A stretch of DNA of 64,000 nt from Massilia soli (GTDB lineage Bacteria; Pseudomonadota; Gammaproteobacteria; Burkholderiales; Burkholderiaceae_D). The stretch lies in NCBI RefSeq assembly GCF_016809835.1, contig NZ_JAFBIL020000002.1:248001-312000 (forward strand), in the 5' to 3' direction. Under the pieces are notes generated by a model. That model made no database searches. It was not told the origin of the DNA and saw only the letters and a list, made by a program, of their open reading frames with translations. Shown piece by piece: positions 1 to 64,000 of the stretch. The translations under genes were made by a program, and so were the position numbers. Within the stretch, counting starts at the first letter, position 1. Each line of letters begins with the position of its first letter.

Positions 1-2106
1 CAGGTCGAACTTGATGCCGCGGTTGACCAGTGCGTCGATCAGCTGCGTGGTGTTGCTGAACAGGACGTTATCGTCGGCCATGCCGTGCACCAGCAGCAGC
101 GGCGACTTCATGCCGTCGAGGTGGGCGAACACGCCGCTGTCCTTGTAGGCCTCCGGATTCGACTTTGGCGTCGCGCCGACGAACTGTTCGGTGTAGTGGG
201 TGTCGTACAGCGACCAGTCGGTTACCGGCGCGACCGATACGCCGGCGGCGATCTTGTCCGATGCCTGTGCCAGCAGGCGCAGCGTCATGAAGCCGCCGTA
301 GCTCCAGCCGAATACGCCGACACGCTTCGGATCGACGAAGCTCTGCTTGCCGAGCCATTCGATACCGGTCAGCTGGTCTTCCACTTCATGCTTGCCCAGG
401 CCGCCGTAGATGGCATCGGTGAAGCTGCGCTCGCGCCGCGACGAGCCGCGGTTATCGAGGCGGAACACCACGAAGCCTTGCTGCGCCATGTACTGGTCGA
501 AGTTATTGCCCCACTTGCGCGCAACGTGCTGGGCGTGCGGGCCGCCGTAGGTCGACAGATACACCGGATGGCCCTTGCCCGCGTCGAAGCCGGCTGGCTT
601 GATGATCGAATAGTGCAGCGTATGGCCGCCGTTCCCCGTGAGCGTGCCGTATTCGGTCTTCAGGTGATCGGCCTTGTATTTGCCGTACGGGTGGCTGTCA
701 TTGAGCTCATTTTTTTCGAGCCATTCAACCAGCGAACCATCGGCGCGGCGGATTGCCACTTGCGGCGGGGTCGCCGGGTCGGAGAACGTGTCGACGAAGA
801 TCTCGCCGTTGTTGGCGAACGAAGCTTCGTGCCAGCCGTCGGCCTTGGTGATGCGCACCGGCTTGTCGGCGCTGCTGCCATCGAGCTTGAGGGCGTAGAC
901 CTGCTTGTCGATGATCGCGTCCTTGTTCGAGGCGATGAACACGCGGCCCGATTTCTCGTCGACCGCCAGGATGTTATCGACACCCCATTCGCCGCGCGAG
1001 ATCGGATGCAGCAGCTTGCCGTTCATGTCGTACAGGTACAGGTGATTGCGGCCGGTACGCTCCGACGCCCAGATGAACGCCTTGCGCTTCTTGAGGAACT
1101 TCAGGTCGTCATGGATGGTGGTCCAGGTTGGCGAGGTTTCGGTCAACAGCGGGCGCTGCGCCAGGGTGGCGGCGTCGACCGCGATCAGGTCGAGGCGCTT
1201 CTGGTCGCGCGTCTGGCGCTGGTATACCAGCTGTTTGGCGTCGCTGCTCCAGTCGGCGCGCACCAGGTAGATGTCCTTCTCCGCGCCCAGGTCGATCTTG
1301 CGCTGCTCGCCGGTGACGGGCGAGACGATCATCAGATCGACCAGCACGTTCGGGTCGCCGGCGGCCGGGTAGCGCTGCTCGACGACTTCGGTGCGGTCAG
1401 CGAAGATTTCGAAGCGGCGCACCACCGGCACCGGTGCTTCGTCGTAGCGCTTGTAGGCGATCGCGGAATCGTCCGGCGCCCAGTAATAGCCGGTGCGCTG
1501 GCCCATTTCTTCCTGCGCGATGAATTCGGCTTCGCCATTGTGGATCGTGCCCTTGCCGTCGCTGGTGAGCTGCTTCTCGGCGCCGCTGGCCAGGTCGATC
1601 ACGAACAGGTTCTGGTCGCGCACGAACGACAGGTAGCGGCCCTTCGGCGAAATCTTCGGATCACCCACATTGCCCGATGCGACCTTGCGCGCCGCTTCCG
1701 GCTTGTTCGCGTCGACCAGGTACAGGTTGCCGGCGATCGGCACCAGCAGCTGCTTGCCGTCGGGCGACCAGCTGTAGCTGATGATGCCGTTCAGGCTCGC
1801 GGTGCGCGCGCGTTCGCGGCGCGCTTTTTCTTCAGGCGACAGGGTCTCGTTCGGCACCAGCACTTTGGAGTCGACCAGCCGCTTGGTGGTCTTGTCCTTC
1901 ATGTTGTATTCCCAGAGGTCGAGCTGGAACTGGTTGTCGGGACGGCCGCGCAGGAAGGTCACGCGGGCGCCATCGGGCGATACGCGCAGGTTGCGCACGC
2001 CAGGTCCCGCCAGCGCCGGGTCGGCGTGGATGCGGTCCAGCGTCAGGCGTTCCGCGGATGCGGGAACGCACGACAGTGCGGCTAACAAGGGGAGTAGAAA
2101 ACGCAT
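1..2106 (-). CDS. S9B family prolyl dipeptidyl peptidase (DPP IV-like), C-terminus cut by window edge
   Basis: Exported serine exopeptidase expected to cleave Xaa-Pro dipeptides from peptide N-termini in the periplasm. The ATG at 2106 opens with a signal peptide (MRFLLPLLAALSCVPASA). An eight-bladed propeller region follows, then the alpha/beta-hydrolase domain. The nucleophile elbow GWSYGG places Ser at about residue 602, and GMADDNV supplies the acid at about residue 678. The frame is open for 702 codons to the window edge. The family is usually about 740-780 residues, so roughly 50 residues with the catalytic His lie outside. A 2001-base open frame on the opposite strand is an antisense shadow. 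The propeller plus DDNV motif favours DPP IV over acyl-peptide hydrolases. Confidence 0.9.
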   Translation of the reverse strand, partial: MRFLLPLLAALSCVPASAERLTLDRIHADPALAGPGVRNLRVSPDGARVTFLRGRPDNQFQLDLWEYNMKDKTTKRLVDSKVLVPNETLSPEEKARRERARTASLNGIISYSWSPDGKQLLVPIAGNLYLVDANKPEAARKVASGNVGDPKISPKGRYLSFVRDQNLFVIDLASGAEKQLTSDGKGTIHNGEAEFIAQEEMGQRTGYYWAPDDSAIAYKRYDEAPVPVVRRFEIFADRTEVVEQRYPAAGDPNVLVDLMIVSPVTGEQRKIDLGAEKDIYLVRADWSSDAKQLVYQRQTRDQKRLDLIAVDAATLAQRPLLTETSPTWTTIHDDLKFLKKRKAFIWASERTGRNHLYLYDMNGKLLHPISRGEWGVDNILAVDEKSGRVFIASNKDAIIDKQVYALKLDGSSADKPVRITKADGWHEASFANNGEIFVDTFSDPATPPQVAIRRADGSLVEWLEKNELNDSHPYGKYKADHLKTEYGTLTGNGGHTLHYSIIKPAGFDAGKGHPVYLSTYGGPHAQHVARKWGNNFDQYMAQQGFVVFRLDNRGSSRRERSFTDAIYGGLGKHEVEDQLTGIEWLGKQSFVDPKRVGVFGWSYGGFMTLRLLAQASDKIAAGVSVAPVTDWSLYDTHYTEQFVGATPKSNPEAYKDSGVFAHLDGMKSPLLLVHGMADDNVLFSNTTQLIDALVNRGIKFDL

Positions 2107-2199
2107 GGATGGTCTCGAAGTATTGATTAATTGGATCGGAACAACTGCGAGACGATACCAGAGTCGCTGCCAAAACGCTGTAAATACCCCCTGCTTATT

Positions 2200-3597
2200 T
2201 CAGCTTCGCGACTGCAGCACGCGCTCGCGCGACAGGTGCTGCAGCGACCATGTAAGCAGCGCCGCGGCGATGGTCAGTCCCAGCACCAGGCCGATCCAGT
2301 AGCCGCTGGCGCCCATCGGCGCGGCCGGCGCCCAGGGGAACCACGACGGTGCGCGTCCCAGCAGGTAGCCGACCGGCAGCGAGAAGCCCCAGAACGCCAG
2401 CAGCTGGATCTGCATCGGCTGGCGCGTGACGCGGTAGCCGCGCAGCGCGCTGGCGGTGGCCACCTGGGTGGCGTCGGACAGCTGGAACAGCGCGGCAAAC
2501 AGCAGCAGCTCGGCGCACATCGCCTGCACCGCGAGATCGGAGGTGTAGGCGCGCGCGATCTCCCAGCGGAACAGGGCGATGAAGGCGGCCGACAGCACGC
2601 CGAATGCGACCGACATCGCCACGCCGATCCACGACGCGAAGCGCGCGCGCGCCGGGTCGCCTTGGCCCAGCGCCTGGCCGACCCGTGTGATCATGCCGAT
2701 GCCGAAACTGAGGGGCACCATGAATACCAGCGCCGAGAAGTTCAGCGCGATCTGGTGCGCCGACACCTGCACCACGCCGAAGCGCGCGACCAGCAGGCTG
2801 ATGGCGCCGAACGCGCTGGCTTCGGCAAAGTAGGTGATCCCGATCGGTACGCCCAGGCGCAGCATGCTGGCGATCTCCGGCAGGTGCGGCCATTCCCAGT
2901 GGGTGAACGGGTAGGTGGCGCGGTAGACCGGGGCCACGCGGATCCAGGCGATCATCGCGGCCAGCATCAGCCACATGCCGGTGGCCGTGGCCACCGCGCA
3001 GCCGATGCCGCCCAGCCGGGGCATGCCCCAGTTGCCGAACACCAGCAGCCAGTTGACGAAGACGTTGAACAGCAGCCCGAGGATGGCGATCACCATCACC
3101 GGCTTGGTGGCGTTGAGACTGGTGGTGTAGCCGTACAGCGCGCGGTAGCAGCCAAAGGCCGGCATTCCGAGGCTGATGACATGGACGAACAGCGCGGCGC
3201 GGTCGGCGACCGCCCGATCGAGCCCGATATGGTAGAACAGCAGCGTCGCCAGGTTGGTCAGCAACATGGCGACGACGCCGACGCCGAACCCTTTCCACAG
3301 GCCCTGGCGCACCACGTGCGGAATCCGCTCGAACTGGCCGGCCCCGGTTTCATGGGCCACCAGGGTGTTCATCGACATCATGGTGCCGATCACCGCCACC
3401 AGCAGGATCGACCACACCGAGGTGCCGATCGACACGGCCGCCAGTTCGCCGGCGCTGACGTGGCCCGTCATCGCGACGTCCGCCACACCCATGCCGACCG
3501 TCGCCAGCTGGCCGACCAGCATCGGCCAGGACAGCTGCCACAGGGCTTTGACTTCGGATCTTGCGGAATGACGGGGACTGGCGGTGTTGGCTTGCAT
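2200..3597 (-). CDS. MATE family multidrug efflux transporter (NorM/DinF-like)
   Basis: Inner-membrane Na+ or H+ antiporter that exports cationic drugs and metabolites. It has 465 residues, the normal size for the twelve-helix MATE fold. The N-terminus reads WPMLVGQLATVGMGVADV, the characteristic first MATE helix with a VAMTGH turn, and the two six-helix halves are visible as repeated hydrophobic blocks. ATG start at 3597; stop at 2200. An overlapping minus-strand open frame (2195-3298) in another phase lacks membrane-protein composition and is a shadow. It lies 93 bases upstream-side of the S9 peptidase start, so it may share a transcript with that gene or have its own promoter. The substrate cannot be read from sequence. 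Confidence 0.93.
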   Translation of the reverse strand: MQANTASPRHSARSEVKALWQLSWPMLVGQLATVGMGVADVAMTGHVSAGELAAVSIGTSVWSILLVAVIGTMMSMNTLVAHETGAGQFERIPHVVRQGLWKGFGVGVVAMLLTNLATLLFYHIGLDRAVADRAALFVHVISLGMPAFGCYRALYGYTTSLNATKPVMVIAILGLLFNVFVNWLLVFGNWGMPRLGGIGCAVATATGMWLMLAAMIAWIRVAPVYRATYPFTHWEWPHLPEIASMLRLGVPIGITYFAEASAFGAISLLVARFGVVQVSAHQIALNFSALVFMVPLSFGIGMITRVGQALGQGDPARARFASWIGVAMSVAFGVLSAAFIALFRWEIARAYTSDLAVQAMCAELLLFAALFQLSDATQVATASALRGYRVTRQPMQIQLLAFWGFSLPVGYLLGRAPSWFPWAPAAPMGASGYWIGLVLGLTIAAALLTWSLQHLSRERVLQSRS

Positions 3598-3660
3598 GGC
3601 TGCGCGGAGGAGGCGAAACCGTCGATTCTAACGGCTTTGCCCGCGCCGCGGGCGGTGAAC

Positions 3661-4563
3661 TCATTGCTGGCCGGCGGCGCGCGGCGGCAGCGAGGACAAG
3701 TAGGCGTGCAGCGCGTCGACGTCGACGTCGGTCATCTCGCCCAGCGACGCGAACGGCATGATCGGGCTCACCGCGCTGCCATCGGGCCGCCGTCCGCTAC
3801 GCAGCATCGCCTTGAACGCGTCCGCCGTCGCGTAGCGCGGCATCACGCTGCCTTTGCCTGGCGTGAGGTTGGCCGCGTGCGGCCAGTCGGGCGGCGAGCC
3901 GGGGATCTTGCCCCCACTGAGGTTGGCGCCATGGCAGCTGATGCAGCTGTTGGCCACGTAGGCGCCGTGCACCACGCTGGCGGCCACCACGTGCGGGGTC
4001 GCCGGTGCCAAGGCATGGTCGATCTTCTCGGCGGCGTCGCGGATCATGCCGAAGCCGTACTGCACCTTGTAGAGCCACGGCAGTTCGATCACCGCGCCTT
4101 GGCCATCCACCGGCGGCAGCTGCCGGGCGTAGCTGATGATGGCGGAGGTGTCGTCGTCGGTGAGGCGGTTGTAGTCTTCGCTGGGCATGACCATCACCGG
4201 CGTGCCGTCCGGCTTGACGCCGTGGCGCAGGGTGCGCACCCAGTCGATCGTCGCGTAGTGCGCGGTGGCGCTGCCTGCGCCGCGCGTGATGTTGGGCGAG
4301 ATGACCAGGGTGCCGGCTTCAGCGACGACCTCCTTGCCGGCGCCGTTGGCGCCATGGCAGTCGGCGCAGCCGCGGGTTGAAAACAGGTAGCGGCCATTTT
4401 CAAGGTGCGCGGCGTCGGTGCGCAAATCGACCTTCGACACCGGAACGGTGATGAGACGCGCCATCTTGCGCTCGCCGAGCACCACGCCGAGCACCAGCCC
4501 GGCAACGCCCAGCAGCACCAGTGCGGCAATGGCCGCGGCAACCGACTTGATCCAGGTTTTCAT
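3661..4563 (-). CDS. Membrane-anchored diheme cytochrome c
   Basis: Periplasmic electron carrier anchored by an uncleaved N-terminal helix (residues about 6-30). Two class-I cytochrome c domains each carry one heme motif, CADCH at 66-70 and CISCH at 207-211. Plausible axial Met residues are in VMVMPSEDY (about 126) and PIMPF (about 269). The architecture resembles cytochrome subunits of membrane alcohol/aldehyde or nicotinate dehydrogenases, but those usually have three hemes and sit beside their dehydrogenase. No dehydrogenase is adjacent here, so the electron donor is unknown. It starts at 4563, divergent from cbpA with 127 bases between. Function as a generic c-type carrier is well supported; the pathway is not. 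Confidence 0.88.
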   Translation of the reverse strand: MKTWIKSVAAAIAALVLLGVAGLVLGVVLGERKMARLITVPVSKVDLRTDAAHLENGRYLFSTRGCADCHGANGAGKEVVAEAGTLVISPNITRGAGSATAHYATIDWVRTLRHGVKPDGTPVMVMPSEDYNRLTDDDTSAIISYARQLPPVDGQGAVIELPWLYKVQYGFGMIRDAAEKIDHALAPATPHVVAASVVHGAYVANSCISCHGANLSGGKIPGSPPDWPHAANLTPGKGSVMPRYATADAFKAMLRSGRRPDGSAVSPIMPFASLGEMTDVDVDALHAYLSSLPPRAAGQQ

Positions 4564-4690
4564 GCTATGCCTCTTCGTGTTGCTGGCCGCTGATAATGCG
4601 TGACGAACGGAAAGAAAACAGCGCGGAAACGTGCGCCTCCGGACGCGGCTGCGCTGTACGATTGTTCAAACCGATTCCGGAGTGCCGACC

Positions 4691-5623
4691 GTGGAATACA
4701 AGGACTACTACCAGACGCTTGGAGTCGAAAAAAGCGCATCCGCCGATGACATCAAAAAGGCGTACCGTAAACTGGTGCGCAAGCACCATCCCGATATCAG
4801 CAAGGCGAGCGACGCCGAGAAAAAAACCAAGGAAATCAACGAAGCCTACGATGTGCTGGGCGACGCCGAAAAGCGCGCGGCCTACGATGAGCTCGGTCGC
4901 GGCCAGCGCCCCGGCCAGCCGTTCCAGCCACCGCCGGACTGGGGCTCCAGCTATGATTTCGGCGCCGGCGGCGGCAGCGCCGACGACTTCTTCTCCGACC
5001 TGTTCGCCCACGCCGGCCGGCGCGCCGGCGCGCGCGGCGGCGGCGCGCAGTTCAAGATGCGCGGCGACGATATCCACGCAGGCATCACCGTTCCGCTGCA
5101 CGACGCCTACCATGGCGCCACCCGCACCATCACGTTGCGCGCACCCGAGCGCGACGCCAGCGGCCGGGTCGTGACGCGCGAGCGCTCGCTCAGCGTCGAT
5201 GTGCCGAAAGGAATTGTTCCCGGGCAGCAATTGCGGCTGGCCGGCCAGGGGCACCCCGGCGTCAACGGCGGTGCGGCCGGCGACTTGTTCCTGGAGATCC
5301 AGTTGCAGCCCGACGCGCGCTACCGCGTAGAAGGGCGCGATGTGTATGAAAATGTTCCCGTGGCGCCGTGGGAAGCGGCGCTCGGCGCGCAGATCGATGT
5401 GCCGACGCCTTCCGGACCGGTGCAAGTGAGCGTGCCGGCCGGTTCGCAATCCGGGCGCAAGCTGCGCCTGCGCGCGCGCGGCATTCCCGGTCACCCGCCC
5501 GGCGACCTGTACCTGATCCTCGACCTCGTGCTGCCGCCTGCAAGGGACGAACGGGCGCGCGAGTTCTACCAAAAAATGGCGCGCGAACTGGCATTCAATC
5601 CGCGCGCCGGCATCGGAGTGTGA
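4691..5623 (+). CDS. cbpA: Curved DNA-binding protein / DnaJ-class co-chaperone CbpA
   Basis: Hsp40 co-chaperone that stimulates DnaK and also binds curved DNA and the nucleoid. The J domain (residues 1-70) contains HPD at 33-35. A Gly/Ala/Phe-rich linker and the two C-terminal beta-barrel substrate-binding domains follow; there is no zinc-finger domain, which separates it from DnaJ. I chose the GTG at 4691 because MEYKDYYQTLGV begins exactly at the conserved J-domain start and GGAG lies about 9 bases upstream. An ATG at 4631 would add 20 unrelated residues. The 310-residue length matches E. coli CbpA (306). The cognate modulator cbpM follows after 3 bases. Confidence 0.95.
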   Translation: MEYKDYYQTLGVEKSASADDIKKAYRKLVRKHHPDISKASDAEKKTKEINEAYDVLGDAEKRAAYDELGRGQRPGQPFQPPPDWGSSYDFGAGGGSADDFFSDLFAHAGRRAGARGGGAQFKMRGDDIHAGITVPLHDAYHGATRTITLRAPERDASGRVVTRERSLSVDVPKGIVPGQQLRLAGQGHPGVNGGAAGDLFLEIQLQPDARYRVEGRDVYENVPVAPWEAALGAQIDVPTPSGPVQVSVPAGSQSGRKLRLRARGIPGHPPGDLYLILDLVLPPARDERAREFYQKMARELAFNPRAGIGV

Positions 5624-5626
5624 ACC

Positions 5627-5935
5627 ATGCGCAGCGATTCCATTGCCGCCCAATTGCTGGATGAAACTGCGCTGACGCTGGAGGAACTTGCCCATGCCTG
5701 CGGCGTCGAACCGGACTGGGTCATCCAGCATGTGCGCGCAGGTGTGCTGGGCGATAACGTGGAAGTCGAACTGACCCAGTGGCGCTTCGGCGGCAGCGAA
5801 CTCGGGCGAGCACGGCGCCTGCTGCGGATCGAACAAGACTTCGACGCCAACGAAGACCTCGCGGCGCTGGTGGTTGACCTGGGCGACGAAATCCGCCGCC
5901 TGCGGGCGCGGCTCGCCGTGCTGGGCGCCCGATAA
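5627..5935 (+). CDS. cbpM: Chaperone modulator CbpM
   Basis: Small protein (102 residues) that binds the J domain of CbpA and blocks both its DnaK co-chaperone and DNA-binding activities. The sequence shows a MerR-like winged helix start (TLEELAHACGVEPDWV), a central VELTQWRFGGSEL segment and a C-terminal helical region (LGDEIRRLRARL) typical of the family. It begins 3 bases after the cbpA stop, so the two are translationally coupled. The 206 bases that follow, to the DJ-1 gene, contain no recognisable gene or strong terminator. Confidence 0.93.
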   Translation: MRSDSIAAQLLDETALTLEELAHACGVEPDWVIQHVRAGVLGDNVEVELTQWRFGGSELGRARRLLRIEQDFDANEDLAALVVDLGDEIRRLRARLAVLGAR

Positions 5936-6141
5936 GCACCCCTGCGGCATCCAGTGGCGACCATGCGACATGCAACCTCCCTCGAACCGGGCTGATGTAC
6001 GGACTATGCTACTGGCGCTATTCCGGGGCTTGATGCACAACAACTCAGCTGCTTGCGTGGCGGGCATTCATCCGGGCGACGCGGTTGCCGGATGAACCTT
6101 ACACTTCAATATCAAGACAACAAGACTAGCAAAAAGGAAAA

Positions 6142-6735
6142 ATGATGCAAACGAACATAGGAAACGCGCTGAAAGGCAAACGCGTCGCCGTGCTGATGAC
6201 GGACGGGGTAGAGCAAGTGGAATACACGCAGCCGCGCGAGTTTCTCGAGAAGAACGGCGCGGTCGTCACCCTGATCTCGCCAAAAAGCAAAGGCGACGTT
6301 GTGCAAGGCAAAAACCACGACGCCGACGGCGACACCTTCACGGTGGACATGAATGTCAGCGACGCCAAGCCTGGCGACTACGACGCCCTGTTGCTGCCCG
6401 GGGGCGAAGAGAACCCGCGGAAGCTGCGCCAAAGCATTGCAGCCATCGATTTCATCCGCGCGTTCGCGCTGGAAGACAAGCCGATCGCGGCAATCTGCCA
6501 CGCTCCGCTGGCGCTGATCGACGCCGGCATCGCCGAGGGCGCCCACCTGACCAGCTGGCCGGAAAGCAAAGATGAACTGATCGACGCGGGCGCCGAGTGG
6601 AGCGACGTTGAAGTCGTGATCGACGCCAGGCTGATCACCAGCCGCACGCCGGCCGACATTCCCGCCTTCAATGACGCGCTGTTCAGGGAGCTGCGCATTG
6701 ACGCGCAAGTGGCCGACATGGGGCCCTCGTCGTAA
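6142..6735 (+). CDS. DJ-1/PfpI superfamily protein (YhbO/PfpI-type)
   Basis: Cytosolic DJ-1/PfpI-fold protein of 197 residues. The nucleophile Cys119 sits in the elbow AAICHAPL and is followed by His120, as in PfpI/YhbO. The partner acid is Glu24 in DGVEQVE. Family members are described as intracellular peptidases, stress-induced chaperones or glyoxalase/deglycase enzymes acting on methylglyoxal adducts; the sequence does not decide between these. Two ATGs are adjacent (6142, 6145), with the purine-rich AAAAAGGAAAA just upstream as ribosome binding site. It is probably a single-gene unit, since the next gene starts 237 bases later with its own regulation. Confidence 0.93.
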   Translation: MMQTNIGNALKGKRVAVLMTDGVEQVEYTQPREFLEKNGAVVTLISPKSKGDVVQGKNHDADGDTFTVDMNVSDAKPGDYDALLLPGGEENPRKLRQSIAAIDFIRAFALEDKPIAAICHAPLALIDAGIAEGAHLTSWPESKDELIDAGAEWSDVEVVIDARLITSRTPADIPAFNDALFRELRIDAQVADMGPSS

Positions 6736-6972
6736 GCAGCCGATGACGGCGACACGCTGGCCTTGCGTACCGCACGGCCAGTTTGGCGCGCGCACTGGCC
6801 AGGCAGGCGCGTCAACAGCCCCAGCTGACCGAAAAATTAATACGGGCGCATCATTCGTATCGATTGTCTAATTTAAATTGTGTCTTTAGATAATTGATTA
6901 CTTGCAATCATATTCCGAAGCCGATAGCCTTGCTGCACAGCCGTACCGTCTAAAAATTTTACAAGGCTTGCA

Positions 6973-7560
6973 GTGTCCACTGACTCCAATCTCGATCCGC
7001 AACAACTGCGCACCTGGCTGCTCGCCGCCGCCCGCCGCGACGCCAAATCCTTCCGTTTGATGTACGAAGCGACGTCGCCGAAACTGTTTGGCTTTGCGCT
7101 ACGTATATTACGTAAGAGGGAGCTGGCGGAAGAGGCGATGCAAGAAGCATTCGTCTCGATCTGGAACAACGCCGGCAACTATAATGCGCAGCTGGCCGCG
7201 CCAATGACCTGGATGGCGACTATCGTGCGCAATAAAGCCCTGGATATCGTAAGACGTACCGACGACGCGGTCGAGATCGACGCCGCGCAATTCGACAGCG
7301 AAGTGCTCAACGCCTTCCGCGACCCGGCTGCGACGCCGATTGAGGCGCTGCAGATCAGCAGCGACGCGCGCGCGCTGGCCTACTGCATGTCCACGCTGGA
7401 AGGGCAGCATCGCCAGGTCGTCGGCATGGCCTTCTTCCACGACCTCTCGCACAGCGAAGTCGCACAGAAGATGGCAGTGCCGCTGGGCACAGTCAAAACC
7501 TGGATTCGCCGCAGCCTCGAGCGCCTGAAGACCTGCCTGGCGAAACGGGAGCAAGCATGA
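6973..7560 (+). CDS. ECF-type RNA polymerase sigma factor (SigK/RskA-linked group)
   Basis: Alternative sigma-70 family factor of 195 residues. Region 2 spans about residues 30-95 (LFGFALRILRKRELAEEAMQ then TWMATIVRNKALD). Region 4 is near the C-terminus, with the helix-turn-helix HSEVAQKMAVPLGTVKTWIRR. It starts at GTG 6973, with AAGG 6-9 bases upstream. Its stop overlaps the ATG of the anti-sigma gene (ATGA at 7557-7560), so the pair is co-translated. The leader from 6840 to 6960 is AT-rich, as expected of a regulated promoter, but I could not define an ECF -35/-10 pair. The likely target is the convergent DUF4331 unit next door, by analogy with other autoregulated ECF loci. Confidence 0.93.
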   Translation: MSTDSNLDPQQLRTWLLAAARRDAKSFRLMYEATSPKLFGFALRILRKRELAEEAMQEAFVSIWNNAGNYNAQLAAPMTWMATIVRNKALDIVRRTDDAVEIDAAQFDSEVLNAFRDPAATPIEALQISSDARALAYCMSTLEGQHRQVVGMAFFHDLSHSEVAQKMAVPLGTVKTWIRRSLERLKTCLAKREQA

Positions 7561-8258
7561 ACATCCGCGACAACCTGCCGTTACGCGAGAAGCTCGCCGC
7601 GGAGTACGTGCTCGGCACATTGAAGGGCCACGCGCGCCGCCGTTTCGAAGGATGGATGCACAACGACGCGGCACTGCGCCGCACCACGGCGGAGTGGCAG
7701 GACCGCTTGATGCCGATGGCTGAATTCTCCGGCGCGGTCAAGCCGCGTGCCCAGGTGTGGACCGGAATCGAGCGGCGCCTGAACCTGAAGACGGAGCGCA
7801 GCGCCTGGCAGTTGTGGGGCGCTGAAGCAGTTGGCTTCTGGCGCTCGCTGGGCCTCGCGTCCAGCGCCCTGGCCGCGGTGCTGGTGGTGGTGCTGGCAAC
7901 CAGGACGCTTGACGCGCCGGCGATTGACCATGTGGCGACGCTCACCGATGCGCAATCGCAGACTGCCTTGCTGGTCACAGCCGACACCCGCCGCAAGACC
8001 ATCGCCGTGCGCGTGATGGACAACGTTGCTGTGGCAAGCGACAAGGTGCTGGAGCTGTGGGCGATTCCGAAGCAGGGTGCACCGCGCTCGCTTGGCCTGG
8101 TATCCAAGGATAAGACCGTGGAACTGGCGCTCACCGACCGCGCGATCGGCGGCGACGTGGTGATGCTGGCGATCAGCCTGGAGCCGACCGGCGGATCGAA
8201 GGATCCAAACGGGCCGACCGGTCCGGTGTTGTACAAGGGCGCATGGGTGAGAATGTAG
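7557..8258 (+). CDS. RskA-type anti-sigma factor
   Basis: Membrane-bound repressor of the overlapping sigma factor. The cytoplasmic N-terminus (residues 1-95) contains LAAEYVLGTLKGHARRRFE, the anti-sigma helical region of the RskA/COG5343 type. One transmembrane helix follows (about 97-115) and then a periplasmic RskA_C domain with LELWAIPKQGAPRSLGL and the closing ISLEPTGGSKDPNGPTGPV motif. The 233-residue length is normal. There is no zinc-binding HxxxCxxC motif, so it is not a ZAS-type redox anti-sigma. Release probably involves regulated proteolysis of the membrane segment, as for RskA; the signal is unknown. Confidence 0.92.
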   Translation: MNIRDNLPLREKLAAEYVLGTLKGHARRRFEGWMHNDAALRRTTAEWQDRLMPMAEFSGAVKPRAQVWTGIERRLNLKTERSAWQLWGAEAVGFWRSLGLASSALAAVLVVVLATRTLDAPAIDHVATLTDAQSQTALLVTADTRRKTIAVRVMDNVAVASDKVLELWAIPKQGAPRSLGLVSKDKTVELALTDRAIGGDVVMLAISLEPTGGSKDPNGPTGPVLYKGAWVRM

Positions 8259-8288
8259 CGGCTCGACCGATTCGGCAGCAGCCACGCC

Positions 8289-8325
8289 TATCCGCCCTCC
8301 GTAATCGATACCGGTAGGGCGGATA
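8289..8325. terminator. Inverted repeat between convergent units, possible bidirectional terminator
   Basis: The arms TATCCGCCCT (8289-8298) and AGGGCGGATA (8316-8325) are perfect complements around a 17-base loop. It lies exactly between the anti-sigma stop (8258) and the HupE stop (8354) of two converging transcription units. No long T-run follows on either strand, so an intrinsic terminator is plausible but not certain. Confidence 0.5.
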
Positions 8326-8353
8326 AGCGGAAGCGCATCCGCCGAATCGACGT

Positions 8354-9499
8354 TTAGCCGAACGTGAAGGCGGCCGGCAGGTGCGCCATCAATTCAACAT
8401 CGAGCGCGCGTTCACCGAGCCACACCGCCGCCAGCAGCGCAATCGCCGCCGATCCGCCAACCAGCACCATCCTCCGGTAGAACCAGCTATCCCTGGCCGC
8501 AAACGCCAGCGGCAGGAACACGGCCACAATCGCCAACTGTCCCAGCTCGACACCGGCATTGAATCCGATCAGCGCCAACGCCAGCGAACCTTGCGGCAGC
8601 CCCAGGTCGGCCAGCACGCTGGCAAATCCGAACCCGTGAATCAACCCGAACACAAACGCGGCAATCCAGCGCTTCCCGTGCACGATCGGCACCACGTTGT
8701 TGAGCGCGGCAATCACCACCGACGCCGCTATCGCGCTCTCCACCCAGCGCGAAGGCAGCGATACCAGTCCCAGCGCGGCCATGCTCAGCGTCACTGAGTG
8801 CGCCAGCGTGAACGCGCTGATGATCTTCAGTACATCGATGGCGGCGCTGCGGAAGTCGGGCGCCTTTTCCCAGCGCGCGCCGCGCCATACCAGCACCGCC
8901 GGGAGAAGCAGCGACAGCAGGAACAGGATATGGTCGAAGCCAATCCAGATATGCCACACCCCATGCTTCACATAGTCGAAAAACTCGCCGATGCGGCTTG
9001 ACGCGCCGGAAAGCACGAACGTTTGCTCCGGCTTGTCGACACCGAAAATCGCGGTCCGGGTCGCGCCGTTGGCAGTGATCTTCAGCAGGCCTTTGTGCTG
9101 CGGATCGGTATCGGCAAACAGCCGGTAGCCGATCGCCAGCTGCTTTGGCGCTGCGCTGCACGCTGCCGTGAAGCGCAGCACCGTGTACGCGCCGTCGGTA
9201 TGGTTGTCGATCAGCTGTTCGCCAGCAGTGACGGGGCAGCCCGCAATCGTCAGCCGTGCCAGCGCATACGCCGCAATCGCCTGGTGCTGCGCGCGGATTT
9301 CGTCCCAGGTCAGCTGGCCGTCGCCATTGCCATCGACGCCGATGGCAAACTCCAGGTCGCGCAGGGCGATGTCCCACTGGCCGCGCACCGTCTCGCCTTC
9401 CACTGCCAGGGTCAGGTAACTGTCGCTGGGTTTGTGCGCCGAGGCGGGCAGCACGGCGCCGAGCAGCAGGGCCAGGATGGCAAGCACGCGGCCGATCAT
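8354..9499 (-). CDS. HupE/UreJ_2-family membrane protein with EF-hand-like loop
   Basis: Polytopic inner-membrane protein of 381 residues. After a signal peptide (to about residue 21) comes a periplasmic domain with an EF-hand-like calcium loop, D56-x-N-x-D-G-x-x-x-x-x-E67. The HupE/UreJ_2 membrane domain then has six or seven helices, beginning with HGVWHIWIGFDHILFL (His179, His183, Asp189, His190). Relatives are annotated as putative metal permeases or accessory proteins, usually without experiment; HupE itself transports nickel. The ATG overlaps the stop of the upstream TPR gene, and this is the last gene of the DUF4331 unit. Ion specificity cannot be judged from sequence. Confidence 0.85.
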   Translation of the reverse strand: MIGRVLAILALLLGAVLPASAHKPSDSYLTLAVEGETVRGQWDIALRDLEFAIGVDGNGDGQLTWDEIRAQHQAIAAYALARLTIAGCPVTAGEQLIDNHTDGAYTVLRFTAACSAAPKQLAIGYRLFADTDPQHKGLLKITANGATRTAIFGVDKPEQTFVLSGASSRIGEFFDYVKHGVWHIWIGFDHILFLLSLLLPAVLVWRGARWEKAPDFRSAAIDVLKIISAFTLAHSVTLSMAALGLVSLPSRWVESAIAASVVIAALNNVVPIVHGKRWIAAFVFGLIHGFGFASVLADLGLPQGSLALALIGFNAGVELGQLAIVAVFLPLAFAARDSWFYRRMVLVGGSAAIALLAAVWLGERALDVELMAHLPAAFTFG

Positions 9500-10668
9500 G
9501 CCGGCACCCTCAGGCGCTGCATCAGCGCGCCGATGGCCACGTCTTCAAGCCGGTGCTTCTCGATCCACCGCATCACCGGTTCGGCGGCTTCGCGATTGCC
9601 TTGCGCCAGCGCAGCTTCGAGCACCAGCCGGGTGTCGGCGGGTTCTTTTTGCACCAGCCAGTTCTGCTGCGCGAGGACGAGGGCCGTCTTCGCGTCACGT
9701 TTCAGAAACAGCGTGTAGCGCGCCTGCTCGCGCTGGTGGACGCTGTCGCCGCGCTGCATGGCCGCGCCGAAGCGGGCGTCGAGCTCCTTTACCGCCGCGT
9801 CATAGTCAGCCTTGCGCGCCGCTTGCGGCTGCAGTGCCAGCGCATAGCGCAGCAGCAGGGCGTCGATGCGCTGGTGATCGCGCAGCAGGTCCGCCGCTTC
9901 GCGCGGACGCTTCTGGTCGAGCAGGAAGTCGGCGTAGGCGCCTAACAGATAGCTGTCGCGCGGACTGATCGCCAACGCGCTGCGGAAGCGCGCTTCGGCG
10001 CTTGCGGGGTCGCCGCGGCGGGTTGCCATCTCGGCCAGCAGGGTCAGTACCCAGGCTTGTTCTTCGCGCGGCGCGTCGCTGTTGCGGGCCAGCGTTTGCG
10101 CCAGCAGTTGTTCGCTCGCGGCGAGTCGGCCGGTGACGCCGGCGACATTGCCCACGCATGTGAAGCTGGCCAGCTGCGAGGCGATCGACGACAGCCGCGC
10201 GCAGCTTGCCGTGGCGCCATCGAAGTCGCCGCGTACGGTCTGCACTGTCGCGCGCGTCAGCCATGCCTGGGCATTGCCCGGGTCGGCGGCTGTGATGGCG
10301 TCGAGGTCGTCCATCGCTTCCTGGAAGTGGTGGGTCGATTGCATCAACGTGGCGCGCAGCAGGCGCACTTCATGCGGAGGGGCTTTGGCATTCCACCATG
10401 GCGCGAGCGCCGCTTGTGCATAGCCGAAGTAGCGTGGATCGGTTTCCGCGCGGCCGATATCGATGTAGCGCCGTGCGAGCGTTGTCGCGAGCCTGACGTC
10501 GTTCGGGGATGAGCGAACTTGCTTGCGCAGCCGCTCGATGTCTTGTTGTACTGGGTCTGCGCGGCGCGGCAGGGTCTCGATGACCTGCGATCCGGACGAG
10601 GGCAGGTACGGCGCCGCGTGGGCAGCCAGCGCGGACAGGCATAGCGCGAGAAGCAGGAGTAGTTTCAT
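9496..10668 (-). CDS. Exported TPR-repeat protein of the DUF4331 unit
   Basis: Secreted or periplasmic helical-repeat protein of 390 residues, starting MKLLLLLALCLSALAAHA, a good signal peptide. I chose ATG 10668 because the longer frame up to 10791 runs through the terminator hairpin. The body holds degenerate tetratricopeptide repeats; the clearest are DPGNAQAWLTRATVQTVRGD and SPRDSYLLGAYADFLLDQKR. Function is probably as a protein-protein scaffold. It follows the lipoprotein gene across an intrinsic terminator and overlaps the HupE start, which ties its translation to the membrane protein. No enzymatic motif is visible. Confidence 0.85.
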   Translation of the reverse strand: MKLLLLLALCLSALAAHAAPYLPSSGSQVIETLPRRADPVQQDIERLRKQVRSSPNDVRLATTLARRYIDIGRAETDPRYFGYAQAALAPWWNAKAPPHEVRLLRATLMQSTHHFQEAMDDLDAITAADPGNAQAWLTRATVQTVRGDFDGATASCARLSSIASQLASFTCVGNVAGVTGRLAASEQLLAQTLARNSDAPREEQAWVLTLLAEMATRRGDPASAEARFRSALAISPRDSYLLGAYADFLLDQKRPREAADLLRDHQRIDALLLRYALALQPQAARKADYDAAVKELDARFGAAMQRGDSVHQREQARYTLFLKRDAKTALVLAQQNWLVQKEPADTRLVLEAALAQGNREAAEPVMRWIEKHRLEDVAIGALMQRLRVPA

Positions 10669-10698
10669 GGGAAGCGAAATCGACATTGACGATGAATG

Positions 10699-10733
10699 AA
10701 AAAAGCCGGGCCATGCGTCGTGCATGGCCCGGC
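10699..10733 (-). terminator. Intrinsic terminator inside the DUF4331 unit
   Basis: A perfect 12-bp stem (GCCGGGCCATGC at 10705-10716 with its complement at 10722-10733) has a 5-base loop and is followed on the minus strand by six U residues (10704-10699). It lies between the lipoprotein stop (10742) and the TPR start (10668), so it should reduce expression of the two distal genes. Confidence 0.88.
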
Positions 10734-10741
10734 CTGACTGC

Positions 10742-10987
10742 TTACTGCACCGGCTCGGTATTCTCGGGCGCGGTAACTGCGACTGCGTCAATCGATACCG
10801 GCTCGGTGTCCTCCGGAGCAGAGGCGACCAGCGCCTGGACTGCGGCGAAGAACGCGTCGACCATCGACATCGGCGGTGGCGTCGGCGTTGGCGTTGGCGC
10901 AGGCGGAGGCGAACTCTCCGAGTAGCTGCTGCCGCCGCACGCGCTTAGCGTGGCGGCGATGGCGGCAATGAGTAGAAGCTTCTTCAT
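10742..10987 (-). CDS. Small Pro/Thr-rich lipoprotein
   Basis: This 81-residue protein has a lipoprotein signal ending in the lipobox L-S-A-C (Cys17) after a KK-LLL hydrophobic helix. A short Ser stretch, a (P-T)n-rich spacer (about 27-38) and a mixed 40-residue tail with two related segments (PEDTEPVSIDAVAV and APENTEPVQ) follow. Gly-Gly-Ser after the Cys suggests outer-membrane sorting. AAGGAG lies 8 bases before the ATG, and the gene is 10 bases downstream of the DUF4331 stop. No domain family is recognised. The position between a secreted DUF4331 protein and a TPR protein suggests an anchoring or assembly role (inference). Confidence 0.8.
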   Translation of the reverse strand: MKKLLLIAAIAATLSACGGSSYSESSPPPAPTPTPTPPPMSMVDAFFAAVQALVASAPEDTEPVSIDAVAVTAPENTEPVQ

Positions 10988-10997
10988 GGCGATCTCC

Positions 10998-12491
10998 TTA
11001 TTGCTGCGGCGAGCCAGCCAGCGGCGTTTTCAGGTAAGGGAAGCCCGCGGTGAAGAAGGTCTCATCAAGGTAGGCGCCGTCGGTAAAGCGAATCGCGCCG
11101 GCCGGTGCGTCGGCAGGTACGCAGCCCAGGTTCAGCGTGCACAGCTTGCCCATGACGACGCGCAGTGCGATGTCGACCACGTCGTCGCCAGGGCGGCGGC
11201 CGTTCGGGAAGCCGGCGTTGTCGCCATCGATCACGCCAAGGCGCTTCTGCGAACCGACCGCGGTCGCGGCGATCGAGGTGTTCAGGCGCAGCATTTCTGC
11301 AGGCGTGACGGTGGCCGGCTGGTTGACGCCCTTGACGCCGGTGAGGAAGGCGGCAATCAGGTCGTTACGCGGGAAGTTGGTCGGCGCCTTGGCGCCGGCG
11401 GCGCCGTACAGCACTTCAACCAGCGCAGGCAGCGTCGGGTTGGTGACGTAGTCGGCAAACTGGCCATCGCCCGATGGTTTGCTGGCGTTGAACTTGTCCT
11501 TGTCCTTCAGGCCGATAACGACTTCGTTCACCAGTGGCATGCCGAGGCGCGAGACCTGGGTCCATGCGCCGCCTTCTTTCGAAGGCGCGTTGGCGCCTGG
11601 GGTCGGGTTCAGCAGGCGGCCCTGGCGCATGCTGGCGGTGGTCCATCCGCCGATCACCGGGTCGGCGCCGGCGGTCAGGCACGATGCGGCTACTTCAAGC
11701 TCGATCGAGGTGACGTTTTTGCCAGCGAGGTCGTCGCGCGCGTTGCGTTCGGCGTTGGCCAGGAATTCGACAGCAGGTGCCTTGATGTTGATCAGGTCGA
11801 AGGTCTCGCCAAGATTGACTACGAACGGATCCTTGCGCTGGCCGACGAACATGCGCGCAGGAGTCGAGCAGCCCGGGATATTGACCGCGTAGACGTGCTT
11901 GGCCGCGTAGCCGGCGTAGTCGGGGATCGACTTCTTGCCGATGTTATCGATCGGCTTGTCGAAGGTGGTCGTGCCGCCGGTGGCATTGGTAACTGCGGTG
12001 CGGGCGCCCGAACGGCGGTCGCCGCGCACCACGTTGACGGTGTAGGTCTCGCGCACGTTGGTGCCAGCGGCGTTGACGTCGGAGATCGGCCCGCCGTTGA
12101 TCACCAGCGGAATCGACACTTTCTTGCCGCCGATGGTGAACTGCGCGTCTTTGCCGGTGTTGGTAAAGCGGAACTGGAACGTCAGGTCTTCTTTTGCGTC
12201 GCCGTTATTGTCGACGTGGATCTCATACAGCGCGTCGGGGTCCATCTGGAAATAGTTCGGGCCCGCGCCTGGATCCTGCAGCGGAATGTAGTTGGCGATC
12301 AGGGTGACGAACTGCGAGCGGCCCGCTTCGTAGCTGCGGAACATGTAAAAGTCGGTCGCGTCAATCTTCGGACTCTTGGTGATGAAGGGCGCTTCGCGGT
12401 GGCTCGATGCCATCGCATTCGGCGCCGCGATGGCGGCCAGCGCTACCCCGGCCAGCATCGCCCGCAAGGACTGCTTGATTATGTGTGACAT
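10998..12491 (-). CDS. DUF4331 domain-containing exported protein
   Basis: Secreted protein of about 497 residues built almost entirely of the uncharacterised DUF4331 domain. The mature N-terminus begins with the family signature SSHREAP after a signal peptide (about residues 1-29 ending NAMA). DATDFYMFRSYE and a calcium-binding-looking DNNGDAKED follow. I chose ATG 12491 because GGGGGAG is 7 bases upstream and the signal peptide starts there; an upstream start at 12551 adds 20 residues with no signal character. It is the first gene of the unit DUF4331-lipoprotein-TPR-HupE. Function is unknown. Neighbourhood suggests sigma-controlled envelope or metal physiology (inference). Confidence 0.92.
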   Translation of the reverse strand: MSHIIKQSLRAMLAGVALAAIAAPNAMASSHREAPFITKSPKIDATDFYMFRSYEAGRSQFVTLIANYIPLQDPGAGPNYFQMDPDALYEIHVDNNGDAKEDLTFQFRFTNTGKDAQFTIGGKKVSIPLVINGGPISDVNAAGTNVRETYTVNVVRGDRRSGARTAVTNATGGTTTFDKPIDNIGKKSIPDYAGYAAKHVYAVNIPGCSTPARMFVGQRKDPFVVNLGETFDLINIKAPAVEFLANAERNARDDLAGKNVTSIELEVAASCLTAGADPVIGGWTTASMRQGRLLNPTPGANAPSKEGGAWTQVSRLGMPLVNEVVIGLKDKDKFNASKPSGDGQFADYVTNPTLPALVEVLYGAAGAKAPTNFPRNDLIAAFLTGVKGVNQPATVTPAEMLRLNTSIAATAVGSQKRLGVIDGDNAGFPNGRRPGDDVVDIALRVVMGKLCTLNLGCVPADAPAGAIRFTDGAYLDETFFTAGFPYLKTPLAGSPQQ

Positions 12492-12674
12492 GTTATCTCC
12501 CCCAATAGGTTTATGTGCGTGTGCAAGGGCTTGTACGTGAGAAGTTGACAATCAGATTCACCCATTCAGGTATTTTTTTATAAGTTGTTGCAGGGAGGTT
12601 GCGCAGGCATCGACCGCGCGCACCGGATAATGTTTCCCAAGTAAAATAAGGATCGCCATTCAAAAAAAATCGGT

Positions 12675-13829
12675 ATGCGCATATCCAAACGAATCGCCTC
12701 CGCAGCCCCGCTTGCCACCACCGCAATGCACGGGCGGGTCGACCAGATGAAGCTGATGGGCCAGGAAGTGATCGACTTCTCGATCGCCATCTCTCATTTC
12801 GCCGCGCCGGAATCGGTGCGCGATGCGGTGTCCGAGATGGCGCTCAGGACGGTGTTGCCCTATACCGCTGTGGGCGGCGCGCATGGCTTGCGCGTACGCC
12901 TTGCGGAGAAACTAAGTACCGAGAATTCTGTCGATGCGCGGCCGAGCGAAATCATCGTGACCAATGGCGCCAAGCAGGCGCTGTACGAGGCGATGTATGC
13001 GATGACCGATCCGGGCGACAGCGTCATTGTTTTCCGCCCCTACTGGCCGGCCTATCTCGCCACGTCACGGCTGCTGGGGCTGGAAGTGGTGCTGGTCGAC
13101 CTGCCGGAGGTGTTGACCGGCGCCGTGCTGGACGCATTGCCGCCGGCCCGCTTGCTCATCTTGAACAACCCGCACAATCCAACCGGCAAGGTGTTCACGC
13201 GCGACGAACTCGATGCGCTGGAAAGCTGGCTCGCGCGCACCGGTTGCGCTGCAATTGTTGACGAGAGCTACGAAAAGCTGCTGTACGAGAAGAGCCACCA
13301 CAGCCTGTCGAGCAGTGCGCGCTGGCGCGAGCTCGGCATCGTGACCTTGTTCTCGGCGTCGCAAAGCTACGCCATGATGGGTTGGCGCTGCGGCTTCGCG
13401 GTCGGGCCTGCCGACGTGGTGAGCGCGATGGAAACACTGCAAGGCCCGATCACGGCGGCGCCGTCGGCGCTGACGCAGGTTGCCTGCGAGGCGGCGTTCT
13501 TCTCGGGCGAGCCGCATCGCCTTGTGAGCGACTACCGGGCGCGCTGCGCGCTGGTGATGGATATGCTGTCGCCGGTGCCCTGGATGAGGGTGCGCAGTCC
13601 GGAGTCGGGCCCTTATATCTGGGTTGACGTGACCGCGCTCGGGTGCGATACCGTCGCGTTTGCCGAAAGTCTGCTGACGGAAAAGCACGTCGCCATCATG
13701 CCGGGCGATGCGCTGGGCATGCCAGGCTTCATTCGCATGGGATTCATTTCCGATGACATTGCCACCTTGCGCAAAGGCCTGGCAGCGATTATCGCCTTCG
13801 GACCGCAGATGAAACAGAACAACAGGTAA
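12675..13829 (+). CDS. Aminotransferase class I/II-fold protein lacking the PLP lysine
   Basis: Fold-type I PLP-enzyme homologue of 384 residues. Most active-site elements are present: N168 in NNPHNPTG, D196 and Y199 in VDESYE, and the carboxylate-binding R354 in FIRMGF. At the Schiff-base position, where the family has S-K-x-Y-A-M-x-G-W-R, this protein reads SQSYAMMGWR. Gln230 (codon CAA at 13362-13364) therefore replaces the catalytic Lys. Without it a normal transaminase cycle should not be possible. It ends 5 bases before a sensor kinase gene, suggesting co-expression and perhaps a ligand-binding role. A sequencing error (CAA for AAA) is the main alternative. Confidence 0.88.
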   Translation: MRISKRIASAAPLATTAMHGRVDQMKLMGQEVIDFSIAISHFAAPESVRDAVSEMALRTVLPYTAVGGAHGLRVRLAEKLSTENSVDARPSEIIVTNGAKQALYEAMYAMTDPGDSVIVFRPYWPAYLATSRLLGLEVVLVDLPEVLTGAVLDALPPARLLILNNPHNPTGKVFTRDELDALESWLARTGCAAIVDESYEKLLYEKSHHSLSSSARWRELGIVTLFSASQSYAMMGWRCGFAVGPADVVSAMETLQGPITAAPSALTQVACEAAFFSGEPHRLVSDYRARCALVMDMLSPVPWMRVRSPESGPYIWVDVTALGCDTVAFAESLLTEKHVAIMPGDALGMPGFIRMGFISDDIATLRKGLAAIIAFGPQMKQNNR

Positions 13830-13834
13830 GCACA

Positions 13835-16066
13835 ATGGCGCGTTCACGATGGTCTTTCCCAGGGTTCGATACGGCGCGGCTGAATAGCCTGCGCTGGCGG
13901 CTCCTGTTGCTCGTCGGCCTGGCGATTGCGCCGATGGTGGCAATGACGGTGGCCGCCGGCATCCAGGAGCGCGAGAACGCGCTGGTGAATGCGCGCCAGA
14001 ACCTGCAGCGCCTCGCCAACCTGGCGGCTGCGAACGAGGCGCAGTCGCTGGCGGGGGCGCGCCAGATCCTGCGCGACTTGTCGAGCGTGTCGGACATCAC
14101 CACCGACACCGACAAGTGCAATGAGTTACTGGCCGATATTCTTTCCAAGAATACGATCTATACCAACTTCGGCCTGATCGAAATGAACGGCAACGTCAGC
14201 TGCAGCGCGGTGCCGCTGGCCGCGCCGGTGAACCTGGGCGACCGCCTGCATTTCAAGCGCGCGGTGACCGAGCGGGGCTTTATCGCCAGCCGCTATGTGT
14301 TCGGGCGCGTCATCCAGAAGCATACGATCAACCTGACCTATCCGGTGATTAAGCGCGGGCAAGTCGTCGGGGTGCTGTTCGCGGCGCTCGACTTGACCGA
14401 GCTCGACAAATTTGTCGCCGATGTGAAGCTGCCTCCGGGTACGCTGCTGTGGACCCTGGACGACCAGGGGACCGTGATCTCGCGGCGGCCTGACTCTGCC
14501 GAATGGCTGGGCAAGAAAACCACGCCGACGCTGCATCAGGTGGCGCGCAGCGGCCGCGCGCCGGTGATCGTGCGCGACTTCGACGGCGTCGAGCGGCTGT
14601 ATGCGTCGGCTGGCGTCGGGCAGGGCGAGCTCAGCGATTATCGGGTGCTGATCGGTGTTCCGGAAAATGATTTCCTTGCATCCGCCGAGCAGGACCAGCG
14701 ATTCGTGATTATCGGCTTGATCACCACCGTGTTGCTGGCGGGCCTGGCTGCCTGGTTCGGCGGGAATATCCTGATTGTCCAGCGCATGCGCAGGCTTGCC
14801 GTGACCGCGAACCTGATCGCGTCCGGTTCGCTGGCCACGCGCACTGGCATGCGTTACGGGAATGAAGAAATCAGCGAGCTGGCGCGCTCGCTCGACGAGA
14901 TGGCCGAAGCGCTGCAGCGCAAGGATGCCCAGCGCGATGAGAGCGAAGCCGCGCTGAAGGCGGCGGATCGGCGCAAGGATGAATTCCTGGCCATGCTCGC
15001 GCATGAGCTGCGCAATCCGCTGGCGCCGATTTCGGCCGGCGCGGAGATCCTGAAGCGCTCGGCGACGGCCGACACGTCGACGGCGCAGGCGGCGCTGATC
15101 ATCGCGCGGCAGGCCGAGCACATGACGCGCTTGATTGACGATTTGCTGGACGTGTCGCGCGTCAATCGGGGCTTTATCGAGTTGCATAACGAAACGCTGG
15201 AGCTTGGCGATATCGTCAACGACGCCGTGGAGCAGGTGGGACCGCTGATTGCGCGCAAGACACAACAGCTGACCCTCGATATCTCGCCGGAACCTTGCCG
15301 CGTGAGCGGTGACCGCAAACGGCTGGTGCAGGTGGTGGCGAATTTGCTGAACAACGCGGCGAAGTACACGCCGGTTGGCGGACGGATCAATCTCAATGTG
15401 GGATGCACCAAGGATCTGGTGTTGCTCGCGGTGACTGACAACGGCATCGGCATGGCGCCTGACTTGCTGGCACGGGCGTTCGACTTGTTCGCGCAGGGCG
15501 AGCGCGCGTCGGACCGTTCCGATGGCGGCCTGGGCCTTGGCCTGGCGCTGGTGAAGAAGCTGGTTGGCTTGCATGGCGGTACCGTGACCGCCGAGAGCGA
15601 TGGCTTGGGGCATGGCAGTACCTTGACGCTTGAACTGCCACGCGTGGCCGGCGATGTGGTGCGGCGCGAAGGTGAAGCCGGTGCGGTGATTGCGCCGATC
15701 CCTGCGGGCGCGCGGTGCCTGGTGGTTGACGATAACAAGGATGCGGCGCACATGTTGTCGATGTACCTTGAGGCTTCAGGATTCGACGTGACCGTTGCCT
15801 ATACCGGCGAGCAGGGGCTGCTGGCCGCGTGCGAGAAGCCGCCGGCATTTTGTCTGCTCGATATCGGGTTGCCGGATCTTGATGGAAACGAGCTGGTTGG
15901 CAGGCTGCGTAGCCTGCCCGAGGCGGCGTCCGCGGTGATGATCGCCATCAGCGGGTATGGCCGGGTCGAGGATCGCGATCGGTCGCTGGCGGCGGGGTTC
16001 GATCATTATTTTGTGAAGCCGGTGGATATCGCGGCACTGAGGGAGTTGCTGACTGCGGCTAAGTGA
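13835..16066 (+). CDS. Cache-domain hybrid sensor histidine kinase
   Basis: Inner-membrane sensor kinase of 743 residues. An N-terminal helix (about 22-42), a periplasmic double-Cache-type domain (about 45-285), a second helix (about 290-312) and a HAMP linker (about 313-365) come first. HisKA follows with phospho-acceptor His390 in AHELRNPL, then HATPase_c (N-box NLLNNAAKYTP, G-boxes TDNGIGM and GGLGLGLALV). A C-terminal receiver domain has acceptor Asp676 in LLDIGLPD and Lys in YFVKPVD. It probably senses a small extracytoplasmic ligand and passes phosphate internally to its receiver, then via an unlinked phosphotransfer partner. It starts 5 bases after the lysine-less aminotransferase gene. 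Confidence 0.93.
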   Translation: MARSRWSFPGFDTARLNSLRWRLLLLVGLAIAPMVAMTVAAGIQERENALVNARQNLQRLANLAAANEAQSLAGARQILRDLSSVSDITTDTDKCNELLADILSKNTIYTNFGLIEMNGNVSCSAVPLAAPVNLGDRLHFKRAVTERGFIASRYVFGRVIQKHTINLTYPVIKRGQVVGVLFAALDLTELDKFVADVKLPPGTLLWTLDDQGTVISRRPDSAEWLGKKTTPTLHQVARSGRAPVIVRDFDGVERLYASAGVGQGELSDYRVLIGVPENDFLASAEQDQRFVIIGLITTVLLAGLAAWFGGNILIVQRMRRLAVTANLIASGSLATRTGMRYGNEEISELARSLDEMAEALQRKDAQRDESEAALKAADRRKDEFLAMLAHELRNPLAPISAGAEILKRSATADTSTAQAALIIARQAEHMTRLIDDLLDVSRVNRGFIELHNETLELGDIVNDAVEQVGPLIARKTQQLTLDISPEPCRVSGDRKRLVQVVANLLNNAAKYTPVGGRINLNVGCTKDLVLLAVTDNGIGMAPDLLARAFDLFAQGERASDRSDGGLGLGLALVKKLVGLHGGTVTAESDGLGHGSTLTLELPRVAGDVVRREGEAGAVIAPIPAGARCLVVDDNKDAAHMLSMYLEASGFDVTVAYTGEQGLLAACEKPPAFCLLDIGLPDLDGNELVGRLRSLPEAASAVMIAISGYGRVEDRDRSLAAGFDHYFVKPVDIAALRELLTAAK

Positions 16067-16103
16067 GGGGCTCGGCTACGTGACAGGGCCTCATCGCCCT
16101 CCG

Positions 16104-16122
16104 CGTCGTTCCCGCGAAGGCG
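16104..16122 (+). repeat. Half copy of dispersed CGTCGTTCCCGCG element
   Basis: The sequence CGTCGTTCCCGCGAAGGCG is identical to the left arm of the element at 28584, but the GGGAACCCATAC continuation and the inverted partner are lost. It is therefore a degraded member of the family found elsewhere in the window. Confidence 0.7.
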
Positions 16123-16220
16123 CGCTGCTGCCCGGAATAATCTTGTTGACAATGCCATCGCATCATCGGGTTCGGGGCGCTCACAGAAATCGCGATATTG
16201 AGACTTGGAATGCAAGACTT

Positions 16221-16252
16221 AGCGTCGCCCCTGCCTGCGCAGGGGCGACGCT
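16221..16252. repeat. Perfect 14-bp hairpin related to the dispersed element
   Basis: AGCGTCGCCCCTGC (16221-16234) and its exact complement (16239-16252) flank the 4-base loop CTGC. The CGTCG...CGACG outer part resembles the dispersed repeat arms. It may also terminate transcription from the kinase genes on either side, though there is no T-run. Confidence 0.7.
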
Positions 16253-16480
16253 GGCCTGCATTGCCGATTTCGTTGTGGCTATAGCTTCTAAAACGGCGCT
16301 TGGCTGGCGAGCGATTCGTGTCGCGACATTCAGGAGTCGCCAAGATTCGATCGGCGCGCGGCGTTGAACGGTGTTGCGCAAAACCGCTCTGCAAAGCGCC
16401 AATTGGATCAAGAAGCGTAGCGGCATCGAGGGCGGCACCGTCACGACCGGGTCGCGCCGCGCCCGGTGATTAAGGTACGC

Positions 16481-19400
16481 CTAGCCCAGGCGGGCCGCCA
16501 CCGCGTCGAGCAGCGCGCTGACCTGGGCAAAATCGGCCGGTTTGGTCAGATGGTGATCGAAGCCCGCCGCGGTCGAGCGCAGCTTGTCCGATTCCGCGCC
16601 CCACCCGGTCAGTGCGACCAGCGTCAAGTCTCCCATCCCGTGCATATTGCGCAGGATCGGCGCCGCATCGTAACCGCTCATGTCGGGCAAGCCGATGTCG
16701 AGGAAGACGACCTGCGGCGGATCGGCTGCCACGCTGGCCAGCGCCGAGGCGCCATCGTGTACCACGGTCACATCGTGGCCGCCAAATTCCAGCAGCGAGG
16801 CGAGCACGTCGGCCGCGTCGACATTGTCGTCCACCACCAGGATGCGCAAGCCACGTTGCCCCGGCGCTGGCGCTGCCGGGGCGGCCGCCGCTTCCGGCTG
16901 CGGCGCGAGTTCCTCGCCTTGCAGCGGCAAGGGCAGCCACACGGTAAAGCGGCTGCCCTGGCCGGCGCCGCCGCTCTCGGCGCTGACCCGCCCTTCATGC
17001 AGCTGTACCAACCGCCGTACAAGATTGAGCCCGACGCCCAGTCCACCCTGGGCCATGCCCTGGCCGGCCGGTGCTTGCGCATACATGTCGAACACGACGG
17101 GCAGCAATTCCTCATCGATGCCGATGCCATTGTCGGTGACGGTGATGGCCAGTTCGCCCTGCTGCCGGTGCGCGGCCACCTCGATATGCCCGCTTGCCGG
17201 CGTGTACTTGGCCGCATTATTGATCAGGTTGCTCAGCACCTGGGCAATGCGGTGGCGGTCGATGTGCAGCACCACGGGCGCGCTTGGCAGCTGCACGGTC
17301 AGACGGTGGCGCGCGGCCTCGATCAGCGGCATGCTCATGTCGACCGCATCCTTGACCACGTCCGCGAGCGGCACCCCGGCGCGCTTGAGCGTGACCTTGC
17401 CTTCCGTGAGCCGGGCCATGTCGAGCAAGTCGTCGACCAGGTGCACCATGTGGTCGACCTGGCGCCGCATCACGTTCTGGATATGGGCCGCAGCCTGGGC
17501 GGTGGGGGCGGTGCGCATCACTTCCAGGCCGGCCCGGATCGGCGCAAGGGGGTTGCGCAGTTCGTGGGCCAGGGTGAACAGGAACTCGCCCTGCAGCCGG
17601 TTCTTCTCGGTCAACTCGTGGGTCAGGCGGCGCTGCTCTTCCTGCAGCAAAATGCGGTCGTGGATGTCGATCACGGTGCCGACATAGCCGTCGGGGCGTC
17701 CTGCCTCGTCCACGTGCGGCATGCCGGTATCGACCGCCCAGCGATACTCGCCGTCGCGGCGCCGCAGCCGGTAATCCATCGAAAACGGCACCCGGTCGCC
17801 AGTCGCCTGCAGGAAGATCGCGGTGCAGCGCGCCAGGTCGTCCGGATGCAGGTTCTCCAGCCAGCCGGTGCCCAGGTCCTGCTCCGGCGTGCGTCCCGTG
17901 TACTCGTACCAGCGCTGGCTCAGGTAGGTGCACTGGCCGTCAACGTCGGTCGTCCACAGCGTGGCCGGTGAAGCGTCGATCAGCGAGCGTACATAGGCGC
18001 TGCGGTTGGCGGTCTCGCGCTGCTGCTGCAGGCGGGTGCGGCCGAGCACAATCTGGCGGCGCACGCGCGCCAGCAGCTCGCTGGTCGAAAACGGCTTGAC
18101 CAGGTAATCGTCGGCGCCGGCCTGCAAGCCTTCGACCTTGGCTTCCTCGCCGGCGCGGGCGGACAGCAGCATGATCGGCAACTGGCGCAGCGTGTCGGTC
18201 GCGCGGATGCGCGCGATCAGGCTGAAGCCGTCCAGGATCGGCATCATTACGTCGCTAAGCAGCAGGTCCGGCATATCGGCCAGCAGGTGCGCGAAGGCCG
18301 CTTCGCCATCGCCGCACACCGTCACGTCTGCGTGCGGTTCGAGCAACGATTTCAGATAGCCGCGCATATCGCTGTTGTCGTCCGCGATCAGGATACGCGG
18401 GCGCACCGCTTCCGGCTGCAGGGGCGAGTCGGCCTCGCGCGGGGCGGGCCTGGGGCGCCCATCGTCCGCGTCCGGCAGCCAGCGCATCGCTTCTTCCACG
18501 AAGGCGGCGCTCAGGCGCGGCGCGTCGGCCCCGCCAGCGGCGATGCGCTCGGCGGGCAGGTGGGCATGGCCCAGCGGGATGTCGACGATGAACTCGGACC
18601 CGGCGCCGACCACGCTGCGCGCGGTGATGGTGCCGCCGTGCAGGCGCACCAGCTCCTGGATCAGCGCCAGGCCGATACCGCTGCCTTCCAGGCTGCGACC
18701 CGGCGCGCCTTCGATGCGGTGAAAGCGCTCGAACACGCGCGGCAGTTCAGCTTCGGCGATGCCGCTGCCGGTGTCGCGCACGGACAGGCGCGCCATGCCG
18801 TCGTGCTCGCGCAGAGTCACCGTGACGCCGCCCGAGAGCGTGAATTTGAACGCGTTCGACAGCAGGTTGAGCATGATCTTTTCCCACATGTCGCGGTCCA
18901 CCCAGGCCGGCTGCGAGAGCGGCTGCAGGTCGAGCGTGTAGCGCAGGCCGCCCTTGGCCATCGCCGATTCGAACACACTGGCGATGTCGGTGGACAGCCG
19001 CGCAAGGTCGACCTGCGCGTAGAGCGCCTGCACGCGGCCGGCCTCGATGCGCGAAAAATCGAGCAGCGAATTGACCAGCTTGAGCAGCCGCAGGGCGTTG
19101 CGGTGCGTCGTCTCAATGTGGCGCCGCTGCGCGGGGGCCAGGCCGTCGGACGCCAGCGCGTCGTCGAGCGGCCCGAGGATCAGGGTCAGCGGCGTGCGAA
19201 ATTCGTGCGAAACGTTCGAGAAGAACGTCGTCTTGGCGCGGTCGATGCGTGCCAGTTCTTCGGCCCGGCGCTGCTCTTGCGCGTAGGCCGTCACATTGTT
19301 GATCGCCGTGCTGAGGGCGGCGCCCAGCAGGGTATAGAAATTGAGATAGTCGGCGTCCAGCGCCCGGCGCGCGCTGGCGCCGGCGACCACGAAGCCACAC

Positions 19401-20281
19401 GGTTGTTGCTGTCCTGGCATGATTAGTGGCAGCACCAGTGCTGTCGACGGTGGCTCTTCATAGGGACCGCAGGGGGTGCCCAGCCGGCCGGCCAAGCCGT
19501 CCACGCGCTGCGCCTCGCGCGTGCTGGCGGCGCTTGCGAATGGCCAGCAGGCGTCGTCCAGCGTGAGCGAGGGGCTCGCCAGTGGATGGTCTGCTTCAAT
19601 CCCGGCTTTGCCGCGCAGGTGCAGCGTCCCCGTATCCGCATCGAGCTGGTAGAACAGCAGGAACGGGAGGTCCAGCGTCATGTCCATGCCGAGCGTGCCG
19701 AGCTGGTGGCCGATCTGCTCCACCGTGCGGGCGCCATCGATAGCGGCGCCGAGGTCGCGCAGGGTTTGTGTGCGGCGCGCGTTCAGTACCTGCGCGGTCG
19801 TCTCCGTGATCGGATGGAAGATACCGCCGACCTCGCCCGATTCGTCGCGGATCGGCGAAAAGGAAAAGGTCATGAACGCTTCTTCCAAATAGCCGTAGCG
19901 ATCCAGAAACATGCGCTGGTCTTTGATATAGGTGCCTTCGCCTTGCTGGGCGCGGTCGAACTTGTCGCCGACGACAGGCAGGGCCGTTGCCCAGCATACC
20001 TTGAAGGGTTCGCCCATCGAGGCTGGATGCTTGCCGCCACAAATAGGGCGGTAGGCATCGTTGTAGATCTGGATGTATTCCGGACCCCAGGCCACCAGGA
20101 TGGGAAAGGTCGACGACAAGCACAGGCTCACCGAGGTACGCAGGCTCTGCGGCCACGCGTGCAGGGGACCGAGCGGCGTCTGCGACCAGTCGATGGTTCC
20201 GATCAGCGCCGCCATTTCACCGCCACCGGACAACCAGTTGACGTCTGAGTGGGTGATTTGCTGCGCGGTGGACTGGGGCAT
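16481..20281 (-). CDS. Large hybrid sensor kinase with two kinase cores and two receivers
   Basis: Cytoplasmic multidomain kinase of about 1266 residues with no transmembrane helix. In order: a PAS-like domain, a GAF-like domain, kinase core 1 (FSNVSHEFRTPL acceptor, NLLSNAFKFT N-box), receiver 1 (LLSDVMMPILDG, VKPFS), a PAS/PAC domain (LWTTDVDGQCTYLSQRWYEY), kinase core 2 (FTLAHELRNPL, NLINNAAKYTP) and receiver 2 (VFLDIGLPDMSG). All acceptor residues are present, so an intramolecular relay is likely. The start is uncertain: ATG 20281 (MPQSTAQQ) or ATG 20311; neither has a clear Shine-Dalgarno. It converges with the Cache kinase. Confidence 0.9.
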   Translation of the reverse strand: MPQSTAQQITHSDVNWLSGGGEMAALIGTIDWSQTPLGPLHAWPQSLRTSVSLCLSSTFPILVAWGPEYIQIYNDAYRPICGGKHPASMGEPFKVCWATALPVVGDKFDRAQQGEGTYIKDQRMFLDRYGYLEEAFMTFSFSPIRDESGEVGGIFHPITETTAQVLNARRTQTLRDLGAAIDGARTVEQIGHQLGTLGMDMTLDLPFLLFYQLDADTGTLHLRGKAGIEADHPLASPSLTLDDACWPFASAASTREAQRVDGLAGRLGTPCGPYEEPPSTALVLPLIMPGQQQPCGFVVAGASARRALDADYLNFYTLLGAALSTAINNVTAYAQEQRRAEELARIDRAKTTFFSNVSHEFRTPLTLILGPLDDALASDGLAPAQRRHIETTHRNALRLLKLVNSLLDFSRIEAGRVQALYAQVDLARLSTDIASVFESAMAKGGLRYTLDLQPLSQPAWVDRDMWEKIMLNLLSNAFKFTLSGGVTVTLREHDGMARLSVRDTGSGIAEAELPRVFERFHRIEGAPGRSLEGSGIGLALIQELVRLHGGTITARSVVGAGSEFIVDIPLGHAHLPAERIAAGGADAPRLSAAFVEEAMRWLPDADDGRPRPAPREADSPLQPEAVRPRILIADDNSDMRGYLKSLLEPHADVTVCGDGEAAFAHLLADMPDLLLSDVMMPILDGFSLIARIRATDTLRQLPIMLLSARAGEEAKVEGLQAGADDYLVKPFSTSELLARVRRQIVLGRTRLQQQRETANRSAYVRSLIDASPATLWTTDVDGQCTYLSQRWYEYTGRTPEQDLGTGWLENLHPDDLARCTAIFLQATGDRVPFSMDYRLRRRDGEYRWAVDTGMPHVDEAGRPDGYVGTVIDIHDRILLQEEQRRLTHELTEKNRLQGEFLFTLAHELRNPLAPIRAGLEVMRTAPTAQAAAHIQNVMRRQVDHMVHLVDDLLDMARLTEGKVTLKRAGVPLADVVKDAVDMSMPLIEAARHRLTVQLPSAPVVLHIDRHRIAQVLSNLINNAAKYTPASGHIEVAAHRQQGELAITVTDNGIGIDEELLPVVFDMYAQAPAGQGMAQGGLGVGLNLVRRLVQLHEGRVSAESGGAGQGSRFTVWLPLPLQGEELAPQPEAAAAPAAPAPGQRGLRILVVDDNVDAADVLASLLEFGGHDVTVVHDGASALASVAADPPQVVFLDIGLPDMSGYDAAPILRNMHGMGDLTLVALTGWGAESDKLRSTAAGFDHHLTKPADFAQVSALLDAVAARLG

Positions 20282-20311
20282 CGGAAGTAGGGTGGTGGTG
20301 CGACTATGCAC

Positions 20312-20675
20312 AATACGTTATTTTAAGACATAAGTCAGTGTTCACGGAAACAGGGCTGGGGTCAGTGCCGACTAACGTACATCGGCTCGGTAGCAATGCC
20401 GGAGCGACCACGTCCCTTTCTCGATCTTCCCCACATCACTGCCGTGAGCGGTACTGGACGATGAGCAGCGTGGATCCTTGAAAGCTATCCACCACTTGGT
20501 AAAGCAATCCTAACTGTTCGCCGTGCTAGGCTCGACATCGATGTCGTGTATTTCGCTGCTGGCGTCCGCACCCTGCGGCATGTCGTGCTTTTGGTTAGCG
20601 AAGGAATTGTGGTTCTGGGAGTTGAACCAGGGGTTGTGATATGCGTTGATGCAGTTGGTTAAGTTTTTGGAAGTG
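20312..20675. other. Gene-poor region upstream of the large kinase, with an ORF remnant
   Basis: About 360 bases of lower-GC DNA lie between the kinase start and the palindrome array. No intact gene is seen. It contains a 14-bp palindrome CGACATCGATGTCG (20533-20546) and a minus-strand open stretch described separately. Confidence 0.5.
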
Positions 20676-20690
20676 AAATCGCCTTCGGCG
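20510..20690 (-). pseudogene. Possible C-terminal gene remnant, no start codon
   Basis: A minus-strand frame of about 60 codons ends at TAG 20510-20512 and is preceded by an in-frame TAA near 20696. Its translation is hydrophilic, Asn/His-rich and protein-like (for example NAYHNPWFNSQNHN and MPQGADASSEIHDIDVEPS), unlike antisense noise in this genome. No upstream start codon exists before the palindrome at 20676, so it looks like the tail of a gene cut by the palindrome-array element. No family is recognised; it could also be chance. Confidence 0.3.
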
Positions 20691-20922
20691 ATTTAAGGAA
20701 AGGCAGGGGAGGCGGAAGGCAAGAAATCGCACAGCGATTTCCCCTAGTCAGATGAATCGGAGAGCCTTGCCTTGCCAAGGAGGTCTGCCTTGCAAGGCAG
20801 ACCCGTTCCGCAGGGGCGCGGCATGCCGCGCCAATTCCCTGCTCCACCGCTTGCAAGCGAAAGGCGGATTCCCGGCGCCGAGCGGTGCTCGGCGAAACCC
20901 CGAAAATCCCCCGCGACGCGGG
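20676..20922. repeat. Array of seven or more consecutive perfect short palindromes
   Basis: Perfect inverted repeats follow one another: 20676-20694 (AAATCGCC loop TTC), 20723-20741 (GAAATCGC loop ACA), 20770-20780 (CCTTG/CAAGG), 20782-20803 (22-bp uninterrupted palindrome centred on TTGCAA), 20815-20832 (18-bp palindrome centred on GCATGC), 20848-20859 (CGCTTGCAAGCG), 20876-20894 (CGCCGAGC loop GGT) and 20910-20922 (CCCGCG A CGCGGG). Together they make up about half the bases of this 247-bp stretch. It lies directly downstream of the tmRNA terminator. No credible ORF is present. It could be a highly structured RNA, a protein-binding array or a composite mobile element. Confidence 0.75.
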
Positions 20923-20938
20923 TTCGAGTCCCGCCGCC
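20915..20938 (+). repeat. Inverted copy of the tmRNA 3' T-arm/acceptor segment
   Basis: These 24 bases match the minus-strand tmRNA segment at 20995-21018 (GACGCGGGTTCGA-T/G-TCCCGCCGCC) with one mismatch, in opposite orientation, 56 bases away. The match stops at the acceptor, before CCA. A complete tRNA cloverleaf cannot be drawn around it, so it is a fragment, not a functional tRNA. Confidence 0.75.
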
Positions 20939-20952
20939 CGTTGGCGCAAACG

Positions 20953-20980
20953 AAAAAAAACCGCCATCGGCGGTTTTTTA
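20953..20980. terminator. Bidirectional intrinsic terminator downstream of tmRNA
   Basis: Stem CCGCC (20961-20965) / GGCGG (20969-20973) with a 3-base loop is flanked by an A-run (20953-20960) and a T-run (20974-20979). It can therefore terminate in both directions. It lies 8 bases past the tmRNA 3' CCA on the minus strand. Confidence 0.85.
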
Positions 20981-20987
20981 GCATACT

Positions 20988-21347
20988 TGGTGGAGGCGGC
21001 GGGAATCGAACCCGCGTCCGCAAGCACTCTACAGACAGTTCTACATACTTAGCACTGCCATTTAATTTAACCGGTACAACGCGGACGTGCACGCTGTGTA
21101 CAAGCGAGTTACCTATTATTTAGTCCGGAACTAAGTAACCCAGTTCAAGACGAGTCCCTGTAAATGACTCTAGAGCTTTTGACGGCCCACCCCAGGGACG
21201 AGGTGTTCTAGAGCTAGCAGCAATTAAGCTGCGAGTGCGTACGAGTTATCGTTTGCAGTTAAGTTTTTCAGGTTGTATTTACGAGGTAGCCCGCCCTCGG
21301 TATGCCCTGCTCTGCTTTGCAACCCACGTCGAAACCAGGTCGCCCCC
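20988..21347 (-). ncRNA. ssrA: Transfer-messenger RNA (tmRNA, SsrA)
   Basis: The roughly 360-nt RNA rescues stalled ribosomes by trans-translation with SmpB. On the minus strand it opens with GGGGGCGACCTGGTTTCGAC and closes with the tRNA-like end GGACGCGGGTTCGATTCCCG...CCACCA, CCA being encoded. The resume frame runs 21256-21224 and reads ANDNSYALAA-stop, which after the charged alanine gives the tag AANDNSYALAA with the LAA degron recognised by ClpXP. Protein-like ORFs drawn over this region are artefacts. An extended -10 promoter lies upstream and a strong terminator downstream. Confidence 0.97.
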
Positions 21348-21357
21348 TACAGTCAGC

Positions 21358-21363
21358 ATTGTA
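21358..21363 (-). promoter_or_regulatory. Extended -10 element of the ssrA promoter
   Basis: On the minus strand the sequence TGCTACAAT gives an extended -10 (TGn plus TACAAT at 21363-21358), with the tmRNA 5' end 11 bases downstream. No good -35 hexamer is seen at the standard spacing, consistent with an extended -10 promoter. Confidence 0.65.
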
Positions 21364-21396
21364 GCAAACTCCACGTCTCAGCGCCGGTTTGCTACA
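21360..21396. promoter_or_regulatory. Operator-like inverted repeat over the ssrA promoter
   Basis: TGTAGCAAAC (21360-21369) and GTTTGCTACA (21387-21396) are exact 10-bp complements spaced by 17 bases. The proximal arm overlaps the ssrA -10 box, so a protein binding here would affect initiation. The arm-to-arm distance of 27 bp is about 2.5 helical turns. Confidence 0.5.
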
Positions 21397-21529
21397 GACA
21401 CTTACAAGTTCCGTCTGATCTATTGATGCCAGATAACCCCGAAAACCACTAAAAATCTATTCTCTACCGCTTGCGTAGCCGATTCAGCGAATGGTTCGCC
21501 CCAAATCTGGCTTCCCGGCGGGAGTAGCG

Positions 21530-22384
21530 ATGAACTGCATAGTGTGCGGAAGCATGACGTCGAACGGCCTGGCGCCGTGGCATACCACCTGCCGTTATTG
21601 CGACTATGAGAGCGCCGACCTGGCCGCCGGTATCAATGAACGGAACACGCACGCCGGGCTTGACGAAGGGGACCGCGAGACGGCGTTGCGCGCGCTGCGG
21701 GTCGAAAATTTCGAGGCTATCCTCGACGAGACCATCCACTTCGCGCCGGCCGGCGCCAATGCGATCCTCGATGTGGGATGCGCGCACGGCTGGTTCCTCG
21801 AAGCCGCGCGCGGCCAGTTCAAACACGTTCTGGGTATCGAGCCCGATGCGGCGCTGAGCGAACAGGCGATGGCGAAAGGGCTGCCGGTGCGGGCAGGGTT
21901 TTTTCCCGGCGTGCTGGAGGAGGGCGAGGCCTTCGATGTCATCGTGTTCAACGACGTGATCGAACACATCACGGATATTCATGCTGCCCTGGCAGCGTGC
22001 CGCGAGCGGTTGACGCCGGATGGACTGCTGATCCTGAACCTGCCCAGCAGCCGCGGATTTTTCTACAGGCTGGCGTCCGTGCTTGCGCGGCTTGGCGTGC
22101 GCGGCCCGTTCGAGCGCCTGTGGCAGAAGGGACTGCCGTCACCGCACGTCCACTATTTCAATCACCGTAACCTGAGCCGGCTGGTGAGCAGCAGCGGTTT
22201 CTTCCCGGTTCACTTTTTCGAGCTGCCTGCCCTGCGCATGCGCGGCTTGATGGAGCGGCTGCGCTTTACCGGCCAGTCCAACCGGGCGATCCTGTGGGCG
22301 CAGTACGTATCCATTGTCTGCGCGATTCCGGTCCTGAGCATGTTCCCAAGCGACGCCGTGGTCTGCATGTTCCGCAAACGCTGA
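21530..22384 (+). CDS. Class I SAM-dependent methyltransferase with N-terminal zinc ribbon
   Basis: Methyltransferase of 284 residues. The N-terminus carries paired cysteines C-x-x-C and C-x-x-C (CIVCGS and CRYCDY), a likely zinc ribbon. The Rossmann core has motif I ILDVGCAHGWFLE, acidic motif II LGIEPD and FDVIVFNDVIEHITD. The closing half (HYFNHRNLSRLVSSSGF) resembles methyltransferases of sugar or LPS/O-antigen biosynthesis. ATG 21530 is chosen because GGGAG lies 8 bases upstream. The substrate is unknown. It is oriented away from ssrA and stands alone. Confidence 0.88.
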   Translation: MNCIVCGSMTSNGLAPWHTTCRYCDYESADLAAGINERNTHAGLDEGDRETALRALRVENFEAILDETIHFAPAGANAILDVGCAHGWFLEAARGQFKHVLGIEPDAALSEQAMAKGLPVRAGFFPGVLEEGEAFDVIVFNDVIEHITDIHAALAACRERLTPDGLLILNLPSSRGFFYRLASVLARLGVRGPFERLWQKGLPSPHVHYFNHRNLSRLVSSSGFFPVHFFELPALRMRGLMERLRFTGQSNRAILWAQYVSIVCAIPVLSMFPSDAVVCMFRKR

Positions 22385-22404
22385 CCGGCGCCGCTGGCCG
22401 CAGC

Positions 22405-22980
22405 TTAGCGGTTGCTGTTGCGGTTCTGGATCTCGTTGCCGATCATGCCGCCGCCGATGATGCCGGCCAGCGTGGCGAGCTTCTTGCCGTTGCCGCCGCC
22501 GACCTGGTTGCCGAGCAGGCCACCGATCACCGCACCGGCGCCGATGCCCACGTAGTTAGGCTGCTTTGGGGCTGGCTGCACTGCAGGCGCCTGGTAGGTC
22601 GGCGCGTCGTTGCGTGCCACGTGATGGTGATGAACTTCCTTTACCTGCGGACGTGGACGCGGCTTCGGCCGTGGTTTCGGCGCAGGCTCTTCGTCGTAGG
22701 CGGCCAGGCGCAACGGCGCCGCAGGCTTGACGGCCATCGGCAGCGGCGCTGGCGCGGCGGCGATCGGCGCGGCGTAGTACGCAACCGGAACCGCGTTGGC
22801 TGGCATTTGCAAGGCGTTGGCCTGCACCAGCGGCGCGGTCGCGGCGAGCGGCGCGTTGGCCTTGGAGGTTGGCAGCAGGCCAGTGATGGCCGCGGTGCCG
22901 GCGATGCTGACGGTGATGACGGACAAAGCCGCCGCTGCCATCAGCGGGTGAATGCGAGTCGCGGTTTTGATTGATTCCAT
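22405..22980 (-). CDS. Glycine-zipper 2TM-domain envelope protein
   Basis: This 191-residue protein has an N-terminal hydrophobic segment (about 13-36), an Ala/Pro-rich middle, a Lys-Pro/Arg-Pro spacer with HHHH (about 117-120) and a C-terminal glycine zipper (VGIGAGAVIGGLLGNQVGGG...AGIIGGGMIGNEI) of the Rick_17kDa/YMGG type. Such proteins sit in the outer membrane or periplasm and are often part of envelope-stress regulons. It lacks a lipobox, so it is probably anchored by its N-terminal helix. The 20-base gap to the convergent methyltransferase contains no terminator. Confidence 0.85.
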   Translation of the reverse strand: MESIKTATRIHPLMAAAALSVITVSIAGTAAITGLLPTSKANAPLAATAPLVQANALQMPANAVPVAYYAAPIAAAPAPLPMAVKPAAPLRLAAYDEEPAPKPRPKPRPRPQVKEVHHHHVARNDAPTYQAPAVQPAPKQPNYVGIGAGAVIGGLLGNQVGGGNGKKLATLAGIIGGGMIGNEIQNRNSNR

Positions 22981-23097
22981 GGTCTGCTCCTGTAACGTTG
23001 GTGTGTCGTGCAGGAGTAGATTAAGGGCCTTGCCGGTTCAGGGATAGACGTGCGGCTGTATCAATCGTAAGGATGTGTAAGCCAGCCCCCGGGGGAT

Positions 23098-23799
23098 TCA
23101 GGCGACCATTGCGTTGACCTGTACCGCGCCGATCGCCTGGATCGCGCGCAGCAGGTCGAGCGGCGTTTCAACCAGGTAGTCGGCGCCCCAGCTGAGTGGT
23201 TCGTGCGCACCGCAGTAGCCCCATGCGCATGCCACCGTCACCATGCCGGCCGCGCGGCCAGCTTCGATGTCGCGCAGGTCGTCGCCAACGTACCAGCATT
23301 GCTCTGGCGCGATAGCAAGGCGGTTCGCGCCTTCGAACAGCGGCGCCGGGTGCGGCTTCGAATGCGGGGTCGTGTCGCCCGACACGATGCAGCCAGCGTG
23401 GGCCAGGCCAATCTGCGGAATCAGCGGATCGGTAAAGCGCGCTGGCTTGTTGGTGACGATGCCCCATGCAATGCCCGCCGCAGTCAGTGCTTCAAGCAGT
23501 TCAGGCACGCCGTCGAACAGCGTGCTTTCCACCGCCATCGCGGACTGGTAGCGGTCGAACCATTCAAGACGCAGCGCTTCGTAGCCGTCGTCGGCCGGCG
23601 TCAGGCCGAACGCCGCGCCGATCATGCCGCGCGCGCCAGCGGACGCCGTCGGACGCAGGATAGCGTAGGGCGTCGGCTCCAGGCCGCGCACCTTGCGCAG
23701 GTAATTGACCGCCGCCGCCAGGTCGGGCGCGGTGTCGGCCAGGGTGCCGTCGAGGTCAAACAGAACGGCACGCGGTGCCTGCGTTGGAGTGCGAGTCAT
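23098..23799 (-). CDS. gph: Phosphoglycolate phosphatase, HAD family
   Basis: HAD-superfamily hydrolase of 233 residues that removes phosphate from 2-phosphoglycolate formed in DNA repair. Motif I is LFDLDGTLADT (two Asp), motif II is IVTNKP, the motif III lysine lies in SKPHPAP and motif IV is YVGDDLRDIEAG. The cap domain between motifs I and II is of the Gph/PGP type. The gene follows ubiG by 20 bases in the same direction, an arrangement common in betaproteobacteria. Substrate assignment follows family and synteny; related HAD enzymes are promiscuous. Confidence 0.9.
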   Translation of the reverse strand: MTRTPTQAPRAVLFDLDGTLADTAPDLAAAVNYLRKVRGLEPTPYAILRPTASAGARGMIGAAFGLTPADDGYEALRLEWFDRYQSAMAVESTLFDGVPELLEALTAAGIAWGIVTNKPARFTDPLIPQIGLAHAGCIVSGDTTPHSKPHPAPLFEGANRLAIAPEQCWYVGDDLRDIEAGRAAGMVTVACAWGYCGAHEPLSWGADYLVETPLDLLRAIQAIGAVQVNAMVA

Positions 23800-23819
23800 G
23801 GAATAAAAAGGGTGGATTT

Positions 23820-24515
23820 TTACAGCGGACGGCTGCAGGCAACCATGTAGTTGACGTCGGTGTCCTGGTTCAGCGCGTAGATCTTGGTGAGCGGGTTGTA
23901 GCTGAGGCCCTTGAAGGCGTCAACGTGCATGCCCGCTTCGCGCACGAACTGCGACAGTTCGGCCGGCGTGATGAATTTGGCGTAGTCGTGGGTGCCCTTG
24001 GGGAGCATGCGCAGCAGGTATTCCGCGCCGACCACCGCGAACAGGTAGGCCTTCGGGTTCCGGTTCAGGGTCGAGAAAAATACCAGCCCGCCTGGCTTCA
24101 CCAGGGCGGCCGCGGCGCGCACGATCGATGACGGGTCAGGGACGTGCTCCAGCATTTCCATGCAGGTGACGACGTCGTACTGGCCCGGTTCCTGCGCCGC
24201 CATCTCTTCGGCGGCGATGTGCTTGTAGCGCACGCTCACTTCCGATTCGAGGCTGTGCAGGTCGGCGACCTTCAGGGCTTTCTCGGACAGGTCGATGCCG
24301 GTGACGTCGGCGCCCTTGCGCGCCATCGATTCTGCCAGGATGCCGCCGCCGCAGCCGATGTCGATCACTTTCTTGCCGCGCAGGGGCGCGCGCGCATTGA
24401 TCCATTCAAGGCGCAGTGGGTTGATCTCGTGCAGCGGGCGGAACTCGGACGTCGGGTCCCACCAGCGGTGGGCGAGCTCGCTGAATTTCTGGATTTCGTG
24501 TGGGTCTGCATTCAT
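23820..24515 (-). CDS. ubiG: Ubiquinone biosynthesis O-methyltransferase UbiG
   Basis: Catalyses both O-methylations of the ubiquinone ring at the inner-membrane face. It has 231 residues, beginning [20 protein letters not shown], a hallmark UbiG N-terminus. SAM motif [14 protein letters not shown] and later [22 protein letters not shown] are diagnostic. ATG 24515 was chosen over the in-frame ATG at 24545 because the protein family starts here. It is the first gene of a ubiG-gph pair. Confidence 0.95.
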
Positions 24516-24594
24516 AGCGGGAATAATAGCGGGAAAATTGCGCACGCGACGGACGGGTGCATAAAAAAAGATGATGTCACTGCTACGTGAAGAG

Positions 24595-24701
24595 CGTCGT
24601 TCCCGCGTAGGCGGGAACCCATACTGCGAGCGAATGGTGGACCTGATTCTCGCGGCCGCAGCCTGCTGCGTATGGGTGCCCGCCTGCGCGGGTACGTCGT
24701 T
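24595..24701. repeat. Dispersed paired inverted element, copy 1
   Basis: The left arm (24595-24624, CGTCGTTCCCGCG...GGGAACCCATAC) and the inverted right arm (24670-24701) are about 45 bases apart. Each arm is itself a short imperfect hairpin. It lies between ubiG and the ompA terminator and belongs to the family at 28584, 29859 and 37339. Confidence 0.8.
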
Positions 24702-24745
24702 GTGGTGGCAACGCTGCTTTCCACACTTAACGTTGGTAGAGCCAT

Positions 24746-24769
24746 AAAAAAACCCCGCCGAAGCGGGGT
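24746..24769 (-). terminator. Intrinsic terminator of the OmpA-family gene
   Basis: On the minus strand, ACCCCGC/GCGGGGT with loop CGAA-complement is followed by seven U residues (24752-24746), 20 bases after the ompA stop. Confidence 0.9.
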
Positions 24770-24788
24770 CTGGTCAGGCCGGTGAGGC

Positions 24789-25502
24789 TTAGTTCGTCGT
24801 GGTGGTGCGGGTGCCCACAACTTCGATCTCTACGCGGCGGTTCTTGGCGCGGCCGGCGGAGGTCTTGTTGTCTGCAACTGGCTGCTTCTCGCCCTTGCCT
24901 TCGGTGTAGATGCGGTTTGCATCGATACCCTTGCCGCGCAGGTAAGCCTTGACCGATTCAGCACGGCGCATCGCCAGCTTTTCGTTGTACGCGTCAGTGC
25001 CGATCGAGTCGGTGTGGCCGACGGCGATGATGACTTCCAGGTTCATGCCTTCGAGCTTGGTGGTCAGCTCGTCGAGCGATGCCTTGCCAGCTGGCTTGAG
25101 CACGGCCTTGTCGAAATCGAAGAACGCATCAGCGGCGTACGATACTTTTTCAGTGGTCGGTACTGGCACTGGTGCAGGCGTTGGCGCAGGGGTTGGCTCA
25201 ACCGGCGCTGGTGCCGGTGGTGGCGGCGGTGCTACGCATTTGCCATTTTCGAGCTTTTCCGGCTCGACGCAGATCGGCAGGTCGCAGCCTGGCACCGCGT
25301 CGGCCGGGGTCCAGTAGCCAGTGCGCCAGCACAGGCCGAACGGGTTGCGGACGATGACGCCGCGGGAGTCCTGAACGTAGGCGCTGTGAGGCGTCTTGGC
25401 CTTGATGTCGGTGGTGATTGGAGCGAACGGAGGCGAGGACTGCGCGAATGCACTACCCGCAATCGCTGCAAAGGCGGCAAGCATGAGCGTAATTTTCTTC
25501 AT
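24789..25502 (-). CDS. OmpA-family outer-membrane protein
   Basis: Outer-membrane or periplasmic peptidoglycan-binding protein of 237 residues. A signal peptide ends AGSAFA-Q, a short domain with paired Cys (CWRTG, CDLPICVEP) follows, then a Pro/Ala/Thr-rich linker and a C-terminal OmpA domain (VGHTDSIGTDAYNEKLAMRR, NRRVEIEVVG) that binds diaminopimelate. It lacks a beta-barrel of OmpA size, so it is closer to OprF/Pal-like linkers than to E. coli OmpA. I chose ATG 25502 at the signal peptide, with GGAAG upstream. It has a strong downstream terminator and is divergent from gyrA. Confidence 0.92.
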   Translation of the reverse strand: MKKITLMLAAFAAIAGSAFAQSSPPFAPITTDIKAKTPHSAYVQDSRGVIVRNPFGLCWRTGYWTPADAVPGCDLPICVEPEKLENGKCVAPPPPPAPAPVEPTPAPTPAPVPVPTTEKVSYAADAFFDFDKAVLKPAGKASLDELTTKLEGMNLEVIIAVGHTDSIGTDAYNEKLAMRRAESVKAYLRGKGIDANRIYTEGKGEKQPVADNKTSAGRAKNRRVEIEVVGTRTTTTN

Positions 25503-25851
25503 TTTATGGTCTTCCTTTCGGGGGTTGTCTCCGCAGCGATTTCTGCGCAACTGTTCGTCTTCATTGTGAAACATGCAATTAACTTCTCGGCCATTTTGCC
25601 ACATACGCACAAATAGCACGAACAGCGTTAAATCAAACTCCCACGCAATTGCCAGCCACGTTGTTTTCGTGCAACATATTGCTTGAACGGCACAATTTCA
25701 TCATGCGGTCATCAAAATGTGCTGCGCAAGGCGAAGGGAAGCAATTGCGCTGCCACTATACGGCGCATGCTAAAATCCCACGCTTGTCTGCCACGTTCCG
25801 TGCAGTTTCGCGACCACCCATCAACAAAGCCTGAGAGCAGTCGACCCGCCA
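25503..25851. other. Divergent promoter region ompA/gyrA
   Basis: This 349-base region without genes must carry promoters for the OmpA-family gene (leftward) and gyrA (rightward). Upstream of gyrA, TGCTAAAAT (about 25767-25775) is a fair extended -10. I see no convincing -35 pairs, riboswitch or repeat. Confidence 0.5.
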
Positions 25852-28518
25852 ATGGATCAATTCGCCAAAGAAACAATCCCTATTTCCCTCGAAGAAGAGA
25901 TGCGCAAGAGTTACCTCGATTACGCGATGAGCGTGATCGTGGGGCGCGCCTTGCCGGATGTGCGTGACGGTCTCAAGCCGGTGCACCGCCGCGTCTTGTT
26001 TGCCATGCACGAGATGAACAATGTGCACAACCGCCCGTACGTCAAGTGCGCGCGCGTGGTCGGCGAAACGATGGGTAAGTACCACCCGCACGGCGATGCG
26101 TCGATTTACGACACGCTGGTGCGCATGGCGCAGGACTTTTCGCTGCGTTACACGCTGGTCGATGGCCAGGGCAACTTCGGTTCGATCGACGGCGACGGCG
26201 CCGCGGCGATGCGTTACACCGAGTGCCGCCTCGACAAGATCGCCAGCGAAGTGCTGGCCGATATCGACAAGGACACGGTCGATTTCCAGCCCAATTACGA
26301 CGGCAAGGAAAAAGAGCCGACCGTCCTGCCTACCCGCATTCCGAACCTGCTGATCAACGGCTCGTCCGGTATCGCGGTCGGCATGGCGACCAACATCCCT
26401 CCGCACAACCTGTCGGAAGTGATCAAGGGCGCGCTGTACGTACTGAATAACCCTGACTGCTCGATCGACGAACTGATCGAACTGATTCCGGCGCCTGACT
26501 TCCCGACCGCCGGCATCATCTACGGCGTATCGGGCGTGCGCGATGGCTACCGCACCGGGCGTGGCCGCGTTGTCATGCGCGCCAAGACCCACTTCGAAGA
26601 GTACGGCAAGGACGGCGGCCGCATCGCGATCATCGTCGACGAACTGCCGTACCAGGTCAACAAGAAGTCGCTGCTGGAGCGTATCGCCGAGAACGTGCGC
26701 GACAAGAAGCTCGAAGGTATTTCCGATATCCGCGACGAGTCCGACAAGTCGGGCATGCGCGTGGTAATCGAATTGAAGCGCGGCGAAGTTCCTGAGGTTG
26801 TGCTCAACAACCTGTACAAGCAGACCCAGTTGCAAGACACCTTCGGCATGAACATGGTGGCGCTGGTCGACGGCCAGCCGAAACTGCTGAACCTCAAGCA
26901 AATGCTGGTGTGCTTCCTGCAGCACCGCCGCGAAGTGGTCACGCGCCGCACCGTGTTCGAGCTGCGCAAGGCACGCGAGCGCGGCCACATGCTGGAAGGC
27001 CTGGCGGTGGCGCTGGCGAACATCGACGACTTCATCGCCATCATCAAGGCTGCGCCTTCGCCGCCGATCGCGAAGACCGAACTGATGCAGCGCGCCTGGG
27101 ATTCGTCGCTGGTACGCGAGATGCTCAGCCGTACCGAGACCGGCGCGGCCGGCGGTATCGAGGCGTTCCGTCCCGAGCACCTGCCGAAGCACTACGGCAT
27201 GCAGCAGGACGGCTTGTACAAGCTGTCGGACGAACAGGCGCAAGAGATCCTGCAGATGCGCCTCCAGCGCCTGACCGGCCTTGAGCAGGACAAGATCGTC
27301 AACGAGTACAAGGAAGTGATGTCGCACATCGCCGACCTGCTCGATATCCTGGCACGTCCAGAGCGCGTCACCGCCATCATCACCGACGAGATGGGCCAGA
27401 TCGTCAACGAGTACACGGCCAACGGCAAGGATGCGCGCCGCTCCGTCATCGAGCACAATGCCACCGACCTGGAAACCGAAGACCTGATCACGCCGCAGGA
27501 CATGGTCGTGACCTTGTCGCACACCGGCTACATGAAGTCGACGCCGATTACCGAGTACCGCGCGCAGAAGCGCGGTGGCCGCGGCAAGCAGGCGATGATG
27601 ACCAAGGACGAGGACTGGATCGACCAGCTGTTCATCGCCAACACCCACGACTACATCCTGTGCTTCTCGAACCGCGGCCGCATGTACTGGCTGAAGGTAT
27701 GGGAAGTGCCGCAAGGCTCGCGCAATTCGCGCGGCAAGCCGATCGTGAACATGTTCCCGCTGCAGGACAACGAGAAGATCACCGTGGTGCTGCCGCTGTC
27801 GGGCGAGAACCGCGTCTTCCCTGAAGATCACTATGTCTTCATGTCGACCAGCCTTGGCACCGTCAAGAAGACGCCGCTGAAGGACTTCTCCAATCCGCGC
27901 AAGGCCGGCATCATCGCGGTCGACCTGGATGACGGCGACTTCCTGATCGGCGCCGCACTTACCGATGGCAAGCATGACGTGATGCTGTTCTCAGACGCAG
28001 GCAAGGCAGTGCGCTTCGACGAGAACGACGTGCGTCCGATGGGCCGTACCGCGCGCGGCGTGCGCGGCATGAACCTGGAAGATGGCCAGAACGTGATCGC
28101 GCTGCTGGTGGCCGAAAACGAGCAGCAGTCGGTGCTCACCGCAACCGAGAACGGCTTCGGCAAACGTACTCCGATCACCGAGTACACCCGCCACGGCCGC
28201 GGCACCAAGGGCATGATCGCGATCCAGACCAGCGAGCGTAACGGCCGGGTCGTCGCCGCGACCCTGGTCGAGCCAACCGACGAGATCATGCTGATCACGA
28301 CCGGTGGTGTGTTGATCCGCACCCGTGTCGCCGAGATCCGCGAGATGGGCCGCGCTACCCAGGGCGTGACCCTGATCGCGGTGGAAGACGGCACCAAGCT
28401 GTCGGGCCTGCAGCGCGTGGTTGAAACCGACCTGGAAGAAGTCGAGCTGTCGCCGGAGAATTCCAGCGGTTCGGCTGACGCCGCCGACTCGACCGATTCG
28501 AGCGACGCCGCCGAGTAA
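25852..28518 (+). CDS. gyrA: DNA gyrase subunit A
   Basis: Type IIA topoisomerase subunit (888 residues) that cuts and rejoins DNA to introduce negative supercoils with GyrB. The catalytic Tyr is in [10 protein letters not shown], the quinolone-determining loop reads [10 protein letters not shown], and the GyrA box QKRGGRGKQ starts the C-terminal beta-pinwheel. The tail is acidic ([14 protein letters not shown]). At the position equivalent to E. coli Ser83 the residue is Ala. ATG 25852 matches the family start [17 protein letters not shown]. It is followed by an intrinsic terminator at 28536. Confidence 0.98.
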
Positions 28519-28535
28519 GCACGGTGCTTGGAAAG

Positions 28536-28578
28536 GCCAGGCTGTTCTCGCCGCGAGGTGAGACGCCTGGCTTTTTTA
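28536..28578 (+). terminator. Intrinsic terminator of gyrA
   Basis: GCCAGGC (28536-28542) pairs with GCCTGGC (28565-28571), with an inner TCTC/GAGA stem, followed by six T residues (28572-28577). It starts 17 bases after the gyrA stop. Confidence 0.88.
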
Positions 28579-28583
28579 TTGCC

Positions 28584-28663
28584 CGTCGTTCCCGCGAAGG
28601 CGGGAACCCATACGTCATTTGCATGCGCGCGCAGCTTGGGTTCCCGCTTTCGCGGGAACGACG
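28584..28663. repeat. Dispersed paired inverted element, copy 2
   Basis: Left arm 28584-28613 (CGTCGTTCCCGCG...CCATAC) and inverted right arm 28638-28663 (GGGTTCCCGC...AACGACG). It sits between the gyrA terminator and serC. Confidence 0.85.
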
Positions 28664-28745
28664 CTGGTCGCAGCTGGCCGTTCATTCGACCGCCTTGGCG
28701 ATTTCATGCGAAAATCTACCTGTTCAACCTACAGAGGACCCGTCA

Positions 28746-29834
28746 GTGACCCAGATCTTCAACTTCTCCGCCGGCCCGGCCGTTCTGCCGAAGGAAGTGC
28801 TGCAGCAAGCCGCTGACGAAATGCTGGACTGGCATGGCAGCGGCATGTCGGTCATGGAGATGAGTCACCGCGGTCCCGAGTTCATCTCGATCTACCAGCA
28901 AGCGGTGCACGACCTGCGCGAGCTGCTCAACGTCCCCGACAACTACCGTATCCTGTTCCTGCAAGGCGGCGGACTGGCTCAGAACGCGGTCATCCCGATG
29001 AACATGGTCGGACGCAATGCGCAGCCAGCGACGATCGACTTCGTCCACACCGGCAGCTGGTCGGGCAAGTCGATCAAGGAAGCGGCGCGCTACGCGAACG
29101 TTAATGTCGCGGCATCGGCCGAAGCGGGACAATTTACTTCGGTGCCGCACCAGGAAAGCTGGAAGCTGACGCGCGACGCCTCATACCTGCACATCTGCAC
29201 CAACGAAACCATCGACGGCGTCGAATTCAACTTCGTGCCGACGGTGCAGGGCGACACGCCGATCGTCGCCGACATGTCGTCGCACATTTTGTCGCGCGTG
29301 ATCGACGTGTCCAAATACGGTGTCATTTTCGCGGGCGCGCAAAAGAACATCGGCCCGGCCGGCCTGACCCTGGCCATCGTGCGCGAGGACCTGATCGGCC
29401 ACGCGCTGCCGATCTGCCCTTCGGCGTTCGACTGGAAGCTGGTGGCCGACGCCGATTCGATGTACAACACGCCGCCAACCTACGGCATCTACATCGCGGG
29501 ACTGGTGTTCGCTCACCTGAAGCGCCAGGGCGGCGTCGCGGAGATCGAAAAGCGCAATATCGCCAAGGCCGAGCTGCTGTACGCTGCGCTCGATGCCGAC
29601 GACTTTTACCAGAACCGCGTGGCGCAAGACTGCCGCTCGCGCATGAACGTGCCGTTTTACCTGCGCGACGAATCACTGAACGAACAATTCCTGGCCGGCG
29701 CCAAAGCGCGCGGGCTGCTGCAACTGAAGGGCCACAAGTCCGTCGGCGGTATGCGGGCGTCGATCTACAACGCGATGTCGATCGACGGGGTGCAATCCCT
29801 GGTCGATTATTTGAACGAGTTCGCCGGCCGTTAG
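28746..29834 (+). CDS. serC: Phosphoserine aminotransferase
   Basis: PLP enzyme of serine (and pyridoxal phosphate) biosynthesis that converts 3-phosphohydroxypyruvate to phosphoserine with glutamate. It has 362 residues, beginning with [14 protein letters not shown], the family N-terminus. The PLP lysine is present in [13 protein letters not shown] chose GTG 28746 because AGAGGA lies 8 bases upstream and the conserved N-terminus begins here; the open frame extends upstream through repeat DNA. It heads the serC-pheA-hisC-tyrA-aroA-cmk-rpsA series, a conserved order in beta- and gammaproteobacteria. Confidence 0.97.
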
Positions 29835-29858
29835 AATAGGCGGCGACGCATAATTCAC

Positions 29859-29930
29859 CGTCGTTCCCGCGCGGGCGGGAACCTATACTTGGCATGCTCA
29901 GTATGGGTTCCCGTTTTCACGGGAACGACG
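29859..29930. repeat. Dispersed paired inverted element, copy 3
   Basis: Left arm 29859-29888 and inverted right arm 29901-29930, spaced by only 12 bases, so the whole can fold as one long stem. It occupies most of the serC-pheA gap and may affect read-through between them. Confidence 0.85.
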
Positions 29931-29948
29931 TTACCGTAGTGGCAGACG

Positions 29949-31019
29949 ATGACAGACAAACTAAAACCCCTTCGCGAACAGATCGACGCCATCGATGTGC
30001 AGATCCTCGACCTGCTGTCGCGCCGCGCGCGGCTGGCGCAGGACGTCGGCCACGTCAAGGCGGAAACCAACGCGCCGGTGTTCCGGCCCGAGCGCGAAGC
30101 GCAGGTGCTGCGCGGCGTCGCCGACCGCAACGCGGGGCCGCTGAAGGATCCCGAGATCCAGACCATCTTCCGCGAGATCATGTCGGCGTGCCGCTCGCTC
30201 GAACGGCGCGTCACGGTGGCATACCTGGGCCCGGCCGGCACATTCAGCGAGCAGGCCGTGTACCAGCAGTTCGGCCGCGCGGTCGAAGGCCTGCCGTGCG
30301 TGTCGATCGATGAAGTGTTCCGCGCCACCGAAGCCGGCACCGCCGATTTCGGCGTGGTTCCGGTAGAGAATTCCTCCGAAGGCGCGATCAACCGCACCCT
30401 CGACCTGATGCTGGCCACCACCACCGTCATCAGCGGCGAAGTGGCCATCGCGGTCCATCACAGCCTGATGACCAAAACCGGCAGCATGGACGGTGTCGCT
30501 GTCGTCTGCGCGCATTCACAGGCGCTGGCCCAGTGCCAGGTGTACCTGAACCAGCACTATCCGCATCTCGAACGGCGCGCCGTCGCCTCGAACGCCGAAG
30601 CGGCCGTCATGGCCAGCAAGGACCCGTCGATCGCGGCGATCGCCAGCGAGATGGCGGGCCAGCAGTACGGCCTGGCGGTCGTGGCTGGCCACATCCAGGA
30701 CGACCCGCACAACCGCACCCGCTTTGCCGTCATCGGCCAGCTGCACACCAATCCATCGGGCCAGGACCAGACCTCGCTGGTGCTGGCGGTGCCGAACAAG
30801 GCGGGCGCGGTGTATAACCTGCTGGCGCCGCTGGCCACGCACGGCGTGTCGATGACGCGCTTCGAGTCGCGACCGGCGCGCATCGGCACCTGGGAATACT
30901 ACTTCTATGTCGACATCGAAGGCCACGAGCAGGACTCGGCGGTCGCGCGCGCGCTGGTCGAACTGAAAGATAACGCTGCATTCTTCAAAGTGCTGGGATC
31001 GTACCCGCTCAGCCTCTAA
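29949..31019 (+). CDS. pheA: Bifunctional chorismate mutase / prephenate dehydratase
   Basis: Makes phenylpyruvate from chorismate in two steps. An AroQ-type chorismate mutase is at residues 1-90 (LREQIDAIDVQILDLLSRRA, then VFRPEREAQVL). Prephenate dehydratase occupies about 92-270 (YLGPAGTFSEQA, VPVENSSEGAIN, NRTRFAVIG). A C-terminal ACT regulatory domain carries the Phe-binding signature FESRPAR. The 356-residue length is normal for the proteobacterial P-protein. Feedback inhibition by phenylalanine is expected from the ACT domain. Confidence 0.97.
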   Translation: MTDKLKPLREQIDAIDVQILDLLSRRARLAQDVGHVKAETNAPVFRPEREAQVLRGVADRNAGPLKDPEIQTIFREIMSACRSLERRVTVAYLGPAGTFSEQAVYQQFGRAVEGLPCVSIDEVFRATEAGTADFGVVPVENSSEGAINRTLDLMLATTTVISGEVAIAVHHSLMTKTGSMDGVAVVCAHSQALAQCQVYLNQHYPHLERRAVASNAEAAVMASKDPSIAAIASEMAGQQYGLAVVAGHIQDDPHNRTRFAVIGQLHTNPSGQDQTSLVLAVPNKAGAVYNLLAPLATHGVSMTRFESRPARIGTWEYYFYVDIEGHEQDSAVARALVELKDNAAFFKVLGSYPLSL

Positions 31020-31040
31020 CCACTTTTAATCGAGATTTAC

Positions 31041-32147
31041 ATGTCCAAGCATTTCGGTCCAGATTACGTACGTGCCATCGCTCCTTACCAGGCCGGCAAG
31101 CCCATCGCGGAAGTGGCGCGCGAGTTCGGCCTCGACGAGGCCAACATCGTCAAGCTCGCATCGAACGAGAATCCGTTCGGCGTGCCCGAGTCGAGCAAGA
31201 AGGCGATGGCCGCGGCGGTCGCCGACCTCGGGCGCTATCCGGATGCCAATGGCTTCGACCTGAAAGCGGCGCTGGCCAAGCGCTACGACGTGCCGGCCGA
31301 CTGGATCACGCTGGGTAACGGCAGCAACGACATCCTCGAGATCGCCGCCCACGCGTTCGTGCAGAAGGACCAGGCGGTGGTCTATTCGCAGTATTCGTTC
31401 GCCGTGTACGCGCTGGCGACCCAGGGCGTTGGCGCGCGCGCCATCGTGGTGCCTGCAACTGAATACGGACATGACCTCGACGCGATGGCCGCCGCCATCG
31501 ATGCCGACACCCGGCTGGTCTTCATCGCCAACCCGAACAACCCGACCGGCACCTTCATCCCCGCCGCGCAGGTCGAAGCATTCCTCAACAAGGTGCCTGA
31601 AACGGTCATCGTGGTGCTGGACGAGGCGTACAACGAGTTCCTGGCGCCGGAACACCAGTTCGAGTCGGCGCAGTGGGTGCGCAAGTATCCGAACCTGGTT
31701 GTCTCGCGCACCTTCAGCAAGGCCTATGGCCTGGCTGGCCTGCGCGTCGGCTTCGCGATTGCGCAGCCGGCTGTGACCGACCTGATGAACCGCATCCGCC
31801 AGCCGTTCAACGTCAATTCGATGGCGCAGGCTGCCGCGATCGCGGCGCTGAACGACAAGGCGTTCCTGGAAGAGGGCGCACGCAACAATGCTGCCGGCTA
31901 CCAGCAGTTTGTCGAAGCCTTCGATGAACTTGGCCTGGAATATGTGCCGTCGTTCGGCAACTTCGTGCTGGTGCGCGTCGGCGACGACGACCAGGCTGGC
32001 GCACGCGTCAACCTCGCCTTGCTCAAGCAGGGCGTGATCGTGCGCCCGGTCGGCAACTACGGCCTGTCGCAATGGCTGCGCATTTCGATCGGCCTGCCGA
32101 AGGAAAACGCGGTCTTCATCGCTGCGCTCAAGCAGGCGCTGGGCTGA
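31041..32147 (+). CDS. hisC: Histidinol-phosphate / aromatic aminotransferase
   Basis: Fold-type I PLP transaminase of 368 residues. The Schiff-base lysine is intact in RTFSKAYGLAGLRVGF, and NPNNPTG and DEAYNEF supply the other cofactor contacts. In this cluster the enzyme probably serves mainly phenylalanine/tyrosine synthesis (HisC2 role), with activity on histidinol phosphate likely retained. It starts 21 bases after pheA and ends one base before tyrA. Confidence 0.94.
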   Translation: MSKHFGPDYVRAIAPYQAGKPIAEVAREFGLDEANIVKLASNENPFGVPESSKKAMAAAVADLGRYPDANGFDLKAALAKRYDVPADWITLGNGSNDILEIAAHAFVQKDQAVVYSQYSFAVYALATQGVGARAIVVPATEYGHDLDAMAAAIDADTRLVFIANPNNPTGTFIPAAQVEAFLNKVPETVIVVLDEAYNEFLAPEHQFESAQWVRKYPNLVVSRTFSKAYGLAGLRVGFAIAQPAVTDLMNRIRQPFNVNSMAQAAAIAALNDKAFLEEGARNNAAGYQQFVEAFDELGLEYVPSFGNFVLVRVGDDDQAGARVNLALLKQGVIVRPVGNYGLSQWLRISIGLPKENAVFIAALKQALG

Positions 32148-32148
32148 C

Positions 32149-33051
32149 GTGGCGGCCAAGGTCGTCATCTTCGGCGTCGGCCTGATCGGCGGCTCGTTCG
32201 CGCGCGCGCTCAAGGGCGCTGGCGCGGCCGCGACCCTGGTTGGCGTCGGCCGTTCGCCCGAGGCGATGGCGCGTGCCCTTGAACTTGGCATTATCGATTC
32301 GGTGGCCCAGTCACCGCAGCACGCCATGCGCGGCGCCGACCTGGTGCTGATCGCCGCGCCGGTGGCGCAGACCGGCGCGATCCTCGCGTCGATACTGCCT
32401 TTCCTGGAAGCGGGAACCGTGATCACCGATGCCGGCAGCACCAAGTCCGACGTGGTGCTGGCCGCGCGCGAAGCGCTGGGCGAGCGGGTCGGGCAGTTCG
32501 TGCCCGGCCACCCGATTGCCGGCCGCGAGACCAATGGACCGGATGCCGCGATTGCCGACCTCTACGTCGGCAAGAAAGTCGTCCTGACGCCGCTGCCTGA
32601 AAATACGGCGGCCGATGTCGAGCGTGTGGCCGCGGCCTGGCGCGCCTGCGGTGCGCTGATCCATCAACTGTCGCCCGCTGAACACGACAAGGTGTTCGCC
32701 GCGGTAAGCCACCTGCCGCACCTGCTGGCCTACGCGCTGGTCGACGACATCGCCAGCAAGCCCCACGCCAAGCAGCTGTTCCAGTACGCGGCCAGCGGTT
32801 TTCGCGACTTCACCCGCATCGCCGGCTCGTCGCCCGAAATGTGGCGCGACATCAGCCTGGCCAACCGCGACGCCCTGATCGGCGAGCTTGACGCATATCT
32901 GGCACAATTAACCGGCCTGCGCGCGATGCTGGCGTGCGCCGACGGCGCCGCGCTGGAATCGGTCTACGCCAACGCGCAGCAGGCCCGCCGCCAATGGATC
33001 GAAGCCATTGAAGCGGCCGAAACGCCGCCCCGCCACGGCAGCCCAGAATAA
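32149..33051 (+). CDS. tyrA: Prephenate dehydrogenase
   Basis: NAD(P)-dependent oxidative decarboxylase that makes 4-hydroxyphenylpyruvate (or arogenate to tyrosine). It has 300 residues: Rossmann motif [14 protein letters not shown] at the N-terminus, catalytic His region [15 protein letters not shown] and helical dimer domain with [14 protein letters not shown]. The GTG start at 32149 is one base after the hisC stop, implying coupling. It has no ACT domain, so tyrosine control must act elsewhere or directly at the active site. Confidence 0.95.
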
Positions 33052-33068
33052 ACATCAAGGAATCCGGC

Positions 33069-34403
33069 ATGACGCAGCAAAAGCAATACCCGCATTTCAC
33101 CGACCTCGAACCTGTCATGCACGTGGAGGGCGTGGTGCGGTTGCCGGGATCGAAAAGCATCTCGAACCGCACGCTGCTGCTGGCCGCGCTGGCCGAAGGC
33201 AGCACCACCATCCACGACCTGCTGGCGTCCGACGACACCCTGGTGATGCTGGGCGCGCTGCGCTCGCTGGGCATCGCCTGGGAGCAGGTCGACGAACGCA
33301 CCCACATCGTCCACGGCCAGGGCGGCACGCTGCCGGTGCATGAGGCCGACCTGTTCATGGGTAACGCGGGCACCGCGATCCGCCCGCTGACCGCGGCGCT
33401 GGCGGTCATCGGCGGCGACTACACGCTGCATGGCGTCTCGCGCATGCACGAGCGTCCGATCGGCGACCTGGTCGACGCGCTCAACGCGGTCGGCGCACAG
33501 ATCGAATACACCGGCGTGCAGGGCTTTCCGCCGCTGCGCATCCGCCGCGGCCATATCCATGCGCAGCAGCGCATGAGCGTGCGCGGCGACGTCTCCAGCC
33601 AGTTCCTCACCGCGCTGCTGATGTCCGCGCCGCTGATGGCGAAAGAGCACCCGGTCGTCATCGACGTCGAGGGCGAGCTCATTTCAAAGCCCTACATCGA
33701 GATCACGCTGAACCTGATGCGCCGCTTTGGCGTGACGGTGGTGCAGGACGGCTGGCAGTCGTTCACGGTGCAACCGGGCCAGCGCTACGCCAGCCCGGGC
33801 AGCATCCACGTCGAGGGCGACGCCTCGTCGGCCTCGTACTTCCTGGCGGCCGGCGCAATCGCCGGCGGCCCGGTGCGGGTCGAGGGAGTAGGGCGCGACA
33901 GCATCCAGGGCGATGTGCGCTTTGCCGAGGCGCTGGAGATGATGGGCGCCACCATCACCCGCGGCGACAACTGGATCGAGGCGAGCTCGAACGGCGTCTT
34001 GAACGCCATCGACGCCGACTTCAACCACATTCCCGACGCCGCCATGACTTTGGCGGTGGCGGCGCTGTACGCCGAAGGCACTACCACCCTGCGCAATATC
34101 GCCAGCTGGCGCGTGAAGGAAACCGACCGCCTGGCGGCGATGGCGATCGAGCTGCGCAAGCTCGGCGCGACCGTCGACGAGGGCCCGGACTACATCAGCG
34201 TCACCCCGCCAGCGGAAATCCAGCCGGCCAGCATCGACACCTACGACGACCACCGCATGGCGATGTGCTTCTCGCTGGCGACGCTCGACGGCAAGGCGCG
34301 GCGCGGTAACCGGATGCGCATCATGGACCCGAAATGCGTGGCCAAGACTTTCCCCGATTACTTCGAGGCCTTTGCCGCCATCGCCCGCAACGAGCTGTTC
34401 TAA
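33069..34403 (+). CDS. aroA: EPSP synthase (3-phosphoshikimate 1-carboxyvinyltransferase)
   Basis: Joins shikimate-3-phosphate and PEP on the shikimate pathway. It has 444 residues with [17 protein letters not shown] at the N-terminus and [10 protein letters not shown], the class I PEP-binding loop, which indicates a glyphosate-sensitive type. KETDRLAAM and the closing DDHRMAM motif are present. AAGGA lies 7 bases upstream of ATG 33069. It is independent of tyrA, not fused to it. Confidence 0.97.
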
Positions 34404-34437
34404 GCGTTCGCGCCGCAGCAATCACTCATAAGACACC

Positions 34438-35103
34438 ATGCCAAATTCGCACATTCCCGTCATTACCATCGACGGCCCGACCGCCTCGGGCAAGGGTACC
34501 GTGGCCCACAAGGTGGCCGACAAGCTGGGCTTCCATTTCCTCGACTCCGGCTCGCTGTACCGCCTGACCGCGCTGACGGCGCTGCGCCGCGGCGCCGACC
34601 TGCGCGACGAGCACGGCATCGCCAAGCTGGCCGAGCACCTTCCGGTCAGCTTCGCCGGCGGCGAAATCCTGCTGGCGAACGAAAATGTCTCGCAAGCGAT
34701 CCGCGCCGAAGAGGTTGGTAATCTTGCATCGCAGATCGCCGCCATGCCGACCGTGCGCCAGGCGCTGTACGCGCTGCAACTGGGCTTCCGCAAGGCGCCA
34801 GGCCTGGTGGCGGACGGACGCGACATGGGGACCGTCATCTTCCCGAACGCCCAGCTCAAAGTGTTCCTCACCGCAAGTGTTGAGGCAAGGGCGCAACGCC
34901 GATATAAGCAATTGATTGACAAGGGGTTTTCTGCTAACATGGAAGACCTCCTGTCAGATTTGCAGGCGCGCGACGACCGTGATACTCATCGGGCGATTGC
35001 CCCGCTGGTTCCGGCAGAAGGTGCGCATTTCCTCGATACATCCCATATGACGGCTGATCAAGCCATCGAACAGGTGTTGAAATGGTATGCGCAACTGAAG
35101 TAA
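34438..35103 (+). CDS. cmk: Cytidylate kinase
   Basis: Phosphorylates CMP and dCMP using ATP. It has 221 residues with P-loop [10 protein letters not shown] at the N-terminus, [13 protein letters not shown] in the NMP-binding insert and [13 protein letters not shown], plus a lid with Arg-rich QRRYKQL. The last third contains an AT-richer stretch that resembles a sigma-70 promoter for rpsA. Confidence 0.97.
34912..34940 (+). promoter_or_regulatory. Predicted sigma-70 promoter inside cmk for rpsA-ihfB
   Basis: TTGATT (34912-34917), a 17-base spacer, and TAACAT (34935-34940), in an AT-rich island within the cmk coding sequence about 290 bases before rpsA. A promoter within cmk driving rpsA is known in E. 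coli, which supports the reading. Confidence 0.5.
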
Positions 35104-35226
35104 CGGGCTGGTCTTTTCAGCCTTTCAGGTGCCCGGCTCCGGCATGTGTCGGGGAAGGGTGTTGTCTCAACTTAACCCAGTTCAGTGCGCATTTGTGACG
35201 CCCTGCTGGCCAACTCTATCAAAACT

Positions 35227-36939
35227 ATGTCTACTGCAACAACTGAAGCAACCGGTATGGAAAGTTTCGCAGCGCTCTTCGAAGAGTCGCTGTCACGCCA
35301 GGACATGCGTTCGGGCGAAGTTATTTCCGCTGAAGTCGTTCGTCTCGACCACAACTTCGTGATCGTTAACGCCGGCCTCAAGTCCGAAGCTTTCATTCCT
35401 ATCGAAGAATTCAAGAACGACCAGGGCGAACTGGAAGTTCAAGTCGGCGATTTCGTTTCCGTAGCGATTGAGTCGCTGGAAAACGGCTTCGGCGACACCA
35501 TCCTGTCGCGCGACAAGGCGAAGCGCCTGGCATCGTGGCTGGCACTGGAAAAAGCGATGGAATCGGGCGAAATCGTCGTCGGTACCGTCAACGGTAAAGT
35601 CAAGGGCGGCCTGACCGTTCTGACCAACGGCATCCGCGCATTCCTGCCGGGTTCGCTGGTTGACACCCGTCCAGTCAAGGACACCACCCCATTCGAAGGC
35701 AAGACCCTCGAGTTCAAGGTCATCAAGCTCGACCGCAAGCGCAACAACGTGGTGCTGTCGCGCCGCGCTGTCATCGAAGCATCGATGGGCGAAGAGCGTC
35801 AGAAGCTGATGGAAACCCTGAAAGAAGGCACCGTGGTTACCGGCGTCGTCAAGAACATCACCGACTACGGCGCGTTCGTGGATCTGGGTGGCATCGACGG
35901 CCTGCTGCACATCACCGACCTGGCATGGCGTCGTGTGCGTCACCCATCGGAAGTGCTGACCGTTGGCCAGGAAATCACCGCCAAGGTCCTGAAGTACGAT
36001 CAGGAAAAGAACCGTGTTTCGCTGGGCGTGAAGCAGCTGGGCGATGACCCATGGACCGGTCTGTCGCGTCGCTACCCACAGGGCACCCGTCTGTTCGGCA
36101 AGGTCACCAACCTCACCGACTACGGCGCGTTCGTGGAAGTCGAGCAGGGCATCGAAGGCCTGGTACACGTTTCCGAAATGGACTGGACCAACAAGAACGT
36201 CGCTCCAAACAAAGTTGTCCAGCTGGGCGACGAAGTAGAAGTGATGGTTCTGGAGATCGACGAAGAGCGTCGCCGTATTTCGCTGGGCATGAAGCAGTGC
36301 AAAGCAAATCCATGGGACGAGTTCGGCATGACCCACAAGAAGGGCGATAAAGTCCGTGGCGCCATCAAGTCGATCACCGACTTCGGCGTGTTCATCGGCC
36401 TGGCTGGCAACATCGACGGCCTGGTACACCTGTCGGATCTGTCGTGGACCGAAGCTGGCGAAGAAGCTGTTCGCAAGTTCAAGAAGGGCGACGAACTGGA
36501 AGCAGTTGTTCTGGCAATCGACGTTGAGCGCGAGCGCGTTTCCCTGGGCGTCAAGCAGCTCGAAGGCGACCCGTTCAACAACTTCGCGGCAATGAACGAC
36601 AAAGGCTCCCTGGTAACGGGTACGGTCAAGTCGGTCGAGCCTAAGGGCGCTGTCATCCAGCTGTCCGAAGAAGTTGAAGGCTACCTGCGTGCTTCCGAAA
36701 TCTCGCGCGACCGCGTTGAAGATGCCGGCACCCACATGAAGGTTGGCGACAGCGTTGAAGCACTGGTCATCAACATCGACCGCAAGGCTCGCAGCATCCA
36801 GCTGTCGATCAAGGCGAAAGACAATGTTGACACCCAGGAAGCGATGCAGAAGATGGCAACCACTTCCGACAGCAATGCAGCATCGGGCACCACCAGCCTG
36901 GGCGCACTGCTGAAGGCTAAGTTCGACAACAAGAACTAA
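35227..36939 (+). CDS. rpsA: 30S ribosomal protein S1
   Basis: mRNA-binding ribosomal protein needed for translation initiation on structured messages. It has 570 residues with six S1 OB-fold repeats, visible as recurring V-K-S/N-I-T-D-Y/F-G-A/V-F-V blocks (for example [19 protein letters not shown] and [20 protein letters not shown]). Repeats 1-2 diverge, as usual for ribosome docking. ATG 35227 is used ([14 protein letters not shown]). The 123-base leader after cmk may carry S1 autoregulation. Codon use is visibly optimised (CGT, GTT, CCA) compared with neighbours, as expected for a highly expressed gene. Confidence 0.97.
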
Positions 36940-36957
36940 GACCTTCGGGACTGCCAG

Positions 36958-37263
36958 ATGACCAAGTCCGAGTTGATCAACCGCTTGGCTGAGCGTTACT
37001 CTCAGCTGGTGGCCAAGGATGCGGAGTATGCTGTCAAGACCATTCTCGATGCCATGACCAACGCTTTGGCGACCGGCCAGCGCATCGAGATCCGCGGTTT
37101 CGGCAGTTTTGCCCTGAATAGCAGGCCGCCACGCATCGGACGCAATCCGAAGTCCGGCGACAAGGTGATGGTTCCCGAAAAACGGGTACCGCACTTTAAG
37201 CCGGGCAAGCAATTGCGCGAGCGCGTAGACGCGATGGTCGGGCAACCGATCATCGAAGACTAA
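36958..37263 (+). CDS. ihfB: Integration host factor subunit beta
   Basis: DNA-bending nucleoid protein that pairs with IhfA. It has 101 residues with [14 protein letters not shown] at the start and the DNA-intercalating arm [28 protein letters not shown]. It is 18 bases downstream of rpsA, as in most proteobacteria, and is followed by an intrinsic terminator. Confidence 0.97.
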
Positions 37264-37280
37264 GTCGTCTGGCGAAATAG

Positions 37281-37309
37281 AAAACGGCGTCCTCGGATGC
37301 CGTTTTTTT
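37281..37309 (+). terminator. Intrinsic terminator of rpsA-ihfB
   Basis: AAAACGGC(G)TCC pairs with GGA(T)GCCGTTTT with one G-T wobble, followed by a T-run ending at 37309. It begins 18 bases after the ihfB stop. Confidence 0.88.
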
Positions 37310-37338
37310 ATGGGACAAGCAAACGCAACGTGACACGC

Positions 37339-37418
37339 CGTCATTCCCGCGCAGGCGGGAATTGATGGTGCGCTGGCTTTACAGGTGAGCATGGATTCCC
37401 GCTTTCGCGGGAACGACG
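37339..37418. repeat. Dispersed paired inverted element, copy 4
   Basis: Left arm from 37339 (CGTCATTCCCGCGCAGGCGG) and inverted right arm 37390-37418 (ATTCCCGCTTTCGCGGGAACGACG). It lies between the ihfB terminator and the lapA promoter region. Confidence 0.8.
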
Positions 37419-37464
37419 CATGAACTAGTCGATTGGGCATCGGCAAGGCTCAATTGCTACTACG

Positions 37465-37470
37465 TATAAT
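37465..37470 (+). promoter_or_regulatory. Probable -10 box for lapA-lapB
   Basis: A perfect TATAAT lies 45 bases before the lapA start. The -35 region has no good TTGACA match, so strength is uncertain. Confidence 0.45.
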
Positions 37471-37514
37471 GGTAAGATGCCACACCCGCGAACCCTTCCA
37501 TTTGGACCCCGCAG

Positions 37515-37820
37515 ATGAAATTTGTATCCACTATTGTCGGCATTATCCTGTTCGTGCTGTTCTTCGGCTTCGCGCTGAAAAACACCCAGGAAGTCGACCT
37601 GCACTTTTTCCTCAATTATGAGTTGCGCGGCCCCCTGGTGCTGATGCTGCTGGCGTTCTTCATCGCCGGCGCCGCCCTCGGCATCCTGGCCGTCACGCCG
37701 ACCGTGTTCCGCCACCGCCGCCTCAGTTCGCAGCACCAGAACACCATCGACGCGCTGCAAAGCGTGGCGCGCACCAGCACCGTGCAACCGCAGCCGGACA
37801 GCGTGAACACCCGCAACTAA
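37515..37820 (+). CDS. lapA: LapA-family lipopolysaccharide assembly protein
   Basis: Inner-membrane protein of 101 residues with two transmembrane helices (about 5-23 and 41-63), the LapA/DUF1049 signature F-F-G-F-A-L-K-N-T-Q-E-V-D-L between them, and a short cytoplasmic tail. It partners LapB in controlling LpxC turnover and LPS export. It is 37 bases upstream of lapB. Confidence 0.92.
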   Translation: MKFVSTIVGIILFVLFFGFALKNTQEVDLHFFLNYELRGPLVLMLLAFFIAGAALGILAVTPTVFRHRRLSSQHQNTIDALQSVARTSTVQPQPDSVNTRN

Positions 37821-37857
37821 ATCCAGCAACACCCATCACACCAACAAAAAGAATCGC

Positions 37858-39033
37858 ATGGAATTTGAATTTTGGATGCTGCTTGGCATCCCACTTTTCT
37901 TCAGCCTCGGATGGATCGCCGCGCGCGTCGACATCAAGCAGCTGGTATCGGAATCGCGCACGCTCCCGCGCGGCTACTTCAAGGGCTTGAACTTCCTGCT
38001 CAACGAACAGCCCGACAAGGCGATCGACGCCTTCATCGAGATCGTCAAGCTCGACCCGGAAACGGCCGACATGCACTTCGCGCTCGGCAACCTGTTCCGC
38101 CGCCGCGGCGAAGTCGAACGCGCGATCCGCGTGCACCAGAACCTGCTGGCCCGTCCCGACCTGCCGCTCGAACAGCAGCACCACGCCGGCTACGAGCTAG
38201 GCATGGACTACCTGAAGGCCGGCCTGCTCGACCGCGCCGAGGAGACCTTCAACGGCCTGGTCGACTCGCAGTACGGCGTGCAGGCGCAGCGCGCGCTGCT
38301 TGAAATCTACCAGCGCGAAAAGGAATGGAAGCGCGCGATCACCGCTGCCCAGGGCCTGCAGTCCTCCGGCGCCGGCATGCGCCAGAAAGAAATCGCCCAG
38401 TTCTACTGCGAACTGGCGCAAGACGCGCTGGTGCACCTGCACACCGACGAGGCGATGGCGCTGCTGGAGCAGGCGTTGCTGTCGGACCGCACCAATGTGC
38501 GCGCCACGATCCTGATCGGCGACGTCCAGCTGGCCAAGGGCGATGTCGAAGGCGCCTTGATGACGTGGCGCCGCGTCGAACAGCAAAGCGTGCCGCACGT
38601 GGCGCTGGTCGCCGCGCGCCTGATGGACGGCTACCGCAAGGTAGGGCGCCCGCAGGAAGGCGTCAACCTGCTGCGCTCCTACCTCGCCGAAGCCTCGTCG
38701 ATCGACCTGATCGAAGTCGTGTTCAAGGCCGTCACCGAGCTCGATGGCGCGCAGGCTGCCAAAGACCTGGTGGTTGAAGAACTGCGCCGCACCCCGACCT
38801 TGCTGGGACTCGACAAGCTGCTGGAAGCGCGCATGATGGACGCGCCGCCGGAAGTGTTCGACGAACTCTCGATGGTCAAGAACCTGGTGCACGGCTACAC
38901 GCAAAAGCTGGCGCGCTACCAGTGCGGACACTGCGGCTTCAAGGCGCGCCAGTTCTACTGGCAGTGCCCGGGCTGCAGCCGCTGGGACTCGTACCCGCCG
39001 CGCCGCACCGAAGAACTGAATGTGATGAACTAA
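37858..39033 (+). CDS. lapB: LPS assembly protein LapB (YciM)
   Basis: Inner-membrane-anchored adaptor that presents LpxC to FtsH and so balances LPS against phospholipid synthesis. It has 391 residues: N-terminal anchor helix (about 4-20), nine or so TPR repeats, and a C-terminal rubredoxin-like metal knuckle CGHCGFKARQFYWQCPGCSRW with two CxxC pairs. The match in length and domain order to E. coli LapB (389) is close. Confidence 0.96.
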   Translation: MEFEFWMLLGIPLFFSLGWIAARVDIKQLVSESRTLPRGYFKGLNFLLNEQPDKAIDAFIEIVKLDPETADMHFALGNLFRRRGEVERAIRVHQNLLARPDLPLEQQHHAGYELGMDYLKAGLLDRAEETFNGLVDSQYGVQAQRALLEIYQREKEWKRAITAAQGLQSSGAGMRQKEIAQFYCELAQDALVHLHTDEAMALLEQALLSDRTNVRATILIGDVQLAKGDVEGALMTWRRVEQQSVPHVALVAARLMDGYRKVGRPQEGVNLLRSYLAEASSIDLIEVVFKAVTELDGAQAAKDLVVEELRRTPTLLGLDKLLEARMMDAPPEVFDELSMVKNLVHGYTQKLARYQCGHCGFKARQFYWQCPGCSRWDSYPPRRTEELNVMN

Positions 39034-39048
39034 CACCGATAACCAACA

Positions 39049-40014
39049 ATGATCAGTCGCCTGCTCTCCACCGATACCTATCCGCACATCGCCACGCCCA
39101 ACCTTGAGAACGTCCGCATCCTGGTGGTCGGCGACGTCATGCTCGACCGCTACTGGTTCGGGGAAGTCAGCCGCATTTCGCCCGAAGCGCCGGTACCGAT
39201 CGTGCGTGTCGAGAAGCGCGAAGAGCGGCTCGGCGGCGCCGCCAACGTCGCGCGCAACGCCGCGGCGCTGGGCGCCTATTCGGGCCTGCTCGGCGTGGTC
39301 GGCGCCGATGAAGCGGGCGCGCAGGTGGAAGCGCTGCTGCACGACTCGCAGATCCACAGCTTCCTGCAGCGCGACGAGGCGATATCGACCATCATCAAGC
39401 TGCGCGTGATCGGCCGCCAGCAGCAGCTGCTGCGCATCGACTTCGAAGAAGCGCCGACCGACACGGTATTGCGCGACAAGCTCACCCAATTCAACGCGCT
39501 GCTGCCGGACTACGGCGTGGTGATCCTGTCCGACTACAACAAGGGCAGCCTGGTCAACGTCAGGCAGATGGTCGCCGCCGCGCGCGCGGCCGGCAAGATC
39601 GTGATGGTCGACCCGAAAGGCGACGACTTCACGCCATATGCGGGCGCGACGGTCCTGACGCCAAACAAATCGGAACTCAAGCGCGTGGTCGGCAGCTGGT
39701 CGAGCGAAGAACAGCTGACGGCCAAAGCCCAGGCGCTGCGCGAAGAACTGCGCCTCGACGCGCTGCTGCTGACGCGATCGGAAGAAGGCATGAGCCTGTA
39801 CACGGCCGACGAAGTCTTGCACGTCCACGCCGACGCGCGCGAAGTGTACGACGTCTCGGGCGCCGGCGACACGGTCATCGCCACGATGGCCGCGATGCTT
39901 GGCGCAGGCATGACGATGTCCGACGCCATCATGACAGCCAACCGCGCCGGCGGCATCGTCGTCGGCAAGCTCGGCACCGCCACCGTCACGCGCGCAGAGC
40001 TATTCGGCAGCTAA
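39049..40014 (+). CDS. rfaE1: D-glycero-beta-D-manno-heptose-7-phosphate kinase
   Basis: PfkB/ribokinase-family kinase of the ADP-heptose pathway for the LPS inner core. It has 321 residues with GDVMLDRYWFGEVSRISPEAP at the start (substrate-binding), LGGAANVARN, and the catalytic GAGDTVIATMA anion hole with Asp base. The adenylyltransferase half found in fused HldE is absent, so this is the split HldA/RfaE1 form; the RfaE2 partner is not in the window. It follows lapB by 15 bases. Confidence 0.94.
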   Translation: MISRLLSTDTYPHIATPNLENVRILVVGDVMLDRYWFGEVSRISPEAPVPIVRVEKREERLGGAANVARNAAALGAYSGLLGVVGADEAGAQVEALLHDSQIHSFLQRDEAISTIIKLRVIGRQQQLLRIDFEEAPTDTVLRDKLTQFNALLPDYGVVILSDYNKGSLVNVRQMVAAARAAGKIVMVDPKGDDFTPYAGATVLTPNKSELKRVVGSWSSEEQLTAKAQALREELRLDALLLTRSEEGMSLYTADEVLHVHADAREVYDVSGAGDTVIATMAAMLGAGMTMSDAIMTANRAGGIVVGKLGTATVTRAELFGS

Positions 40015-40031
40015 ATCCCCCCACTTCAAAA

Positions 40032-40101
40032 ATTCCAAAATCGGGGACAGACCACCATTTTAGAAGATTCTAAAATGGTGGTCTGTCCCCGATTTTGGAA
40101 T
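40032..40101. repeat. 70-bp near-perfect palindrome (34-bp arms)
   Basis: Arms at 40032-40065 and 40068-40101 are exact complements around the 2-base centre GA. The core includes CGGGGACAGACCACC and its complement. It lies just after the rfaE1 stop and can form a very strong hairpin on either strand. The GGGGACAGACCAC core resembles dispersed palindromes common in Burkholderiales intergenic DNA (recollection, not checked). Confidence 0.9.
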
Positions 40102-40252
40102 CTTTCTGACCAGATTCGCTGTGTTGATGGGCTGCGGCGCACGGTTGATTCGGCTCAACCGGAGCAGGTCAGCCATGCCCCACGCTTGAGCCGTTGAGCG
40201 CGAGGGATCGCATCCGCTTTCCCCGCTTGACTTACTCACGGAGAAAATCAAC

Positions 40253-40609
40253 ATGATCAAGAAACTGATGCTTGCCGTCGCACTCCTGTGCGCCTCGATG
40301 GGCGCGGCCTTCGCCCAGGTCGACGTGAACAAGGCCGATACCGCCGCCCTCGATGGCGTCAAGGGCGTCGGTCCGGCCATGTCGAAAGCCATCCTCACCG
40401 AGCGCGAAAAGGGCGGCGAATTCAAGGACTGGGCCGATTTCCAGAAACGTGTCAAAGGCGTCGGCGAGAAAAAAGCTGTCAAGCTGTCCGAGGCAGGTTT
40501 GCAGGTCAACGGCAAGGCGTTGGATGGCGCCGCCGCGGCCGCCGCCAAGCCAGCCAAGGCCTCTGCCAAACCCGCCGCCAAGCCTGCCGCCGAGGCCGCC
40601 AAGATGTAA
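40253..40609 (+). CDS. Exported ComEA-like helix-hairpin-helix protein
   Basis: This 118-residue protein has a cleavable signal peptide (ending GAAFA-Q), a DNA-binding helix-hairpin-helix domain (VDVNKADTAALDGVKGVGPA and VKGVGEKKAVKL) and an Ala/Lys/Pro-rich tail (about 88-118). ComEA-type periplasmic proteins bind incoming DNA in natural transformation, but single-domain homologues are widespread and not always competence genes. An intrinsic terminator follows. Confidence 0.9.
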   Translation: MIKKLMLAVALLCASMGAAFAQVDVNKADTAALDGVKGVGPAMSKAILTEREKGGEFKDWADFQKRVKGVGEKKAVKLSEAGLQVNGKALDGAAAAAAKPAKASAKPAAKPAAEAAKM

Positions 40610-40638
40610 GCCTTGCCGCGGCACCGCCACGCGACACA

Positions 40639-40669
40639 CCCCGCCAATCTTTTCTGCGGGGTTTTTTTT
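40639..40669 (+). terminator. Intrinsic terminator after the ComEA-like gene
   Basis: CCCCGC (40639-40644) pairs with GCGGGG (40656-40661), followed by eight T residues (40662-40669). Confidence 0.92.
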
Positions 40670-40755
40670 GCTTGTATGGACAGACGAACCGCGGTGCGCT
40701 GTGCGAAGATACAGCGCTTCAACCGGACAACTGTTTATACGAAAGAGGACCACTA

Positions 40756-42138
40756 ATGCCCCATGTTCGTTCCGCTACCAGCCTGATCGCAGGCGTGTTC
40801 GCCATCGCCGCTGGCACCGCGTCGGCCGCCGCGCCTGTCTCGCCTGACGTCACCGGCCACCAGGCCCAGATCGACAAGATCGTCAGCGAGATCTCGCCCC
40901 AGCGCATCGAGGCCTACGTGCGCAAGCTGGTCAGCTTCGAGACCCGCCACACGATGTCGGAGACGGAATCGGACAAGGTCGGCATCGGCGCCGCCCGCCG
41001 CTGGATCAAGGCGGAGCTGGAGCGCTGCGGCGCGCAGTCGGGCAACCGCCTGCAGGTGGCGTTCGACAGCCACGTGGCCCCGGTGTCGGCACGCATCTCG
41101 CGCCCGACCGAGATCGTCAATATTGTCGCAACCTTGCCTGGCAGCCAGCCGCAGTCGAAGGAACGTATCTACGTGGTCAGCGGCCACTACGATTCGCGCA
41201 ACACCGATATCATGGATGCCAAGGGCGCGTCGCCTGGCGCCAATGACGATGCCTCCGGCACCGCGGCCGTGATGGAGATGGCCTGCGTGATGGCGCGCTA
41301 TAACTTTGACGCAACCCTGGTCTTCATGGCCGTTGCCGCCGAAGAGCAGGGCCTGATCGGGGCCACCCACTGGGCCGAGCAGGCAGTTGAAAAGAAACTG
41401 CATATCGCCGGCATGTTCACCAACGATATCATCGGCAGTTCGCGCGCCGATGACGGCCGCGTCGACGACAAGCAGGTGCGCCTGTTCGCCGAAAGCATTC
41501 CCGCCACCAAGGAGATGAGCGAGGCGGTGCGTGCCCTGATTTCGACCGGCGGCGAAAACGATTCGATCTCGCGCCAGCTGGCACGCCATGTGAAGGAAGT
41601 GGGCGAGCGCTACGTTCCCGATTTCAAGGTCAACATCGTCCACCGCCGCGACCGCTACCTGCGCGGCGGCGACCATATGCCTTTCCTGGCGCGCGGCTTC
41701 GCGGCCCTGCGTTTCTCCGAACCGAACGAGGACTTTGCGCACCAGCACCAGAACGTGCGCAAGGAAGGCGCGATGCAGTACGGCGACCTGCCTGAGTTCA
41801 ACGATTACAACTATATCGCCCGGGTAACGCGCGTCAACGCGGCAGCACTCGCATCGCTGTCGCTGGCACCGGCGGCGCCACGGCAGGTGCAGGTGCGCAC
41901 CGACAAGCTGGACAACAATTCAACCTTGCTGTGGCTGCCAAACACCGAGCCCGACCTGGCCGGCTATCGCATCGTCTGGCGCGAAACCACCGCGTCCCAG
42001 TGGCAGGGTTCGATGTACGTCGGTAACGTGACCGAGGCCACGGTGCGCCTGTCGAAGGATAACTATTTCTTCGGCGTACAGTCGGTCGACAAGGATGGCA
42101 ACGCCAGCGTCGCCACCTACCCGGCGCCGCTGCGCTAG
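40756..42138 (+). CDS. Exported M28-family zinc aminopeptidase
   Basis: Secreted metallopeptidase of 460 residues with a signal peptide (to about residue 24). The M28 metal centre is seen as SGHYDSR (His), GANDDASG (bridging Asp), AEEQG (catalytic Glu and Glu ligand), FTNDIIGSS (Asp) and a distal His in the GGDHMPF loop. The C-terminal 100 residues look like a fibronectin-III-type beta domain (DLAGYRIVWRETTAS, VQSVDKDGNAS). I chose ATG 40756, with AAAGAGGA 7 bases upstream; the open frame upstream runs through the ComEA gene and terminator. It probably supplies peptides or amino acids from external protein. Confidence 0.93.
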   Translation: MPHVRSATSLIAGVFAIAAGTASAAAPVSPDVTGHQAQIDKIVSEISPQRIEAYVRKLVSFETRHTMSETESDKVGIGAARRWIKAELERCGAQSGNRLQVAFDSHVAPVSARISRPTEIVNIVATLPGSQPQSKERIYVVSGHYDSRNTDIMDAKGASPGANDDASGTAAVMEMACVMARYNFDATLVFMAVAAEEQGLIGATHWAEQAVEKKLHIAGMFTNDIIGSSRADDGRVDDKQVRLFAESIPATKEMSEAVRALISTGGENDSISRQLARHVKEVGERYVPDFKVNIVHRRDRYLRGGDHMPFLARGFAALRFSEPNEDFAHQHQNVRKEGAMQYGDLPEFNDYNYIARVTRVNAAALASLSLAPAAPRQVQVRTDKLDNNSTLLWLPNTEPDLAGYRIVWRETTASQWQGSMYVGNVTEATVRLSKDNYFFGVQSVDKDGNASVATYPAPLR

Positions 42139-42150
42139 CCGGCAACCCGG

Positions 42151-42183
42151 GGGCAAGTATGCGGACCAGTCCGCTACTTGCCC
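42151..42183 (+). terminator. Strong hairpin after the M28 peptidase gene
   Basis: GGGCAAGTA (42151-42159) with GCGGAC (42161-42166) pairs with GTCCGC (42169-42174) and TACTTGCCC (42175-42183), one bulged T and a 2-base centre. It begins 12 bases after the stop. It lacks a T-run, so it may stop transcription weakly or protect the 3' end. Confidence 0.55.
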
Positions 42184-42259
42184 TTGCGCTGACAGGCCGC
42201 ATACGCAGATGGTCGCCGTGCATTAGAATGACGTTTTGTTCTTCTGCAAAAGAGTTCTC

Positions 42260-43162
42260 ATGCCCTACATGACCATCGAAGATACGATCGGCAACACCCC
42301 GCTGGTGCAGCTGGTACGGATTCCGGGCGCCGAAGCGCGCGAGCGCAACAACATCATCCTCGGAAAGATGGAAGGCAATAATCCGGCAGGCTCGGTCAAG
42401 GACCGCGCCGCCATGTCGATGCTGAAACGCGCCGAGGAGCGCGGCCAGATCAAGCCGGGCGATACGCTGATTGAAGCGACCAGCGGCAACACCGGTATCG
42501 CGCTGGCGATGGCGGCGGCGATCCGCGGCTACAAGATGCTGCTGCTCATGCCCGACAACCTGTCGATCGAGCGCCGCCAGAGCATGGCGGCCTACGGCGC
42601 CCAGATTATCCTGACCCCGAAAACCGGCGGCATGGAATACGCCCGCGACATGGCCGACCAGTTGCAGCGTGACGGCAAGGGCATCATCCTCGACCAGTTC
42701 GGCAACGCCGACAATCCGCGTGCCCACTACGAAAGCACCGGCCCGGAAATCTGGCGCGACACCGAAGGCCGGGTGACCCATTTCGTTTCGGCGATGGGCA
42801 CCACCGGCACCATCATGGGCGTCTCGCAATACCTGAAGGAAAAGAACGATGCCGTGCGCATCATCGGCGCCCAGCCGGAAGAGGGCTCGTCGATTCCAGG
42901 GATCCGCAAATGGCCGGAAGCCTACCTGCCGAAGATTTTCGACAAGGCGCGGGTAGACCAGGTGGAAAGCGTGAGCCAGGCAGCTGCCGAGCACATGGCG
43001 CGCCGGATGGCGGCGGAAGAGGGAATTTTCTGCGGGATCTCCGCAGCGGGCGCATGCGAGATCGCACTGCGCGTATCACAGACGGTGGAGAACGCCACCA
43101 TCGTGTTCATTGTCTGCGACCGCGGCGACCGCTACCTGTCGACAGGCGTGTTTCCGGCATAG
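42260..43162 (+). CDS. cysM: Cysteine synthase B
   Basis: PLP-dependent O-acetylserine (thiosulfate/sulfide) sulfhydrylase of 300 residues. The cofactor lysine is Lys47 in NPAGSVKDRAA, the phosphate loop is TSGNTGIALA, and the CysM-type insert QPEEGSSIPGIRKWP is present. ATG 42260 is chosen (MPYMTIEDTIGNTPLV); an upstream ATG at 42236 adds eight unrelated residues. It is convergent with the small HTH gene. Confidence 0.95.
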   Translation: MPYMTIEDTIGNTPLVQLVRIPGAEARERNNIILGKMEGNNPAGSVKDRAAMSMLKRAEERGQIKPGDTLIEATSGNTGIALAMAAAIRGYKMLLLMPDNLSIERRQSMAAYGAQIILTPKTGGMEYARDMADQLQRDGKGIILDQFGNADNPRAHYESTGPEIWRDTEGRVTHFVSAMGTTGTIMGVSQYLKEKNDAVRIIGAQPEEGSSIPGIRKWPEAYLPKIFDKARVDQVESVSQAAAEHMARRMAAEEGIFCGISAAGACEIALRVSQTVENATIVFIVCDRGDRYLSTGVFPA

Positions 43163-43196
43163 GAAACCAGGGCCGGCATGGCCCATACGCGATGCA

Positions 43197-43220
43197 ATGT
43201 CCCGCCACGCGGCGGGACAT
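43197..43220. terminator. Hairpin between convergent cysM and HTH genes
   Basis: ATGTCCCGCC (43197-43206) and GGCGGGACAT (43211-43220) form a perfect 10-bp stem with loop ACGC. It is a probable bidirectional terminator, though T-runs are lacking. Confidence 0.6.
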
Positions 43221-43236
43221 CGTCAACAACGACCGA

Positions 43237-43587
43237 TCAGGACTGCTGGTCGCTGCTCGCGCCAGGGGTCGCGCCTTCTTTTGGCTTGAACTGCTTGTCG
43301 CTGATGCGGAACTTGTTGCGGCGATCGCCCATGAGGTAGCGCAGGTCGCGGATCGACAGGTCGCTGACTTCATGCATGCGGATCAGCAGCGATGCGCCGA
43401 CCGGCAGGCGGTGGTGGCGAATCTTCGAGATCACCGGTGGCGCCACTTCCAGCGCGCGCGACAGTGCTGCGTCGTTTTTCAAACGCAGGTTCTCGATCAG
43501 GGTGTCCAGCAACCGGTTCGGGTTGTACTGCAGCAGTTCGTCGGAATCCGAATCGCTGTTCATATCAATGCCAACTTGGTTTGTCAT
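43237..43587 (-). CDS. Small helix-turn-helix DNA-binding protein, unknown role
   Basis: This 116-residue protein has an acidic N-terminus (SDSDSDELL), a central lambda-repressor-like helix-turn-helix region (LKNDAALSRALEVAPPVISK, then IRHHRLPVGASLLIRMHEV) and SIRDLRYLMGDRR, followed by a charged, low-complexity tail. It resembles XRE-type or phage-derived regulators but lacks a sensor domain. It could start at Met1 (43587, AGGAA upstream) or Met9 (43563). The long AT-rich upstream region suggests heavy regulation. Function unknown. Confidence 0.75.
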   Translation of the reverse strand: MTNQVGIDMNSDSDSDELLQYNPNRLLDTLIENLRLKNDAALSRALEVAPPVISKIRHHRLPVGASLLIRMHEVSDLSIRDLRYLMGDRRNKFRISDKQFKPKEGATPGASSDQQS

Positions 43588-44050
43588 GATGTTAATAATT
43601 CCTATTGTGAGTTGTGTTGCTTGTCAAACACGTAGTTCGGTGTAGCGCGTCACGACGAGGGATTCCGTTTGAAACAACTTTTTATAAAATATACACAATT
43701 GTACAAGTTATTCCAATCTTATTCTCGTAAGCAATTAGAACCATCTGATAATACTTGCATATCATGTTGTCTAATCGCAACATAGCTTGAATGCAATTCT
43801 CTCACAAACTCACAGAAAGATTAATTGTTTTTTCGTAAAAATTAAGTGTAATGCAATCGCGCGGTGGACGGTGCACGGTACCGGGAAAACCTGTCGGTAA
43901 AACAAGTTCTGGGGGAGTATGTTGAAATGATGATCATTTCCGTGGTGCATTCATGACAATGCCGCCGGTACCCCGTGGGGGTATGCGCGGCGGCACCAGG
44001 GATCGACTACCGTTGGGCGACAGTCGCAGTTACATTTAATTACAAATCCG
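43588..44050. other. 463-bp AT-rich intergenic region upstream of the HTH gene
   Basis: Much lower GC than flanking DNA (43680-43860 is strikingly AT-rich). On the minus strand TTGACA (43627-43622) and TAGGAA (43604-43599) are 17 bases apart, a candidate promoter very close to the HTH start. Dyads include ACAATTGT near 43695 and ATGTTG/CAACAT (43764-43783). A GC-rich hairpin near 43963-43995 (TACCCC/GGGGTA within GCCGCC/GGCGGC) follows the mltB stop and may terminate it. No supported gene. Confidence 0.55.
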
Positions 44051-45265
44051 TCACGCTTTTGCCATGGTCGCAGCGCGCTTGGCGCGGACTGCCTTACCCA
44101 GTTCGATGACCGACATCGCGTAGAAATAGCTTCGGTTGTACTGGGTGATCGCGAAAAAATTATTTGTCGCGAGCCAGTATTCTGTCGGTTCGGCACCATT
44201 TTGCAAGTCGACAAGGCCGAACAGGGTTGACTGCGGCAGGGACGCGCTGCTGAGCACGCCTGCGGCCTCCAGCTCATCCTGGCCGAATTTCGCTTCCAGT
44301 CCCTGGTTGATGAACTTCTCCCAGGCGTTGCTTGGCGATACGTTGGCCGCGTACACCAGCGGTCCGGTGCTTTCGGCTTGCCAGCCGTGGTTGCGCAGGA
44401 AGTTCGCCACCGAACCGATCGCGTCGGTGGTGGAGTTGGTCAGGTCGACCTTGCCGTCTTCATCGAAGTCGACCGCATGCGCGAGGATGCTCCCCGGCAT
44501 GAACTGCGGAATGCCGACCGCGCCGGCAAACGAGCCGGTCAGGCCGAGCGGATCGACATTCGACTGGCGCGCCAGCAGCAATGTATTTTCCAGCTCGCCG
44601 CGGAAGAAGGCCATGCGCGCCGCGCGGTTCGGCGTTTCAGGGTAGGCAAAGGCGAGGGTGGCCAGCGTGTCGAGCACGCGGAAGCGCCCGGTATTGCGGC
44701 CATACACGGTCTCGACGCCGATGATGCCGACGATGATATCTGCCGGTACGCCGAAGCGTGCCTCGGCGCGGGCCAGCGCGGCGGCGTTCTCGTTCCAGAA
44801 CTTGACGCCGCCATTGATGCGCACCGGTTCGATGAACAGCTCGCGTACCGCGGCCCAGTTTTTCGGTTTGCCAGGCGGGGCCGGCTTGACCAGCTGGACC
44901 GCGGAGTCGATGAAGTGAATCTGACCCATCAGGCCATCGACCCACTCGCGCTCGAAGCCGTGCTTGGCCACCATCTCGCCGGCGAACTGCTGCACCGCCG
45001 ACCACTCGCGGAAGTTGACCTTCTCGCCGACGTGGTTCACGTTCGAGGTACGTTTGATCGCTTCGCGCGCGGCCTTGCTGGCGGCGGCTTTGGCGGCGGT
45101 CTTGCGATCGACGGGTTTCCTGGCCTTGGCTTTTTTCGCCGCGGCGGCTTTTTGCTTCGATGTCTGGGACTGCGGCGCGGCATGGACCGCGGGCACGCTG
45201 GCAACCGCCAGGGCTAACAGCAGGGACGACACCCGGCGTGGGACAAACAGCTGCAAAAATTTCAT
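44051..45265 (-). CDS. mltB: Lytic murein transglycosylase B
   Basis: Peptidoglycan lytic transglycosylase of 404 residues, exported by a signal peptide (ending AVHA-A) without a lipobox, so soluble or loosely attached (SltB-like) rather than a lipoprotein. An Ala/Lys-rich segment (about 35-70) precedes the catalytic domain. The catalytic Glu is in IIGVETVYGRNTG, and GAVGIPQFMPGS and VDFDEDGKVDL (EF-hand-like calcium loop) are characteristic of MltB. Its ATG overlaps the tgpA stop (45262-45265), so it is translationally coupled to the MoxR-DUF58-TgpA genes. Confidence 0.93.
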   Translation of the reverse strand: MKFLQLFVPRRVSSLLLALAVASVPAVHAAPQSQTSKQKAAAAKKAKARKPVDRKTAAKAAASKAAREAIKRTSNVNHVGEKVNFREWSAVQQFAGEMVAKHGFEREWVDGLMGQIHFIDSAVQLVKPAPPGKPKNWAAVRELFIEPVRINGGVKFWNENAAALARAEARFGVPADIIVGIIGVETVYGRNTGRFRVLDTLATLAFAYPETPNRAARMAFFRGELENTLLLARQSNVDPLGLTGSFAGAVGIPQFMPGSILAHAVDFDEDGKVDLTNSTTDAIGSVANFLRNHGWQAESTGPLVYAANVSPSNAWEKFINQGLEAKFGQDELEAAGVLSSASLPQSTLFGLVDLQNGAEPTEYWLATNNFFAITQYNRSYFYAMSVIELGKAVRAKRAATMAKA

Positions 45266-47256
45266 CGTAACTCGTTTAACAAATTCTTTAAGGTGGCGGC
45301 CAGCCGCGCATCGGGCGCCGCGGCTGCATACTTGTAGGCGCTGTACAGCGCGAGGAAGCGGCTGCTTGCGGCCTTCTTCGCAGGGTCGATCGGCGACGCC
45401 GACAAGCGCTGCGCATAAGCGCTCGGGCCTTCGTCCGCCGCACGCGCAAAACCCTGCCGGCCAAGCTGGTGGCACATGGCCGAGTATAGCGCATCGATCG
45501 GGTCGCCCTGACGCCGGACGCGCCATGCGCGTCCTATAAACAACAGCGTGAGCAGAAGGACAATGCCGGCCCAGACACGCCATTCGGCCAGCGCCGCGTG
45601 CAGGCCCGCCAGCAGGGTGTTCTGGCGCTGCGGCGTGTAATTCAGCACCCACTGGCTCCAGTTGTTGTTCAAGGCGCCCCAGTGATTGCGCAGCTGCGCG
45701 AGGACGCTGTTCTCGCTGACTCCCTCGATCAGGCTGCCCAGTCCCGCGATGCCGAACGGGTCGCTTGGCGGCACCGCGGCGGCCAATCCGCGCCGCACGC
45801 GTTCCGGCGCCACCGCCGCGGTCGGATCGACCCGCACCCAGCCGCGGCCCGCAAGCCAGACTTCGGCCCACGCGTGCGCGTCCGACTGGCGCACCGTCAT
45901 CACGCCGTCGACCGGATTCAGTTCGCCGCCCTGGTAGCCCGTGACCACCCTTGACGGCACGCCGGCCGCGCGCATCAGGAACACGAACGCGCTGGCATAG
46001 TGCTCGCAAAAGCCGGCCCGCGTCGTGTACAAGAATTCATCGACCGAGTCGCGTCCAAGGCGCGGCGGCTGCAGCGTGTAAACATAGTTTTCGGTCCTGA
46101 ACATCTTCAGCACCGCCGCGACGCGCCGCGCCGGATCGGGAAGGCGCCGCAGGACATCCGCAGCCTGCCTGGCGCGCGGATTGAAGCCCCACGGGATCAT
46201 CAGCGACTGCACCAGGTCGCCCAGTTCGAGCTTCGGCTGCACCTGGTAGCTGAGGTAGGACGTTACGTCGTAGCGCACCCGCTCGTCGATCGGACGCGCG
46301 GCGGTCAGTTCCAGTTCGGGCGATACCGACGCCGGATTGCCCGCAAGCTGAGGCAAGGCGACCGGGACATCGAGCGCGAACAGCCAGCGCTTGCCGCCCG
46401 GTTCAAGCGTCACCTGCTGGCGCACCGGCCGCCCCGATACGCTCAGCGCGATGTTCGACGCCGCGCCTTGGCCCTGTACGCGGGTCCAGGTGCGGCCGTC
46501 GAATTCGCCCAGCACCACGCCGCGCCAGTACAGCTGCGGTGGCGCCGGGGCAGGGCCATCGAAGCTGACGCGGAAGGCGGTCTCTCCCGACATCGCAAGG
46601 CTCGACAGGTTACCCGGCGCCATGCTCTCGGACAGCCCGCTGCGGCCGTTCGCGGCGTCGCCAGGCAATCCCCACAGGGGACCCTGGATACGCGGGAACA
46701 CGAAGAACAGCAGTAGCGCCAGCGGCATGCCCATCGCGAGGATCTTCGCCCCGATCAGCAGGCGCCGCCCGAGCGGAGGCACCGCCCCGGTGAACTGGAA
46801 CGACAGCTGCGCCGTCAGCAGCGCGATCACTGAGACGATCATCGCGGCCGCGGTGGCGATGCTCTGCGAGTAGAAGAAGTTGGTCAGCACCAGGAAGAAG
46901 CACAGGAAGATCACCACGAACAAGTCGCGCCGCGCGTGCATCTCGAGCATCTTGAAGGCCACCAGCAGCACCAGCATCGCCACCCCGGCATCGCGGCCCA
47001 GCAGCGTATGGTAAGTGGCGTACACCGCGCCCATCGCCGCCAGCGACACCGGCAGCAGCAGGAAGCCAGGCGGCATGCGGGTGCCGCGGAAGGTGATCGA
47101 GGCGCGCCACAGCAAGGTCGCGCCGCACGCCACCGATACCCACAGCGGCAGGTGCATCGCGTGCGGCGCCAGCACCAGCAATGCCGCGCCAAGCAGCAGC
47201 AGGGTGTCGGCCTTGTCGCGCGTGAGCCGTTGCGCCATCGCGCCGAGCTTCGTCAT
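45262..47256 (-). CDS. tgpA: TgpA-type transmembrane transglutaminase-like protein
   Basis: Inner-membrane protein of 664 residues. Six N-terminal helices (DUF3488 region), a periplasmic transglutaminase domain with the Cys-His-Asp triad (AGFCEHYASAF, SDAHAWAEVW, VDPTAAV) and a final transmembrane helix followed by a cytoplasmic DUF4129-like tail. The P. aeruginosa homologue TgpA is essential; its substrate is unknown. The start 47256 overlaps the DUF58 stop. Confidence 0.93.
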   Translation of the reverse strand: MTKLGAMAQRLTRDKADTLLLLGAALLVLAPHAMHLPLWVSVACGATLLWRASITFRGTRMPPGFLLLPVSLAAMGAVYATYHTLLGRDAGVAMLVLLVAFKMLEMHARRDLFVVIFLCFFLVLTNFFYSQSIATAAAMIVSVIALLTAQLSFQFTGAVPPLGRRLLIGAKILAMGMPLALLLFFVFPRIQGPLWGLPGDAANGRSGLSESMAPGNLSSLAMSGETAFRVSFDGPAPAPPQLYWRGVVLGEFDGRTWTRVQGQGAASNIALSVSGRPVRQQVTLEPGGKRWLFALDVPVALPQLAGNPASVSPELELTAARPIDERVRYDVTSYLSYQVQPKLELGDLVQSLMIPWGFNPRARQAADVLRRLPDPARRVAAVLKMFRTENYVYTLQPPRLGRDSVDEFLYTTRAGFCEHYASAFVFLMRAAGVPSRVVTGYQGGELNPVDGVMTVRQSDAHAWAEVWLAGRGWVRVDPTAAVAPERVRRGLAAAVPPSDPFGIAGLGSLIEGVSENSVLAQLRNHWGALNNNWSQWVLNYTPQRQNTLLAGLHAALAEWRVWAGIVLLLTLLFIGRAWRVRRQGDPIDALYSAMCHQLGRQGFARAADEGPSAYAQRLSASPIDPAKKAASSRFLALYSAYKYAAAAPDARLAATLKNLLNELR

Positions 47257-48248
47257 TCGCGGTCCCCGATGCCGTGCAAGGCCAGCGCGCGCAGGCAGGC
47301 GGCGCGATGGGCATCGCCGCTGGAGGCTGCAAACTGATGCGCGCCCATGCGGAAGCCGTAGGGCAGGCCGCGCTGTTCGGCGTCCAGCACCCAGCGCGCC
47401 ATGCGCGACAGGCGCAGTTCCAGGTCCATGAAGCGCGGCATGGCGTCGAAGTCGAGCACCAGCTCTTCGCTGGCGCCGCCTTCGAAATGCTTGGTCACGA
47501 GCTGGCCGCCATAGGCCGGATCGACCCTGGCGATCTGGCGCCATGCCAGGTGCCGCATCGGGTCGCCCGGCTGGTAGCTGCGGATGCCGGCAAAGTTATC
47601 CTGGCCCGCGTGGCCGGTGCCATCTTCGCTGTCGCTGCCGCGCATCGGCAGCGGCGGCGCGTCGGTTTCCGGGAAAGGGTAGACCAGCACGCGCGCATCC
47701 GGCTGCCAGTAGCTCCATGCGCTGAACAGCCCGAGCGGAAAGCGCGTCGACAGGCGCACGCGCGGCGAGGGCAGCCAGCCGCGCTGCGTGGTGGGCATGC
47801 TCAGGCGCGCCACGCTGTCGGTGCGCGCCGCTACATCGAGCGCATGGCGCGGGTCGGCGCTGGCGGCGAAGTCGATCCAGATGGCGAAGCGGTCAAGGCG
47901 CGTGCGGTTGACAAGATGCAGTTCGAAATTGGCCTCTTCACCGGCGAACACCGGCTGGGCGCGCCCCGCGCGCAGGCGCAGGTGCGCCAGGTTCTTATAC
48001 GTGAGGTACATGTCGGCCACGGCGCTGGTGGCGGCGATGAAAGTCAGGCCGAAACCAAGCCCCAGGTTGTAGTTGATCGATCCCACCAGCAGCACCAGCA
48101 GCAGCGCGAAGAAGCCCATGCCGGCGCCGGTGGGCAGGATGAACACGCGGCGCTGGCTCAACACCACTTCGCCGCTTTCGGCGCCTTGCAGCCGGAACAG
48201 CCACTTGTCGGCCTTGCCGCGTACCAGTCCTGTCAATGCCGCCAGCAT
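47253..48248 (-). CDS. DUF58 domain-containing membrane protein
   Basis: This 331-residue protein has two transmembrane helices near residues 35-75 and a vWA-related cytosolic DUF58 domain with the signature IRSYQPGDPMRHLAWRQIAR. DUF58 proteins are obligate neighbours of MoxR AAA ATPases and transglutaminase-like proteins; the trio is thought to act as a chaperone-coupled envelope module. It starts 7 bases after the MoxR gene ends, and its stop overlaps tgpA. Confidence 0.92.
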   Translation of the reverse strand: MLAALTGLVRGKADKWLFRLQGAESGEVVLSQRRVFILPTGAGMGFFALLLVLLVGSINYNLGLGFGLTFIAATSAVADMYLTYKNLAHLRLRAGRAQPVFAGEEANFELHLVNRTRLDRFAIWIDFAASADPRHALDVAARTDSVARLSMPTTQRGWLPSPRVRLSTRFPLGLFSAWSYWQPDARVLVYPFPETDAPPLPMRGSDSEDGTGHAGQDNFAGIRSYQPGDPMRHLAWRQIARVDPAYGGQLVTKHFEGGASEELVLDFDAMPRFMDLELRLSRMARWVLDAEQRGLPYGFRMGAHQFAASSGDAHRAACLRALALHGIGDRE

Positions 48249-48255
48249 CAGGCCC

Positions 48256-49176
48256 TCAGACCGCTACCGATTTCTGCAACTGCAGCACCAGGTCGCGGCT
48301 GGCGAGCGCGGTGCCATGGGCCGACTTGAGCGGGCGCAGGCGGTGCGCGCACACCGGCACCAGCACGGCCTGCACGTCTTCGGGAATTACGTGGTCGCGC
48401 CCCTCCAGCGCGGCCCAGGCGCGCGCCGCCTGCAGCAGCGCGATCGCGGCGCGCGGCGACAGGCCTTCGGCAAACAGGCCGTCGCGGCGCGACGCCTGCG
48501 CCAGCGCCTGCACATAATCGATCAGCGACGCGGAGGTATGGATCTGGCGCAGTCCCTGCTGGGCGGCGGCCAGCTCGGACGGCTGCATCGCCGGCGCCAG
48601 GGTCTTGAGCATGCTGCGCCGGTCTTCGCCCATCAGCAGCGCGCGCTCGGCGGCGGCGTCCGGATAACCCAGCGACAGGCACATCAAAAACCGGTCGAGC
48701 TGCGATTCGGGCAGCGGGAAGGTGCCTACCTGGTGGGTCGGGTTCTGGGTCGCGATCACGAAGAACGGCTCGGGCAGCGCGCGCGTGACGCCGTCGGCCG
48801 TGACCTGGCGTTCTTCCATCGCCTCGAGCAGGCCCGATTGGGTCTTCGGCGTGGCGCGGTTGATTTCGTCGGCCAGCAGCACCTGCGTGAAAATCGGGCC
48901 GGCGTGGAACACGAAGCCGTTCTTTTCCCGTTCGTAGACCGAGATACCGGCGACGTCGGCCGGCAGCAGGTCGCTGGTGAACTGGACCCGGTTGAAGCGC
49001 AGGCCGAGCGAAATGGCCAGCGCATGCGCGAGCGTGGTCTTGCCCACGCCGGGGACGTCTTCGACCAGCAAGTGGCCGCCGGCCAACAGGCAAGTCAGCG
49101 CCTGCCGCACCTGCTGGTCCTTACCGACGATCACCGTGCCAACCTGGCGCGCGACTGCGTGCAATTTTTCAAACAT
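48256..49176 (-). CDS. MoxR-family AAA+ ATPase
   Basis: Cytosolic ATPase of 306 residues. Walker A is GVGKTTLAHALA, Walker B is VLLADEINRATPKTQ, and sensor 1 is FVIATQNPTHQVGTFPLPE, with the C-terminal lid. MoxR ATPases remodel or activate vWA-domain partners, here the adjacent DUF58 protein. It is the first gene of the moxR-DUF58-tgpA-mltB unit. Confidence 0.95.
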   Translation of the reverse strand: MFEKLHAVARQVGTVIVGKDQQVRQALTCLLAGGHLLVEDVPGVGKTTLAHALAISLGLRFNRVQFTSDLLPADVAGISVYEREKNGFVFHAGPIFTQVLLADEINRATPKTQSGLLEAMEERQVTADGVTRALPEPFFVIATQNPTHQVGTFPLPESQLDRFLMCLSLGYPDAAAERALLMGEDRRSMLKTLAPAMQPSELAAAQQGLRQIHTSASLIDYVQALAQASRRDGLFAEGLSPRAAIALLQAARAWAALEGRDHVIPEDVQAVLVPVCAHRLRPLKSAHGTALASRDLVLQLQKSVAV

Positions 49177-49323
49177 GTGCTTCCCCGTGTACCGTAAAGA
49201 CAGCCGCTGGCGTGTTAGATTAGCGCTATCGAACCATTATTCATCCGTCATCCGTGCCGTCGATTCTATGCGAGAACAGCAGGGCCGTGCGGGATTGATG
49301 ACAGCGCCAAAGAAACCGAGAAC

Positions 49324-50256
49324 ATGAGCACAGCAATCTACAGCCATATCGACTGCCGCATGCACGAGATGGGCGAATGGCATCCCGAATGCCCGGCGCG
49401 CCTCGAGGCGATCGACGACCAGCTGATCCTGGCGCGCATCGACGACCTGATCGAGCACCGCGAAGCGCCGCTGGCCGAGCTGCCGATCATCGCCCGCAAC
49501 CACTCGCTTGAGGCGATCGCGCGGGTGCGCGAAAACACGCCCGAGCATCCCGGCGACTACTATCCGCTCGATGGCGACACCCTGATCAATTCGTGGAGCT
49601 ACAAGGCGGCGCTGCGCGCCGCCGGCGCCGCCGTCGCGGCGACCGATGCCGTCATCGCCGGCACCATCGACAACGCGTTCTGCTCGGTGCGCCCGCCGGG
49701 CCACCATGCGCGTCCCGGCGAGGCCATGGGCTTCTGCCTGTTCAACAACGTCGCCATCGCCGCGCGCCACGCGATGGAGTCGCATGGCCTCAAGCGGGTG
49801 GCGATCATTGACTTCGACGTCCATCACGGCAACGGCACCGCCGAGTCGTTCCACGACGATCCGCGCGTGCTGATGGCGAGCTTCTACCAGCACCCGTTCT
49901 ACCCATACAGCGCGCCCGAACCGATCAGCGCCACCCACGTCAACATCCCGGTGCCGGCCTACAGCAAAGGCGACGTGGTGCGCCAGCTGGTGCTCGAGCA
50001 CTGGCTGCCGGCGCTGCACGCGCACCGGCCCGAAATGATCTTCATCTCGGCAGGGTTCGACGCCCATGCCGAAGACGACCTGGGCCAGATGGGCCTGGTC
50101 GAGGCCGACTACGCCTGGATCACCCAGCAGCTGATGGCGGTCGCGCGCGAGCATGCGCAGGGCCGCATCGTCAGCTGCCTCGAAGGCGGCTACAACCTGT
50201 CGGCGCTGGCCCGCAGCGTCGTGGCCCACATCAAGGTGCTTGCCGAACTCGACTGA
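49324..50256 (+). CDS. Histone deacetylase superfamily protein (AcuC/HDAC-like)
   Basis: Zinc amidohydrolase of 310 residues that removes acetyl groups from lysines or polyamine-like small molecules. Zinc ligands Asp and His are in DFDVHHGNGT and the third Asp in ISAGFDAHAEDD. Catalytic His pair is in RPPGHHARPGEAMGF, and the tail has CLEGGYNL. This is a class II HDAC-like fold. The true substrate is unknown. It is followed by a hairpin at 50280. Confidence 0.94.
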   Translation: MSTAIYSHIDCRMHEMGEWHPECPARLEAIDDQLILARIDDLIEHREAPLAELPIIARNHSLEAIARVRENTPEHPGDYYPLDGDTLINSWSYKAALRAAGAAVAATDAVIAGTIDNAFCSVRPPGHHARPGEAMGFCLFNNVAIAARHAMESHGLKRVAIIDFDVHHGNGTAESFHDDPRVLMASFYQHPFYPYSAPEPISATHVNIPVPAYSKGDVVRQLVLEHWLPALHAHRPEMIFISAGFDAHAEDDLGQMGLVEADYAWITQQLMAVAREHAQGRIVSCLEGGYNLSALARSVVAHIKVLAELD

Positions 50257-50279
50257 GTTTGGTTTTCTGTCTCCATAAA

Positions 50280-50308
50280 CGCACAGTTGAGGCAATCTCA
50301 ACCGTGCG
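50280..50308 (+). terminator. Hairpin after the HDAC-family gene
   Basis: CGCAC-A-GTTGAG (50280-50291) pairs with CTCAAC-C-GTGCG (50297-50308), one mismatch and a 5-base loop. There is no T-run, so terminator function is moderate. Confidence 0.5.
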
Positions 50309-50310
50309 GA

Positions 50311-50339
50311 TTGACATGCATATATCCCATCGGTAAATT
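50311..50339 (+). promoter_or_regulatory. Predicted sigma-70 promoter of the secreted hydrolase-like gene
   Basis: A perfect -35 TTGACA (50311-50316), a 17-base spacer and TAAATT (50334-50339). The start codon lies about 95 bases downstream, leaving a roughly 90-base leader. Confidence 0.6.
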
Positions 50340-50437
50340 TATTGCTGACCGGCAGCACGGTCGTTCTATTTTTACGCCAACCGCCCAGCCGTCTCACCCG
50401 ATTGTTTCGTCCGTTGTTCCCATACAAGGAGAAATAC

Positions 50438-51325
50438 ATGAGTCGATTCACGCGCATCTTCGTCACGCTTTTCGTCCTTTCGCTGACCGCCGCATCCGGC
50501 CTGGCCAGCGCCGCCAACTACACGCTCTGGATCAACGGCCGCACCGGCGGCGGAGTGGTCGGCAACTACAACAGCTTCACCTACTGGGGACCGGGGACCA
50601 CGGCCGCGGGCGTCAACAAGAAATCGGTCAACTGGGACGGCTACAACAGCATCTCCTCGCAGAACGGCAAGATCCGCGATGCGCTCGACTGCTTCTGTAC
50701 CGGCACCAACTGGTGCTATGTCGCGACCCACAGCGCGGGCGACCTGATGATGGGCTATACCATGGCGAACTACGGCAGCTCCTCGCGCATGAAGAAGAAC
50801 GCCACGCCGAATTCGGCCGGCGTGTGCGGTAACGCGGACGGCAGCGCGCAGACCGGCTGGAACATCAAGTGGGTGCGCGCAGCGTCCGGTGCGGGCGGCG
50901 GCTCCGAGCTGTCCGATGCCGGCTCGTGGACCACCTCCGAGCCGCTGGTCAAGGACCTCAAGACCACCACCGCGCGCGCCATGTACAACCACAACGCGAC
51001 CGCCAACGTCTGGTTCTACATGTACGCCGGCGCCAAAGGCACCGCCTACTCGGGCATCCTGCCGGGGCAGGACGACGAGGCGGTGGCCTATCACAGCACC
51101 GGCGGCGTGTCTGGCTCCTCGGGCGGCTCGTGGTGCAACCCGAGCGACTGGCTGTGCAACGACCTCACGCTCGGCACTGCGGCCAATGAAGGAGGGCGGA
51201 CCAAGTGGAGCTACCATTCGGTTAGCTTCAGGGACGATAACGAAGCGTACAACCATTACGCCAATGGTAATTGGGGCGGCATCGTCGGGGTAGTGCGCAA
51301 CGCGGTAGTCAATAGTGCCTACTAA
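50438..51325 (+). CDS. Secreted protein with serine-hydrolase-like elbow, uncharacterised
   Basis: Exported protein of 295 residues with a signal peptide (ending GLASA-A). The mature part is rich in Gly, Ser, Asn, Trp and Cys. The segment WCYVATHSAGDLMMGY contains T-H-S-A-G (Ser99), which looks like an alpha/beta-hydrolase nucleophile elbow. Asp and His candidates are in GQDDEAV and WSYHSVSF. Cys pairs (C85, C87, C93; WCNPSDWLC) suggest disulfides in an extracellular enzyme. AAGGAG lies 8 bases before ATG 50438, and a consensus promoter lies upstream. It overlaps the next gene. I cannot assign a named family; lipase/esterase is the best guess. Confidence 0.8.
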   Translation: MSRFTRIFVTLFVLSLTAASGLASAANYTLWINGRTGGGVVGNYNSFTYWGPGTTAAGVNKKSVNWDGYNSISSQNGKIRDALDCFCTGTNWCYVATHSAGDLMMGYTMANYGSSSRMKKNATPNSAGVCGNADGSAQTGWNIKWVRAASGAGGGSELSDAGSWTTSEPLVKDLKTTTARAMYNHNATANVWFYMYAGAKGTAYSGILPGQDDEAVAYHSTGGVSGSSGGSWCNPSDWLCNDLTLGTAANEGGRTKWSYHSVSFRDDNEAYNHYANGNWGGIVGVVRNAVVNSAY

Positions 51326-52559
51326 ACGAAGCAAAGCAGGCCTGGTCGGCGTCGTCGTCGCCGTGGCGGTGGCGCTGGCGGTCGTGTTCTGGTCCGGAGA
51401 GGGCCAGGAGGCGGCGCCGCCGCTGCCGGCGCCGGTCAGCACGGCAGCCGCCGTCCAGACCTCGACCCAGCCCGGCGGCCCGCTGGGCTTGCTGCCCGCG
51501 GGACCCGAGCGGGCCGAGCAAGCACGCTTGCTGGCCGAGCAGTTCCAGCTCGCCGACCACACTTACTGCAGTTACCTGGCGAGCACCAGGTATCCGGTGT
51601 CGTCGCGTCCGATCGCCGAGCATCCCGACCAGGTCTATCCGAACCAGCTGGTCACCGAAACCACACCGATGCGCGGCGAGGGCGGTCGTGGCGGCGACCC
51701 CAACGTGCTGCTCCAGACATCGCAGTCGCGCGTGTTCATGGTGGCCGGCGAAGCGGTGGCGTTCTCGCTGCGGGCCGTCAACGCCCAGGGCGGCACCTTG
51801 CCGCTGGTGGTCACGCGCGCGGTGTCGGGCGGGCTGACCTTTGGTGGGGCGCGCCCGGCGGCGCAGGTGTCGCTGGCGTTCTCGGACGACGGCTCCGGCG
51901 CCGACCCGGTCAGCGGCGACAGCCACTACGCGGCGGTCCTGGCGCCTGCGCAAACCTCGCTCGCGCAGTTCAACGGCACCATCCGCACCGAAGTGCGCTA
52001 CACCGTCAATGGCCGCGCGGGTGTGGCGCTATTCGACGTCATCTACAGTCCGGAAGTCCCCGCGCTGTGGGCGGGCGCGGCGCGCGAGGTGATCGACGAC
52101 GGCTCGCTGTCGTATGTGCTCAAGGCCGACGTGCGCCAGGCCGGGCGCTACATCGTCACCGGCCGTGTCGACGATGCCAAGGGCAAGCCGTTCGCGCTGG
52201 CGACCTTCAACGACGTGCTGCGCGCCGGTCCGAACGAGATCAAATTGACGGTATTTGGCAAGCTCCTGCACGACAAGGCCCCGGCCATGCCGCTGACCTT
52301 GCGCGACGTCGACGGCTACCTGCTAAAGGAGAACGTCGACCCCGACCGCGCGCTGATGCCGCGCCTCGAGGGCAAGGTCGTCACCGGCAAGGCGCACCCC
52401 TTGCGCAGTTTTTCGGACGCTGAATACGCGGGCGAGGAACGCACGCGCCACCTGGAAGAATTCTCCAAAGACCTCACCCGGGCCAGGGCCGCGCTGGCCG
52501 CGCTCGATCCCGCCCAGCCGCCTCCGGCGAGCCAGTGCGCCGCCAGTGCCGTAAAATAG
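51315..52559 (+). CDS. Membrane-anchored beta-domain protein coupled to the secreted hydrolase
   Basis: This 414-residue protein has an uncleaved N-terminal helix (about 9-26), an Ala/Pro/Thr-rich spacer (about 30-55) and a large periplasmic region with Ig/fibronectin-like beta motifs (for example GDSHYAAVLAP, TIRTEVRYTVNGRAGVALFDV, GRYIVTGRVDDAKGKPFALAT). The GTG start at 51315 overlaps the preceding stop, so it is coupled to the secreted protein. Anchor-spacer-domain layout resembles lipase foldases, but the foldase motif is not found. It may be a choice-of-anchor-type surface protein. Function unknown. Confidence 0.82.
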   Translation: MPTKRSKAGLVGVVVAVAVALAVVFWSGEGQEAAPPLPAPVSTAAAVQTSTQPGGPLGLLPAGPERAEQARLLAEQFQLADHTYCSYLASTRYPVSSRPIAEHPDQVYPNQLVTETTPMRGEGGRGGDPNVLLQTSQSRVFMVAGEAVAFSLRAVNAQGGTLPLVVTRAVSGGLTFGGARPAAQVSLAFSDDGSGADPVSGDSHYAAVLAPAQTSLAQFNGTIRTEVRYTVNGRAGVALFDVIYSPEVPALWAGAAREVIDDGSLSYVLKADVRQAGRYIVTGRVDDAKGKPFALATFNDVLRAGPNEIKLTVFGKLLHDKAPAMPLTLRDVDGYLLKENVDPDRALMPRLEGKVVTGKAHPLRSFSDAEYAGEERTRHLEEFSKDLTRARAALAALDPAQPPPASQCAASAVK

Positions 52560-52589
52560 CGGTTCTACAGAGGATTTTGAAAGCGCAGC

Positions 52590-53540
52590 ATGTCGATACA
52601 ATGGTACCCGGGCCACATGAACGCCGCCCGCAAGAAGGCGGCGGAACAGATGGAGAACACCGACCTGGTGATCGAGGTGCTCGACGCGCGCCTGCCTGAA
52701 GCGAGCTGCAACCCGATGGTCGAAGAGCTGCGCCTGTTCCGCCAGCGCCCGTGCCTGAAGATCCTCAACAAGGTCGACCTGGCTGACCCGGAAGCGACCA
52801 AGGCCTGGAGCGCCTATTACGACGCCCAGGAAGGCGTGACCGCTTACCCGATGACCACCAAGAAGCCGGCCGACGTGGCACGCATCCCGGACCTGTGCCA
52901 GTCGCTGGCGCCGCACCGGGGCGTGCCGACCAAGCCGCTGCGCATCATGATCATGGGGATCCCGAACGTCGGCAAATCGACCCTGATGAACGCGCTGCTG
53001 AAGAAGAAAGTGGCGAAGGTGGGCGACGAGCCGGCCGTCACCAAGATGCAGCAGAAGCTTTACCTCGGCAAGAACACCATTTTGGTCGATACGCCCGGCA
53101 TGCTGTGGCCTAAAATCGCCATGGCCAGCGACGGCATGATGCTGGCCGCCAGCCACGCGATCGGCTCGAACGCGCTGATCGAAGAAGAAGTCGCGGTGTT
53201 TTTGGCTGAAGTGCTGCTGGAGCGGTATCCGCACCTGCTGACCGCGCGCTATGGCTTCAAGCTGGAAGGCATGGACGCGATTGCCGTGGTCGAAGGCGTG
53301 GCGGCGCGGCGCGGCTTCCGCCAGAAGGGCGGCGACCTCGATTTCGAAAAGGCCGCGCACACCTTCCTGCAGGACTACCGCAGCGGCGCGCTAGGCCGCA
53401 TCAGCCTGGAAACGCCGGAGAGCCGCGCCGCGCGCCTGGTGCAGCATGAAGCCGAGATGGCCGCCAAGGCCGCCAAGGCTGCCGCCGTGGCGGCTGAAAA
53501 AGCCGAACGCAACGCGCGCGGCAAGCGCGGCACGACCTAA
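52590..53540 (+). CDS. ylqF: Ribosome biogenesis GTPase YlqF/RbgA
   Basis: Circularly permuted GTPase of 316 residues that acts in late 50S assembly. Motif order is G4 (LNKVDLAD) then G1 (GIPNVGKSTLMN) and G3 (DTPGMLWPK), the diagnostic permutation. It begins MSIQWYPGHMNAARKK, the family N-terminus. An Ala/Lys-rich coiled tail (about 285-316) is common in betaproteobacteria. It follows the uncharacterised pair by 30 bases. Confidence 0.95.
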   Translation: MSIQWYPGHMNAARKKAAEQMENTDLVIEVLDARLPEASCNPMVEELRLFRQRPCLKILNKVDLADPEATKAWSAYYDAQEGVTAYPMTTKKPADVARIPDLCQSLAPHRGVPTKPLRIMIMGIPNVGKSTLMNALLKKKVAKVGDEPAVTKMQQKLYLGKNTILVDTPGMLWPKIAMASDGMMLAASHAIGSNALIEEEVAVFLAEVLLERYPHLLTARYGFKLEGMDAIAVVEGVAARRGFRQKGGDLDFEKAAHTFLQDYRSGALGRISLETPESRAARLVQHEAEMAAKAAKAAAVAAEKAERNARGKRGTT

Positions 53541-53578
53541 GGTCCTGCCACCCTCAACCGCCATTCCCTCCGGCCGCT

Positions 53579-55402
53579 TTACTGCTTTACATCCACAGCG
53601 GCCAACTGTTTATTCTGCTCGTCCAGCCAGGTTTTCAATGGCGCAAAATAATCGAGCAAGGCGGAACCGTCGATCTTGTCTTCGCCTGTGGCCGCCTTCA
53701 GCGCCTCCTGCCATGGCTTGCTCGCTCCCATTTCCAGCAGAGTTTGCAACTTGGCGCCTGCCTTCTGACTGCCATAGATCGAGCAGCGATGCAGTGGTCC
53801 CTTGTATCCGGCTTCCGCGCACAGGGAGCGATGTAGCTGGAACTGCAGCAGATGGGCCAGGAAGTAGCGTGCGTAAGGCACGTCGGCCGCGACGTGGTAT
53901 TTGGCGCCGGCATCGAAGCCGCCGGCAGTCATCGGCGCCGGGCGGCTCACGCCCATGTACTGCTCGCGCAGCTGCCACCAGGTTTTGTCGTAGTCGTCCG
54001 GCTTGACTTTGCCGGCGTAGACATCCCAGCGCCATTTGTCGACCGAGTAGGCAAACGGCAGGAAGGCCACCTTGGACAGGGCCACTTGCAGCAATTCGCC
54101 GATCTCGGCATCGGCTTCGGGCGCCTTGTCCATGAGGCCGAGCTGCTGGTAGTAGCTCGGGGTCATCGACAGCGCCACCGTATCGCCGATGGCTTCATGG
54201 AAGCCATCGTTGGCGCCGTTCTGGAACAGGATCGGCTGCTTCTTGTAGGCCAGGAAATAATAGATGTGGCCCAGCTCGTGGTGGATGGTTTTGAAGTCTT
54301 CGGCGGTCGGTGTAATGCACATCTTCATGCGCACATCGTCCAGGCGGTCAAGGCTCCAGGCCGATGCATGGCACACCACGTCGCGGTCGGCGGGCTTGGT
54401 CAGCAGGGAACGCGTCCAAAACGTCGCTGGCAGCTTCTGCATGCCGATCGAGGTGTAGAAGCGCTCGGCGTACTGCGACATTTCCTTGGCCGACATCTTG
54501 CGCTCGACCAGCACCTTGCTCAGGTCAAAGCTGCCGCCGCCGGTCGACGGCTTGAGCAGCGGATAGATGTGCTCCCAGTTCTGGCTCCACATGTTGCCGA
54601 ACAGATGGGCCGGCACCGGACCGGTCGCCGGTACCACGGCGGCGCCATAGTTCTGGCGCAGCTTCAGGCGGGTGTAGGTGTGCAGCGATTCGTACAGCGG
54701 CTTAACCTGCTGCCACATACGCTCCATCTCGGCGGCGAACTGCTCGGGCTTCATGTCGTACTGCGAGCGCCACAGCGCGCCGGTGTCGGCGAAGCCCATT
54801 TCGCGCGCGCCTTTGTTGGACAGCGCCACATAGTCGACGTATGTCTGCTTGTAGCTCGGCGCCTGCTGGTGCCAGCCGGCCCAGGCGTCCTTCAGCTTGA
54901 GCGGGTCGCGGCTAGTGGCCAGGATCTTTTCCAGCTCGCCCAGCGCGAGGCAGGCATCCTGCGCCCCGCTCGGGCAGTATTTGGCCTTGCCGTAGGCGCC
55001 GGACAGGGTGGCCTGCTTGCTGGCGTAGTCTGCGCGCTCCTTTGGATCCGACAGCATCAACGTCAGCTGCAGCAGCTTGAGCTTGCGTGCAGCGTCATCC
55101 TTCAGCTTGAGGCCGTTGTACCGGCGCGCGGCCAATGCCGCTTCGCCCTGTGAGTTCAGGGCCTTTTCGCCGAAATAGGCCGCAATCGCCTCGGTGTCGT
55201 CGGTAATGAAGTTGGCGCCGATCCACTGAGCGCGGACGATGTTCTCGTACTCGTTGGCGAAGCGGGTTTCGGTGGCGGATATAAATTTCTCCGCCTCGGC
55301 CACAGTCGGTTTGGCCTTCGGTGCGGCCAGCGCGCTGGTGGCGGCTGCGATGGCGGTCAGCGCGAACAGCGCGGCGACGCGGGATGGGCGTGGCAGTGTC
55401 AA
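53579..55402 (-). CDS. M2-family peptidyl-dipeptidase (ACE-like)
   Basis: Exported zinc carboxydipeptidase of 607 residues homologous to angiotensin-converting enzyme. A signal peptide ends ALAA. The zinc site is HHELGH with third ligand in GFHEAIGD. The N-terminal half is helical, as in ACE. It cleaves dipeptides from peptide C-termini, probably in the periplasm. Bacterial M2 enzymes occur in Xanthomonas, Shewanella and some Burkholderiales. It is transcribed towards ylqF. Confidence 0.95.
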   Translation of the reverse strand: MTLPRPSRVAALFALTAIAAATSALAAPKAKPTVAEAEKFISATETRFANEYENIVRAQWIGANFITDDTEAIAAYFGEKALNSQGEAALAARRYNGLKLKDDAARKLKLLQLTLMLSDPKERADYASKQATLSGAYGKAKYCPSGAQDACLALGELEKILATSRDPLKLKDAWAGWHQQAPSYKQTYVDYVALSNKGAREMGFADTGALWRSQYDMKPEQFAAEMERMWQQVKPLYESLHTYTRLKLRQNYGAAVVPATGPVPAHLFGNMWSQNWEHIYPLLKPSTGGGSFDLSKVLVERKMSAKEMSQYAERFYTSIGMQKLPATFWTRSLLTKPADRDVVCHASAWSLDRLDDVRMKMCITPTAEDFKTIHHELGHIYYFLAYKKQPILFQNGANDGFHEAIGDTVALSMTPSYYQQLGLMDKAPEADAEIGELLQVALSKVAFLPFAYSVDKWRWDVYAGKVKPDDYDKTWWQLREQYMGVSRPAPMTAGGFDAGAKYHVAADVPYARYFLAHLLQFQLHRSLCAEAGYKGPLHRCSIYGSQKAGAKLQTLLEMGASKPWQEALKAATGEDKIDGSALLDYFAPLKTWLDEQNKQLAAVDVKQ

Positions 55403-55638
55403 GCTTGTCTCCTTCAGTTATATGGGCCGGCTTCGTTGTGCGAAGTTGCCGACAGTATAGCTAAGCGCTGCCGTTGCACGCTAGCTTTGGCGGATTCACG
55501 CCTACTATCGGGTAACTGGCGAACGACGCTGTGGAAGCGTTCTGCGGGCGCTTCAGCGGAGGGCTGCTTCTGGCCGTTCTCGGCCGTTCAATGTAAGGCA
55601 GCTGTCGACTCATTCCGGACGTACCAGAACCAGCCAAC
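55403..55638. other. Intergenic, decayed sequence
   Basis: A stretch with no gene. It contains CTGGCCGTTCTCGGCCGTT (55571-55589), related to CTGGCCGAAGGTGGCCGTT near 56670, suggesting two relics of one degenerate repeat in this accessory patch. Confidence 0.4.
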
Positions 55639-55911
55639 CTAATTGTTGAGTCTGTGGATTCGTTCGATTTCTGCAGGTGATATCTTCAACAGACATTGCT
55701 CTACTGTTGCAGCTGCTACCGACAGCGGAAAATACATCGTAATGATTTCTCCGCCTGGACGCGCCTCTGATGACTGAGACTCATGCGGTAGATCGCATTC
55801 GTCGCCAAGATAGTCGGAAATGAAATCGAAAAGCTCATAGTCGTCGACGACAAGGACACATCTGCTCTGCTCGTACATTCCAATCTGGATGTGTGGAAGA
55901 AGCTGTTTCAT
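55639..55911 (-). CDS. Hypothetical small protein, accessory region
   Basis: A 90-residue protein starting at ATG 55911 with AAGG 8 bases upstream. It contains CVLVVDDYELFDFISDYLGD and GGEIITMYFPLSVAAATVEQ and ends IERIHRLNN. It is acidic and soluble, with no signal peptide. GC content is clearly below the window average, suggesting acquisition. A longer frame to 56154 is Ser/Arg-rich and looks like antisense sequence, so I did not extend it. No family recognised. Confidence 0.55.
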   Translation of the reverse strand: MKQLLPHIQIGMYEQSRCVLVVDDYELFDFISDYLGDECDLPHESQSSEARPGGEIITMYFPLSVAAATVEQCLLKISPAEIERIHRLNN

Positions 55912-56176
55912 ACGTACCTTGAAGAGCACTTGGGATACAGAACGAGAGTGCCAGTTGCTTACATTTGGCGACGAAGCTTGGTCAGTTGATTCAAGTAATT
56001 GGCTCAGCGAGACAACGGTTCGCCTTTCTCTACGCAAGTTTCCAGGAAACCATTGGCCGGAACAGTTGAACGTAGAGATTGACTGCGTAGCTTTAACAGC
56101 GGTTGTGCTTCCTTCAGCGAAGTTTGCCCTTGTAGACCTTGAAGCAGGCCTCAACCGTGCGCTTACTTGGGTTTGA
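55889..56176 (+). CDS. Possible small hypothetical protein (weak)
   Basis: A 95-codon plus-strand frame whose second half reads like a real beta-rich protein (WSVDSSNWLSETTVRLSL, LNVEIDCVALTAVVLPSA). It lacks a Shine-Dalgarno at ATG 55889 and its start overlaps the divergent minus-strand gene by 23 bases. It may be a 5'-truncated gene remnant instead. Confidence 0.3.
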   Translation: MCGRSCFIRTLKSTWDTERECQLLTFGDEAWSVDSSNWLSETTVRLSLRKFPGNHWPEQLNVEIDCVALTAVVLPSAKFALVDLEAGLNRALTWV

Positions 56177-56252
56177 GTGGGAATTCCTGCGGTTTAACCA
56201 ATGTGTTACGAGTACCGATTGAATGCACAACCCAGAGCAGACGCACCAATCT

Positions 56253-56612
56253 TCAACATAAAGGCTTGATCGTCACGTGCTCAAGAGTCGGGAATTCTTG
56301 GAGTGGGGCAAAGTCCACCTTCCACATGTCGAGCTCATAGAGCCGCCCGCTTTGGTCTGAACTGAGCGCGATACGCACCAGGACACCATCGTAATCTACA
56401 TATTCTGCCTCTACAAGATGCCTGCCTAGCGGCCGGCGCCCTCCCGCAAATTCTAGGCTACCCATGCCGCCATCATTCATATCGCGTACTTGGGCATGCT
56501 CAAGTTGGCGAAGCAGCTGATCACCGCCGCTTACATGTCCAAGTAGAGCGTGTATCAATGAGTGCTCTTCGGGACGGAGAGGGCGTAAGGCTTCTTGATC
56601 TTGGTCTGACAC
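56253..56612 (-). CDS. Small DUF6984-like protein
   Basis: A 119-residue acidic cytosolic protein. The pattern R-P-L-R-P-E-E-x-x-L-I near the start, DMNDGGMGSLEF in the middle and ELDMWKVDFAPL near the end matches my memory of the uncharacterised DUF6984 family, which I could not verify. Such small isolated proteins in accessory patches are often immunity or orphan partner proteins, but nothing here proves that. The unrelated small gene at 55639 lies in the same orientation. Confidence 0.65.
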   Translation of the reverse strand: MSDQDQEALRPLRPEEHSLIHALLGHVSGGDQLLRQLEHAQVRDMNDGGMGSLEFAGGRRPLGRHLVEAEYVDYDGVLVRIALSSDQSGRLYELDMWKVDFAPLQEFPTLEHVTIKPLC

Positions 56613-56828
56613 CGCACTCCTCCAATTTGAAAACGTATCAACGCTGCTGATGGGGCCAGACGTCCGCTGCTGGCCGAAGGTGGCCGTTAACTCAGCATAT
56701 CAGCCCTCCACGGCCGAGAAATCGCAGACTATCACGAAGGACCGGGATCGCAGCCGAAAGCAGCCCGTGCCAACCGGGTAGACGCTCGATCAACGGGAAA
56801 AGAAATGCAGCGAACAGTTCGAGAAGAT

Positions 56829-57275
56829 TCAGGCGGGCACCGTCGCGGATCTGCTACTGGTCATCACGAATGCAGCGACAAAACCGATGCCTGCCACTCC
56901 CCAGGTAAGTGCAGCCACGACTTCGAATAGATTGAGCAGTTCGGTATGTGTGATTGCCAAAGGGACGAGTAGCAGCGCGCGTAACAGGCAGATCGTCGCG
57001 ATCCCGGCAAGCATCGTGCGCAATAAAGGCAGGCGCCTGACCAATCCGAGGGCCGAGCAGGCATACGCCGCACAGATACCCATCAGAACTGCAATACCTG
57101 CAGCCGAAACTGGAGCAGGCCATGTACCGGCTTGTGCTGAGGCCACAATCTGGGGCGGCGCCCCAAAGAATGCATACCAGGACGGCCCTCCTGCAATAGC
57201 GGCGATATGGATAGCGACGCCAACGAGGGAGATCCCCGCAGCGAGGTAGACAAGCGAAGTATTGTGGTTTTTCAT
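56829..57275 (-). CDS. Four-helix membrane protein, unknown
   Basis: A 148-residue integral membrane protein with four predicted helices (about 7-27, 50-72, 80-102 and 112-136) and short loops. It resembles small DoxX/DUF-type membrane proteins in layout only. ATG 57275 is chosen over an upstream TTG; GAGAG lies just before it. No conserved functional residues are recognised. Confidence 0.7.
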   Translation of the reverse strand: MKNHNTSLVYLAAGISLVGVAIHIAAIAGGPSWYAFFGAPPQIVASAQAGTWPAPVSAAGIAVLMGICAAYACSALGLVRRLPLLRTMLAGIATICLLRALLLVPLAITHTELLNLFEVVAALTWGVAGIGFVAAFVMTSSRSATVPA

Positions 57276-57349
57276 CGCTCTCAAATTACCATAACGTCAT
57301 GAAAAAAAATGCGCGAAAAGTCACAGGAACAGTGTCTGCGCTATCCAGT

Positions 57350-57530
57350 TACGGGTTGGCGGCCTTGCCGAAACGGAAGCTCGATACCGCCAGGTGGCCG
57401 AGGAATTCATCTTCGTGGATACACGCAGGCCGCCGCTCCATGCTCAGCCGCGACGAACAGCGGCATCAAGTGTTCTTCTCGCCGATGGGCCATGCGCGCA
57501 TGCGGGGCCTCGTCCCAGCGCAGCAGTATT
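57350..57530 (-). pseudogene. Truncated, frameshifted C-terminal fragment of a DODA dioxygenase paralogue
   Basis: On the minus strand this stretch encodes LRWDEAPHARMAHRREEH, then, after a one-base insertion (TATCCACGAA versus TACCACGAA), HEDEFLGHLAVSSFRFG and a stop. It aligns with the last 60 residues of the intact dioxygenase at 59656-60474 (LHWDQAPHARMAHPREEH, HEDEFFGHLAVSSFRFG). The fragment lacks all metal-binding residues and about three quarters of the gene. It is therefore a relic of duplication. Confidence 0.85.
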
Positions 57531-57633
57531 ACGACATTGGGGCCAGGTCCATGCAATTAGGATATTGCTCAAAAACCAACACAGAGCGTGGTTTGTCGGA
57601 TATCGTAAGAGCTTTCCCCGCTATCAGCCACGC

Positions 57634-59625
57634 ATGCGCATATCCTTCCCTACCTTGATTCTGCTGGCTTGCGCGTTCTGCGCCAGCGCGGCGCCGGCGG
57701 CCGAGCCTGCTTCCCCTGCGTCGATTCCGGTCGAGCAGTTCTTCAAGAAAGCTGCTCTTACCGGGGCCAGCATGTCGCCGAACGGCCGCCACGTCGCGTT
57801 GCGCAGCATCTCGCGCACTGGCCGCGTCATGCTGTCGGTGCTGGACGTCGAGAGCGGGAAGGGCAAACCGTTGGCCAACTACGGCAATGCCGATATTGAC
57901 AGCTTCTCCTGGCTCAGCGATGACCGTATTGCCTTTTCGGTCATCAATGTGGACGAAGGCGGCGACGTCGGCGAGCCCGGGCTCTACACCATTGACCGTG
58001 ACGGGAAAAATCTGAACGCACTTTCGGTAACGCTTCAGCGTCCCCGATCCTTCGCCGACAGCGATGGGGGCGGCCATGGCTATCTGGCCGAGCCCAGCGT
58101 TGACGGCTTCCCCTCTACAACGAAGGACGAGATGCTGGTGATCGCGCACGACGACGACAACAGCACTCTCAGGCGCATGAGCACGCGAACGGGCCGCACG
58201 TCGTCGATTGCCGTGCCGAGATACACCCGTCGCTGGTTGATGGGGCCCGACGGGCAGGTCAAGGTCGCGATGACGCGGCGCGACGGTCGCAAGGCCGTGT
58301 ATTTCCGCGCAGACGACAAGGAGTGGGTCAAGGTTCACGACCAGGAAGACGAATCCCCGGATACCTTTATTCCCCTGCTCTATGTGGACAACAAGTTGTA
58401 CGTGCGAGCTCACAACGGCAAGGACAAGGCGGCGGTCTATCTGTTCGACGTCGCCACCAGGACCATCGACCCCAAGCCCCTGATCGTGTCACCCGATTTC
58501 GACGTCAACGGTTACTTTTTGGTGGACAGCAAAAAAATGCTGGGCTTCCGTTTCCACATCGATGCCGAAGTGACGGTCTGGTTTGATGCGGCCATGAAGG
58601 CAGCCCAGGAAGAAATTGACCAAATTCTGCCCGGCACGATCAATACCTTGTCGGTCGGCGCGCGCAGCGAGACACCATACGTCCTGATCAATGCAGATTC
58701 CGACCGCCAGGACCATGTGTACATGCTCTTTAACCGCGAAACGAAAAAGCGGACCATGCTCGGCGAACGGCGGCCCGGCATCGATCCGGCCCAGATGTCG
58801 CGCATGAATTTTGCGCACTTTACCGCGCGCGACGGCTTGAAGGTGCCCGTGTACGTGACTCTGCCTAATACGAAGGTCCAGAAGAACCTGCCGATGGTGG
58901 TGCTCCCGGGTGAGCTTCCATGGACCCGCAATGGCATGTGGGGCTGGCAGGCGGAAGTGCAGTTCCTGGCATCGCGTGGCTACGCCGTCATCCAGTCGGA
59001 GCCGCGTGGCGCGTCCGGCTTCGGCGTGCGCCATTCGACGGCCGGCGACAAGCAGTGGGGTCTGGCGATGCAAGACGACCTTGCCGACGCCGTCAAATGG
59101 GCGGTGGCCGAAGGTATCGCCGACCCACGCCGTGTCTGCATCGCTGGCAGCGGTTACGGTGGCTATGCTGCCATGATGGGGCTGATAAAGACGCCGGAAC
59201 TGTACCGCTGCGGCGTGAACTGGTCCGGCATCACAGACATACAGTCGATGTTCGACCGGAACTGGAAACATATCGCCGACTCTTACGGCCACGCAGATCT
59301 GGCGCTGCGCAAACTTGTCGGCGATCCGGAGAAGGACGCGGTGCAGTTCAAAGCTACATCACCGCTGCACCAGGCGGCGCGCCTCAAGTCGCCGTTGCTG
59401 TTGGCGTATGGGGAGGACGACCAGCGCGTTCCGTTCCGGCATGGTCGCAAGTTATATGAAGCGCTCAAGCCGGGCAATCCGCACATCGAATGGCTGTCCT
59501 ACAAGTCGAACGTGGAAGACTGGCGCACGCGCGCCAACCGGATCAACTTGTGGACCCGCATCGAGGCCTTCCTCGACAAGCACATCGGCGATCAACGCCC
59601 CCCGGCCGTCGCTGTTAGCAACTGA
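57634..59625 (+). CDS. Exported S9-family peptidase-like protein lacking the catalytic His
   Basis: A 663-residue protein with a signal peptide (ending SAAPA), a propeller region (about 30-400) and an alpha/beta-hydrolase domain. The nucleophile Ser506 is in AGSGYGGYAAM and the acid lies in YGEDDQRVP. At the position of the family's E-G-H-G-W motif it reads N-V-E-D-W (residues 626-630), so Glu628 stands where the catalytic His should be. Downstream NRINLWTRIEAFL aligns normally. The gene is bracketed by the dioxygenase fragment (57350) and the intact dioxygenase gene, which suggests insertion by duplication. It may be inactive or have changed function. Confidence 0.88.
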   Translation: MRISFPTLILLACAFCASAAPAAEPASPASIPVEQFFKKAALTGASMSPNGRHVALRSISRTGRVMLSVLDVESGKGKPLANYGNADIDSFSWLSDDRIAFSVINVDEGGDVGEPGLYTIDRDGKNLNALSVTLQRPRSFADSDGGGHGYLAEPSVDGFPSTTKDEMLVIAHDDDNSTLRRMSTRTGRTSSIAVPRYTRRWLMGPDGQVKVAMTRRDGRKAVYFRADDKEWVKVHDQEDESPDTFIPLLYVDNKLYVRAHNGKDKAAVYLFDVATRTIDPKPLIVSPDFDVNGYFLVDSKKMLGFRFHIDAEVTVWFDAAMKAAQEEIDQILPGTINTLSVGARSETPYVLINADSDRQDHVYMLFNRETKKRTMLGERRPGIDPAQMSRMNFAHFTARDGLKVPVYVTLPNTKVQKNLPMVVLPGELPWTRNGMWGWQAEVQFLASRGYAVIQSEPRGASGFGVRHSTAGDKQWGLAMQDDLADAVKWAVAEGIADPRRVCIAGSGYGGYAAMMGLIKTPELYRCGVNWSGITDIQSMFDRNWKHIADSYGHADLALRKLVGDPEKDAVQFKATSPLHQAARLKSPLLLAYGEDDQRVPFRHGRKLYEALKPGNPHIEWLSYKSNVEDWRTRANRINLWTRIEAFLDKHIGDQRPPAVAVSN

Positions 59626-59655
59626 ACGTCCGCGGTTGGCCGAGGTGGAAGTGGT

Positions 59656-60474
59656 TCAAGGCTGAGCAGAATGGCCGAACCGGAAGCTCGACACCGCCAG
59701 GTGGCCGAAAAATTCATCTTCGTGGTACACGCAGGCCGCCGCTTCATGCTCGGCGGCGCCATATGCGACGAACAGCGGCAGCAGGTGCTCTTCGCGCGGA
59801 TGCGCCATGCGCGCATGCGGTGCCTGGTCCCAGTGCAGCAGCGCGCTGGTGCGCTCAGCCGGCGGCAGTTCCAGGATCGCGAAGCGCAGCCAGTCGTCGA
59901 ATGCATGCGACGCCAGCCGGCCGGAAGGGCCGAACTGCTGCAGGTTGTGATAACTCAGTCCGCTCCCGATAATCAGCACGCCTTCGTCGCGCAACGGTGC
60001 CAGCGCGCGGCCCGCGTCCAGGTGTGCCTGCGGATTGAAGCCGTGGCGCAGCGACATCTGCACCACCGGGACGTCGGCCTCCGGATACACCGGATACAGC
60101 ATGCTGAAGGTGCCGTGGTCGAAACCGCGGTTTGGATCGAGGCCTGCGTTGAAGCCCGCCTGCGCCAGCAGGATGCCGGCGCGCGCCGCCAGTTCCGGCG
60201 CGCCCGGCGCCGCATACTTGACCTGGTAGGTGTGCGACGGAAAGCCGCCGAAATCGTAGATCATGCCCGGCTTGGCGCTCGACGACAGCGTGAACTCGCG
60301 CTCTTCCCAGTGGCTCGATACTACCAGGATGGCGTTCGGGCGCATCCCGATCTGGCGCGGAATGTCGGCCAGCGACGCTTCCAGCACATCGTAGGTGGAG
60401 CCGTACTGCTCCTTCATGAACGGCCAGGGACCGCCGCCATGCGACAGGAAATACGTGGGTAGGGCGTTGGCCAT
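59656..60474 (-). CDS. DODA-type extradiol aromatic ring-opening dioxygenase (YgiD-like)
   Basis: LigB-superfamily protein of 272 residues. Metal ligands are expected in FLSHGGGPW, VVSSHWEE and the FDHGTF/SYHNL regions. Homologue YgiD of E. coli is a zinc-dependent 4,5-DOPA dioxygenase in vitro; the physiological substrate is usually unknown. The gene ends 31 bases after the S9-like gene's stop and is transcribed towards it. The C-terminal 60 codons are duplicated at 57350-57530. Confidence 0.92.
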   Translation of the reverse strand: MANALPTYFLSHGGGPWPFMKEQYGSTYDVLEASLADIPRQIGMRPNAILVVSSHWEEREFTLSSSAKPGMIYDFGGFPSHTYQVKYAAPGAPELAARAGILLAQAGFNAGLDPNRGFDHGTFSMLYPVYPEADVPVVQMSLRHGFNPQAHLDAGRALAPLRDEGVLIIGSGLSYHNLQQFGPSGRLASHAFDDWLRFAILELPPAERTSALLHWDQAPHARMAHPREEHLLPLFVAYGAAEHEAAACVYHEDEFFGHLAVSSFRFGHSAQP

Positions 60475-60566
60475 GCTGCCTCCGGTGCGGTGAGTGTCGA
60501 TCTCGATTCGTTGCAGCTTATACCGTATGCGGCGGGCCGGTAAACATCCGGCGCGCGCGTTGCGCT

Positions 60567-60572
60567 TATAAT
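60567..60572 (+). promoter_or_regulatory. -10 box for the btuB riboswitch transcript
   Basis: A perfect TATAAT lies just before the riboswitch. The -35 region lacks a good match, so the promoter may need an activator or be weak. Confidence 0.5.
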
Positions 60573-60575
60573 ATC

Positions 60576-60780
60576 GGTGTTTTGGTGCCCGCCGGCGTGA
60601 TCACGCTGGCAGTTAAACGGGAAACACGACGCTGCTGCGCGATACGCCAGCGGCCTGCGTGTGCTGCCCCCGCAACGGTAAACAAGCGTCGCCGCATGCC
60701 GGCGACTGGCCGCCCCGAACACCACTGTGCCATGGCATAGGAAGGTGGGGCGGTCTGACTTGCGAGCCCGGATACCGGCC
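60576..60780 (+). promoter_or_regulatory. Cobalamin (adenosylcobalamin/B12) riboswitch
   Basis: The conserved B12 box pieces are in order: GGTGTTTTGGTGCC at the start, TTAAACGGGAAACACG, GCTGCCCCCGCAACGGTAA, the J6/3 and P6 region (CACTGTG...GGAAGGTGGGGCGGTC) and the closing GAGCCCGGATACCGGCC that pairs with the start. It lies directly upstream of btuB. A later hairpin (60823-60850) is the likely expression platform. Cobalamin excess should turn the operon down. Confidence 0.96.
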
Positions 60781-60822
60781 AAAGCAGGTGGAAGCGCGCG
60801 CCCCTGGCCCGCCTTCCGTTGA

Positions 60823-60850
60823 ATCCGGCTTGCGGGGACGCAGGCCGGAT
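60823..60850 (+). promoter_or_regulatory. Candidate expression-platform hairpin of the B12 riboswitch
   Basis: ATCCGGCTTGCG (60823-60834) pairs with CGCAGGCCGGAT (60839-60850) with one G-U wobble and a 4-base loop. It lies 23 bases before the btuB ATG without a T-run, so it more likely hides or exposes the ribosome binding region than terminates. Confidence 0.55.
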
Positions 60851-60873
60851 GCTCACATTCGAAAAAAAGCACC

Positions 60874-62853
60874 ATGAAACTTCACGCAGCATTTCGCCGC
60901 GCCCCGGCCGCCAGGCCGCTTGCGCTCGCCCTCGCACTGTCCGCCTGCTTTACCGCTAACGCCTTCGCCCAGCAAACCATGCCTTCGGTCCTCGTGACCG
61001 GCGCACGCTTTGCCAGCGATCCGGGTCTGTACCCGATCGCCGCCACCGTCATCGATGCGGGCCAGATCCGCCGCGCCGGCGTCACCGACGTCAACCAGGC
61101 CATCCGCAAGATCGGCGGCGTCTACGGCCGCCAGAGCCTGGACGGCTCGCCCGACTTCAGCCTTGACCTGCGCGGCTTCGGTTCCAACAGCAGCCAGAAC
61201 ATGGTGGTGGTGCTCGACGGCGTGCGCATGTCGGAAAATGAACTGAGCGGTCCGATCCTGTCGACCATCCCGATCGACAGCGTCGAACGCATCGAGATCG
61301 TGCGCGGCGGCGCCAGCGTGTTGTACGGCGACGGCGCGACCGGCGGCGTGATCCAGATCTTCACCAGGCGCGCGGGAAAGAACGAAGGACGCGGCATGCT
61401 GAGCGTCGAAGCAGGTGGGTTCGGCCTGCGCGACGTACGCGCCAGTGCGGCCCGCAGCTGGGATGCATTCGCGATCGACGCCTCGGTCAGCGATCTCAAG
61501 ACCGACAACTACCGTGACCATAACCGCTTCGAGAACCGCAGCTTCAGCGGCGGCCTGCAGTGGAGCACGAGCGCCGGCCGCGTCGCCGTGCGCCTCGACA
61601 GCGCACGCCAGGACGCCGAGTTTCCAGGTTCGCTCACCCAGGCGCAGTTCGACCTGAACCCCGAAATGGACAGCACGCCGGATGACTTCGGCGGCCTCAA
61701 GTCCGACCGTGTGACAGCGCTTTTTGAGCACAAGGTCGGCGCGACCGACTTCGCAGCCGAATTGTCGCAGCGCGAGAAGACCGTCACCGCGACCTACTAC
61801 TTCACGTTCGGCGGCGTCACCAGCGCGTCGGCTGCCACCTACGACAGCCGCCAGACCCAGTTCTCGCCGCGCCTGCGTCACCTGAGCGGGTTCGACGGCA
61901 TGCTCAACGAATTCGTCGCCGGTGTCGACCTGATTCGCTGGACCCGCGACACCGAATCGGGCTTCTCTGCCGCCGACGCCACCCAGAAGTCCAAGGCACT
62001 GTACCTGCGCGACGAAATCCGCTGGAACGCCGCGCACAACGCCCGCCTGTCGCTTGGCGCGCGCCGTGAATCGTTCGACAAGGAGACCGTCGATGCGCTG
62101 GCATTCCCGGCGCTGAACGAACGTGTCAAGCAGACGCAGAACGCATGGGAAGTGCAGGCCAGCGGCGACCTGATGCCGCTGCTGAACGTATACGGCAAGG
62201 CGGGCCGCAGCTTCCGCATGCCCAACTCGGACGAGAACGCTTTCCGCTCCGGTCCTGCGCCGCTGCGCGCGCAGACCTCGCGCGACCTCGAACTGGGCGC
62301 CACCTACGGCAGCCAGGACCAGCAGCTTGGTGCGCGCGTGTTCCGCCACAAGCTCAAGGACGAGATCTTCTACGACCCGACCATCAACTTCGGCGTCAAC
62401 ACCAACCTCGATCCGACCCGCCGCCAGGGCGTGGAGCTCGACGCCAAGGCACTCATCGCCGCGGACTGGCGCCTGAGCGCCAGCCTTCAGCACGTGAAGG
62501 CCGAGTTCACCGATGGCCCGAACGCCGGCCGCGAGATGGTGCTGGTGCCGGAGTACGTGGCCACCGCGCGCTTGTCGTGGGCGCCGGCTGGCGGCCATAG
62601 CGCCGACATCGGCGTGCAGTGGGTCGACAGCCAGCGTTTCGGCAGCGACTTCACCAACAGCTGCGGTGCGCGCATTCCTTCTTACACCACCGTCGACGCA
62701 CGCTACGCGCGCCGTGTTGGCCAGTGGGAGTTCGCAGTGGCGGGCCTGAACCTGGGGGACAAGGAGTACTACAGCAACGCGTTCAGCTGCCGCGCCGGTA
62801 TCTACCCGGCCGATGGCCGTCAGTTCCGGGTCTCCGCCCGCTACGACTTTTAA
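60874..62853 (+). CDS. btuB: TonB-dependent vitamin B12 receptor BtuB
   Basis: Outer-membrane cobalamin importer of 659 residues. Signal peptide (ending ANAFA-Q), a TonB-box-like segment PSVLVTGA, the plug domain (IRKIGGVYGRQSL, VVVLDGVRMSE, IEIVRGGASVLYGDGATGGVI) and a 22-strand barrel ending in aromatic F (RYDF), as needed for BAM recognition. The riboswitch upstream fixes the substrate as a cobalamin. The ribosome binding site is poor (an A-run near 60863), fitting translational control. Confidence 0.96.
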   Translation: MKLHAAFRRAPAARPLALALALSACFTANAFAQQTMPSVLVTGARFASDPGLYPIAATVIDAGQIRRAGVTDVNQAIRKIGGVYGRQSLDGSPDFSLDLRGFGSNSSQNMVVVLDGVRMSENELSGPILSTIPIDSVERIEIVRGGASVLYGDGATGGVIQIFTRRAGKNEGRGMLSVEAGGFGLRDVRASAARSWDAFAIDASVSDLKTDNYRDHNRFENRSFSGGLQWSTSAGRVAVRLDSARQDAEFPGSLTQAQFDLNPEMDSTPDDFGGLKSDRVTALFEHKVGATDFAAELSQREKTVTATYYFTFGGVTSASAATYDSRQTQFSPRLRHLSGFDGMLNEFVAGVDLIRWTRDTESGFSAADATQKSKALYLRDEIRWNAAHNARLSLGARRESFDKETVDALAFPALNERVKQTQNAWEVQASGDLMPLLNVYGKAGRSFRMPNSDENAFRSGPAPLRAQTSRDLELGATYGSQDQQLGARVFRHKLKDEIFYDPTINFGVNTNLDPTRRQGVELDAKALIAADWRLSASLQHVKAEFTDGPNAGREMVLVPEYVATARLSWAPAGGHSADIGVQWVDSQRFGSDFTNSCGARIPSYTTVDARYARRVGQWEFAVAGLNLGDKEYYSNAFSCRAGIYPADGRQFRVSARYDF

Positions 62854-62862
62854 GGCTGGCGC

Positions 62863-63888
62863 ATGATCCACAATGCGTCCCGCCAGCGTACCGTGCTCGC
62901 GCTGCTGCTGTCGGCGGCGCTGCTGGTGCTGCTCGGGTCCAGCATGGTCGGCTCGGTCAGCATTCCGCTGGCCGGGCTGCCCGCGGCACTGGGCGGGCTG
63001 GTGGGAAGCGGGGAGGGCGGCATGGCAGCCACGCTGCTTGACCTGCGCCTCGGGCGCGCTTGCGCCGCCTTCGTCACCGGGGCCGCGCTGGCGCTGGCCG
63101 GCGTGATGATGCAGGCGCTGCTGCGCAATCCGCTGGCTGACCCGTACGTACTCGGTATCTCGAGCGGCGCGGCGGTCGGCGCGCTGGCGGCGCTGCTGGG
63201 CGGGGCCGCGTTGTGGGTGGTCGACCTTGGCGCCCTGGGCGGCGCGGTCGCGGTATCGGCCGTGCTGTACCTGCTGGCGCGGCGCGACCTTGGCGGCGGC
63301 GCCTTGCGCGATGCGCCGGCCGACCCGAATACCTTGCTGCTCACCGGGGTGATCCTCGGCGCCGCCTGCATGGCGCTGGTTACCCTGATGCTGTCCATCG
63401 CACCGGAATCGCGCCTGCGCGGCATGGTGTTCTGGATGGTGGGCGACTTGTCCGGCGCCGGGTGGCGCGTGCTGCCCTGGCTGATCCTGGCAGGCGCCTT
63501 GCTGTTCGCGCTGCGTATCGCGCGCCAGCTGAATGTAATGGCGCTGCACGCCGATAGCGCCGCCACCCTCGGCGTCGATGTCGGCCGGCTGCGCCGTTCG
63601 CTGTTTATCTGTTCCGGCATATTGACCGCCAGCGCGGTGACGACGGCCGGCAGCATCGGCTTTGTCGGCCTGATCGTGCCGCATGCCTGCCGCCACGCTT
63701 TCGGCCCAGACCACCGGCTGCTGCTGCCCGCCGCCGCGATCACCGGCGGCGCCTTCCTGGTGCTGGCCGATACGCTGGCGCGCACCGTGCTGGCGCCGCA
63801 GCAGTTGCCGGTCGGCGTGCTGACATCGCTGATCGGCGTGCCGGTGTTCCTGTTCCAGCTCCATCAACTCAAGCTGCGCCGCCCATGA
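62863..63888 (+). CDS. btuC: Cobalamin ABC transporter permease BtuC (FecCD family)
   Basis: Inner-membrane permease of 341 residues with about ten helices. FecCD signatures include RLGRACAAFVTGAALALAG, RNPLADPYVLGISSGAA and GSIGFVGLIVPHACRH. It starts 9 bases after btuB, and its stop overlaps the ATG of the ATPase gene. The family also moves ferric siderophores, but riboswitch and btuB context make B12 the expected cargo. Confidence 0.94.
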   Translation: MIHNASRQRTVLALLLSAALLVLLGSSMVGSVSIPLAGLPAALGGLVGSGEGGMAATLLDLRLGRACAAFVTGAALALAGVMMQALLRNPLADPYVLGISSGAAVGALAALLGGAALWVVDLGALGGAVAVSAVLYLLARRDLGGGALRDAPADPNTLLLTGVILGAACMALVTLMLSIAPESRLRGMVFWMVGDLSGAGWRVLPWLILAGALLFALRIARQLNVMALHADSAATLGVDVGRLRRSLFICSGILTASAVTTAGSIGFVGLIVPHACRHAFGPDHRLLLPAAAITGGAFLVLADTLARTVLAPQQLPVGVLTSLIGVPVFLFQLHQLKLRRP

Positions 63889-64000
63889 TCGAAACCTCCT
63901 CCCTCACCCTGCGCGCGGGCGAACGCACCCTGGTCGACGCGCTGACCTGGCGCGCCTGGCCCGGCCAGCTGTGGTGCGTGATCGGCCGCAACGGCGCCGG
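63885..64000 (+). CDS. btuD: ABC transporter ATP-binding protein BtuD, N-terminal fragment
   Basis: ATG 63885 overlaps the btuC stop (ATGA). The 38 visible codons read through LTLRAGERTLVDALTW and reach the Walker A start VIGRNGAG at the window edge. It is cut by the window, not broken. It should supply ATP hydrolysis for BtuC. Confidence 0.9.
   Translation, partial: MIETSSLTLRAGERTLVDALTWRAWPGQLWCVIGRNGA

Follow-up and report, generated by a model that had tools for sequence, protein, structure and literature searches.

A palindrome array beside the tmRNA gene of Massilia soli, probably a pile-up containing a small dispersed hairpin element

The dense cluster of perfect palindromes located next to the tmRNA gene (ssrA) in the analysed stretch of Massilia soli DNA (64,000 nucleotides, hereafter the window) is probably a pile-up at the ssrA 3' end, and the element E found twice in it would be a mobile palindromic element, non-autonomous and about 75 bp long, of the REP, MITE or BOX kind. 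E is apparently an undescribed and unnamed small mobile family of a whole bacterial family, and no published description of it was recognised in the open-access literature (subscription papers lay outside the survey). An odd palindrome cluster leads in this way to a mobile family that has clean E-bearing and E-free sites at housekeeping genes. It makes testable how palindromes stay perfect (selection or templated repair), which enzyme moves short hairpin elements that lack a neighbouring REP transposase, and why such elements land at gene ends and in hairpins already present.

Palindromes were defined as perfect inverted repeats with arms of at least 6 bases and loops of at most 8, and seven of them, with a summed arm length of 56, are found within the 247 bp at 20676-20922 (Table 1). 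In 2000 dinucleotide shuffles the mean number was 0.9 and the maximum 6, the summed arm length did not exceed 39, and none of the 2000 reached seven or 56, which bears out the dense array beside the tmRNA gene that the preliminary description had reported. In the window, 49 of 63753 frames of 247 bp (starts between 4997 and 20732) reach a summed arm of 56, and the densest spots are at 20724 (59), 5001 (57) and then 40062 (53), therefore the array is extreme and not alone. ORFs of 69 to 123 codons cross the array and are taken for putative chance frames.

Table 1. Features of the palindrome array and of the adjacent tmRNA locus (positions in the window)
Feature	Position	Strand	Remarks
Degenerate left-hand copy of tmRNA terminator region	20676-20715		hairpin 20676-20694 = AAATCGCC TTC GGCGATTT
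Palindrome in the left-hand copy	20676-20694
Palindrome, hairpin GAAATCGC ACA GCGATTTC	20723-20741		conserved tmRNA-downstream block; in 13 of 14 aligned blocks, L046 without it
E copy E_C, about 78 bp	20770-20848	+	inserted in first stem of E_B; R1 94.9 bits; copy belongs to training set A1
Possible short target duplication CTTGC	left 20771-20775, right 20850-20854	+	compared with blocks free of E_C
E_C tag CAAGGAG	20776-20782	+
Palindrome, 22 bp, no loop; E_C stem 1	20782-20803	+	followed by linker CGTTCC
E_C stem 2a	20810-20814 with 20838-20842	+
Palindrome, 18 bp, no loop; E_C stem 2b	20815-20832	+	with bulge AATTC and tail TCCACC in E_C
Older E copy E_B	20848-20909	+	stem 1 split by E_C
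Palindrome, remaining centre of E_B stem 1, CGCTTGCAAGCG	20848-20859	+
Palindrome, E_B stem 2b	20876-20894	+
Palindrome	20910-20922		overlaps the T-arm copy
Copy of 24-nt tmRNA 3' end (T arm)	20915-20938	+	opposite to tmRNA
Present tmRNA terminator	20955-20979		11-bp stem, T runs on both strands; outside the seven palindromes
tmRNA gene ssrA	20988-21347	minus	tag ANDNSYALAA; ARAGORN; Rfam RF00023, 212.1 bits

The palindromes had been described as not being copies of one unit, and this did not hold, because four of them form the hairpins of E, which is present twice: the two TTGCAA-centred palindromes together with the CATG- and GGT-centred ones are the two stems of E_C and E_B, spelled with different stem letters. 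Seemingly unlike palindromes can be identified as the same stems in other letters because of the shared plan, the alignment of 27 copies (A1) and the matches of the model built from that alignment (R1). Of the three remaining palindromes, one is an old tmRNA terminator copy, one a local hairpin that is conserved, and one a relic of the tmRNA T arm in inverted orientation. The second half of E_B scores 24.0 bits with R1, and E_B in the window is not recovered by this model as a whole copy. Twelve tmRNA-site matches in nine loci outside the R1 training set, some of them close kin of training copies, score from 48 to 80 bits, and two further ones, on the opposite strand of locus L037, score 23.2 bits. 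The CTTGC repeat flanking E_C, 5-6 bp at best, is a possible target duplication, too short when taken alone.

The consensus of E starts with the tag (A)AGGAG, followed by a perfect palindrome S1 (its centre usually CTTGCAAG), the linker CCGTTNC, a hairpin S2 composed of GCAGG/CCTGC, a bulge AAWYC on one side only and an inner palindrome that is perfect, and the tail TNCACC. Covariation of the stems was counted in the set of 27 copies and separately at the hprK-rapZ site. Among the 27 copies 95.8% of 543 cells in three helices are paired, and both sides have changed in 19 of the 21 pairs, these cells not being independent events because the rows are related; the covariation score is 0.582 versus 0.158 in shuffled alignments and at most 0.112 in slid structures. 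The hprK-rapZ set consists of 14 rows (an hprK-type coding end is upstream in 13 of them by pattern, and the gene is named in L101 only), in which 96.8% of 280 cells are paired and both sides changed in 11 of 20 pairs, with a score of 0.437 versus 0.135 (shuffled) and at most 0.140 (slid); the pair-type count at this site was no better than in shuffles, as it was reached by 106 of 500. Because covariation is seen at the hprK-rapZ site by itself, the pairing seems to be kept in place and not only by the choice of founder. The several dyads placed close together could also recall regulator-binding palindromes at ssrA, which is a very improbable explanation: the stem letters vary freely while pairing is kept, the opposite of what a sequence-reading dimer needs, and the copy number of E at ssrA differs among relatives. 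In integron attC sites, as in E, structure outlives sequence.

E is widely dispersed. With R1 at an E-value of at most 0.01 it was found in 50 of 100 genomes, own included, and 22 of these 50 match by construction because each gave a training copy. By taxon the matches fall in 46 of 60 genomes of the family, 4 of 40 from other families of the order and 16 of 17 of the genus, with up to 51 copies per genome by R1 (49 first-look candidates were scored per genome). The own genome holds four copies with E-values of 3.8e-9 or better, and elsewhere in the class weak matches (45.1 and 43.1 bits) occur in 2 of 184 genomes. A pattern scan of species genomes gave at least 120 stretches; among the matches listed are Janthinobacterium, Massilia, Duganella, Pseudoduganella, Undibacterium, Herminiimonas, Collimonas, Noviherbaspirillum and Lacisediminimonas, as well as assemblies labelled Burkholderiales, Burkholderiaceae, Oxalobacteraceae or Betaproteobacteria. 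Patterns for the two halves of the element gave 87 and 86 matches in four genomes versus 1 and 0 for reversed-pattern controls; in G000 (own), G001, G008 and G031 the halves mostly stand about 44 bp apart, and no wide pairs, as of an autonomous or long E, were noticed by eye.

For genomic context, 128 pattern copies were taken, 28 at locus edges were dropped and 100 were scored with a simple gene finder of our own (77% coding). E is intergenic in 97 of the 100, in 55 tandem, 36 convergent and 6 divergent gaps, these not being 97 independent events because orthologous sites recur, and in the same DNA the gaps of at least 80 bp number 233, 71 and 83 respectively. In 41 of the 55 tandem gaps E points the same way as the upstream gene. 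Such a preference for gene 3' ends, together with the covarying stems, would suit a structured non-coding RNA or an mRNA 3'-end element, transcribed with the upstream gene and having hairpins that stabilise or end transcripts. This explanation, close to the structured RNA proposed in the preliminary description, is unlikely, since despite the strong stem covariation there is no excess of G-U on the strand read. The six outer pairs of S1 in 111 distinct copies (666 cells) comprise 637 Watson-Crick, 7 G-T, 13 A-C and 9 other combinations, and the six pairs of S2 in 107 parsed copies (642 cells) comprise 614, 3, 16 and 9. Because G-T is not favoured over A-C (10 versus 29, an imbalance that is only suggestive as the copies are not independent), the pairing may be kept at the level of DNA; the mismatch pattern fits DNA-level hairpins or templated repair, or else an RNA of the other strand, with which the transcript explanation would still be compatible. 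Further points against the transcript are that E, next to tmRNA, is placed past the ssrA terminator and in the orientation opposite to this gene, that a T run after E is missing, and that Rfam 15 has no match to E at gathering score: it returns only tmRNA and cobalamin in the window, and the best score of the array is 19.5 bits versus a gathering score of 46.

The mobile element, which is the preferred explanation, is evidenced by sites with and without E. The insertion sites include hprK (HPr kinase) followed by RapZ in L101, glucose-6-phosphate dehydrogenase (zwf) followed by a HexR-like regulator in L050 (best NCBIfam match below cut-off), glutamate-5-semialdehyde dehydrogenase (proA) followed by a HemJ-like gene in L105 (match below cut-off), and Rho followed by ribosomal protein L31 in L024. 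The zwf-hexR set contained 30 loci, 2 of them unresolved and gaps above 260 bases seen in part; E is found in 7 of the 28 resolved loci (in one twice, in one with a shortened first stem) and the other 21 are without it, and R1 finds E in exactly those 7 loci and in none of the 23 others. The last codons and stop of zwf (LPED*, about 16 bp) stand before E and are repeated right after its CACC end, and they occur once in most E-less loci. In the E-less loci L246 and L249 the gene end is doubled, as if E had been lost. A second copy in the own genome splits one REP of a GTAG-type REP pair; the site is free of E in L263-L265, the pair being intact in L263 and L264 and reduced to a single shortened REP in L265. 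GTAG-type REP pairs were seen in L048 (1480-1660), L263 and L264.

In 28 of 127 copies and 9 of 55 site clusters a direct repeat (score of at least 9) begins at the 3' end of E, versus 1 of 381 swapped-flank controls; such a repeat is missing at 99 of the copies and 46 of the clusters. By a simple rule, which misses some partial copies (e.g. in L010), a second E lies beside 10 of the 28 and none was detected beside 18. Two of the nine clusters belong to a single gene site (hprK), another E, whole or partial, adjoins the copy in L010 and L159, and the repeat in L081 is a common CCCCTT/AAGGGG-like palindrome; with these discounted, the count comes down to about five unlinked kinds of site (hprK, zwf, proA, rho and a REP). 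The repeats measure 9 bp (REP loop), 12-17 (zwf), 15 and 23 (rho), 21-22 (proA) and 29 bp (hprK), and a spread from 9 to 29 bp is unusual for one enzyme. Inverted repeats (score of at least 14) flank 29 of 118 copies versus 5 of 354 controls, and a common larger palindrome surrounds E in many of these copies. In L138, L096 and L109 (Undibacterium) and in others, E belongs to a bigger composite repeat, in which it is enclosed by a larger inverted repeat whose arms resemble AAAAAATGG / CCATTTTCTG.

At the tmRNA locus itself, the hairpin at 20676-20694 is a direct repeat of 20958-20976 at a spacing of 282, and 20706-20715 (GGGGAGGCGG) matches the tmRNA 3' end GTGGAGGCGG at 9 of 10 positions (versus 20990-20999, spacing 284). 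Because 20676-20715 repeats 20958-20999 at 282-284 spacing, the whole segment stands between two copies of terminator and 3' end, and several relatives have a hairpin, a T run, a spacer and a GGAGGCG core at the position of the left copy. The suggestion of a composite mobile element has thus fared well, as two nested copies of the dispersed E are flanked by two DNA copies of the tmRNA terminator. It is proposed that a segment of about 206 bp carrying E_B would have come to stand between these copies by a tandem or insertion-linked duplication, and that E_C would have been inserted later into the first hairpin of E_B. The T-arm copy is an inverted repeat, 96% complementary to 20995-21018, and its counterpart in L046 matches tmRNA in 27 of 27 bases. 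It is placed directly 3' of the end of E_B, where other E copies have the duplicated target, which hints that E_B first landed at the ssrA end in the other orientation; no intermediate for such a landing was found. The T-arm copy was considered as a tRNA and rejected, ARAGORN predicting the tmRNA alone in the window.

A search with 20640-20990 gave matches in 41 of 100 genomes, own included, mostly in pieces; query positions 140-209 match at scattered places and the longest matches adjoin tmRNA, while no second place of the block was found by BLAST in the own genome besides self-matches. Fourteen tmRNA-linked blocks were aligned (A3), with L043 and L037, which also have E copies matching R1, being left out. 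The blocks share one order: first a terminator-like hairpin (in rows reaching it) and a GGAGGCG core resembling the 3' end of tmRNA, next a hairpin whose arms are of AAATCGC type (13 of 14), then a unit of two palindromes followed by a stretch similar to the T arm, and lastly the present terminator and tmRNA. Absence from relatives, or lack of both covariation and conserved order, had been named as grounds for rejecting the proposal, and neither was found, for the order is kept beside tmRNA and the stems of E covary. The E_C insert, amounting to 78 bp (20770-20847) within the first palindrome of the two-palindrome unit, occurs only in the window and in L041 (G008) and is missing in 12 of the 14 blocks. 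In L034 the tmRNA-site segment is present twice in tandem, and in one block of L033 and in L044 the two-palindrome unit is doubled inside the segment. A tmRNA-downstream unit with E is arranged in tandem with a 252-bp period in another genus (L037, 6704-7042). In genome G016 (L033, 4330-9013) a second block, 4.2 kb away, ends with 22 nt of the tmRNA 3' end, and the two blocks probably bound an ssrA-integrated island. Islands targeting ssrA likewise use the tmRNA 3' end as the repeated sequence, as described in the available part of PMC3146451; the segment of the window differs in its length of about 284 bp, which leaves no space for cargo or an integrase.

Among known repeats, REPs are the closest comparison, being short, palindromic and non-autonomous intergenic sequences, mostly between convergent or co-directional genes, in which complementary changes preserve the palindromes (available parts of PMC2817692 and PMC3733652). 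E shares all these features, occurs in several to many copies, mostly in convergent or co-directional gaps, and Y1 genes are present in 47 of 60 genomes searched, so that a diverged RAYT-driven REP/REPIN family of such size might be considered. This origin is quite improbable: the heads of E are (A)AGGAG and CCGTTNC instead of the GTAG or GT(A/G)G tag, it has two unlike hairpins, no E palindrome flanks a RAYT gene within 1.5 kb in the best 30 Y1 loci of a longer match list (21 from E-positive genomes), and in the own genome more than 250 kb separate the two Y1 genes from the E copies of their contigs. The direct duplications at several E sites are, to our knowledge, not expected from Y1 transposition, and E can be separated from REPs because it sits inside a GTAG-type REP. 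CGTC-tagged REPs, for which the available part of PMC3733652 reports a palindrome with unpaired tag and tail and no dedicated transposase, resemble E in these unpaired parts; they differ in the CGTC tag, the AT-starting stem and the CCA tail (CCGTT, a GC-starting stem and CACC in E), and E has a second palindrome upstream.

Like MITEs and the pneumococcal BOX, RUP and SPRITE repeats, among which target duplications are reported for BOX and RUP (available part of PMC3049150), E is small, structured, non-autonomous and multi-copy. It is non-coding and dispersed, has sites with and without the element, and shows target site duplications of variable length at about five kinds of site where tandem copies are absent. 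In contrast to those repeats, E is GC-rich, its duplications reach 29 bp, and clear terminal inverted repeats are missing (5' end AAGGAG versus GGTGNAGCAGGG, the reverse complement of the 3' end); BOX, RUP and ERIC are alike in kind only. No transposase for E was found, nor a carrier, with 0 pattern matches in viral contigs and no match to 20766-20910 in plasmids and phages (distant mode). Since no RAYT beside E, no carrier and, in four genomes, no long version were seen, we infer the mechanism of movement: an enzyme supplied in trans would read the fixed unpaired tags and hairpins, insertion would proceed by a staggered cut of variable length, and the palindromes would be kept as DNA hairpins. 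It is rather doubtful that E forms a distinct class of mobile element. Such an element would be non-autonomous and read through its hairpins, would leave long duplications of variable size (9 to 29 bp at clear sites) and might be copied in a SINE-like manner, by way of RNA and target-primed reverse transcription; it would be aimed at gene ends and at other hairpins, which would let hosts retain it at genes such as rho, zwf, proA, hprK and ssrA.

Two further features of the window deserve mention. A long inverted repeat with arms like CCAAAATCGGGGACAGACCACCATTTT is present at about 40033-40102, and another dispersed palindrome may exist because similar GGGGTC-GACC palindromes occur in a few fetched loci. 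A cobalamin riboswitch is located at 60566-60797 on the plus strand (Rfam, 76.2 bits).
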